Assembly (NCBI GenBank): GCA_035628995.1
Contig: DASPIR010000011.1
Location: 1 to 37,451 of the forward strand
Direction of reading: 5' to 3'
Length of the DNA stretch: 37,451 nt
DNA from: Clostridia bacterium
Lineage (GTDB): Bacteria; Bacillota; Clostridia; Lutisporales; Lutisporaceae
Numbering within the stretch: position 1 is the first letter of the stretch; each line of letters opens with the position of its first letter. Positions 1 through 37,451 of this stretch are shown piece by piece. A model generated the notes under the pieces. That model saw only the letters and a program-made list of their open reading frames with translations. It did not search any database and was not told the origin of the DNA. Position numbers and translations under genes: made by a program.

Positions 1-4
1 TACT

Positions 5-60
5 TGTAAAATCCTAACGCACATAAACCCAACGTCCTGTTGGTATGTGCTAGATTTACA
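5..60. repeat. Three-tiered hairpin, possibly a mobile-element end
   Basis: Nested inverted repeats are directly visible: TGTAAAATC (5-13) with GATTTACA (53-60), GCACATA (19-25) with TATGTGC (44-50), and CCAAC (29-33) with GTTGG (39-43). A second small hairpin, AAATC/GATTT, follows at 67-81. The stretch has no convincing reading frame on either strand. Subterminal hairpins of this sort are typical of IS200/IS605-type ends, but no transposase or TnpB is visible in the window, so that identity is only an inference. It could equally be a structured RNA or part of the repeat next to it. Confidence 0.5.
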
Positions 61-196
61 TCACGTAAATCTTACGGATTTTCCTACGTATCAAGCTCTA
101 TTCTGTTACCCAAAGACTTATAAGTGTTCGCTGATATACAAAGTTAATGCTTCCCTAATCGATACTTAGCTTTCATCTGCTGAGTAAGTAATTGGT

Positions 197-413
197 AAAG
201 CAGCCTTGTTAATAAGCCAAAGTATGCTTATACAGAAATTGTTAATGGCACTTAGGAGCGTAGCCTTAGAAAAATCGTATACGAGGAAGGACGCCGAGTA
301 AGCCTTCCAAGGCCAAGGACGGCCTTTGGAAGGCGTTAGATTTTTCTTAGGCGCAGCGGATTAGTGCCATCAATTTTTGTATACTCATAAGTGGCTATTA
401 ACATGGCTGCTTT
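197..413. repeat. Long imperfect palindromic repeat, copy 1
   Basis: The two ends are inverted copies of each other, starting AAAGCAGCC (197-205) and ending GGCTGCTTT (405-413). The arms pair through GTTAATGGCACTTAG (241-255) against TTAGTGCCATCAAT (361-374), and through TTAGAAAAATC (266-276) against GATTTTTCTTAGGCG (338-352). The tip is a GC-rich hairpin at 302-334: GCCTTCCAA/TTGGAAGGC, then GGCC/GGCC, loop AAGGAC. There is no ORF inside. A second copy lies in opposite orientation at 37313-37451, so this is a dispersed element. The form fits a MITE-like element or a REP-like structured repeat. Confidence 0.8.
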
Positions 414-438
414 TCTGTAGCGATTTTCTCAATTTAAA

Positions 439-458
439 ACCCGGCATAAATGCCGGGT
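439..458 (-). terminator. Intrinsic terminator of lepB
   Basis: The arms ACCCGGCAT (439-447) and ATGCCGGGT (450-458) form a perfect stem just beyond the lepB stop. Read on the minus strand it is followed by TTTTAAATT. It separates the lepB operon from the repeat-rich end of the window. Confidence 0.8.
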
Positions 459-466
459 CATAGAGC

Positions 467-1006
467 TTATTTCAGTTTTCCTATTTTATTTAATGGCCAC
501 AATCTGAACACAGCCTTGCCTTCCATGTAATCCCTGCCAATGAATCCAACCGATTCAAATCTGCTGTCCCGGCTATTCTCCCTGTTGTCCCCCATGACCA
601 TGTATTTATCCTCTGGGATTGTTGTTTTCACAAATCCGAAATCAGGTGTAGGAGATTGGGTAAAATCCGGCTCCAATGCCTTTCCGTCAATGTATACCTT
701 GTTGTCCTTTATCTCAACAGTTTCACCCGGCAAGGCTACTACCCTCTTTATAAGGTTGAGATGCTCCAGCTTATCCTGCTCGCTGTCAATTACAACAATA
801 TCTCCTCTTTCAGGCTCACCTACCAAATAGTTTACTTTGGATATAATAAGTATCTGCCCCTCATGCAGGGTTGGCTCCATTGACACGCTCATTGCATATG
901 CCGTACTGAATATATATGTTCTGAAAATAAATGCAAGCACTATTGCGAAAACAATTGTTTTTATCCATGAGTATATCTCTTTTTTCGTCTCTTCAGAAAA
1001 CTTCAT
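467..1006 (-). CDS. lepB: Signal peptidase I
   Basis: This is a 179-aa type I signal peptidase of family S26, a membrane serine protease that removes signal peptides from exported proteins on the outer face of the membrane. One N-terminal membrane segment spans about residues 13-35. The catalytic serine is Ser42 in SMEPTL and the general-base lysine is Lys87 in LIKRVVALPGE. The conserved GDNRENSRDSR box lies near residue 139. The length suits the short Gram-positive (SipS-like) type. The ATG at 1006 has an AAAGGAG ribosome binding site 6 nt upstream. It sits 15 nt after the TPR gene on the same strand, so the two are probably co-transcribed, and a terminator follows. Confidence 0.96.
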   Translation of the reverse strand: MKFSEETKKEIYSWIKTIVFAIVLAFIFRTYIFSTAYAMSVSMEPTLHEGQILIISKVNYLVGEPERGDIVVIDSEQDKLEHLNLIKRVVALPGETVEIKDNKVYIDGKALEPDFTQSPTPDFGFVKTTIPEDKYMVMGDNRENSRDSRFESVGFIGRDYMEGKAVFRLWPLNKIGKLK

Positions 1007-1021
1007 TTTACACTCCTTTTC

Positions 1022-1936
1022 TCATCTCTTATTAGGCTCGGCCTCAAACACAGACTGCAGAGCCACTATATCATAATAGTCATTTTGCTTAAGGATCTCA
1101 AAATACTTATCCCTGTCACCTGTCATTTTATTGTAGTGATATGCAAGGCATAGATTTGAGATAACGTTCAAATCACCACTGTCAAATTCATAGGCTTTTT
1201 TTGCATATTCCAGACCGGCCTCGACATTATTGCCCTCCAGCTCTATCTTGGAGAGGGCTGTCAAAGCCTGAGGATGCTCTTTATTGCTTTCAAGCACCTT
1301 ATTACAGCACTCCGCAGCCTTTTCAAGCTGGCCTGTTTTTCTATATACTGCGGCAAGATTCAGATATGCGGAATAAAATTCTGGTTGAAGCTCAACTGTC
1401 TTGATGTATAATTTCTCGGCTTCAGAATATTTGCCCATATCAAAATTAATATTCGCCATATGAAAAATGCCCATTACATCATTTTTATTAGCGTCCAAAT
1501 ACTTTTCAAGCTTCTCAGCCGTACTCTCCAATTCTTCTTGTCCGTACAGCTTCAGTGCTTCTCCCAGCCCTTTGCTCTCGTAGTATATCGAATCCATCTT
1601 ATCTACAATTCCGTTAACCTGACCGCTAAGACTTTTCGAGACTTTCTTTCCTGCAATTCGGTCTAAAAGCTCGCTGCATTCATCGATACGTTCATTGTAG
1701 AAATATGATATCGCAAGCCTCGCAAGTATTGAAGTGGACTCCGGAAACTGCTTCAAAACCTGTTCATATTCCTTTATTGCTGTTGAGTGCCTTCCATCCT
1801 TCTGAGCACTCCATCCCTGCTCATAGGCTATACCAGCTTTGAGCGCAGACGGAAATAGTATTATGGAAGAAATAAGCACAGCTATAATAAATAGTAAAGC
1901 GAGTTTTATCCACAAAGGCACCGGTTTCTTTGCCAC
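1022..1936 (-). CDS. Membrane-anchored TPR-repeat protein
   Basis: This 304-aa protein has a single N-terminal membrane segment (about residues 9-30) followed by tetratricopeptide repeats through most of its length. Repeat signatures include GRHSTAIKEYEQVLKQFPES, KYSEAEKLYIKTVELQPEFY and QLEKAAECCNKVLESNKEHP. TPRs form helical scaffolds for protein-protein contact, and the topology would place them outside the membrane. The GTG start at 1936 has a GGTGGTG site 5 nt upstream. It is the first gene of a probable two-gene transcript with lepB, which suggests a loose link to envelope or secretion functions. No specific partner can be inferred. Confidence 0.88.
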   Translation of the reverse strand: MAKKPVPLWIKLALLFIIAVLISSIILFPSALKAGIAYEQGWSAQKDGRHSTAIKEYEQVLKQFPESTSILARLAISYFYNERIDECSELLDRIAGKKVSKSLSGQVNGIVDKMDSIYYESKGLGEALKLYGQEELESTAEKLEKYLDANKNDVMGIFHMANINFDMGKYSEAEKLYIKTVELQPEFYSAYLNLAAVYRKTGQLEKAAECCNKVLESNKEHPQALTALSKIELEGNNVEAGLEYAKKAYEFDSGDLNVISNLCLAYHYNKMTGDRDKYFEILKQNDYYDIVALQSVFEAEPNKR

Positions 1937-1976
1937 TTAAACACCACCTATAAAATGTTCTTCCTTAATCCTACCG

Positions 1977-2008
1977 TATATATGAGCAAATATCAATATG
2001 AGCAAATA
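1977..2008 (-). promoter_or_regulatory. Probable TPR-lepB promoter overlapped by a 13-bp direct repeat
   Basis: On the minus strand, TTGCTC (2000-2005) and TATATA (1977-1982) are separated by 17 nt and lie just upstream of the GTG start at 1936. The 13-mer ATATGAGCAAATA occurs twice, at 1980-1992 and 1996-2008, a 16-bp period that covers the -35 box and the spacer. The repeat could be a regulator site or chance duplication in AT-rich DNA. Confidence 0.45.
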
Positions 2009-2038
2009 CCTACATAAGTCCACTACCTGCAATCGCAT

Positions 2039-2063
2039 AAAAAAACAGGGCTTATGCCCTGTT
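2039..2063 (-). terminator. Intrinsic terminator of sigI-rsgI
   Basis: AACAGGGC (2044-2051) pairs with GCCCTGTT (2056-2063) around a TTAT loop. On the minus strand it is followed by seven T residues. The hairpin overlaps the rsgI stop codon. Confidence 0.88.
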
Positions 2064-3195
2064 AATCACCTTTTTTCCCATCTTTATTTTCTTTGTCCTT
2101 GCCATCTCTTTCACCGCTGTTATCCTTGTCCTTTGCCTCATCATTATTGACTTGGCCATCTGCTCCATTATTCTGCTTGTCTTTATCTACATTCTCTTGC
2201 TCACTGTCTTTATCCCCGTTGCCTTCGTTTTCTTTGTCTTCTTTTACTTTATCTTCTTTTTTATTTTTATCATTATTGCCTTTGTTTGAAGTGGAAGCAT
2301 TATCCTTTTTTACTGCAGCTGCTGGCTTAGGCTTATCACTTCCATTATTATCCTTTTTAGCTTTGGAATCAAATTTTGCAGCTTCTTTATCTTCCTTCTT
2401 ATCGCTATCCTTATTGGTTATGGATTGCTCTTCCTTGTCTTTTTTATCTTTATCCTTTTCCGCTGCCATTACAGCCTTTCTACCTTCGTTTATTAGATGA
2501 ACAACTTCTCTTACAGACATATTCCTTACTTCTTCATCCTTGATCTCCGGGCTTACTTCTCTCAGCCTGTCTGCAAGTATCTCTTTCCCTGGAGACATCT
2601 TGTTGGATAAAGCTTCTTTATAGCTCTTTACACTTGCTTTTTCAACCATGACTCCAAAGTTATTATTGACCTTGGATAGCTGATTGGTTGCAGCTATTGT
2701 CACCATATCTGCCAATTCTTCTTCCTGCTTGAGATTCTTTGCAGATACTACAACCATTATCTGGTTCTCCATCTGCTCATCTATATAGCCCTCTTCAGAA
2801 GCACTTTTTATTATAGCGGAAAGTGCATCATCTATATCCTTATTCTTCAAGCCCTTTGTATTCTTTATCAAGTTAACCGCATCTTCATTAAGAGGGTTTA
2901 CTGATATTACCCTTTCAAACCTGTTGAGGGATAATGCGATGCTGGGGTTTATATCCACGCTGACATAGCTGTATGGCGTATAATACGCATATACTCCCGT
3001 AGACAGGAATATGCATGCAAGGAAACATGCAGCTATTGATGCCAGCCTTCTGTATGTCAAATTTATCTTCTGGGGTTTCAGTTCTATTTCATCACCTATT
3101 CCCAACGAAAGCTGTCTTTTGACTTTTATAAAATCTCCCTTGTCAGTTAAAACTATCATTTGTTTTTTATCTATCTCTGCAACTATTGCTTTCAC
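2062..3195 (-). CDS. rsgI: Anti-sigma-I factor, RsgI family
   Basis: This 377-aa membrane anti-sigma factor should hold SigI inactive at the membrane. The cytoplasmic N-terminus (first ~50 residues, e.g. KAIVAEIDKKQMIVLTDKGD) matches the RsgI N-terminal domain. One membrane segment follows (about 55-72), then the extracellular stretch starting YTPYSYVSVDINPSIALSLN that is typical of the family. The last ~130 residues are low-complexity and rich in K, D, E and N. Unlike RsgI proteins of cellulolytic clostridia, no carbohydrate-binding or other sensor domain is visible at the C-terminus. The GTG at 3195 overlaps the sigI stop as GTGA with a GGGGGTGG site 5 nt upstream, so it is preferred over the GTG at 3204. 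This overlap implies translational coupling to sigI. Confidence 0.9.
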   Translation of the reverse strand: MKAIVAEIDKKQMIVLTDKGDFIKVKRQLSLGIGDEIELKPQKINLTYRRLASIAACFLACIFLSTGVYAYYTPYSYVSVDINPSIALSLNRFERVISVNPLNEDAVNLIKNTKGLKNKDIDDALSAIIKSASEEGYIDEQMENQIMVVVSAKNLKQEEELADMVTIAATNQLSKVNNNFGVMVEKASVKSYKEALSNKMSPGKEILADRLREVSPEIKDEEVRNMSVREVVHLINEGRKAVMAAEKDKDKKDKEEQSITNKDSDKKEDKEAAKFDSKAKKDNNGSDKPKPAAAVKKDNASTSNKGNNDKNKKEDKVKEDKENEGNGDKDSEQENVDKDKQNNGADGQVNNDEAKDKDNSGERDGKDKENKDGKKGD

Positions 3196-3917
3196 TTTTT
3201 CCACCCCCAGTCTATGAACTCCCTTATACAGTAGTAGTCTCCTGTCAATATTATCATTGCTGCTACTACATAATTTCGTGACCGTTCAATAGTTTTCCGG
3301 GGTAATTTTGTGCCTTCCTCAATTTCTGCTATAGGAAGATACAGCTTGGCCTTAATTTTTTTGACCAGCTCGGGTCTGTCGATTATGTACTTGACTATAT
3401 CTAAATATGAGCTTTTCGTGCCTATATGCTTAGGAGAACTCTTTGCTACATCATCAAGCTTCAGCCCCCATGTGGAAAGCTCCTCCTTAAGCTGTACAAG
3501 CTCCTGTCTTCTAAGCTGGTTTATCTCTTCCTGATAATATTTATCCTGAGCTTCCTCGGCAGCTATAACATAGTCAAAGACCTCCTCAGCACCAGCTTCC
3601 TCAGTAGAGAATTCATTCATATATGTTATTACCTGATGCTTTTTTTCCTTCCGGTAATAATCAATGAGCCTTTTTCGTATTATGTTCTGGGCAAAGCTCA
3701 AAAAGTTCCCTTTTTGCTGGTCATAATGAATTATGGCTTCATCAAATGCCATTAAGGCAATACTAAGCTCCTCATCCTGGCCATAGGAAACATACCTGCC
3801 CGTCACCTTTTCAACGGCGGCTGCGATAAAGGGTCTGTATTCTTCTATGAAAGTATTCTTTTCATCTTTTGTAAGCTTGATATGCATTACTCTTTCATTT
3901 ATCGATTTATAAAACAT
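3192..3917 (-). CDS. sigI: RNA polymerase sigma factor SigI
   Basis: This 241-aa protein is a SigI-family sigma-70 factor. In Bacillus the family responds to heat and envelope stress; in Clostridia it is linked to extracellular polysaccharide sensing. The region-2-like segment includes FDEAIIHYDQQKGNFLSFAQ and IIRKRLIDYYRKEKKHQ. The C-terminal half carries the SigI-type segment LPRKTIERSRNYVVAAMIIL used for DNA binding. The ATG at 3917 has GGGGTG 4 nt upstream; an internal ATG at 3887 is less well supported. The gene overlaps rsgI by 4 nt and the two form a bicistronic unit ended by the terminator at 2039-2063. Confidence 0.93.
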   Translation of the reverse strand: MFYKSINERVMHIKLTKDEKNTFIEEYRPFIAAAVEKVTGRYVSYGQDEELSIALMAFDEAIIHYDQQKGNFLSFAQNIIRKRLIDYYRKEKKHQVITYMNEFSTEEAGAEEVFDYVIAAEEAQDKYYQEEINQLRRQELVQLKEELSTWGLKLDDVAKSSPKHIGTKSSYLDIVKYIIDRPELVKKIKAKLYLPIAEIEEGTKLPRKTIERSRNYVVAAMIILTGDYYCIREFIDWGWKK

Positions 3918-3978
3918 ATTTCACCCCAAAATTTTCACAAAACACCAAAATTTCCTAAAGTGCTTACGAATATTATAT

Positions 3979-4006
3979 AATATATACAAAACTTACCTTT
4001 ATTCAA
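3979..4006 (-). promoter_or_regulatory. Possible SigA-type promoter of sigI
   Basis: On the minus strand TTGAAT (4001-4006) is followed after 16 nt by TATATT (3979-3984), about 60 nt before the sigI start. The area is very AT-rich, so the assignment is tentative. A SigI-type autoregulatory promoter was not recognised. Confidence 0.4.
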
Positions 4007-4089
4007 TTATACATGAAGTGTCCATACAATATAAGAGGCACAAAATGGTAATTGAGAACTATTTATTTTTTTTATGGGAGGAATGGATT

Positions 4090-4329
4090 ATGGCTGTAAG
4101 GAATTGCCCCATCTGCAGCAGGATTTTTGAGGATATGGGAGCACAGGAGGTATGTGGAAGCTGTTACACCGAAAACGAAAGTGATATCAATAAAGTAAAG
4201 GATTATCTGTACTTGCATCCCAACAATAGCATAATTGAGGTCTCAGAAGCCACTGGAGTATCCATTCAGAAGCTGAAGAGGTTTCTTCAAAGTGAGCGGC
4301 TGGTATCTATAGAAAAGACTTCACTGTAG
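4090..4329 (+). CDS. Small zinc-ribbon protein, YvyF/TIGR03826-like
   Basis: This 79-aa protein starts with a zinc-ribbon-like pair of cysteine knuckles, CPIC and CGSC, about 20 residues apart. It continues into a small helix-turn-helix-like segment (IIEVSEATGVSIQKLKRFLQ). This layout resembles the YvyF family found near flagellar genes in Bacillus and Clostridia, but no flagellar gene is nearby, so a motility role is not supported here. The ATG at 4090 follows GGGAGG at 4076-4081; an in-frame extension to 4018 lacks a ribosome binding site and the cysteine pattern begins only after 4090. It is divergent from sigI and convergent with addA. Confidence 0.75.
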   Translation: MAVRNCPICSRIFEDMGAQEVCGSCYTENESDINKVKDYLYLHPNNSIIEVSEATGVSIQKLKRFLQSERLVSIEKTSL

Positions 4330-4350
4330 CAGTGAAGCCTTTTCTTTTTT
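4319..4350 (+). terminator. Terminator between the zinc-ribbon gene and addA
   Basis: CTTCACTG (4319-4326) and CAGTGAAG (4330-4337) form a perfect stem. The 3-nt loop is the TAG stop codon of the zinc-ribbon gene. The run CCTTTTCTTTTTT follows on the plus strand. On the minus strand the same stem is followed by TCTTTTCT and could serve addA. Confidence 0.88.
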
Positions 4351-4360
4351 AATCCGCCTA

Positions 4361-7300
4361 TTAATATTCAAGTATTTCACCGTTCCAGAAGAGATATATG
4401 TACCTTCCCGCTATTTCCTTGCCGGTTATCTGCTTTAAAGCTCTTGCATAATACTCAAGCTGAGTCCTGTACTTTTCTTTTATCTGTTCAATATCCCCAT
4501 CCGGTACATAGTCGGTCTTGTAATCAACCAGCACCAGCTTTCCTTCTTCCTCGAAGTAGCAGTCGATAATACCCTGAAGTACGATTGTTTCCTCCTCATA
4601 CCCCTCTTTAGGAAGACTGCTAAATACCTCGGAGCATTCCACTTCCATAGTAAAGGGCATTTCTCTATGCAGCTTGCCAGAATTAATCATCCTTTTACCC
4701 AAGGCTGACTGCATAAAACTCAGTAGCTTACGGATGTTTACATTCTGCGCCTGTACGTCTGTCAAAAGCTCAGCTGCTACCATACCTTCCACTTGAATTC
4801 TAATGCTGCCTTCAGAGATTTCTCCGCCAAAGTCCATATGCTGCAGCACAAAGTGCATCAGCGAGCCCTTTTCTGCAGCAGTCATCTCTGTTGCTTCCTC
4901 CAGGAATCGCGGTCTTTGCTTGATGCTTGGGGCTGTTTGCATATTGTACTCATCAGACGCGACCGTATCAAAGTACCGCTTCAGCTCTGTAACGGTGACT
5001 TTTACCGGCAGCCTCTCATAAGCAGAATAAGGATATTTCCACTCCAGCCTTTTTATGATTTCAGCATAGGAATCAGCTGCAGACTCTGCCGAGGCCAGGG
5101 CCACTTCCCCTATCAGTTCTTCTTCATTATGCTCTTCAAGCTTTATATCCCTCAATACCTCATCTCTGTCCCATAGCTTTATATCCCATCTGGAGCTGTC
5201 ACTTACCCCACAGAGATCCTGCTGTTCCATGCCCAGCTTTTCTGCCAGCTGCCCTGAAGGGTGCCTCATGAGAGCTGTGCAAATCCAGTCCATATAGCAC
5301 TTTCCCTTTAAAACATCATATTCAGGCACCTTTAGAGACTTGGCTCTGCTGCTTTTCCACCTGGAGGCGCTTTTTTTCGGATCATTTACGGTGCCGGTTA
5401 TAATAAGCTTCTCTTTAGCTCTTGTAAAGGCAACATACAGTATCCTCATCTCTTCAGAGAGGCTTTCAAGTCTTATCTTGTATTTCAAAGCCTGCTTGAA
5501 TATCGAAGGGTACCATATCCTCCGCTTGTAGTCTATAAAGTCAGGTCCTATACCCAAATCATGATGCAACAATATGCCCTTTGTTGCATCAGTGAGGTTA
5601 AAGCCCTTCCCGGCACCGCAGACAAATACTATCGGAAATTCCAGTCCCTTGCTCTTGTGTATGCTCATTATCCTTACAACATTATCCTTCTCTCCAAGGG
5701 TTTTAGCGCTTCCCATATCTCCCTGGCTGCCTTTCAGCTTGTTTATGAAGCTTATGAAGTTGAAAAGCCCCTTAAAGCTTGACTCTTCATACTGTCTTGC
5801 CCTGTCAAAAAGCATCCTGAGGTTGGCCTGCCTTTTAACACCAACCGGCATTGCACCCACGAAGCTGTAATACCCCGTATCATTGTACAGATACCATATA
5901 AGCTCATCAGTGGAAAGGTAAAGGGACTTTTCTCTCCACTTGTTTAGTCTTTCTATAAACCCCGCTGACTTGCTCCCCAGCTCCCCTTCTATTGCAGCAG
6001 CTTTAATCATTGCTTCGTAGAAAGTCACCTCCCGGTCGCAGAGCCTTATGTCAATAAGCTCCTCTGTGGAAAAACCCGCTATAGGAGATCTTAGAACCGC
6101 GAGTATCGGGATATCCTGCAGGGGATTATCAATAATCTGGAGCAGTGATAATATCGTTGATATCTCGATGGTCCTGAAGTATCCGCTTCCTGTATCGGCA
6201 TACACAGGAATTCCATGCATGCCCAACTCTTCAGCAAACACATCAGCCCAGTTCTTCGTTGTTCTCATAAGTATTACTACATCGCTGAAACGGGCTGGCC
6301 TGTATTTCTTAGTATCCTTGTCAAGCACCATAAAACCCGGGCTGGACTCTGTAACAAGCTCCTTTATCCTTTTAGCCGCCACTCTTGCTTCGCACTGCAT
6401 GGAATCCGGCTTATCCTCAATATCTATGTCCAAGGTCAAGCCAGCCCCCTCTGAGTCATCAAAGCTTTCATCCGTACCTTCAGCTTCTGTGGCTGCAGCT
6501 TCCCTGCCATCTATTATATGAAGCTCAACTGGGCCTCCGAAGCTGTCCTCCGATACTTCAGGCAGCTCAAATGCCGCTCCGGCATTAAGCGCTTCCTTTT
6601 CTGTATAGTCAATGTCTCCCAAACTTTTGGACATTATCTGGCTGAATATATAGTTTACTCCGTTTATAATATCTTCCCTGCTTCTGAAGTTCTTGTACAG
6701 CAGAATTTTCCTATACTTGGAATTTGCATCTCCAGAGTATGTGTCATATTTTTTCAGGAACAATTCGGGTTTTGCCTGTCTGAACCGGTAAATGCTCTGC
6801 TTCACATCACCTACCATGAATATGTTAGGCTCACCTGCCTCCTCCCTGGAAACCATGCCAAGTATTACTTCCTGTGTCAGATTACTGTCCTGGTATTCGT
6901 CAATATATATTTCTTCGAAACGCTCTCTTAGTCCAAGTGCCGCCTGAGTTGCAGAAGCCTTTCCGTCCTCTTCCCTGCTTGTCAGAACCTTCAGGCAGAA
7001 ATGCTCCAAATCATTGAAATCAATTACACCCTTCTGCTTTTTCTTATCCTGATACATCGCTGCAAATTCCAATACAAGATTACCCAGGCTTTCCATTATA
7101 GGATGCAGTTGTCTTAAGTCGGAGGTCAGTTCTCCTGAGCTTCCGCTTATAAGCTCCTTCTTGAGCTTGTTAAGCTTGCCCTTGACATCATCCCTGATTC
7201 CTTTGACTTCCTCCTGTGCAAGGAGGTCTATTTCTTTGCCGCATCTGGGCATACGTGCGAACTCGAGATTCTTGAATTCTTCATAAAGTGCATCCCAGCA

Positions 7301-8146
7301 GCCGCCTTCACCGCAACCCCTCGAAATCATGGCTTTTACCCTCAAGCTATCCTCCTGCAAAACAGGAATATACGGCGACAGCCCCTGTGCCCTCTCTGCT
7401 GTTGCTAAAGCGCCTTCCAGTACACTCTGAAGTCCTGACAACTCCAATGTAATATTCTCTATCAGTACCCTTGCCCATTTTGTGCTTCCAAAGTCCATTC
7501 CATCAGGCGCATTGAAGGCCTCTACCGCATCCTTCAGCCAGACCTCCGGCCATGGATGGCTTTGGACAAACTCATAAATTGTCAAGACCAAGTCCATTAG
7601 CTTCTTATCATCTCGATTGCCGCCATAGCATTCCACCAGGCTCAGAAAAGCTTCGGTACAGTTTTCCGGCTCATACTTTGACTCAATAAGCTCCTCCAGT
7701 GCTTCTATTTGAAGCAGCACGGCTTCTGTATCATCTGCTATCCTGAATGCGGGGTCCAAATCTATTGTATGAAAGTTATTCCTTATCACATCAAGACAGA
7801 AGGAATGTATAGTTGTAATACTGGCTTTCCCCAAAAGAGCCAGCTGCCTTTGAAGGTTCTTGGTGTCCAATCCTTTATCCTTCTGTGCTTCATCCAGCAC
7901 CTTGCTCAAGGCAGCACCAATTCTCTCTCTCATTTCTGCAGCTGCAGCATTGGTAAAAGTAACAACCAGCAGTCTGTCTATATCTACGGTCGCGTCTGGG
8001 CTGGTAATCTTCCTTATTATCCTTTCAACAAGCACTGCTGTCTTCCCCGCCCCTGCAGCCGCAGCCACAAGCAGATTGCATCGGTCCTCGGAAATCGCCC
8101 TTGCCTGTTCATCAGTCCATTTGCTGACCTTATTCATCTGATTCAT
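4361..8146 (-). CDS. addA: ATP-dependent helicase/nuclease subunit A (AddA)
   Basis: This 1261-aa protein is the AddA subunit of the AddAB helicase-nuclease, which resects double-strand breaks and loads RecA at Chi-like sites. It is a UvrD/SF1A helicase with Walker A AAGAGKT at about residues 30-36. Later helicase motifs include EIYIDEYQDSN, the VGDVKQSIYRFRQA segment, and VRIMSIHKSKGLEFP. The C-terminal RecB-type nuclease has GIID near 1192 and VDYKTD near 1210. The open frame runs back to 8251 inside addB, but the ATG at 8146 has AAGGTGG 7 nt upstream and gives the usual length. It overlaps the end of addB by 17 nt, implying translational coupling. Confidence 0.97.
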   Translation of the reverse strand: MNQMNKVSKWTDEQARAISEDRCNLLVAAAAGAGKTAVLVERIIRKITSPDATVDIDRLLVVTFTNAAAAEMRERIGAALSKVLDEAQKDKGLDTKNLQRQLALLGKASITTIHSFCLDVIRNNFHTIDLDPAFRIADDTEAVLLQIEALEELIESKYEPENCTEAFLSLVECYGGNRDDKKLMDLVLTIYEFVQSHPWPEVWLKDAVEAFNAPDGMDFGSTKWARVLIENITLELSGLQSVLEGALATAERAQGLSPYIPVLQEDSLRVKAMISRGCGEGGCWDALYEEFKNLEFARMPRCGKEIDLLAQEEVKGIRDDVKGKLNKLKKELISGSSGELTSDLRQLHPIMESLGNLVLEFAAMYQDKKKQKGVIDFNDLEHFCLKVLTSREEDGKASATQAALGLRERFEEIYIDEYQDSNLTQEVILGMVSREEAGEPNIFMVGDVKQSIYRFRQAKPELFLKKYDTYSGDANSKYRKILLYKNFRSREDIINGVNYIFSQIMSKSLGDIDYTEKEALNAGAAFELPEVSEDSFGGPVELHIIDGREAAATEAEGTDESFDDSEGAGLTLDIDIEDKPDSMQCEARVAAKRIKELVTESSPGFMVLDKDTKKYRPARFSDVVILMRTTKNWADVFAEELGMHGIPVYADTGSGYFRTIEISTILSLLQIIDNPLQDIPILAVLRSPIAGFSTEELIDIRLCDREVTFYEAMIKAAAIEGELGSKSAGFIERLNKWREKSLYLSTDELIWYLYNDTGYYSFVGAMPVGVKRQANLRMLFDRARQYEESSFKGLFNFISFINKLKGSQGDMGSAKTLGEKDNVVRIMSIHKSKGLEFPIVFVCGAGKGFNLTDATKGILLHHDLGIGPDFIDYKRRIWYPSIFKQALKYKIRLESLSEEMRILYVAFTRAKEKLIITGTVNDPKKSASRWKSSRAKSLKVPEYDVLKGKCYMDWICTALMRHPSGQLAEKLGMEQQDLCGVSDSSRWDIKLWDRDEVLRDIKLEEHNEEELIGEVALASAESAADSYAEIIKRLEWKYPYSAYERLPVKVTVTELKRYFDTVASDEYNMQTAPSIKQRPRFLEEATEMTAAEKGSLMHFVLQHMDFGGEISEGSIRIQVEGMVAAELLTDVQAQNVNIRKLLSFMQSALGKRMINSGKLHREMPFTMEVECSEVFSSLPKEGYEEETIVLQGIIDCYFEEEGKLVLVDYKTDYVPDGDIEQIKEKYRTQLEYYARALKQITGKEIAGRYIYLFWNGEILEY

Positions 8147-11100
8147 TGCTATCACCACCTTCTGCAGTCTTGCCGCCCATAAGCTCCCAAACCTCTTCAT
8201 CCTTCTTTTCATGCAGATTCCTATAGTTGTTTCCGGAAAGTTTGGTATCAAACTGGCATATTGACATATAACCGCAGTATGAGCATGCAGTCATAGTTTT
8301 TCTCCTGTATGGGCTTATGGATATGTTCCCTTTGAGCATTTCCTCTCCCAAGCTGTTCAGCAGCTTCCTTACATGCCGCTTTATTAGCTCAAACTGTTCA
8401 GCTGTTGCTGCAGATGACCTGCCCAAGTCCCCTCCCTTATTTACCCTGGCCGGTATTATGAGGGAGTCCCCATCTATGCTCGTGTCCATCTCTTTTATAA
8501 GCTTCACATCTGCTAACAGCAGGCCTTTCATTTTAAGCTCCTTCATAATGGACTTTTCAATTTCCTCCTCAGATGCGCCTCTGCCTCCCAGCACAATAGG
8601 ATCGTCAAGCTTGAAGTATAAAACTCCCGCAGGCAGCACCGACTTGCCGGACTCCTTACCGAGGCTCTCGCCAACTGCATCCAGGTAGGTTATCAGCTGT
8701 ATCTGAAGTCCATAATAGACATCCGCCAGCTTGAACTGCTTGCTGCCGGACTTGTAGTCAACTATCCTGAAATATTTGCCCTCTTCTGTTTCCAAGCAAT
8801 CCATCCTGTCAATTCTGCCGGACAGAACCATGCTATCCCCCATGGGCAGCTCGATTGTAATAGGAGGAAGCTTCTCCCCATCACCAAAGCCCATCTCATA
8901 ACCGACCGGTTCAAAGGAGCTTCTTTTTATATGTTCTGCTATCATCCAGACAGCTCTTGTAAGCACTCTTTTCAATCTGTCTGCAAAGTATTTGTATCTA
9001 CTGGAGCTTAAGAAAATAGTTCCGGCTATATCCTGCACCAACTCATCGACTATCAGTCCTACCTTTTCAGCGCACCAGTCCTTCTCAAGCTGTCTCCAGC
9101 CGGTGCTGCTCTCGCTTACTGTCTTGGAGAACATGTCAATTACCCTGTGCATGAAAGAACCCGTATCCGGGGCATTCATTTTCATTATATTTCTTTCCTT
9201 TGCTTTAAGCCCGTATTCCACATAGTATGAAAACGGGCAGGAAGAATACTTCTCAAGTCTTGATACACTGGTGTGTATTGTACTGCCATACAGCATCCTT
9301 ACCCGTTCCTGCCTGATAAGCTCCACCTGATTGGTGTAATTGAAGCCTTCCACCATACGGCCATACTTTTCCTGCCATTTTTCTTGCTTTGAGTACCAGT
9401 CCACTACAGTTTTCCAAAGCGGATCGGTATATTTGCCTTCAAGGCTCTGTCTCATAGCAGCCACCAGCTCATTAAAGGTCGGCAATGGAGCTGATACGTA
9501 TGCTTCAGCACTACCTGCAGCTTCACTCTTAGTCATTCCGCTTTCAAAGCTTATATTGGGAAACATCCTCTTTAACCTGCTTATAATCATAGACGGCCGT
9601 AATGCCCTTCCATCCCTGTCAGCAGCGCAAAAGCTCAGCCTGAGATAATTGGATGGGGCTGTCAATGCAGTATATATGAGATACTGCTGTTCAAAGGTCC
9701 TGCCCCTTGTATCCGGAGCAAGCTCCATCCCGAGAGTCCCCAAGGTTTCTCTATCCCTGTCCGACAAAATGCCCTCTTGTTTAAAAGGTATCGGAAATAT
9801 CCCATCATTGGCACCTAATATGTATATTGCTTTTACATCATGGCTTTTGGAACGCTCGAGGCTTCCTACGAGCACTTGTTCAAGGGCTGCCGGTATCAAG
9901 CCGATATTATATTCCCCAAAGCCCACCGAGAGAATCTCCAGGAAGGTTTCCACCTTAACTGCCTCGTCTCCCATAGCCTCAACCACCTGATCCAAAAGCT
10001 CCAGAAGTATATTCCACACCTGACTGTACTCATCTGCCCTATCCAGCTCTCCTGCTTCGGTAAAATGCTGCACAAGCTTTTCCAGTCTTTCGGGCACTTC
10101 CAATTCATACAAAAATTCATATAAGGCTGTGCATATTTCCTTCCCATTGTTTCTGCCTTTTATTTTTTTATAGAGCTTTGAGAGAGGAGTCACTACTTTC
10201 TTTCTTACCTCATTCACCCTTTGCAGCAGCTCAAGCAGATATTGTCCTGACCCGGACTTTTCCATACTATAGCCCAGTGTATAGCTCCATTCCTCGTCCT
10301 TCATCCAACTGCTGCCTTTTATTCCGTTGGCCAGCACATAGTTCTCAAGCAGGTCCAGGTCTTCTCTATCAACTCCTGTAAGACCTGTTTTCAGATATCT
10401 GAAAACGGCTTCATAGGACCAATTACTTGTGAAAACCTCCAATGCCGAGATTACCAGAAGTACCAGAGGATGTCCCGTAATATCCTTTTTTCTGTCTATG
10501 AAGCAAGGTATTCCATACTCCCCGAATATCACCCTTATTACCTTTTCATAAAGTGCCAGGTCTCCTGTCAACACAGCAATATCCCTGTACCTCAAGCCTT
10601 CCTCCCTGCACTTTTTCAATATATCTCTTGCAGCACTCTCAGCTTCCGCATATATGTTAGGAGCCTCGTAGAGGCTCAAATACCTTGTATCATCCTTGTA
10701 TATCCCATGAAGATATGTATATAGATTCGCCTCAAGGAACGCCAGCTCATTGTTGTATTTCAGCCCGTCACTTTTAATAGCAGCAGGTGCTTCCACCTTC
10801 ACCCCTATATCCGCAGCCAGCCTCTTAAGCTTTGCTGAGGCGGTCTTTGCAGGCAGGAAGGCGTCTATTTCCTCCAATGCCAGTTCATCCGCAAGACAAT
10901 CTGTGCATAATGCTAAATTAACCCTGACCGCTTTAGCCATAAGCCTCTCAATTACAACGTACTCCTGCGGGGTGAAGCCGGAAAATTCATCTATCCATAT
11001 TTCCGAGCCCTCAAGAAGCTTGCACTGCATTAGCTTTTCAGCCAACAGAGCAAGATCGTCGTCAGAGTCTATATATTTATCATGGAGCCTTTTCTCAAAA

Positions 11101-11591
11101 TCCCCATATATTAGTCCTATGTCATGGAGTTTGTCCTTCAGCTGTGTGCTCATATCAGCCGTTTCAAGAGTGTTTACAGCATCAGGTGTAATATTGTATC
11201 TCTTAAACTCACTGATAGTGCCGCATAGTGTGTTTACAAAACCCCTCTGTCCTGCAGCCCTGGAAAACACCCTTAAGTTTTCCTTGAGCCTCTCCATTAT
11301 GGTATAAACCAGTATGCTTTTCCCTGCGGGATTTATATGCTTCCTTACTATCCCACCTACTTCTCCAAGCACTCTGTGGGATAATCTGCCGAAGCTTAAT
11401 ACCTCTACTCCGTTTATTCCGCTTGCGCCAAGGGCTTTTATCAGCCTTTTCTCTGCCTGATAGGAAAACTGATCGGGAACAATTATGATATGTCTCAACG
11501 CCTGTCCCCGTTCCAAGCTTGACTTTATTTCATTCAGGCAGAAGGTGCTTTTACCGCATCCTGCCCTTCCGTATATGATTCTCAGACTCAT
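8130..11591 (-). CDS. addB: ATP-dependent helicase/nuclease subunit B (AddB)
   Basis: This 1153-aa protein is the partner of AddA. The N-terminus has a Walker A motif, GRAGCGKS at residues 8-15. The C-terminal nuclease domain carries GRIDRMD and FRIVDYKSG. Four cysteines expected to hold a [4Fe-4S] cluster are all present: Cys785 in SSCPFSYY, then Cys1103, Cys1106 and Cys1112 in CSYCGYMSIC. The spacing closely matches that known for the Bacillus AddB cluster. The ATG at 11591 has a weak AGGGGA-type site about 10 nt upstream. It is the first gene of the addB-addA operon. Confidence 0.97.
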   Translation of the reverse strand: MSLRIIYGRAGCGKSTFCLNEIKSSLERGQALRHIIIVPDQFSYQAEKRLIKALGASGINGVEVLSFGRLSHRVLGEVGGIVRKHINPAGKSILVYTIMERLKENLRVFSRAAGQRGFVNTLCGTISEFKRYNITPDAVNTLETADMSTQLKDKLHDIGLIYGDFEKRLHDKYIDSDDDLALLAEKLMQCKLLEGSEIWIDEFSGFTPQEYVVIERLMAKAVRVNLALCTDCLADELALEEIDAFLPAKTASAKLKRLAADIGVKVEAPAAIKSDGLKYNNELAFLEANLYTYLHGIYKDDTRYLSLYEAPNIYAEAESAARDILKKCREEGLRYRDIAVLTGDLALYEKVIRVIFGEYGIPCFIDRKKDITGHPLVLLVISALEVFTSNWSYEAVFRYLKTGLTGVDREDLDLLENYVLANGIKGSSWMKDEEWSYTLGYSMEKSGSGQYLLELLQRVNEVRKKVVTPLSKLYKKIKGRNNGKEICTALYEFLYELEVPERLEKLVQHFTEAGELDRADEYSQVWNILLELLDQVVEAMGDEAVKVETFLEILSVGFGEYNIGLIPAALEQVLVGSLERSKSHDVKAIYILGANDGIFPIPFKQEGILSDRDRETLGTLGMELAPDTRGRTFEQQYLIYTALTAPSNYLRLSFCAADRDGRALRPSMIISRLKRMFPNISFESGMTKSEAAGSAEAYVSAPLPTFNELVAAMRQSLEGKYTDPLWKTVVDWYSKQEKWQEKYGRMVEGFNYTNQVELIRQERVRMLYGSTIHTSVSRLEKYSSCPFSYYVEYGLKAKERNIMKMNAPDTGSFMHRVIDMFSKTVSESSTGWRQLEKDWCAEKVGLIVDELVQDIAGTIFLSSSRYKYFADRLKRVLTRAVWMIAEHIKRSSFEPVGYEMGFGDGEKLPPITIELPMGDSMVLSGRIDRMDCLETEEGKYFRIVDYKSGSKQFKLADVYYGLQIQLITYLDAVGESLGKESGKSVLPAGVLYFKLDDPIVLGGRGASEEEIEKSIMKELKMKGLLLADVKLIKEMDTSIDGDSLIIPARVNKGGDLGRSSAATAEQFELIKRHVRKLLNSLGEEMLKGNISISPYRRKTMTACSYCGYMSICQFDTKLSGNNYRNLHEKKDEEVWELMGGKTAEGGDSNESDE

Positions 11592-11711
11592 TTGAAATCA
11601 TCCCCTGTCCTGGCAATATATCTATATTATATCACACAAAACTTCTATTATTAGATAGTTTTGGGCTATTAGGCAGCATCTTCATCCTAATGAAGTTTCA
11701 TACATTGGGTA

Positions 11712-11740
11712 TTGAATTACTATAAACATAATGATATATT
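11712..11740 (+). promoter_or_regulatory. Probable SigA promoter of the GNAT gene
   Basis: TTGAAT (11712-11717) and TATATT (11735-11740) are spaced by 17 nt and lie 54 nt upstream of the ATG at 11795, in the divergent region between addB and the acetyltransferase. Confidence 0.5.
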
Positions 11741-11794
11741 GTTTATATATTATTTAAACCATATGCGTATATGTTTGTTCAGGAGGGGTTAGCA

Positions 11795-12676
11795 ATGAGA
11801 ATTTATTCATTCAATGAGCTTTCAGAAGAACAAAAGAGAAATATTTACCAGTTTACAGACAGCTTCAAGTCCAAAAACAGCTATGGAAGTTATGATGAAA
11901 TGGTCAAGCTTTATGAGGGGGTCGCCTTTGATCATGGCAGCAGTTACTTTTCATTATGGGATGATAAAAGACCTGTTGCAACCATTGGTGTGATTTCCAA
12001 AGAGGCGGAGGCAAGAGGGGAAATATTTCTTGTATGCATTAATATAAAGGAGCAAGACAGCCATAAGCTATCAAAGCTTCTTTCCAAGGCCTATGATTAC
12101 TGCTCGGGCATCAAGGCTGCCAAGTTCCGGCTTGGTGTAATGCATGACAGATATTATCTCATATCAGAACTAGAGAAAAGTGGTTATGTAGAGGTAAATA
12201 GAAATCTTATCATGCGATATTGCGGAGGCAATATTGGTTTTGAGGAAGATATGGACAAATGCTTTAAACCCTTGTCCCCAGAGAATATAAAGGATTATCA
12301 AAGGGTGGAAAGTGCTGCCTTCCTTCAGGCTCCAAATGGCGGAGTCGTTGAGGACGAGGAGCTTCAAGGCTTGCTGGATGAATACTGCGGGAGCAATTTA
12401 GCCGGAGTTTTCTATGCAGAAGATATTCCCGCCGGGACGTATACATTGAGAATTAAAGATGATGACGGCTGGATTGAGAGTATAGGTGTAGCCCCCGAGT
12501 ACCAAGGCAGAGGTATCGGCAGGATGCTGCTGCATAAATCGATAAAGGTACTTCAAGCTGTGGGAGTCAAGAATATAAAGCTTTCGGTTTTCGATACTAA
12601 CACCAGGGCATTAACGTTGTATAAGAAAGACGGCTTTGAAGTAGAAAGCGAGCCTTCTATATGGTATGAAAAGTAA
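11795..12676 (+). CDS. GNAT family N-acetyltransferase (two-domain)
   Basis: This 293-aa protein ends in a clear GNAT acetyl-CoA-binding core. The pyrophosphate loop is in IGVAPEYQGRGIGRMLL and is followed by the strand/helix segment LSVFDTNTRALTLYKKDGF. The N-terminal half resembles a second, degenerate GNAT fold, a tandem layout seen in mycothiol-synthase-like proteins. The substrate is unknown. The ATG at 11795 has AGGAGGGG at 11781-11788; an upstream in-frame ATG at 11771 would place that site inside the gene and is rejected. It is transcribed alone, divergent from addB, and converges on the metallophosphoesterase gene. Confidence 0.85.
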   Translation: MRIYSFNELSEEQKRNIYQFTDSFKSKNSYGSYDEMVKLYEGVAFDHGSSYFSLWDDKRPVATIGVISKEAEARGEIFLVCINIKEQDSHKLSKLLSKAYDYCSGIKAAKFRLGVMHDRYYLISELEKSGYVEVNRNLIMRYCGGNIGFEEDMDKCFKPLSPENIKDYQRVESAAFLQAPNGGVVEDEELQGLLDEYCGSNLAGVFYAEDIPAGTYTLRIKDDDGWIESIGVAPEYQGRGIGRMLLHKSIKVLQAVGVKNIKLSVFDTNTRALTLYKKDGFEVESEPSIWYEK

Positions 12677-12699
12677 GGGGGGTATCCTATCGCCCCTTT
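12674..12699. terminator. Weak bidirectional hairpin between convergent genes
   Basis: AAGGGG and CCCCTT flank an 11-14 nt loop between the GNAT stop and the metallophosphoesterase stop, with short T-rich runs on both strands. The stem is short and the T-tracts are poor, so this is a tentative call. Confidence 0.35.
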
Positions 12700-13502
12700 A
12701 TCCTTATAATACTCACCTGACTCCTGTTCAGAAACCTTATAGGCAGCTTGCTTGTGCCCACACCGCTGTCAATATAGAGCAGGCTGTTTTCTTTCAATTT
12801 AAACATCCCTTTGTCAAAATGAGGGAAAAGGCCCTCCCCCGGTTCTATTATTGCGCCTATAAAAGGAAATCTTATCTGGCCTCCGTGAGTATGTCCGCAA
12901 AGTATCAGGTCTGGCGAATAATGTCCCAGCCGCTGTCGTATCTTTGGCGAGTGCGAAAGCAAGACTGTATACTTATTGCTATTCACGCTCTTCATCGCTT
13001 TTTCAATATTGTCCCTGCGCCCATAGGCATCATCTACCCCGCATATATTGATGTCTGCACTCCTTGCAGCAAAGGTTGAGCCTTTGTTATTTAGAATCAC
13101 TACTCCCATGTCCTTAAGCTTGACAAGCAGTTCTTTCCTTCTGTTATTACTCCATTCATGGTTGCCTGACACGAAAAATATGCTCGGGCATATTGAACGC
13201 AGCTCACTTACTAAGGCATCCACATTACTAAAATCCTCCGTGGATCTATCCACCAAATCTCCGGTTATCAATACAGCATCAAGCTTGATATTACCCAATG
13301 CCTTAATGAGCCTTTGTACAATTTCTGCAGAAGCACCTCCATGAAAGTCGCTTACTTGCAGGAGTGTGACCTCCTCCCCCTGTTTAAGCTTTTCTGTATC
13401 TATATTGACTTCCCTCACTACAGGAAAATTGACTTCAAAAACCACATCAACTGCTATTAAGAGAGCTGCTGCCACAACTATTTTAATTACATTACCAAGC
13501 AA
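12687..13502 (-). CDS. Membrane-anchored metallophosphoesterase (YkuE-like)
   Basis: This 271-aa calcineurin-like phosphoesterase has one N-terminal membrane segment (about residues 4-22), so the catalytic domain is probably outside or at the membrane. The two-metal motifs appear in order: SDFHGG (where DxH is expected), ITGDLVDR (GDxxD), SGNHEW (GNHE), LLSHSP, and CGHTHGGQ (GHTH). This set is typical of YkuE/UDP-diacylglucosamine-hydrolase-like enzymes; the substrate cannot be told. The start is TTG at 13502 with AAAGGAG 9 nt upstream. It converges on the GNAT gene with about 10 nt between stops. Confidence 0.87.
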   Translation of the reverse strand: MLGNVIKIVVAAALLIAVDVVFEVNFPVVREVNIDTEKLKQGEEVTLLQVSDFHGGASAEIVQRLIKALGNIKLDAVLITGDLVDRSTEDFSNVDALVSELRSICPSIFFVSGNHEWSNNRRKELLVKLKDMGVVILNNKGSTFAARSADINICGVDDAYGRRDNIEKAMKSVNSNKYTVLLSHSPKIRQRLGHYSPDLILCGHTHGGQIRFPFIGAIIEPGEGLFPHFDKGMFKLKENSLLYIDSGVGTSKLPIRFLNRSQVSIIRIKGR

Positions 13503-13609
13503 ATCCTTCAGCTCCTTTAGCCATAAGATAAGGTAATTGGTCTAAGCATACCCTTATAAAATACCTCATATAATATTACCCATCCCTTATACCGTATATT
13601 CCTATAAGA

Positions 13610-13638
13610 TTGAATTGAGTCTGTACTTCTGTTAGAAT
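13610..13638 (+). promoter_or_regulatory. Probable SigA promoter of the EamA transporter
   Basis: TTGAAT (13610-13615) and TAGAAT (13633-13638) are separated by exactly 17 nt and lie close upstream of the start at 13666/13672. Confidence 0.5.
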
Positions 13639-13665
13639 CTTATGTAGGAGATTGGGAAAGGAATT

Positions 13666-14553
13666 GTGGATATGAATTCTATAATAACTAAAATGAAAGA
13701 TGACCGCTTCAGGTCTATATTATTTCTTGTACTAGCCGCCCTGCTTTGGAGCCTTGGAGGCCTGCTGATCAAATCAATAAAGCTGAATGCATTGGCGATA
13801 GCCGGAGTGAGAAGCTTTACAGCCGCGCTTCTTATGCTTACTGTAATAAGAAAGCCCAGCCTTAAATTTAACAGGTACAAGATAGGTGGAGCCATTGCGT
13901 ACGTGGGTACTGTAGCACTGTTTGTTATGGCTAATAAGCTTACAACTGCAGCTACAGCAATACTTCTTCAATATACAGCCCCTATTTATGTAGCGTTGCT
14001 TGGCGCGTGGTTTCTGAAAGAGCGAACAACCTTTATGGATTGGGTGACTATATTTATGGTATTTGGCGGTATGATACTGTTTTTTATAGATGATGTGGGT
14101 GCCGGAGGCATGCTCGGCAACATTTATGCAATACTCAGCGGGTTCAGCTTTGCCTGCATGGTGCTGCTGCTTCGCAAGCAGAAGGACGCGTCTCCTCTGG
14201 AGTCTGTATTCTGGGGCAATGTGCTTACAGCAATCATAGGCCTTCCATTTATGTTTGGCGCCAGGCCGGACGCTTCCAGCTGGATAGCATTGCTGCTCCT
14301 TGGGGTATTCCAGCTTGGATTATCTTATATGTTATACGCTTTGGCGATAAAACACGTTACCGCTCTGGAGGCAATATTGATACCTGTCATTGAGCCAATT
14401 TTGAACCCTGTATGGGTGTTTCTGGTATTAGGCGAGTATCCCGGACCCTGGGCTTTTGTGGGCGGCTTCATAGTATTATCCGCGATAGTTGGCAGGAGTG
14501 TACTTATGGCACTGAAGGCAAACAGAAAGACAGAAAATAACGAAGCAGTATAA
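13666..14553 (+). CDS. EamA/DMT-superfamily transporter
   Basis: This 295-aa integral membrane protein has ten predicted membrane segments in two homologous EamA halves (about 15-140 and 150-285). It belongs to the drug/metabolite transporter superfamily, whose members export amino acids, nucleobases or other metabolites; the substrate is unknown. The second half contains the family-typical stretch around ALEAILIPVIEPILNPVWVF. The frame opens with GTG at 13666; ATG at 13672 is nearly equally likely because GGGAAAGGA at 13654-13662 fits either. It is monocistronic with its own promoter and terminator. Confidence 0.88.
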   Translation: MDMNSIITKMKDDRFRSILFLVLAALLWSLGGLLIKSIKLNALAIAGVRSFTAALLMLTVIRKPSLKFNRYKIGGAIAYVGTVALFVMANKLTTAATAILLQYTAPIYVALLGAWFLKERTTFMDWVTIFMVFGGMILFFIDDVGAGGMLGNIYAILSGFSFACMVLLLRKQKDASPLESVFWGNVLTAIIGLPFMFGARPDASSWIALLLLGVFQLGLSYMLYALAIKHVTALEAILIPVIEPILNPVWVFLVLGEYPGPWAFVGGFIVLSAIVGRSVLMALKANRKTENNEAV

Positions 14554-14584
14554 AAAAATAACCCGGCGAAATTCGCCGGGTTTT
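14552..14584. terminator. Bidirectional terminator between the EamA gene and ileS
   Basis: AACCCGGCG (14560-14568) and CGCCGGGTT (14574-14582) form a perfect 9-bp stem with loop AAATT. It is followed by TTTT on the plus strand and, on the minus strand, by ATTTTTTTA, so it can serve both convergent genes. Confidence 0.88.
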
Positions 14585-14593
14585 ATATATTTC

Positions 14594-17500
14594 TTATACT
14601 CTTTCAAGCTTCATTCCTGTCTCATGTCCGTTAAGGTCCTGCACCTCAAAGCTCTTGTCTGTGACTCTTTCAACCTTTTCAGCCAAGGTTTCCTTCATTA
14701 TATAGTCCTTGTATGCAGAAACTGCACCTGCTATTTCGTCATCTCCGTCAAAGTATATATTTATTCTGTCCATCATTTCATAATTGTTGTTCTTTCTCAT
14801 TTGCTGCACTTTGGAGATGAATTCCCTTGCATAGCCCTCTTCAATCAGCTCTTTTGTAAGGGTAGTGTCAAGTATTATAAAGAGGTTGTTTTCTGTTGTT
14901 ACTGTGAAGCCTTCCTTGGCTGCTATGCTAGTTATAACATAGTCCTTGTTTATCTCAAGTGTCTCTCCGTCAAGATTAACCTTTACTGTCTCTCCGGCCT
15001 CCAGCTTCGGTGCATACACTGACGCATCCATTTCCTGAAGCACCTTCGCAAAGGTCTTTATCTTCCCACCCAGTATCGAGCCTGCAAATTTATAGTTTGG
15101 CTTGAGGCTAAAGTTCATATATCTGTTTAAATCTTTCTCGAAGATTACTTCTTTTACGTTGAGTTCCTCCTGGATAAGCGGTATCAAATAGGATATCAGC
15201 TCTTCATATTTTGCATCTATAAATACCTTCTGTATCGGCTGACGTACCTTTATTCTTACCTGCTCCCTCGAAGCCCTTCCCATTCCTACCAGGCTCCTTA
15301 CCAGGTCCATTCTCTCTTCCAGCTTGTCATCTATGAGCTTTTCATTCTGCACAGGGAAATCAGCCACATGTACAGACAGCTCTCCTGTGAGGTTCCTGTA
15401 TATTTCCTCTGAAAGATACGGAGCAAATGGAGCAATAAGCTTTGATACTCCTACCATTACCTCGTAGGTAGTGTTGTAAACCGCTTTTTTGTCCTCTGTA
15501 AGCTCTGTTTCCCAGAACCTTCTCCTGGAACGTCTGATATACCAGTTGGACAGATCTTCATTTACAAAATTCTGTATCTTTCTTACGGATCTGTTAAGAT
15601 CATATTCATCAAGCTCAGCAGTAACTTCCCTTACAAGGTTGTTGTACTTGGAAAGCATCCATCTGTCAAGCTCGGGACGATCACAGTACTCTACGAAGAA
15701 ATCCTTGGGGTCTATACTGTCGGTATTTGCATACAGTGCAAAGAAAGTGTGAACATTTTTAAGTGTTCCAAAGAACTTGCTGAGTACTTCCTTCAAGCCA
15801 TCTTCGTCAAACTTTGTGGTAGACCATACCGGGGATACATATAGCATATACCATCTTATAGCATCTGCTCCATACTTGTCGAACATTTCAAAGGGGTCTA
15901 CGGTATTTCCAAGGGACTTTGACATCTTTCTGCCGTCCTTGTCTACCAAATGCCCGTTAACAAGTACATTTTTGTATGGAGATGTACCCATTACAAAGGT
16001 AGATATCGCAATCAGCGAATAGAACCAACCTCTTGTCTGGTCTATTGCTTCGCAAATGTAGTCTGCCGGGAATAGTTTCTCAAAATTCTCTTTGTTTTCA
16101 AAAGGATAGTGATGCTGTGCGAAAGGCATTGCCCCACTGTCGAACCAGCAGTCTATAACTTCCTTTACTCTCGTCATGGTGCCGCCACACTTTTCACACT
16201 TTATATGCACATCATCCACATAAGGTCTGTGCAAATCAATACTCTCATCAATTTTCTCTATAGATCTTTCCACAAGTTCTTTTCTGGAGCCTATGGAATC
16301 AGTATGTCCACAACCGCATCTCCAAATATTAAGCGGTGTTCCCCAGTATCTGTTTCTGGAAAGAGCCCAGTCGTTAACATTTTCAAGCCAGTTGCCAAAG
16401 CGCTTCTCCCCAATGTAATCAGGGAACCAATTTACTGCATTATTGTTAGCTACGAGATTGTCTCTAAGCTTGGTCATTTCTATATACCAGCTTGGTTTTG
16501 CGTAGTAAAGCAGTGGAGTCTTGCACCTCCAGCAGTGCGGATAATTGTGATCAACCTTTTCCTTTTTGAAAAGCTTGCCCTCTAATGCCAGCCATTTGAT
16601 TACCTCAGGATCTGCATCCATTACAAACTGTCCTTCCCAGGGTGTGGCGGTGAATTTGCCCGCTTCATTGACCGGCTGCAGAACCGGAAGATCATATCTT
16701 CTTCCTGTATTGTAGTCATCTTCACCAAAGGCAGGAGCTGTATGGACTATACCTGTGCCATCCTCCGTTGTGACATAATCAGCTACTGTTACGAAGAAGG
16801 CTTTCTTCTCCGGGTTTACAAAAGGCATCAGCTGCTCATATTCCATGTATTCCATGTCTTTGCCCTTAATCTCTTCCAACACCTCGAACTCTTCTCCCAG
16901 AACCTTATGGGATAATGTCTTTTCCAGATAGTATATTTCATCATTCTGTTTTACTTTAAGATATGTCTCCCTTGGATTCACTGTAAGGGCTACATTGGAA
17001 GGCAGTGTCCAGGGTGTAGTTGTCCATACCAGGAAATATTCGTCAACGCCCTTTTTCTTGAACTTTACTATAACAGTTGTTGTCTTTATTTCCTTGTAGC
17101 CTTGAGCCACCTCATGGCTGGCAAGTCCTGTACCGCATCTTGGGCAGTAAGGGGATATCTTGTGCCCTTCATAGATGTAGCCTTCTTCTTTGAATTTGTT
17201 CAATATCCACCAAACTGACTCTATATAATCATTTTCATAGGTTACATAGGGATGCTCCATATCTATGAGATAAGCCATCTTTTCGGTCATATCTCTCCAC
17301 AGCCCTACATACTTGAAAACAGAATCACGGCATTTTTCATTGAATTCCTTTATGCCGTACTTTTCAATGTCCTGCTTGCCGGATAGCTTAAGCTCCTTCT
17401 CAACCTCAATTTCAACAGGAAGCCCATGGGTATCCCAGCCGGCTTTCCTCTTGACCTGATAGCCCTTCATTGTCTTGTAGCGGCATACTGTATCCTTCAA

Positions 17501-17692
17501 TGTCCTTGACAGGACATGGTGTATGCCCGGTCTGCCATTGGCAGTAGGAGGTCCTTCGTAGAATATGAATGAATCCTTGCCTTCTCTGGTTTCTATGCTT
17601 TTTTTGAGGATATCAATCTCTTTCCAGTATTCCGATATGCTTTTTTCATTTTCAGCTGCTCGCTTGTCAGATAAAAATTTGAATTTGTCCAT
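14594..17692 (-). CDS. ileS: Isoleucyl-tRNA synthetase, type 2 (IleRS2)
   Basis: This 1032-aa class I synthetase charges tRNA-Ile. The length, the start EGPPTANGRPGIHHVLSR and the C-terminal extension place it in the eukaryote-like IleRS2 group, the group linked to mupirocin resistance. The KMSKS loop is intact (DGRKMSKSLGN). The editing-domain region includes GIVHTAPAFGEDDY, and cysteine pairs such as CPRCG and CEKCGG are present. Where the HxGH signature is expected the sequence reads GIHH (17516-17527), with positions 1 and 3 swapped. The ATG at 17692 has AAAGGA 8 nt upstream; the ATG at 17701 abuts that site and is less likely. It is controlled by the T-box at 17831-18093. Confidence 0.97.
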   Translation of the reverse strand: MDKFKFLSDKRAAENEKSISEYWKEIDILKKSIETREGKDSFIFYEGPPTANGRPGIHHVLSRTLKDTVCRYKTMKGYQVKRKAGWDTHGLPVEIEVEKELKLSGKQDIEKYGIKEFNEKCRDSVFKYVGLWRDMTEKMAYLIDMEHPYVTYENDYIESVWWILNKFKEEGYIYEGHKISPYCPRCGTGLASHEVAQGYKEIKTTTVIVKFKKKGVDEYFLVWTTTPWTLPSNVALTVNPRETYLKVKQNDEIYYLEKTLSHKVLGEEFEVLEEIKGKDMEYMEYEQLMPFVNPEKKAFFVTVADYVTTEDGTGIVHTAPAFGEDDYNTGRRYDLPVLQPVNEAGKFTATPWEGQFVMDADPEVIKWLALEGKLFKKEKVDHNYPHCWRCKTPLLYYAKPSWYIEMTKLRDNLVANNNAVNWFPDYIGEKRFGNWLENVNDWALSRNRYWGTPLNIWRCGCGHTDSIGSRKELVERSIEKIDESIDLHRPYVDDVHIKCEKCGGTMTRVKEVIDCWFDSGAMPFAQHHYPFENKENFEKLFPADYICEAIDQTRGWFYSLIAISTFVMGTSPYKNVLVNGHLVDKDGRKMSKSLGNTVDPFEMFDKYGADAIRWYMLYVSPVWSTTKFDEDGLKEVLSKFFGTLKNVHTFFALYANTDSIDPKDFFVEYCDRPELDRWMLSKYNNLVREVTAELDEYDLNRSVRKIQNFVNEDLSNWYIRRSRRRFWETELTEDKKAVYNTTYEVMVGVSKLIAPFAPYLSEEIYRNLTGELSVHVADFPVQNEKLIDDKLEERMDLVRSLVGMGRASREQVRIKVRQPIQKVFIDAKYEELISYLIPLIQEELNVKEVIFEKDLNRYMNFSLKPNYKFAGSILGGKIKTFAKVLQEMDASVYAPKLEAGETVKVNLDGETLEINKDYVITSIAAKEGFTVTTENNLFIILDTTLTKELIEEGYAREFISKVQQMRKNNNYEMMDRINIYFDGDDEIAGAVSAYKDYIMKETLAEKVERVTDKSFEVQDLNGHETGMKLERV

Positions 17693-17830
17693 ATTAAACA
17701 TCCTTTCTGAGTATAGATTCTTAAAATATAAAGCCTTTATTTAAGCATTTTAACAATTAATGAAGCCTTTATGAAATGCACTTAACGGAAAGTGGAACAT
17801 TAATGAAATTTATACTTTCCTATGCATTAT

Positions 17831-18093
17831 AAAAAGTCCCTTCAGCTAAAGCCAAAGGGACGATAAAATACCGCGGTACCACCCAGGTTATGCATCACAG
17901 TTTAAACAAATGATACACCACTCAATGCATATAACGCATGCCTGCGAAAAGGCTTACTGGTTTTCAGCCGTTCAGCTCCGAGGTGATCTTCATAAACTGG
18001 CAAATGACAATCTTCCACCAAATGAATGTCTCTCTTTGAATTGCGTCCTTTACTACTGTCCTCTTCAATGCTTTTTTAATGTTTAAAATTAAT
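17831..18093 (-). promoter_or_regulatory. T-box riboswitch of ileS (Ile specifier ATC)
   Basis: The conserved T-box TGGGTGGTACCGCG lies on the minus strand within 17871-17889. The terminator stem is GTCCCTTTGGC / GCTGAAGGGAC with a TTTA loop (17836-17861), followed by TTTTT. In Stem I the specifier codon ATC (Ile) reads at 17985-17987 in the context TGAAG-ATC-ACC. Uncharged tRNA-Ile would stabilise the antiterminator and permit ileS transcription. The transcript start is inferred from the promoter at 18101-18130. Confidence 0.95.
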
Positions 18094-18100
18094 ATCCATA

Positions 18101-18130
18101 ATTATATATTATGCACCCTTGCCCTGTCAA
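18101..18130 (-). promoter_or_regulatory. SigA promoter of the ileS T-box leader
   Basis: On the minus strand a consensus TTGACA (18125-18130) and TATAAT (18101-18106) are separated by 18 nt. The promoter lies just after the stop of the upstream CDF gene, so ileS is transcribed independently. Confidence 0.8.
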
Positions 18131-18157
18131 GTTCTTTACTATTATGCCCAAACGCTG

Positions 18158-19342
18158 CTACTTATTCAACACAGAATATGCCCTGTCTATATAAATAACA
18201 GCATTATAATTAGGATACCTTGCTTTTATTTCTTGAGCTACTTCCGCTGAGAGGTTCTTTGCCTTTTTCTCATCATATTCGTAAGGTACTACCAAGTCGA
18301 ATATAAGGTTCTTATGTCCTTCGCCGCCTACTATCCTAAAGTCATGTATAGTCAATTCCTCACGCAATTCAGTTATAATTTCTATTACCTGCTCCAAAGT
18401 ACTTTGGACAACTTTATCATCGGTATTGATAGGATCCATATGTATTACCAGATGTATATCAAGTTCTTCCGAAATCTCCTGCTCCGCCAGATCTATAATA
18501 TCATGGGCTTCCATGATGTCCATCTTGGCAGGAATCTCTGCATGCAGCGAAACAACGCACCTGCCGGGGCCGTAATTGTGCACTATCATATCATGTATTC
18601 CGATTATTTTTTCATAACGCATGGTCTTTTCGGTAATTTCGGTTATGAATTTAGGCTCCGGAGCCTCTCCCAGCAGCGGGTTGAGTGTCTCCCTGGTAAG
18701 GGATATCCCTGAATAAATAATAAAAGCTGATACCAAGAGCCCGATATATCCGTCTATAGGGAAGGTTATCCACTTGGAGCAGAGCAGTGAAAAGGCAACT
18801 ACTGATGTAGTTATCACATCACTTAGGCTGTCTGTAGCAGAAGCCTCCATTGTCTTGCTGTCTATTTTTCTTCCTATGTTTTTATAAAACCTGCTTAGCC
18901 AAACCTTTATCCCAATAGATATTATCAAAACAGAAAAAGATATAATATCAAATTTAAGCACCTCAGGGTTTATTACCCTTTCAAAGGAGCTTTTCAAGAA
19001 CTCAAAACCCACAAGTATTACCAGGAAAGACACAATCATTGCAGATATGTATTCTATCCTCGCATGCCCAAAGGGATGCTCCCTATCGGCAGGCTTGTTT
19101 GTTATCTTGAAGCCTATAAGTGTTATTACAGATGAAGCCGCATCAGTCAGGTTGTTCACAGCATCAGCAGTAATTGCTATACTGTTTGACATTAAGCCTA
19201 TCGTGACCTTTGCTGCCGAAAGCATCACATTGCAGACTATACCTACGAAGCCGCCCAGGTATCCGTATTTCTGTCTGACATTTTTATCCCTTATATTTTC
19301 ATTATCCCTTACAAAGGTTTTTATAAGCATGTCTGTAAGCAA
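18158..19342 (-). CDS. Cation diffusion facilitator, probably Mn-type
   Basis: This 394-aa CDF efflux protein has six membrane segments in the first ~220 residues and a cytoplasmic metal-binding domain (ferredoxin-like fold) after that. The TM2 metal site reads NNLTD (Asn63-xxx-Asp67) and TM5 reads DSLSD, that is DxxxD instead of the HxxxD of Zn transporters. In this family the DxxxD form in TM5 marks the Mn/Fe clade, so Mn(II) export is the likely role (inference). HPFGHARIEYISA after TM2-3 is also typical. The C-terminus is longer than in minimal members. The start is TTG at 19342 with GGGGGTG about 5 nt upstream; ATG 19330 is the alternative. No Mn riboswitch is visible upstream. Confidence 0.9.
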   Translation of the reverse strand: MLTDMLIKTFVRDNENIRDKNVRQKYGYLGGFVGIVCNVMLSAAKVTIGLMSNSIAITADAVNNLTDAASSVITLIGFKITNKPADREHPFGHARIEYISAMIVSFLVILVGFEFLKSSFERVINPEVLKFDIISFSVLIISIGIKVWLSRFYKNIGRKIDSKTMEASATDSLSDVITTSVVAFSLLCSKWITFPIDGYIGLLVSAFIIYSGISLTRETLNPLLGEAPEPKFITEITEKTMRYEKIIGIHDMIVHNYGPGRCVVSLHAEIPAKMDIMEAHDIIDLAEQEISEELDIHLVIHMDPINTDDKVVQSTLEQVIEIITELREELTIHDFRIVGGEGHKNLIFDLVVPYEYDEKKAKNLSAEVAQEIKARYPNYNAVIYIDRAYSVLNK

Positions 19343-19436
19343 TTCAACACCCCCGTACGTTCTGCAAAATATGAAAATTTTATATGTCTATTCATTATAA
19401 TACTAAATAATATTAAAATCAAAGTGAATAAAAACA

Positions 19437-20564
19437 CTACATTTTCCCGCCAGCATTTCTTATCTGCACCTTAACCTCAACGTTAATTTCAGATTCCTGT
19501 ATTATTTTGTCAATATCCTCTTTCGTAATTTTTTCCCGTGTATGTGCCTTTATACTATTAGCAAGATTCAACGCATCAAACTTGAATTCCTCCTGAGTCT
19601 TTTTTACAAGAGCCTCTGCCCTCTTTTTAATATGCTGTTCCAAGGAATCCTGAAAGACCTTCAACAAATTCGTACCGTCCTGCATCGGTTTCTGCTTCTT
19701 ATGCTCCACTATTACTCCTGCCAGTTTTATCTGTATATTGAAAGCATATTTATCCCCTTCTTTTCTCACAGTCACTTTCCTGCTGTTTGAGCCTTCAAAG
19801 GTTGCTTCATCAATAACCTTTCCATCCTTTTGCACCTTAAAAGACAGCGAGCCCCGGCATTTAATACCTCTCAACATAACAGCTGTCTCAGTTTCTTCCC
19901 TGCCCATATCACCAGATAATTTCCCTTTGTTCACCAGGCATGAGCCCGCAAGCATTATTTCCCCATTTCTATAAATGATATGCGGCAGTATAGCTGCTGT
20001 CTCATAGCTGACCAAATCTCTGTTTAAGCGGAACAGTGTTGTGTATGGAGAGAAACTTGTATTCTTGCTGTTCTCCATGAGGGCCTTCAAATATATTCCT
20101 ACATTTGGGTAATTGGGGATTGGTTTTTTAATAAGATCTACGGCCCTTCCTTTCGCTATCACAATGAACAAAGAAGCCTTTACCCTAGGGTTTCTCACAA
20201 TTACATCAATTATTTCCAAAATGTTTTCTTTTTTAACTAGCTCCTCGCCTAAAAGCAGAAGCTGTATTTGCCCAAATATCACCTGTTCCCCAATCTGCGT
20301 ATTTCTTCTTCCCCTTGCTTCTCCGATTATTTGCCCTGTGGTATCAATTATATGGAATTTTCCCTTTACATCCTCGTAGAACACAGGGACCCCGACAGTT
20401 ACAAGATACTTGTCATCCGGGTATTCCTTCTCGCTTTCCAGTATTGTGTCATATGCAACAATAAGCGGAACAGACAAATCATCCAATTCTTTAGCATCCC
20501 AACAGCCCGTAAGCATAGTCAGACAAAGTAAAATGGCGAACAAGCGAATTGCACTTCTACGCAT
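19437..20564 (-). CDS. Ger(x)C family spore germination lipoprotein
   Basis: This 375-aa protein is the C subunit of a GerA-type germinant receptor, a lipoprotein on the outer face of the spore inner membrane. The signal peptide ends in lipobox LTGC followed by WDAKELDD, the standard Ger(x)C opening. The C-terminal half (e.g. FQDSLEQHIKKRAEALVKKT) matches the family's helical domain 3. The ATG at 20564 overlaps the stop of the B gene in ATGCGTAG; a GTG at 20582 is an alternative. It is the last gene of an A-B-C operon and no clear terminator follows before the CDF gene. Confidence 0.93.
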   Translation of the reverse strand: MRRSAIRLFAILLCLTMLTGCWDAKELDDLSVPLIVAYDTILESEKEYPDDKYLVTVGVPVFYEDVKGKFHIIDTTGQIIGEARGRRNTQIGEQVIFGQIQLLLLGEELVKKENILEIIDVIVRNPRVKASLFIVIAKGRAVDLIKKPIPNYPNVGIYLKALMENSKNTSFSPYTTLFRLNRDLVSYETAAILPHIIYRNGEIMLAGSCLVNKGKLSGDMGREETETAVMLRGIKCRGSLSFKVQKDGKVIDEATFEGSNSRKVTVRKEGDKYAFNIQIKLAGVIVEHKKQKPMQDGTNLLKVFQDSLEQHIKKRAEALVKKTQEEFKFDALNLANSIKAHTREKITKEDIDKIIQESEINVEVKVQIRNAGGKM

Positions 20565-21663
20565 TTTCGTTTTGTTTTCCACCCCTCTTCCCTGTGAATA
20601 ATCCGCATATAATGAGTATGAGCGGTAAAGCAATTCCTATTGACAATGCAATCAGCCCCACATTATCAGAAAGTTTAAAAACCTCAAGTACGTTCTTAGG
20701 GTAATAGGCTATTCCTATTATTATTGGAAATAGGGCTAGGGTGCTCCACCTTTGAGATTTCAATTTAAAAAGTTCCGCTATAATATGACTTGCACAAAAA
20801 TACTGGATACTGATAGGCCTGAAGGATACACCTATCCAAGCCTGTATGAACAGGAATTCAATTCTTTCAATTACCGGTACCTCTGCTGTTGCAAGCAGTC
20901 TAAGTGAAGGCCATATGAATTTTTGTGTAAGCTCAGTCCCAAAGACTAAAATAACACCAACAACAAAATACAAGTAAATAGCAAGGGTTATCAGGAGAGC
21001 ATACAAGCTTGCTCCAAAAGCTTCCTTCTCCCGTAATACATAGGGGTGGAAAACAATATACAGCTCAAATCCTGAGAAAGCAAAACCTGTTGTCAGTGCA
21101 GCCTTGGCATAATCCGATACTTTGAAGTTCAGAATGGGCATCAGGTTTCGAATATCAGCATTGCTTATGATTGCGGGCAAGGAGAAAAACACTATAGGCA
21201 GAAGTATGTAAAAAAGAAATTCATTTACCCTTCCTAGCACCTTTGCATTACTTGATGCCAGATAAGCACATACGGAAAGCATCAGTACCAGCTTGACCAG
21301 CATCGGTGTCTCGCTAAGCAAAAACATAGATACTACCTCTATGAAGACTCTGAGCAGAACTGAAGCTGTGAGTATCGAGTATGATGCCAATAGTATACTG
21401 AACAGGCCTCCCAGCCACCTGCCGCTAACCGACCTGCACACTTTCACAAAGCTGACCGCATTATTTTTTTTGTATAGAAATCTTATTAATGAAAGTGAAG
21501 CAAGGGGGAACAGCGAACCCAGAAGAACTGCCAGCCATGCATCCTGTCCCACTTCCTTTGCTGCAAGCCTGGGAAGGCTCAATATGCCGGAGCCAAGCAT
21601 ACTTCCTATCATAATAAAAATAAGCTGTTTGCTCGTAATATCTAATCCACTTTTACTTTCCAT
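20557..21663 (-). CDS. GerAB/GerKB-type spore germination permease
   Basis: This 368-aa integral membrane protein has about ten membrane segments and belongs to the GerAB/ArcD/ProY family of the amino acid-polyamine-organocation transporters. It is the B subunit of the germinant receptor and is thought to bind the germinant. The opening SKQLIFIMIGSMLGSGILSL carries the glycine-rich TM1 break typical of the fold. The ATG at 21663 has GGGAG 8 nt upstream and overlaps the A-gene stop by 11 nt; the ATG at 21681 is less likely. Both junctions of the operon overlap, which fits coupled translation of a stoichiometric complex. Confidence 0.94.
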   Translation of the reverse strand: MESKSGLDITSKQLIFIMIGSMLGSGILSLPRLAAKEVGQDAWLAVLLGSLFPLASLSLIRFLYKKNNAVSFVKVCRSVSGRWLGGLFSILLASYSILTASVLLRVFIEVVSMFLLSETPMLVKLVLMLSVCAYLASSNAKVLGRVNEFLFYILLPIVFFSLPAIISNADIRNLMPILNFKVSDYAKAALTTGFAFSGFELYIVFHPYVLREKEAFGASLYALLITLAIYLYFVVGVILVFGTELTQKFIWPSLRLLATAEVPVIERIEFLFIQAWIGVSFRPISIQYFCASHIIAELFKLKSQRWSTLALFPIIIGIAYYPKNVLEVFKLSDNVGLIALSIGIALPLILIICGLFTGKRGGKQNENA

Positions 21664-23254
21664 CTTTCTGCTCCCTTGCATTTACCACTCTCTTCTTATT
21701 ATATCCAGGTATAGAAACAGGCCTTTCCTTCATTGCCCAAATAGGCACCCTTATGTACAAATCCTTGAGATCCTTAAATCTGGTGGGTGCTATTGGGGCA
21801 AAGTATGGGACACCAAAACTTTCTAAACTGCAAAGGTGTATTATTATTATCAGCCAACCTAGCGTAATGCCAAAAGCACCAAAGGATGCAGCCGCCAAAA
21901 TAAGAAAAAGCCTCAATAGCCTAATGACTAAAGACATGCTGTAGTTAGGTATAATAAAATTGCATATGATTGTTATTGTTATTACTATTATCATTGCAGG
22001 ACTGACCAGATTCGACCTAACTGCCGCATCCCCCAGGATTATACCTCCCACTACTCCTAATGTCGTCGCTACTGCCGTAGGCAATCTCAAGCCAGCTTCC
22101 CGAAGCGATTCTATTACAAACTCCATGATTAATGCCTCTATAACCGGAGGGAAAGGTACCTTTTTTCTGAGTTCAGCAATATTAAGCAGCAGTTCTAAAG
22201 GGACCAGCTCCGGATGGAAGGAGGTCAGCGCAATGTAAGCCGGTGCTGCACTTGTCGTTACAAGAAATGCTATGGCTCTCAAAATTCTTATATATGTTCC
22301 AATATAAGTGCGTTCATAGTAATCCTCGGGTGCCTGGAAAAACTGAATGAGCTGAGCCGGCACCAATAACACATAAGGTGTTCTGTCAAGAACAACTGCA
22401 ATTCTTCCTTCAAGTAAGGCTGCGACAACCTTATCAGGTTTCTCTGTTCCTTGAGTCTGTGGAAAAGGAGAGTAAGGATTGTCTTCTATGAATGCTTCTA
22501 TATATCCATTGGCCAATACCCCATCTATATCTATCTTCTTTATACGGCTCTTAACCTCTTTTACCAGTTTAGCATCTGCCAAGCCCCCCACATATAAAAC
22601 AGCAAGGTCTGTCTTTGTCCTTCTTCCAACTTTGGAGACTTCAACTTTTAAGGTCGGATCCGGCAATGTCTTCCTTATAACAGCCACATTATTCCATAAA
22701 TCTTCTATGAAGCCCTCTTTTGAGCCCCTTAGCGTTCTTTCATTCTCAGGTTCAGTGACCTGCCTTGCTTTCACCCCAGCTACTTCCAATATTATGATTT
22801 GATCAATGTTATTCAATAGCAGGATAACTCTACCTTGGAACATTTCATCTTTAGCAAGGTTTTTGTCTTTTAATGCCTTTATTGTTCCTACGGTCAAACA
22901 GCTATCCATCAATCTCTTCACAAATGAACTGCTGCCAGAGTCCTTCCCGGCCTTGTCCTTGAAGTTCATCAACGGTTTGATGATATTTACATTAAGTGTA
23001 TTCTTATCTATACTGCCATACGTATAAATCAGTACGGCTTCTAAATCCTCGCTGCCCCCTATCATTAAATCCCTGAACACTATATCTCCATTGCCCGCAA
23101 GCTCGCGTCTGAACCACTCCTCTGCATCTAAAGCAGGGGCAGCTGCCTTCCCGGAATTATCCGGTCTTAATCGAGCTGTTGTCGCAATCTGTTTTATTGT
23201 TTTATATTTTTGGGGTTTCACTTTGCGTTTGATGCTAATGAGACGTTTCACCAT
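21653..23254 (-). CDS. GerA/GerKA-type spore germination protein
   Basis: This 533-aa protein is the A subunit of a GerA-type germinant receptor. A soluble N-terminal domain (about 1-290) precedes four or five membrane segments (about 300-470) and a short cytoplasmic tail. Family-typical stretches include the YTYGSIDKNTLN region, EGRIAVVLDRTPYVLLVPAQ, and the ITSFHPE-like ALTSFHPELVP. The ATG at 23254 follows AAGGAG by 5 nt; the in-frame GTG at 23260 overlaps that site. It is the first gene of the A-B-C operon. No convincing SigG promoter was seen upstream, although the setting would predict forespore expression. Confidence 0.95.
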   Translation of the reverse strand: MVKRLISIKRKVKPQKYKTIKQIATTARLRPDNSGKAAAPALDAEEWFRRELAGNGDIVFRDLMIGGSEDLEAVLIYTYGSIDKNTLNVNIIKPLMNFKDKAGKDSGSSSFVKRLMDSCLTVGTIKALKDKNLAKDEMFQGRVILLLNNIDQIIILEVAGVKARQVTEPENERTLRGSKEGFIEDLWNNVAVIRKTLPDPTLKVEVSKVGRRTKTDLAVLYVGGLADAKLVKEVKSRIKKIDIDGVLANGYIEAFIEDNPYSPFPQTQGTEKPDKVVAALLEGRIAVVLDRTPYVLLVPAQLIQFFQAPEDYYERTYIGTYIRILRAIAFLVTTSAAPAYIALTSFHPELVPLELLLNIAELRKKVPFPPVIEALIMEFVIESLREAGLRLPTAVATTLGVVGGIILGDAAVRSNLVSPAMIIVITITIICNFIIPNYSMSLVIRLLRLFLILAAASFGAFGITLGWLIIIIHLCSLESFGVPYFAPIAPTRFKDLKDLYIRVPIWAMKERPVSIPGYNKKRVVNAREQKDGK

Positions 23255-23347
23255 TACCACTCCTTGTCACTGCCTTTTGCTAATGGTATTAATAAGTCAA
23301 ATTCCATTTAAGCTATTATCTTCATATTAATTGATTATTATTAGCAT

Positions 23348-23384
23348 AAAAAAACAAGGGTGGAAACTAACGTTTCCACCCTTG
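23348..23384 (-). terminator. Intrinsic terminator of the GntR gene
   Basis: CAAGGGTGGAAAC (23355-23367) and GTTTCCACCCTTG (23372-23384) form a perfect 13-bp stem with a 4-nt loop. Seven T residues follow on the minus strand. It insulates the ger operon from the regulator upstream. Confidence 0.95.
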
Positions 23385-23387
23385 TCA

Positions 23388-23762
23388 TTATACTTCCCTA
23401 TACAATACCTCAAGCATCATCTTAAGTCCTTGAAGTCCTATGTTCAATACTCTGCTTTCCTTTATAACCTCTGACAGTTTGTCCTCAACCATCCTTATCT
23501 TCTTTTCCTTGATAAACTCCTTATTCTCCCTTGAAACGAAACATCCCTTTCCAATTACCGATTCAATAAAGCCTTCGTTCTCAAGCTCATCGTAGGCTCT
23601 CTTGGTAGTAATAACACTTATATGCAACTCAGCTGCCAGCTTCCTTATAGAGGGCAGACCCTCTCCAGGTTTCAACTGCTGATTTATAATCAACTTTTTT
23701 ATCTGGTTCGCAATCTGTTCATATATTGGTTCGCGTGTCGAATTGCTGACTGTTATATCCAT
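23388..23762 (-). CDS. GntR-family regulator, YtrA subfamily
   Basis: This 124-aa protein has an N-terminal GntR winged helix (about residues 8-75). Family signatures are PIYEQIANQIKKLI, LPSIRKLAAELHISVITTKR and the closing wing FIESVIGKGCFVS. Only ~45 residues follow, a helical dimerisation tail, which is the short YtrA architecture. YtrA-type repressors usually control an adjacent ABC transporter operon, but none is present; the gene is followed by a strong terminator. The ATG at 23762 has GAGGTG 7-8 nt upstream, so the GTG at 23777 is rejected. The repeat-rich upstream region 23854-23919 is a plausible autoregulatory operator. Confidence 0.9.
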   Translation of the reverse strand: MDITVSNSTREPIYEQIANQIKKLIINQQLKPGEGLPSIRKLAAELHISVITTKRAYDELENEGFIESVIGKGCFVSRENKEFIKEKKIRMVEDKLSEVIKESRVLNIGLQGLKMMLEVLYREV

Positions 23763-23853
23763 ATATATACACCTCACTCTTGTGGAGACTGATAGCGAGA
23801 CAGGTTCTGTCCTGACTGTTATGGCTGATTATGCACACTGAAAGCCTTGAAAT

Positions 23854-23919
23854 TGTATATTCTGTATATAGTGTATATACTGTCTATACCGTGCATACCA
23901 TATATGTACAGTATAGACA
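23854..23919. promoter_or_regulatory. Repeat-rich putative operator upstream of gntR
   Basis: A series of related 9-nt units follows one another: CTGTATATA, GTGTATATA, CTGTCTATA, CCGTGCATA, CCATATATG. In addition TGTCTATAC (23881-23889) and GTATAGACA (23911-23919) form a perfect 9-bp inverted repeat with centres 30 bp apart. Its position about 100 bp upstream of the GntR start and its palindromic GTATA/TATAC content fit a regulator-binding region. The binding protein is inferred from proximity only. Confidence 0.5.
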
Positions 23920-24295
23920 TTTTTGTCATCTGTGTCAATAAAAAGGTGAAGCATGTAGAATGTAGTAAATGATGATAGAATTATGTCCTGAGGTGTCAGA
24001 GGGTACTGTGAAAAATATTGAAAAAAAGCAAAAAATACGACAAATCAAAAAAAGGTGGAGATAGAATAGTCTGGCAATGTTAAAATACTGTCTTAAAAGC
24101 CATCCTGGAGCCCGTTTTTAAGCTTTATATGTATCATAAGGCAGTAATGCTTGACCTTATTCCTACCATCCCATCCCTAATCTTCCTACAGTTTGTTTAT
24201 GTAAACCTATTTCAGTTTATAATGTCATTATTTATTAGCAGGGTAATGTATATAATATTAGCAGCGATAATTTAATCAGAAAGGAAAGAATACCT
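23920..24295. other. Intergenic region upstream of the GT-C gene
   Basis: This stretch is A-rich and carries no supported gene on either strand. A TATAAT at about 24251 could be a -10 box for the glycosyltransferase, but no good -35 box is at the right distance. A small palindrome GTTTATGTAAAC occurs near 24195-24206. No known riboswitch pattern was recognised. Confidence 0.4.
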
Positions 24296-25678
24296 TTGAG
24301 ATTTAACAGAAAGACAGCATTGTACACCTTTATTATATTCTCTCTGGCATTATATCTAAGACTTCGATTTGTTGTATACACGCCCTTTGAATTCAAAATA
24401 GATGCCTGGAGCATGTATCATTATGCCTTGAATGTCATGGGTGGAGAATACTACGGCCATAGATTCGGGGAGCATTGGGCGAGATATGCTTATTGGCCTC
24501 CTTTATATATCTTCTTTACAGGCTTTGTCTACAGGTTTTTGGACACAGCGCAAGACCTCTTAGTGATGAGAGTGATTCAAGCAGGCTTCTCTGCTGTTTC
24601 CTGCCTGCTTTGTTACAGTATAGCCAGTGCTGCCTTGAAAAACTACAGTGATTTTCATAAGGAAGCAGGACTACTTGCCGGCGTCCTTATGGCCTTAAAC
24701 CCGAGAATGGTGGTATATACCAACCACCTGTATGTTGAAACTGTATTTATTACTATATACCTTGCCGTTGCTTACTTTTTCCTGATGTACTTCAAATATG
24801 AGCTGCCCCAAAAGCTCAGTAGGCACAGGGGCTATGTGCCAACCAAGAACCTATTGCTGTATTCGCTTTTTCTCGGCATAGGCAACCTTACCCGGCCTGT
24901 CCTTCTTCTGCTGCCAGGTGTTGTGGTTATTTTCATACTATTGTACACATCAGCCAAAAGGCTTGAGGTGAGAAGGACCTTGGAGGTCATTATACTGGAC
25001 GGCGCCGTGACTATCATTGTCATGCTATTGGTATTATCACCTTGGATTATAAGGAATTACTCTGTTACCGGGCGCTTTATACTTATAGATACCAACGGTC
25101 CCATAAACTTCTACATAGCTCATAATCCCTTGGCAAATGGGCGGTGGGTGGATGTCAAGCCTTACACTGATATCAACAAGCTGTACGAGACAGGCTACCA
25201 TGAAGGACTGACTTACTTAAAAAGAAATATTCCCATGGAAATGAAGCTTTTGAGGCTTAAGCAGCGGCTCTTCCTTTATCAGGTCGACCCGCATATATCA
25301 GAGGCCAAATATCACCTGGACAGAACCTATAAGCTTCCTCTTTACGGCAGCCTGATAAAAATGGGCATAGTAAAAAAGGACATCCTCGAAAGCACCTATA
25401 GGCTTCCTCAAATGTCCTTTATATTCTTATGGAAGGCTGCCATTATACTATTACCCCTTTTCATCATAAGACTCCTTACCGCCAGGTCCTTCTATGTCTT
25501 ATTCTGCGAGCCTGCCTGGATAATCGGGAATTTCTTATATGTCAACCTTATTATTCAGATATTCTACTTTGCACCCAGATACAGAATCTCTGCAGAGCCT
25601 TTTCTTTGCATTATTATTGGCATTCTGCTTGTCGGGATGCTAACCCCCAGTTCCCGCATTACTTCACCGAAATACTAG
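24296..25678 (+). CDS. GT-C family membrane glycosyltransferase
   Basis: This 460-aa protein has about ten membrane segments and the topology of the PMT/ArnT-type GT-C glycosyltransferases, which take sugars from polyprenyl phosphates. The first extracytoplasmic loop (about residues 27-70) carries an Asp in FKIDAWSMYHYA, the place of the catalytic acidic residue in the family, followed by the YWPPLYIFF segment that begins the next helix. The acceptor is unknown. The start is TTG at 24296, with AAAGGAAAG upstream. The gene converges on the UbiA-family gene, 3 nt between stops. That neighbour may make a polyprenyl-phosphate sugar donor, a functional link that is inference. Confidence 0.82.
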   Translation: MRFNRKTALYTFIIFSLALYLRLRFVVYTPFEFKIDAWSMYHYALNVMGGEYYGHRFGEHWARYAYWPPLYIFFTGFVYRFLDTAQDLLVMRVIQAGFSAVSCLLCYSIASAALKNYSDFHKEAGLLAGVLMALNPRMVVYTNHLYVETVFITIYLAVAYFFLMYFKYELPQKLSRHRGYVPTKNLLLYSLFLGIGNLTRPVLLLLPGVVVIFILLYTSAKRLEVRRTLEVIILDGAVTIIVMLLVLSPWIIRNYSVTGRFILIDTNGPINFYIAHNPLANGRWVDVKPYTDINKLYETGYHEGLTYLKRNIPMEMKLLRLKQRLFLYQVDPHISEAKYHLDRTYKLPLYGSLIKMGIVKKDILESTYRLPQMSFIFLWKAAIILLPLFIIRLLTARSFYVLFCEPAWIIGNFLYVNLIIQIFYFAPRYRISAEPFLCIIIGILLVGMLTPSSRITSPKY

Positions 25679-25681
25679 CTG

Positions 25682-26623
25682 CTATTTATACAGTATCACA
25701 ATGCTGGTCAGTATCCACAGCAGTATATTAATTAGCAGCGGCTTGTCAGTCAGTACTATTTCCTCTGGACTTTCGCCCAGTTTTTTATTGTATATCAAGT
25801 ACTGGTATCTGAAGATCCCATATAGTACGAATAATATAGTAACCATTGAATACTTGTCATCGCTTGCAAAAAATGTGTATAAGCAATAGGATATCAATGT
25901 AGACGCCGTTACAATTGAGAGCATACTATCTATAAAGTCCAGAGAGTAATGCTCAAGAATTTTTCGGTGGCTTTGGGCACCCTCCTGAAGCACCAAAAGC
26001 TCAGTCCGTCTCTTACTAAAACCCAGGAACAGTGCCAGCAGAAAGGTGCATAAAAGCAGCCATGGGGAGATAAGCACACTGATAGCCAAAGCACCCCCTG
26101 CTACTCTTAAAATAAAACCCAGAGCGATAGACATTACATCAAGTATGACAAGATGCTTTACATACAATGTATATAACAGATTATTAAGCAAATAAATCAT
26201 TATTATTATACCGAAGCTGTAGTTCAACATAAAAGAAAATGCAATCGCAGCAGGAAGCATAAATGTCATCAGTATTTGTGCCTCTCTCTTGCTTATCACT
26301 CCCGCAGCCAGAGGCCGCTTCTTTTTTCTGGGATGCTCCCTGTCTTTTTCAATATCCAGCATGTCATTGAATATGTACACAGTGGAGGATGTAATGCAGA
26401 AGCATAGGAATGCATAGGCCGCCATCATTATGTAATGCAGTTTGTCTATGTTCCTTGAAAACAGCAGCGCTGCAAATATGAATAGGTTCTTTATCCACTG
26501 CTTGGGTCTCAGCAGCTGAATAAAACTCTTAAGTCTGATTGATACCGACTGCCCTTTCGCTCCCTCCAAATAACTTCCCCCCAAAGTTTCATCTATATAT
26601 TTTATTCTTCCAGCCCTTCGCAA
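25682..26623 (-). CDS. UbiA-family decaprenyl-phosphate phosphoribosyltransferase-like
   Basis: This protein of about 313 aa has eight or nine membrane segments and belongs to the UbiA prenyltransferase superfamily. The opening LLRPKQWIKNLFIF and the first Asp-rich motif, NDMLDIEKDREHPRKKKRP, match the subgroup that attaches phosphoribose to polyprenyl phosphate (the mycobacterial Rv3806c type), giving polyprenyl-phosphoryl-phosphoribose. The start is uncertain: the frame opens with TTG at 26623 but has a poor ribosome binding site, and TTG 26584 is possible; the conserved domain begins near residue 33. It lies tail-to-tail with a GT-C glycosyltransferase that would use a polyprenyl-phosphate sugar. 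Confidence 0.87.
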   Translation of the reverse strand: MRRAGRIKYIDETLGGSYLEGAKGQSVSIRLKSFIQLLRPKQWIKNLFIFAALLFSRNIDKLHYIMMAAYAFLCFCITSSTVYIFNDMLDIEKDREHPRKKKRPLAAGVISKREAQILMTFMLPAAIAFSFMLNYSFGIIIMIYLLNNLLYTLYVKHLVILDVMSIALGFILRVAGGALAISVLISPWLLLCTFLLALFLGFSKRRTELLVLQEGAQSHRKILEHYSLDFIDSMLSIVTASTLISYCLYTFFASDDKYSMVTILFVLYGIFRYQYLIYNKKLGESPEEIVLTDKPLLINILLWILTSIVILYK

Positions 26624-26706
26624 ATAAGCAGCTATAGCCTATGACTGCTAGTTTTATTTTTACCTTCGCAGCTCTTTAAATTCTCCTTGCAGCAAAATAC
26701 ATATAA

Positions 26707-26736
26707 TTGCCAAGACTGCCTCAACTTGTATATAAT
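26707..26736 (+). promoter_or_regulatory. Probable SigA promoter of the dGTPase-like gene
   Basis: TTGCCA (26707-26712) and TATAAT (26731-26736) are separated by 18 nt and lie 43 nt upstream of the ATG at 26780. Confidence 0.55.
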
Positions 26737-26779
26737 TAGGTTATAGAATATCTAATCCTAAAAGCACGGAGGTTCTATT

Positions 26780-28027
26780 ATGGATTTGAATGAAATAAGG
26801 GAACAGATTTATAGAGAAATAGGCTTGAAGCCTAGGTATAAGGATAAAATACAGGCTATGCAGGACCTTTATCTGGCATCCTATGCTACAAAGCGCCCTA
26901 AAGAAGGAAGCAGGCGGAACAGCAGCGAAGAGAACGCTAATTTTGAAGCGAGAAGCGATTTTCAGAGAGACAGGGACAGGATAATACATTCAAGTGCATT
27001 CCGACGCCTAATGTATAAGACGCAAGTCTTCGTAAACCATGAGGGTGATTTTTACAGGACAAGAATGACACACAGCCTCGAGGTTTCCCAGATTGCAAGA
27101 GGGATAGCCCGTTCTCTGGGTTTGAACGAGGATCTGACAGAAGCCATAGCCCTGGGCCACGATCTTGGACACACTCCCTTCGGCCATGCTGTTGAAGAGC
27201 TGCTTTCCGAGTTTCTTAAGGACGAACATGGTTTTTTCCACAACGAGAACAGCGTAAGAGTCGTTGATATCATAGAACAGAAGTCAGGCACTGGCAATTG
27301 CGGTCTAAACCTTACCTGGGAGGTAAGAGAAGGAATCCTTAAGCATACCAAGGACCATAAGGTCGGCATATGCGAAGATTTGAAGCCTTCTGAGCCATCA
27401 AGCCTTGAAGGACAGGTAGTAGCCCTTTCCGACACAATAGCCTATGTGTGCCATGATCTTGATGACGGCATAAATGTAAGGCTAATAAAAGAAAGTATTG
27501 ATGAAGGTCTTCTGACCCAAAAGGACTTTGACGAATTGGTTTATGAAAATTTCGGTCTTAAAGCAGGCAGTGGCATCAGCCCGTTAATAAATGCCCTTGT
27601 TCTGGACATTGTAGAAAGCTCCTGGAGTGTAATTGATGCTAACAACATCACCACTCTCGAACAGGTGAGGGGCTTTACAGACAGTAGCGTGCAGGGAAAT
27701 AAAATAATAAGGCTCGTCAAACACGAGAACGCCTTTAAAAGCCTTAAGAAATTCGTTACTAAGTATATCTATAATAGTCCAATGACTACAATAATGGATG
27801 TGAAGGCAAAGAAAATTGTAGGCGAGATATATAACACCTTCCGGGATAACCCCAAGCAGCTGCCCGGCCGTATATATAAAAAGTTCGTTGACGCTTCCGG
27901 CACTCCCGGATCTGACGGCTATGCGGTTACTCGTGCCAGGGTGCTATGCGATTACATTGCTGAAATGACAGACCGCTCAGCATTGGAAACCTATGATAAG
28001 CTTTTCGGTCCATTTACAAAGATATGA
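26780..28027 (+). CDS. dgt: dGTPase-like HD-domain triphosphohydrolase
   Basis: This 415-aa HD-domain protein is of the dGTP triphosphohydrolase-like family, which splits dNTPs to deoxynucleoside and triphosphate. The HD metal site is visible: RMTHSLEVSQIARGI gives the first His, GHDLGHTPFGH the His-Asp pair, and ALSDTIAYVCHDLDD the last Asp. The typical opening FQRDRDRIIHSSAFRRL precedes it. An N-terminal stretch of ~70 residues before this core is longer than in minimal members. The ATG at 26780 has GGAGG upstream. It is followed after 83 nt by an orphan gene on the same strand and they may share a transcript ending at 28730. Confidence 0.92.
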   Translation: MDLNEIREQIYREIGLKPRYKDKIQAMQDLYLASYATKRPKEGSRRNSSEENANFEARSDFQRDRDRIIHSSAFRRLMYKTQVFVNHEGDFYRTRMTHSLEVSQIARGIARSLGLNEDLTEAIALGHDLGHTPFGHAVEELLSEFLKDEHGFFHNENSVRVVDIIEQKSGTGNCGLNLTWEVREGILKHTKDHKVGICEDLKPSEPSSLEGQVVALSDTIAYVCHDLDDGINVRLIKESIDEGLLTQKDFDELVYENFGLKAGSGISPLINALVLDIVESSWSVIDANNITTLEQVRGFTDSSVQGNKIIRLVKHENAFKSLKKFVTKYIYNSPMTTIMDVKAKKIVGEIYNTFRDNPKQLPGRIYKKFVDASGTPGSDGYAVTRARVLCDYIAEMTDRSALETYDKLFGPFTKI

Positions 28028-28055
28028 GATCTCATGGGTATTCCTTCTGAGAATG

Positions 28056-28086
28056 GTTGCGAGTTACGCGTTACGAGTTGCGCGAC
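28056..28086. repeat. Short imperfect CGAGTTRCGCG repeat
   Basis: The unit GAGTTACGCG (28061-28070) recurs as GAGTTGCGCG (28075-28084), flanked by GTTGC and GTTAC pieces. It lies between the dgt stop and the next gene, and is GC-richer than its surroundings. It appears to be a small low-complexity intergenic insertion, and it would form the false N-terminus of the orphan gene if the upstream ATG were used. Confidence 0.45.
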
Positions 28087-28110
28087 GTTGGAGAAAGGCG
28101 AGGTGATTAT

Positions 28111-28698
28111 TTGAATAAACTGATGGGCTTTTACGAGCTTAAAGATATTAGTATCCCCACGGTTCCATGGGAAAGGTACTCGAGAGATGTTGTCCTTGAC
28201 AAAAACATGCTGTGGACAATTAGAGTCGCCGTGAAAAGCGGTGATGACCTTAACCTCCCAAGGGCTGTAGGCGTAACTGCTGAGGAAGCTTCCAGGATAG
28301 GAAGTGCCCTTCTGGAAAAGTATGAAGACAGTGGTATGGTCATATATTATCCCTATTTCATAGCAGATAAAAGCGGAGTAATAGATATTAGAAGCAGCCA
28401 AACCGTCATAGAAGCTGTAGCTAAGGACTTGTGGAACCTTGTGACCCACGGGCGGAAAGACATCACAATAATTCTCGAAGAATGTGGTGCAAGGTATATT
28501 GGGGATGAAAGCTTCCTTTCAGTGGAGGAGCTTGATATTCTCCTAAAGTATATCAACCGCATCAAGGCATACTATAGGGGAGTAATGAGCGAGGGAAAGT
28601 CAATAATAGCAGAATGGAGCTTTGCCTACAACACTGATATTGACAACAAGCCTCTAGGTGAAAAGTATCTGGTGTTCTATGAATTAAGAAGCATATAG
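28111..28698 (+). CDS. Hypothetical protein, unrecognised family
   Basis: This 195-aa soluble protein was not recognised. It has no signal peptide and no membrane segment. It is rich in acidic residues, with stretches such as PTVPWERYSRDVVLDKNMLW, an alpha/beta-looking centre (MVIYYPYFIADKSGVIDI), and a conserved-looking IILEECGARYIGDESFLSVE. I assign no function. The frame opens with ATG at 28057, but that start lies in a short repeat; the TTG at 28111 with AAAGGCGAGGTG directly upstream is preferred. It follows the dGTPase-like gene and ends 5 nt before a strong bidirectional terminator. Confidence 0.75.
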   Translation: MNKLMGFYELKDISIPTVPWERYSRDVVLDKNMLWTIRVAVKSGDDLNLPRAVGVTAEEASRIGSALLEKYEDSGMVIYYPYFIADKSGVIDIRSSQTVIEAVAKDLWNLVTHGRKDITIILEECGARYIGDESFLSVEELDILLKYINRIKAYYRGVMSEGKSIIAEWSFAYNTDIDNKPLGEKYLVFYELRSI

Positions 28699-28702
28699 CC
28701 AT

Positions 28703-28730
28703 AAAAAAAATGCCCTGAGGCATTTTTTTT
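28703..28730. terminator. Bidirectional terminator
   Basis: A perfect 12-bp stem, eight A plus TGCC (28703-28714) against GGCA plus eight T (28719-28730), closes on a CTGA loop. It serves the convergent orphan gene (plus) and the FMN-dehydrogenase gene (minus). Confidence 0.93.
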
Positions 28731-29748
28731 ATGGCTTGTATATCACTCTTTCATCTATGTCTTTCAATGTGCTGCAGCCAGTCATTATCATAGCATCTCT
28801 AAGCTCAGCACCTATCTTTTTTGTATAAAGCTCCACTCCTTCGGCACCTCCGCCGTAAGCCGCAACTCCATATGGTCTCCCTATCAGCACTGCATCGGCT
28901 CCCAGAGCGAGCATCTTAAGGACATCAACTCCTGTCCTTATTCCACCATCAATAAATATCTTGATTTTTCCACCTACTGCCTTATATATTTCTGGCAGTA
29001 CCTCTACTGTTGCAGGTGTATGGTCAAATACCCTGCCCCCGTGGTTGGATACGACTATCCCATAAGCGCCTGCCTCAACAGCCTTAACAGCTCCCGCCAC
29101 AGTCATTATCCCCTTTATTATGAAAGGCAGCTTTGTGCTCATCACTATTTCCCTTATTTCCTCAACAGATTTAGGGCTTACCGGCTTGCCCGCAGCAGCC
29201 AGAACAGACAGACCTGCAGCATCAATATCCATTGCCACTGCCAAAACGCCTGCCTCATCAGCCTTTTTCACCTTAGCTATGACTTCTTCCTTCTTCCATG
29301 GTTTTATTGTTGGTATACCCCAGCCTTCAACCTTGGATATTGCCTTAATAGGCATATTATAATGCTCCTCTTTCACACCATCTCCAGTAAAACCTGCAGT
29401 GCCAGCATTCTTGCAGCCAGCTGCAATTGCATAGCTGTACTCCTCATCATTAAGCGCATCTCCATACTGCTGGTGCAAGCCACCTATCGGAGCTGCAAAT
29501 ACCGGAAAACTGAAGCTTTTGCCAAAAAGCTCCACCGAGGTATTCACTTCCTTAAATTCATATATAGTATCCATGTTGAGCTTTATTGCATTCAGCTTTT
29601 CAAAGTTCCTGATAAAGCTGCTGCCGCTGCCTTTACCGCCCATGCCGGGCAACTCCCCCCTGCATACAATACCATTGCACTCACGACAGATTCTGCACTT
29701 TGATCCAATGGCAGCTTTAGCTTTTTCCAATACTTCTTTGTACTCCAT
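28729..29748 (-). CDS. FMN-dependent alpha-hydroxy-acid dehydrogenase with Cys-rich N-terminus
   Basis: This 339-aa TIM-barrel flavoprotein belongs to the FMN-dependent alpha-hydroxy-acid oxidase/dehydrogenase family (lactate oxidase, glycolate oxidase, also type 2 IDI relatives). FMN and catalytic motifs are present: IKGIMTVAGA (Lys), VSNHGGRVFDHTPAT (SNHGGR, active-site His/Arg), FIDGGIRTGVDVLKML and LIGRPYGVAAYGG (phosphate binding). The N-terminus has Cys18, Cys21, Cys24 and Cys29 (CRICRECNGIVC), absent from the classical oxidases and suggestive of an Fe-S or zinc site. I believe clostridial homologues share it. The ATG at 29748 has AGGAGG 6 nt upstream; the frame opening at 29775 is too far upstream. 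The substrate is unknown. Confidence 0.88.
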   Translation of the reverse strand: MEYKEVLEKAKAAIGSKCRICRECNGIVCRGELPGMGGKGSGSSFIRNFEKLNAIKLNMDTIYEFKEVNTSVELFGKSFSFPVFAAPIGGLHQQYGDALNDEEYSYAIAAGCKNAGTAGFTGDGVKEEHYNMPIKAISKVEGWGIPTIKPWKKEEVIAKVKKADEAGVLAVAMDIDAAGLSVLAAAGKPVSPKSVEEIREIVMSTKLPFIIKGIMTVAGAVKAVEAGAYGIVVSNHGGRVFDHTPATVEVLPEIYKAVGGKIKIFIDGGIRTGVDVLKMLALGADAVLIGRPYGVAAYGGGAEGVELYTKKIGAELRDAMIMTGCSTLKDIDERVIYKP

Positions 29749-29889
29749 AATAATCCTCCTATAATCATTTATCATATATATTGCTTAATTATATTATGTT
29801 TCGCGTGTAAGATTTTTACTTTTTCTGCATAAACTGTAATAGCAGTATAGATTGCATTAATTGCAGCTATATTGAGGGAGGTGATAAGT

Positions 29890-30177
29890 ATGCTGCAAAT
29901 CGTCCATTGTCATAATTTCAATGGAAAAACCACAGCGAACAACAATCACAGGCATGGTCTTTCGGGCATGACCAGCGAAGAATCCAGCCAATTCGGCCAC
30001 ACCCATAAGATGGTCGGCTATATAACCTTCAACCACGGACATGAGCATTATTACAGCATAGGCACCGGACCAGAGCTTACGGTAGAAGAAGGTCACATGC
30101 ATTACTATCAGGGTGTTACCGGTGACAGTCACAATCACCTGCATTTTGTATATGGCTACACATCGATTTTCAAATAG
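29890..30177 (+). CDS. YmaF family histidine-rich protein
   Basis: This 95-aa protein carries 14 histidines in six HxH-type clusters (HCH, HRH, HTH, HGHEH, HMH, HNHLH), spread evenly through the chain. The pattern matches the YmaF family of small spore-former proteins whose function is not established; metal binding is an inference from the HxH clusters. There is no signal peptide. The ATG at 29890 has GGGAGGTGA directly upstream, so the TTG frame start at 29872 is rejected. Its stop abuts the stop of the convergent secreted-protein gene with no gap. Confidence 0.85.
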   Translation: MLQIVHCHNFNGKTTANNNHRHGLSGMTSEESSQFGHTHKMVGYITFNHGHEHYYSIGTGPELTVEEGHMHYYQGVTGDSHNHLHFVYGYTSIFK

Positions 30178-31209
30178 CTATTGCTGCTCTCTGTCGAAGG
30201 TGAATTCACCTTCCGGCACCTGCTCGCAGACGGCCAACTCACTGCTGCTGTCAGTATCATAAACATAACCGTAAATGTAGCAATCCTTGAACTCACTATT
30301 GATTTCACTGCAAAGTTTTTTCATAAAGTTCTTTAAAGTACTGTCTGACAGCTTATCCCACTTTTCTTCGAACCTGTTCTTTTGTATATATATAGTATAC
30401 TCCATCCTATTATCGTTGCCGCTCAGGGCAAAGGTGAAATGGATTTCGTTGAAGTACCCGTCATAATCGTTGTTAAACCTGTCTTCCAAGGTGCTTATAG
30501 TGCTGAAGTTTCTGTAAATGCTTGTTTCCAGCTCCCCTTGCCAGGTATATTGAAAGGTCATTAGCTTTTTGGACACATCTATGTCCTTGATGTAGCCCTT
30601 GATTTTAGCAAAATTGTATTCTCCAGCTATTATGCCGCAAACCTCCTTGACCAGTTCTTCCCTTTTTGTACCTGTCAGGCGGCTCCATGCAGATTTATCC
30701 TTGCTGAGATCAACCTCTATCTTAACCCTGATTTCATCTTCATTGCCGGAAAGTATGACTCTATATGTTACTCCTGCATACTCACCATATTCATTGTTTA
30801 GTTCGTCCTGCAGCTCCCTGATATTTAGCTTCTTGCTGCTTGCTATATCAGTTTCAAGTTTTTTCAGCTTGTCTTGGAGCTCTAATATGCTTTTATTCTT
30901 CGTATCAAGCTCTAACTTTAAACTATTCATAGCAGTATTAGGCTTATCCGATATAATGATCTTTTGCTCCTTTTGATTCCAATCTATGTTCTTGTCAAAC
31001 AATACTGCCAATGCCCTTACAGAGAGGTAATTGGAGCCCTCTATTGAAAAAAGCTTTACTCCAAGGCTTACTTCCTTATCATTATAAATAATCCTGGCAT
31101 TAGATTCGGCTGCTTGTATGACTTTTGTTATGTCATCGGCAAAGGTAAACATCAAAAGACATGATAAAATTATGATTGTCCATATTGTTAAATGCCTGAT
31201 GGTTTTCAC
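30178..31209 (-). CDS. Secreted protein, copper-amine-oxidase-N-like domain plus duplicated domain
   Basis: This 343-aa protein has a signal peptide (about residues 1-24). Residues 36-90 form a domain of the copper amine oxidase N-terminal/stalk type (VKLFSIEGSNYLSVRALAVL, KIIIS), common in clostridial wall proteins and not in itself a sign of copper or oxidase activity. A coiled coil spans about 95-128. The remainder is an internal tandem duplication: residues ~130-220 (ELQDELNNEYGEYAG ... ILSGNEDE ... IKGYIKD) align with ~238-325 (TLEDRFNNDYDGYFN ... ALSGNDNR ... IYGYVYD). The family of that repeat was not recognised. The GTG start at 31209 has AGGAGGGG upstream. Confidence 0.82.
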   Translation of the reverse strand: MKTIRHLTIWTIIILSCLLMFTFADDITKVIQAAESNARIIYNDKEVSLGVKLFSIEGSNYLSVRALAVLFDKNIDWNQKEQKIIISDKPNTAMNSLKLELDTKNKSILELQDKLKKLETDIASSKKLNIRELQDELNNEYGEYAGVTYRVILSGNEDEIRVKIEVDLSKDKSAWSRLTGTKREELVKEVCGIIAGEYNFAKIKGYIKDIDVSKKLMTFQYTWQGELETSIYRNFSTISTLEDRFNNDYDGYFNEIHFTFALSGNDNRMEYTIYIQKNRFEEKWDKLSDSTLKNFMKKLCSEINSEFKDCYIYGYVYDTDSSSELAVCEQVPEGEFTFDREQQ

Positions 31210-31289
31210 GGCATAACCCCTCCTTTTACCTACTTAAATAAAGTATACCAGCATATAACGTATTCTTCAACTTATACCAATAATCCCAA

Positions 31290-31311
31290 AAGGAAGGCTA
31301 TCGCCTTCCTT
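31290..31311 (-). terminator. Terminator of the NAD module
   Basis: AAGGAAGGC (31290-31298) and GCCTTCCTT (31303-31311) form a perfect 9-bp stem with a 4-nt loop over the end of the nicotinate phosphoribosyltransferase gene. The T-run on the minus strand is short (TTTT), so efficiency is unsure. Confidence 0.65.
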
Positions 31312-32659
31312 AATTTCCGATTACCTCCAGATTCGGATTTTCACACGCTCTCCTGCCGACCTTTGCAATATGCCGCCATTCTCCGCCAATTTCAACTCTG
31401 ACGATATCAGCCGTATAGTCATTGTTTGTACCATTCTCGCTGCTGTTGTCCAGCAGAGATGAGCCAATGCCATAAATATCAACAGGCACTCCCAGCTGCT
31501 CAAACTGTACGATTCTCTGTATGTTGAAGCCTCCTGTGGCAACTATTTTTACATCTTCACACCATTCTTTTGCCATCTCCACATATTCAGCAGCCAAATC
31601 CCATTTGTTATATGCTCCATCCAAAGCTTCTCTTATCTTCCATATCAGCCTTGGGTTTACTCCGCAGTCCAGCCTTCTGTCACCTATCGGCTCTATGGCT
31701 TCATCCCTCATATTCGCGGAGGTGTCAGGCCTTACTGCATATAGCTTATATTTAGCCGCTTCATCCATACTTCCTGCTTTATAAAGCTCAAGATACTTTG
31801 CAAACATCTCACGCATTACTTGAAGAACTTCTGCGACACAGTTATTGTGATAATCTATTAATGCTATACGAAGGATATCCACCGGCATGATTCTGGCAAA
31901 CTGCATCATTGTTTCCGCCGTATCTCCCAGGAAGCATGCGATTGATGCATGAGCTATAGTGCCTCCCCCTTTTCCTCCCCACCAGCCCCCTTGGTCGTCA
32001 GTGGAGACAATTGCCGTGGAGTTCTTGCTATGCTTCTGATTATATGCCAGTACCGCCAGAGAATAAGCATAGCCGTGCATGGCCTGAAGCTTGTAGTGAG
32101 CGAACCTTGCCGGAAAGAACAGTATATTCTTGCCCTTAGTAGCCACTAAGGTATTATATACATTTGTGGCAATTCTGGTGGTTTCCGTAAGTACGCCCAG
32201 AATTGGGGTCTCAAGTATTGCAAAGTCCCTGTATCTTCCTCTTACCTTCAATACGGGCTGGACATCCATAGGATCTCCATCATACGCTGCAAAGGTTCCA
32301 TCCTGCACAGCCTCAACCTCGAGTTTGTCATAGGTATTTACGAAGCCGCCCCTTTCATCAAAATACCCTGTGCATTCCCGCAATATTGCCAGGGCTTCAT
32401 CTACCCCCGCTACTATGCTGAAAGGCTTTCTCCTGGTAAAGAACTGCATCTCTGCCCTGATGTCTCCGTTTTTTACTGCAGAATAATCTATATCGTTTAC
32501 ATCGCTTCTTCCTTCGAAAATATAGTTCTCCTTGGAAAGCTCATTTAAAATTCTTACAGTGTTTGAAAAGTATGCATCTGAATACCAGCCCCTGCGCATC
32601 CTCTCTCTATCTATCCTGAAAGTCTCCTTCTTAAGTCGTTCCCCGTTAAATATGCTCAT
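31310..32659 (-). CDS. pncB: Nicotinate phosphoribosyltransferase
   Basis: This 449-aa enzyme converts nicotinate and PRPP to nicotinate mononucleotide in the NAD salvage (Preiss-Handler) pathway. Typical features are the N-terminal YSDAYF-NTVRIL stretch, the FFPARFAHYKLQ segment, the catalytic-loop histidine in the region GGGTIAHASIACFLGDT, and the PRPP/phosphate-binding C-terminal barrel (KIVATGGFNIQRI, YGIGSSLL). The length is close to that of typical NAPRTases. The ATG at 32659 has GGGAGG 8 nt upstream. It lies 32 nt after the Nudix/NrtR-like gene on the same strand, so the two are probably one operon. Confidence 0.92.
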   Translation of the reverse strand: MSIFNGERLKKETFRIDRERMRRGWYSDAYFSNTVRILNELSKENYIFEGRSDVNDIDYSAVKNGDIRAEMQFFTRRKPFSIVAGVDEALAILRECTGYFDERGGFVNTYDKLEVEAVQDGTFAAYDGDPMDVQPVLKVRGRYRDFAILETPILGVLTETTRIATNVYNTLVATKGKNILFFPARFAHYKLQAMHGYAYSLAVLAYNQKHSKNSTAIVSTDDQGGWWGGKGGGTIAHASIACFLGDTAETMMQFARIMPVDILRIALIDYHNNCVAEVLQVMREMFAKYLELYKAGSMDEAAKYKLYAVRPDTSANMRDEAIEPIGDRRLDCGVNPRLIWKIREALDGAYNKWDLAAEYVEMAKEWCEDVKIVATGGFNIQRIVQFEQLGVPVDIYGIGSSLLDNSSENGTNNDYTADIVRVEIGGEWRHIAKVGRRACENPNLEVIGN

Positions 32660-32691
32660 GTTTTCTGCCTCCCTTTTCTTTCGCAGTCAGT

Positions 32692-33606
32692 TTAATCAAA
32701 ATGCTTTTCAACCCAGTTGGGATTATACTTGAAAAGCTTGGATGGTCTATGACCGGCATCCTTCGTATATTCATCCGTTTCCACAACCATATCAGATATC
32801 TTTCTTCTGAAGTTTGCCTTTAGAAGCTCCTTGCCAAGTATTACCTCATATACCTGCTGCAGCTCTGTTAAAGTGAAGCATTCCGGCATTAAACTAAATG
32901 CTATGTCTGTATATTCTATCTTTTTTCTCAGCCTTCCCACGGCATATTCGATTATCTCCCCATGGTCAAAAGCAATACCATTTGATTCAATTAACTCCCT
33001 GCTTACCTTAACCACATTTCCAACAAAGGTTTTTTCCACCTTTACTGTGGCACTGAGCTCCTCGCAGTCATTCCGAAGCAGGATCCTTACCCAGCTCTGC
33101 ACTAGGTACCCTTTTTCAGTTACAGCCTTTTTCTGCTCTACAACACTGTAACTTACTCCAAACCATGCGGCATCCTCAGCATCATCACCAGCCTTTATAT
33201 CAAGCCTGGTGCTGTCCACCAGGGACATATAGGAGCAGCCAATAACTCTGGTGCGCGGGTCCCTTCCTACATCACCCCAGGTATAAAGCTGTTCCATATA
33301 TATATTGTCTATGTTTGTCTCTTCCTTTAATTCTCTTAATGCTGCCTTATCCAGACTTTCATCAATATTTACAAAGCCGCCCGGAAGCGCCCAATAACCG
33401 AGATAAGGATGATCGCCCCTCTTCACCATAAGAACCTTCAATGTCTTTTCTGGAAGCTTCCTGTAGCTCTCCTTCATCTCATTCATTACAGTAAAAACCA
33501 GCATGTCTACTGTAACAGATGGTCTTTCATATTGCCCTGCATCATATTGTGACAAAAACTCCCTCTCTGTGAGACCTTGCTTATTAGCCAAAGTATTGTT
33601 TCCCAT
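32692..33606 (-). CDS. nrtR: Nudix / NrtR-type NAD regulator
   Basis: This 304-aa protein has an N-terminal Nudix domain (about 35-180) and a C-terminal winged-helix domain (about 215-300; FTLTELQQVYEVILGKELLK and NFRRKISDMV). This is the architecture of NrtR, which represses NAD-biosynthesis genes and responds to ADP-ribose. The Nudix box is nearly canonical: GFVNIDE then SLDKAALRELKEETNI; the only change is Asn at the late Gly, so some hydrolase activity may remain. The next gene is nicotinate phosphoribosyltransferase, the expected NrtR target. The ATG at 33606 has AAAGGA 6 nt upstream. A pure ADP-ribose pyrophosphatase role is the alternative. Confidence 0.85.
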   Translation of the reverse strand: MGNNTLANKQGLTEREFLSQYDAGQYERPSVTVDMLVFTVMNEMKESYRKLPEKTLKVLMVKRGDHPYLGYWALPGGFVNIDESLDKAALRELKEETNIDNIYMEQLYTWGDVGRDPRTRVIGCSYMSLVDSTRLDIKAGDDAEDAAWFGVSYSVVEQKKAVTEKGYLVQSWVRILLRNDCEELSATVKVEKTFVGNVVKVSRELIESNGIAFDHGEIIEYAVGRLRKKIEYTDIAFSLMPECFTLTELQQVYEVILGKELLKANFRRKISDMVVETDEYTKDAGHRPSKLFKYNPNWVEKHFD

Positions 33607-33667
33607 AAGTATTCCTTTCTCAGCTTAACTTCCAAATCTTGTTTTAGCAAGCTGTATATTCTTATTG

Positions 33668-33720
33668 TGATAATATCAGTTTGTTATTAACATTGTAGTT
33701 CTATATATTTTCCCCGTCAA
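33668..33720 (-). promoter_or_regulatory. Promoter of nrtR-pncB with downstream palindrome
   Basis: On the minus strand TTGACG (33715-33720) and TACAAT (33692-33697) are separated by 17 nt. Between the predicted start site and the gene lies an 11-bp palindrome, TGATAATATCA (33668-33678), 62 nt before the ATG. Its place just downstream of the promoter would suit a repressor site, possibly for NrtR itself. The promoter is well supported; the operator is a guess. Confidence 0.6.
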
Positions 33721-33737
33721 GGGTAGGATTTTATTAT

Positions 33738-33772
33738 AAAAAAACCCCCATCAGTTTAATCCCGATGAGGGT
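33738..33772 (-). terminator. Intrinsic terminator of the SEC-C gene
   Basis: On the minus strand ACCCTCATC pairs with GATGGGGGT (33744-33752 and 33764-33772; one wobble pair) and is followed by a seven-T run. Confidence 0.88.
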
Positions 33773-33790
33773 CGTCTTATATATTATAAT

Positions 33791-34297
33791 CTATTTATTT
33801 GCACCGCAGCATTTTTTGTACTTCTTTCCGCTTCCACAGGAGCATGGATCATTTCTTCCCGGCTCTACTGCCTTTATTACTGTACCGGAGAGTCTCTGTT
33901 CCTTTGTTATCGCCTTTCTTTTCTCAGGTGCAAGTATGCTGTCCCACTGAGGCAGGCTGTACAGCCATTCAGCCTTTGCTGCAAGCATATTGTAATACAG
34001 CTTCTCAAAGTCTATCTCTAATTTCACATTGCTCGACTCTTCCAGTTCTTCCATCTTCATCTCATTAACAAGGCTGTCGTTAATACCATCGAGGAAGCCT
34101 GTAAAAAGCATGATGTCTGTCTCGAACTTATCTGCCAGGTCCTTTAATGTTCCCTCAACGATTTCTGTTGGATTAGAAAGAAGCTTTTCATATATGGATT
34201 CCTCCATTGTAAAATAGTCTTCCCAAAACTTTTTTTGTTCCTTCTCATCCTGTTCGTTTTCGTATGCCGTACTTCTCCAATTTTCATATAAACTCAT
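33791..34297 (-). CDS. SEC-C zinc-motif protein
   Basis: This 168-aa protein ends in a SEC-C zinc-binding motif ([18 protein letters not shown]), as found at the SecA C-terminus and in many small proteins that contact ribosomes or SecB-like partners. The first ~140 residues are acidic and helical, with no recognised domain. The ATG at 34297 with GAGGGAG 8 nt upstream is preferred over the frame opening at 34348. It has its own promoter (34384-34412) and terminator (33738-33772). The molecular role is unknown beyond probable Zn binding. Confidence 0.85.
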
Positions 34298-34383
34298 TTT
34301 ATTTCTCCCTCGTTCTTCTCTTTCTAATCTTGCAGCTATTATTCCCAAATTCTAAGTATATTTAATCAAATTTACCGTTTTAT

Positions 34384-34412
34384 ATTATAATACAATATAA
34401 GGCTTTTTGCAA
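34384..34412 (-). promoter_or_regulatory. Probable SigA promoter of the SEC-C gene
   Basis: On the minus strand TTGCAA (34407-34412) and a consensus TATAAT (34384-34389) are separated by 17 nt, about 87 nt upstream of the ATG at 34297. Confidence 0.6.
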
Positions 34413-34434
34413 TTTTTTATCAGATTGCGAGTTA

Positions 34435-34815
34435 TTATACTATCGTTGTGATGCTGTTGTCAAGTCGGCTCAAATGGCTGAACAGTCTGCCGGATATATT
34501 TGTTATCTCCACACCATACCTAAACATATCACCATTTTTTATTGTCCACATAACCTTTGCAGCTACTTTTTTGTAATTCTCCTCTTGCAAAGTAAGATTT
34601 AGAATCAGTATCGTACCTTTTTCAAATGATCTTTCTGATACTATGCCCAGGCCACCTGTAGATACATTGATAAGCATGAGCTCAAGAGGTTCTTTGTATT
34701 CCTCAGTCTCACCGTTATATATGCTTTTCGTGCACTGTATTTTTGAGTGATAATCAATCCTTTTACTCTTCCTCATTTCGACAAGATTCGCCGCTTCCGA
34801 ACCGCTGGTATTCAT
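34435..34815 (-). CDS. PilZ-domain protein
   Basis: This 126-aa single-domain PilZ protein probably binds cyclic di-GMP. Both ligand motifs are present: RKSKR (RxxxR, near residue 15) and NVSTGG ([D/N]xSxxG, near residue 50), followed by the beta-barrel strands to about residue 110. No output domain is fused, so it would act on a partner. The ATG at 34815 has AAAGGAG 8 nt upstream; an ATG 5 nt earlier is out of frame. No c-di-GMP synthase or phosphodiesterase lies in the window. No clear terminator follows. Confidence 0.88.
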   Translation of the reverse strand: MNTSGSEAANLVEMRKSKRIDYHSKIQCTKSIYNGETEEYKEPLELMLINVSTGGLGIVSERSFEKGTILILNLTLQEENYKKVAAKVMWTIKNGDMFRYGVEITNISGRLFSHLSRLDNSITTIV

Positions 34816-34927
34816 AGCATCCGCTCCTTTAGAGGTTGTATAATAAATGATTATATCACGTCAGTACATGCACAGTATCAGAAATCATATAAAATGCTTT
34901 TATTGAATGGTGAAATGATTATTATAT

Positions 34928-34956
34928 AAAAAAAGAAGAGACTTAATCTCTTCTTT
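34928..34956 (-). terminator. Terminator of the 45-aa ORF
   Basis: AAAGAAGAGA (34932-34941) and TCTCTTCTTT (34947-34956) form a perfect 10-bp stem with a 5-nt loop, followed on the minus strand by a T-run. It starts 13 nt after the stop of the small ORF at 34969-35106, supporting that ORF as a real transcription unit. Confidence 0.82.
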
Positions 34957-34968
34957 GAGCTTCTGACA

Positions 34969-35106
34969 TTATCCATGTATAAAATTCTTAGGTGCCATCT
35001 CGTGCTCTTTATTTTCCCTATCTCTTTCCTTATTCTCTTTCTTATCCATATCCTTATCCGTGTCTGTATCACGCATTAAAATTCTTTCAATATCATTCTT
35101 CAGCAA
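34969..35106 (-). CDS. Small highly charged hypothetical protein (45 aa)
   Basis: A 45-aa frame starts at TTG 35106 with GGGGTGA 5-6 nt upstream and ends at TAA 34969. A shorter in-frame alternative starts at ATG 35076. The product is almost entirely charged in the middle (alternating Asp/Lys/Glu/Arg, e.g. DTDTDKDMDKKENKERD) and ends MAPKNFIHG. A perfect hairpin with a T-run follows directly. There is no recognised family. The repetitive codons could be low-complexity DNA, but the ribosome binding site, length and terminator are consistent with a gene. It is in a different frame from a longer 64-aa open frame (34878-35072), which runs through the terminator and is rejected. Confidence 0.5.
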   Translation of the reverse strand: MLKNDIERILMRDTDTDKDMDKKENKERDRENKEHEMAPKNFIHG

Positions 35107-35284
35107 TGTATCACCCCACTTTATATTTATAATATATTATCTGCTATTTTATAAATAATATAAGTGGCTGTTTAATGGCATACTGATGCAAATAACAATT
35201 TTCCAGTATTTGTAAACAATACAGTGTCGATATATAACACGTATATAGATTTTATTGAAAACATAGGAAGGATTATAAAAACAT

Positions 35285-35313
35285 TTGTCAAGTAAATGCT
35301 TTTATGCTACACT
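35285..35313 (+). promoter_or_regulatory. Possible SigA promoter of the RimL-like gene
   Basis: TTGTCA (35285-35290) and TACACT (35308-35313) are separated by 17 nt and lie 28 nt upstream of the ATG at 35342. Confidence 0.45.
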
Positions 35314-35341
35314 CTTCATACTGCTAAAAGGGGGCGCCATT

Positions 35342-35902
35342 ATGGAAAAAGTATATGAGACGGATAGGCTTATTCTGAAGATATTGGATGAAACCTCTGC
35401 TCCGCAAGTTTTGGATTATTATATGCGAAACAAGGACTTCTTGGAGGAGTGGGAGCTCAAGCGGCCCAACGAGTTTTACACCTTGGAAGCACAGGCTGCG
35501 CAGCTTAGGAATGAATTTAAGGATTTTGAGGAAAAGAGAGCACTCAGGCTGTGGATTTTCAAAAAAGATGATAAAGAAGACAACAGGACTATAGGCCTAA
35601 TTGCCTTCAATAATATTGTATGGGGAGCCTTCCTGTCATGCTTTCTGGGATATAAGCTTGACAGAAATGAAATTAACAAGGGCTATGTCACTGAGGCATT
35701 GAAAAAAGGAATAGAAATTGCATTTAATGAATATAAGCTGCACAGGATTGAAGCAAATATAATGCCTAAGAACGTTAGGTCATTGAGAGTGGTGGAAAAG
35801 CTGGGTTTTTATAATGAAGGACTGGCTCACAAATATTTAAAAATAAGTGGAAAATGGGAGGATCATATACATATGGTGCTTCTGAACGAAGAATTGGAAT
35901 AA
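35342..35902 (+). CDS. GNAT acetyltransferase, RimJ/RimL type
   Basis: This 186-aa GNAT protein matches the RimJ/RimL branch that acetylates N-terminal amino groups of ribosomal proteins or small amines. The opening YETDRLILKILDE, the NKGYVTEALKKGIEIAFNEY acetyl-CoA loop and helix, and the closing ANIMPKNVRSLRVVEKLGF are all family landmarks. The substrate is not predictable. The ATG at 35342 has AAAGGGGG 7 nt upstream; the frame opening at 35285 lies in the promoter and is rejected. It is followed immediately by the asnA promoter, so it is its own unit. Confidence 0.9.
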   Translation: MEKVYETDRLILKILDETSAPQVLDYYMRNKDFLEEWELKRPNEFYTLEAQAAQLRNEFKDFEEKRALRLWIFKKDDKEDNRTIGLIAFNNIVWGAFLSCFLGYKLDRNEINKGYVTEALKKGIEIAFNEYKLHRIEANIMPKNVRSLRVVEKLGFYNEGLAHKYLKISGKWEDHIHMVLLNEELE

Positions 35903-35910
35903 AGTAACTA

Positions 35911-35939
35911 TTGACATTTTAATTCATTACTCGTATAAT
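35911..35939 (+). promoter_or_regulatory. SigA promoter of the asnA T-box leader
   Basis: Consensus TTGACA (35911-35916) and TATAAT (35934-35939) are separated by exactly 17 nt, with the T-box leader beginning just downstream. Confidence 0.9.
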
Positions 35940-35945
35940 AATTAA

Positions 35946-36234
35946 AATTATATATTTTCGACAATGACGGGAAGAGTAGCTTTAAGGATATGCTGCAGCG
36001 AGCCGGGAATGGTGTAAGCCTGGCACTAAGCCTTAAGTGAAGAACAGCCCTGAGTCTCTAACCGAAATCCGCATAGGAAAGTAGACTTAGACGGAGCCAT
36101 ACCGTTATAGAATGGACAGTATCGATTATATTAAAGAATCCGTACTGACAAAGTGGGTTAAAGCATAGCATTTAACCAATCAGGGTGGTACCGCGAATTA
36201 CCTTTCGTCCCTTTCATAGGGATGAAGGGTTTTT
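35946..36234 (+). promoter_or_regulatory. T-box riboswitch of asnA (Asn specifier AAC)
   Basis: The T-box core AGGGTGGTACCGCG is at about 36182-36195. The terminator stem pairs ACCTTTCGTCCCT (36200-36212) with AGGGATGAAGGGT (36218-36230; two wobble pairs) and is followed by a T-run. In Stem I the specifier reads AAC (Asn) at 36043-36045 in the context TGAAG-AAC-AGC, the same context as the ileS leader. The Stem I distal region AGCGAGCCGGGAATGG is also typical. Uncharged tRNA-Asn should switch on asnA. Confidence 0.95.
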
Positions 36235-36265
36235 ATTTTGCAAAAAATTATAGGAGGTAATGAAA

Positions 36266-37276
36266 ATGGTAGAAATGCATTCAACCAAAAACTACAAGCC
36301 AACACTTGGAATTAGGGAAACGGAGGTAGCTATAAAACATATTAAGGACTTCTTCGAAGCAGATCTTTCAAAAAAGCTCAATCTCACAAGGGTATCAGCT
36401 CCCCTCTTTGTATTGCGGTCCTCAGGGCTCAATGACAATCTTAACGGTGTAGAGCGTCCTGTTTCTTTTGATGCTCTCTCGCTCAAGGACACAGAGGTGG
36501 AAATCGTACAGTCCTTAGCCAAATGGAAAAGGATAGCGCTTAAAAGGTATGGATTCTCAATAGGGGAAGGTCTTTATACCGATATGAACGCCATTCGCAG
36601 GGATGAAGAACTGGACAGTCTCCATTCGATTTATGTGGATCAGTGGGATTGGGAGAAGATTATCCGGCATGAGGATAGAACTCCTGAGACCCTCAAAGAA
36701 ATTGTAAAGAACATATACAGTGTGTTCCTGGATACGGAAAAGCACATATTCAAGCTTTATCCCCAGTATAAGCCTATGCTCCCAGAAGAGATTTTCTTTA
36801 TCACAACACAGCAGCTTGAGGATATGTATCCGGACAAGACACCAAAGGAAAGAGAAAACCTTATTGCTAAGGATAAGGGTGCTGTATTTCTAATGCAAAT
36901 AGGTGCTGCCTTGGAATCCGGCATCAGACATGACGGCAGAGCACCGGACTACGACGACTGGACCTTAAATGGAGATATCATATTCTGGTACCCCGTGCTG
37001 GAATGCGCACTGGAGCTTTCTTCAATGGGCATTCGTGTAGATGAAAAGGCTCTCCTGCATCAGCTGGAGGTCGCAGGCTGCGAAGATAGAAAGGTCTTTC
37101 CTTTCCACAGCGCACTGCTAAAAGGAGAGCTCCCCTATACCGTAGGCGGAGGCATAGGCCAGTCCAGAATCTGCATGTACTTCCTGCGAAAAGCCCACAT
37201 CGGTGAGGTTCAGTCATCTATGTGGCCGGAAAGCATGCTTAGTGAGTGCGAAGAGAAAAATATAAAGCTGCTTTAA
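36266..37276 (+). CDS. asnA: Aspartate--ammonia ligase
   Basis: This 336-aa enzyme makes asparagine from aspartate, ammonia and ATP and is structurally a class II tRNA-synthetase relative. Family landmarks are [20 protein letters not shown] at the start, [52 protein letters not shown] and [14 protein letters not shown] near the end. The length is close to E. coli AsnA. The ATG at 36266 with AGGAGG 8 nt upstream is preferred over the ATG at 36260, which is only 2 nt from that site. Its leader is an Asn T-box, so it is induced when tRNA-Asn is uncharged. Confidence 0.97.
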
Positions 37277-37285
37277 AGCAGCTTT
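37264..37285 (+). terminator. Palindrome at the asnA stop, weak terminator
   Basis: AAAGCTGCTTT and AAAGCAGCTTT form an 11-bp perfect palindrome across the asnA TAA stop. No T-run follows, so termination here is doubtful. Confidence 0.4.
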
Positions 37286-37312
37286 AGGTTACTGGCAACT
37301 GCCAAAATAGGA

Positions 37313-37451
37313 ACAGCCATGTCATAGCCACATATGAGTATACAAAAATTGATGGCACTAATTCTCTCCGCCTAAGAAAAGTCTAACGCCTTCCAATATC
37401 CATCCGTGGACGTGGAAGGCTTGCTTCGGCGTCCTGCCTCGCATACGACTT
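37313..37451. repeat. Long imperfect palindromic repeat, copy 2 (inverted, truncated)
   Basis: This is the inverse of copy 1 (197-413). Shared blocks include ACAGCCATGT, TATGAGTATACAAAAATTGA, TGGCACTAAT, CGCCTAAGAAAA and TCTAACGCCTTCC. The apical hairpin at 37388-37420 has the same outer stem GCCTTCCA/TGGAAGGC, but the inner stem is TCCA/TGGA around TCCG, in place of GGCC/GGCC in copy 1. The copy is cut by the window edge, which falls in the region matching copy 1 at about 273-283. Confidence 0.8.

Follow-up and report, generated by a model that had tools for sequence, protein, structure and literature searches.

TwoAYGGAY (Rfam RF01731) is known as an orphan RNA motif, in which two tip hairpins with AYGGAY-type loops stand on a long external stem, an architecture shared by the hairpin module described here. 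Weinberg and colleagues listed it in 2010 as probably RNA and not cis-regulatory (PMC2864571); Rfam types it as cis-regulatory. CsrA binding was proposed in 2015 for TwoAYGGAY and for the reverse complement of a second motif, Bacillaceae-1 (Gardner and Eldai, PMC4333381), so that both the family and the CsrA-binding idea are already known. The loop bound by RsmE reads A-N-GGA-N, with variable N positions (PMC7652899), and GGA hexaloop hairpins of this RsmE/CsrA type are what our module has in common with CsrA-sequestering RNAs of the CsrB/RsmZ type. It differs from these in offering two sites per unit and not many, in occurring in Clostridia, and in being dispersed and in all probability mobile.

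Miniature inverted-repeat transposable elements (MITEs) share with the present element a short, noncoding and multicopy body, inverted ends and polymorphic insertion. The element departs from them in its structured cargo under selection, its nested modules and, in its home genus, the duplication of a terminator hairpin. The REP/RAYT system couples 20-60-bp palindromes to a RAYT (Y1) transposase; REP/BIME sequences are dispersed extragenic palindromes, and group IIC introns insert next to intrinsic terminators, without, to our knowledge, duplicating them. Compared with REP the present element is far larger, and no intron or reverse-transcriptase features were seen in it. Our main reading, to which we assign a probability of roughly 60%, is that it is a MITE-like, non-autonomous mobile element carrying a TwoAYGGAY hairpin as a candidate CsrA docking site, inserted at terminators in some cases.

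The window analysed here (37,451 nucleotides) is the entire contig C11 of a 35-contig, 3.65-Mb assembly of an uncultured Clostridia bacterium of the Lutisporaceae, the home genome in what follows. The features relevant to the element, which consists of two modules called H1 and H2, are these:

1 to 196, + strand: remnant of H1 and linker to H2, aligned (~88-95%) to complete H1 copies at other places in the genome.
197 to 413, GGA loops on the + strand: H2, the putative TwoAYGGAY hairpin module and the palindrome of the preliminary description, identified by its fold and ~20 genome copies.
287 to 292, + strand: first tip loop, AAGGAC, its closing C-G pair lost here (GG-AAGGAC-GCC).
315 to 320, + strand: second tip loop, AAGGAC, an intact A-N-GGA-N hexaloop closed by GGCC/GGCC (311-314, 321-324).
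438 to 460, - strand: intrinsic terminator of lepB, stem CCCGGCATAAATGCCGGG followed by a T-rich stretch, adjoining the right end of the element.
467 to 1006, - strand: lepB (TIGR02227).
37303 to 37451, - strand: inverted second copy of H2, downstream of asnA (TIGR00669); its outer end reads CCAAAATAGGAACAGCCATGTC, and the contig end cuts the copy short.

The preliminary description of this DNA had reported a dispersed 217-bp palindrome, almost entirely self-complementary, with inverted copies at the two window ends, one beyond the lepB terminator and one after asnA. The palindrome itself is real: positions 197-413 form a long imperfect one (AAAGCAGCC...GGCTGCTTT) that folds as RNA at -103.6 kcal/mol (200 dinucleotide shuffles: -55.3 +/- 4.2; z -11.6). 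The wording on self-complementarity was slightly too strong, as the minimum-energy fold pairs 73% of the bases. The gene context is as described, and so is the inverted second copy (window 272-409 against 37314-37451, 139 bp, 86%), whose outer end agrees with the inverted repeat seen in intact copies. What does not hold is any significance of the paired arrangement. Assemblies break at repeats, and of the 70 contig ends here 12 lie inside H1 or H2; the copies stand symmetrically because both ends of C11 fall inside repeat copies. A local inverted pair was therefore ruled out as a contig-end artefact. Dispersal, on the other hand, extends well beyond the window: the 3.65-Mb genome holds about 20 copies of H2, and others are present in all five congeners searched and in the genus Lutispora, which excludes the case of only two local copies.

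The 217 bp are also not the complete element, as had been supposed. When oriented and aligned, several H2 copies are preceded on the left by ~265 conserved bases that form a hairpin whose tip has two arms (H1), and the fullest copies are tandem H1-H2 composites of ~530 bp, bounded by CAAAATAAGAACAGCCATGTC and its complement. Since H1 is conserved at this position in the fuller copies, window 1-196 is the stump of an H1 shortened by the contig start. The modules are separable. The home genome has 18 H1 places, and H2 stands without H1 in some copies and H1 without H2 in others; in congeners, H1 is found alone or ahead of other hairpins. The loops of H1 in the window are CGTCCT and ATCAC on the + strand, hence AGGAC and GTGAT on the other. 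In composites H1 and H2 carry their GGA-type loops on opposite strands, so that a single transcript would not show both sets.

The palindrome had been described as belonging to no named family. Its relatives point elsewhere: with a gathering cut-off of 43 bits, four copies pass as RF01731 (L144, 50.0; L142, 47.8; L124, 44.4; L129, 44.1 bits), the passers belonging to the home genus and Lutispora. The window copy itself is below the cut-off (28.8 bits, E 0.019, at 240-375 on the + strand) and is 82% identical to L129, which passes. Judged by these sequence relationships, H2 probably belongs to the TwoAYGGAY family, with a window copy that is sub-threshold. Two adjacent AYGGAY-type hairpins on a long stem, the hallmark of the family, are found across H2 copies; what is added here is that the motif is a module of probable mobile elements bounded by terminal inverted repeats (TIRs) and fused to other hairpins. 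For H1, the best weak match is Bacillaceae-1 (RF01690) at window 8-69, with 25.2 bits against a gathering score of 35. Its two tip hairpins resemble that family (CGUCCUG loops), although H1 stays below the cut-off and its second loop, GTGAT, is not of the A-N-GGA-N type. RF01690 at E 0.001 had no match among 22 genomes of the home family.

H2 has at its tip a three-way junction bearing two short hairpins, and between genomes the stem sequences vary while the loops remain A-N-GGA-N. Among 42 H2 copies, loop 2 keeps this form in 37 and loop 1 in 29, another 11, of the home-genome type, having a loop 1 one base short (AGGAN, as AGGAC); in the window copy loop 2 is intact and loop 1 lacks its closing pair. 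Conservation by position in loop 1 (1.0, 0.45, 0.98, 0.98, 1.0 and 0.45 in the 42 copies) matches, at the level of sequence, the published CsrA/RsmE recognition loop. The stems were analysed with RNAalifold on an alignment of the H2 copies that were not truncated. In the consensus structure of 46 pairs, 97% of cells are paired, against 85% when shuffled and 35-49% with slid partners (42 copies), and double changes occur at 24 of the 46 pairs, against a mean of 12.5 and a maximum of 19 in 300 shuffles; since the H2 copies are related, these controls are not probabilities. The H2 fold is under constraint and its stems covary. In genome G215 (L244-L251) the outer arms are very different between copies, each pairing with its own partner, which may be due to selection or to arm replacement. 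In Lutispora saccharofermentans, three copies (L139-L141) have lost the hairpin tip through an internal deletion and kept the base of the stem.

Two marks of a CsrB/RsmZ-type RNA, A-N-GGA-N hairpin loops and csrA in the genome, are present in the home genome. RF01731 was found in 27 of 291 Clostridia genomes, often in several copies; at most 9 candidates were scored per genome, so that the copy counts are lower bounds. csrA is present in 23/27 carriers and in 72/264 non-carriers (Fisher p 4.7e-9, a test that ignores phylogeny). Outside the home family the figures are 20/20 and 67/258 (p 1.5e-11, likewise ignoring phylogeny), and all 10 carrier families are among the 32 families with csrA. The four carriers lacking csrA, all of them drafts, belong to the home family, where csrA occurs in other members of their genera and in 15 of 22 genomes overall. 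Flagellin nearly tracks csrA in the surveyed genomes, so that the association of RF01731 with csrA may reflect lifestyle; outside the family, 13 genomes have flagellin but no csrA, and these hold no RF01731 and are too few to part csrA from motility. Taken with the identity of the loops, their pairing side by side and the covariation of the stems, this co-occurrence makes candidate CsrA docking plausible, and we put at about even the chance that CsrA binds the module when it is transcribed.

As to mobility, the preliminary description was right in suggesting a MITE-like element. It is multicopy, dispersed, noncoding, shorter than ~600 bp and bounded by TIRs, the features by which a MITE is recognised, and congeners have empty sites. 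The clearest case is G057, a related closed genome, where copies lie round the chromosome with common 16-bp inverted ends. Direct repeats of 8-10 bp flank all eight copies that have both ends (six exact, two imperfect). These repeats would be target-site duplications in G057. In the home genus three sites have a duplicated terminator hairpin of 20-28 bp; consistent 8-9-bp duplications were not found at H2 copies of G021, G000 and G001/G003, nor was any short duplication of fixed length in the home family. Counterparts without H1 exist for H1 sites as well. We consider the element very probably mobile. The same TIRs in G057 also bound 134-bp elements without the TwoAYGGAY tip (L268, L274) and elements of 396-463 bp with extra hairpins. 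As the TIRs move without it, the tip is cargo and not needed for movement. Nested in the TwoAYGGAY element of four G057 copies (L267, L269, L270, L273) is a further hairpin module, GGCTTGACATATATAC...GTATATATGTCAAGCC, and L269 holds three modules. Two kb-sized pairs of TIRs in the same genome were considered as an autonomous transposon and rejected: judged from their translations, they contain a glycosidase-like and a subtilisin-like gene, and no transposase was seen in these two pairs.

All these marks of transposition would equally be expected of a purely selfish palindromic MITE, whose tip loops serve as a hairpin site for transposase or replication enzymes and resemble CsrA sites by coincidence. 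The other hairpin modules riding in the same TIRs and the lack of orientation bias relative to genes suit that explanation too. It is the strongest competitor of our reading and a real possibility, if an unlikely one, as three observations speak against it: the tipless 134-bp elements of G057 dispense with the supposed enzyme site, the conserved loop positions are those contacted by CsrA while the N positions are free, and carriers outside the home family occur only among genomes with csrA.

The opposite explanation is that the copies are immobile ncRNA genes, CsrA sponges or others, multiplied by ordinary duplication and maintained by selection. The strong structural constraint, the arms of G215 that differ and still pair, and the presence of several copies in many genomes would all be accounted for. 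We nevertheless find it improbable: in G057 the inverted ends are precise and short repeats flank them, modules are nested, and copies carry no neighbour genes along; the empty orthologous sites already weaken it.

Those empty sites also bear on the location after genes, which is borne out and partly explained. The H2 insertions L157, L158 and L160 of G001 have orthologous empty sites in G003, and the latter two in G000 as well. A single intrinsic terminator hairpin stands at each empty site and two at each filled site, one per side, the duplicated hairpins measuring 20, 23 and about 25-28 bp. The post-gene position is thus partly a consequence of insertions that hit and duplicated intrinsic terminators. 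Flanking repeats at L009, L124, L128 and L129 are consistent with such duplication, and only 7 of the 32 H2 copies tested have a terminator-type flanking repeat. Copies lie between genes, least often between divergent ones (10 of 70 scored pairs). Co-orientation of the GGA strand with neighbouring genes was ruled out (++ 19, -- 21). A REP-like palindrome that terminates transcription or stabilises mRNA ends of neighbouring genes, the other affinity first proposed, would fit the position after genes and terminators and the scarcity of divergent pairs, and is very improbable, because the element, with its elaborately branched tip and a length of about 200-530 bp, is too large, an existing terminator often already precedes the copy, and the fixed tip loops and csrA co-occurrence would be left unexplained.

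To return to a mobile element with a candidate CsrA docking site, its inverted ends hold a single long hairpin module or several, in the window a TwoAYGGAY module fused to H1. In the home genus such an element can insert at an intrinsic terminator and leave the terminator hairpin on both sides, as the three sites show, possibly by staggered nicks at the foot of each arm of the palindrome, with fill-in copying the whole hairpin. A transcript of the GGA strand would form a rod with two side-by-side A-N-GGA-N hexaloops that could dock one CsrA dimer, and any copy that is transcribed could titrate CsrA or hold it at a read-through mRNA. The random orientation towards genes and the opposite loop strands of H1 and H2 count against a CsrA function. 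The low score and damaged loop 1 of the window copy, the eleven short loops, the small share of copies with terminator-type repeats and the missing fixed duplication in the home family likewise weigh against the main reading. The bolder version, transposable CsrA sponges, in which elements spread putative CsrA-binding hairpin pairs across Clostridia genomes as a distributed control on a global regulator, and insertion by cutting at the feet of the terminator hairpin duplicates it and lets the host gene still terminate, is doubtful.

If true, a transposon would be distributing regulator-binding RNA hairpins, and terminator-duplicating insertion would be a low-harm way of landing in a genome. 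The conservative part alone, that TwoAYGGAY is mobile, multicopy and occurs with csrA, would change the reading of RF01731 as a cis-regulatory family. An orphan Rfam RNA family, mobile palindromes and CsrA in Clostridia are joined here, and were unlinked in the open-access papers searched: that literature yielded no report of TwoAYGGAY mobility, of fusion with a Bacillaceae-1-like hairpin (H1-H2) or of genome-level co-occurrence with csrA, and nothing relevant on MITEs with CsrA or on terminator-targeted insertion with duplication. Lutispora saccharofermentans offers a cultured host for a direct assay.

Another palindromic repeat family, of GACACGGGGACGTTTC...GTGTC type, was seen at L281 and L282 (G001) and in the flanks of L254, L255 and L238, at post-gene spots where congeners have H1. 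At the orthologous site of L152, H1 is found in G001, an H4-type hairpin in G003 (L287), a short repeat in G002 (L285) and nothing in G005 (L288). In the window, the first 25 kb had no match in a phage search, and an Rfam search at gathering level gave no known RNA other than two T-box leaders, at 17853-18077 on the - strand before ileS and at 35955-36215 on the + strand before asnA.
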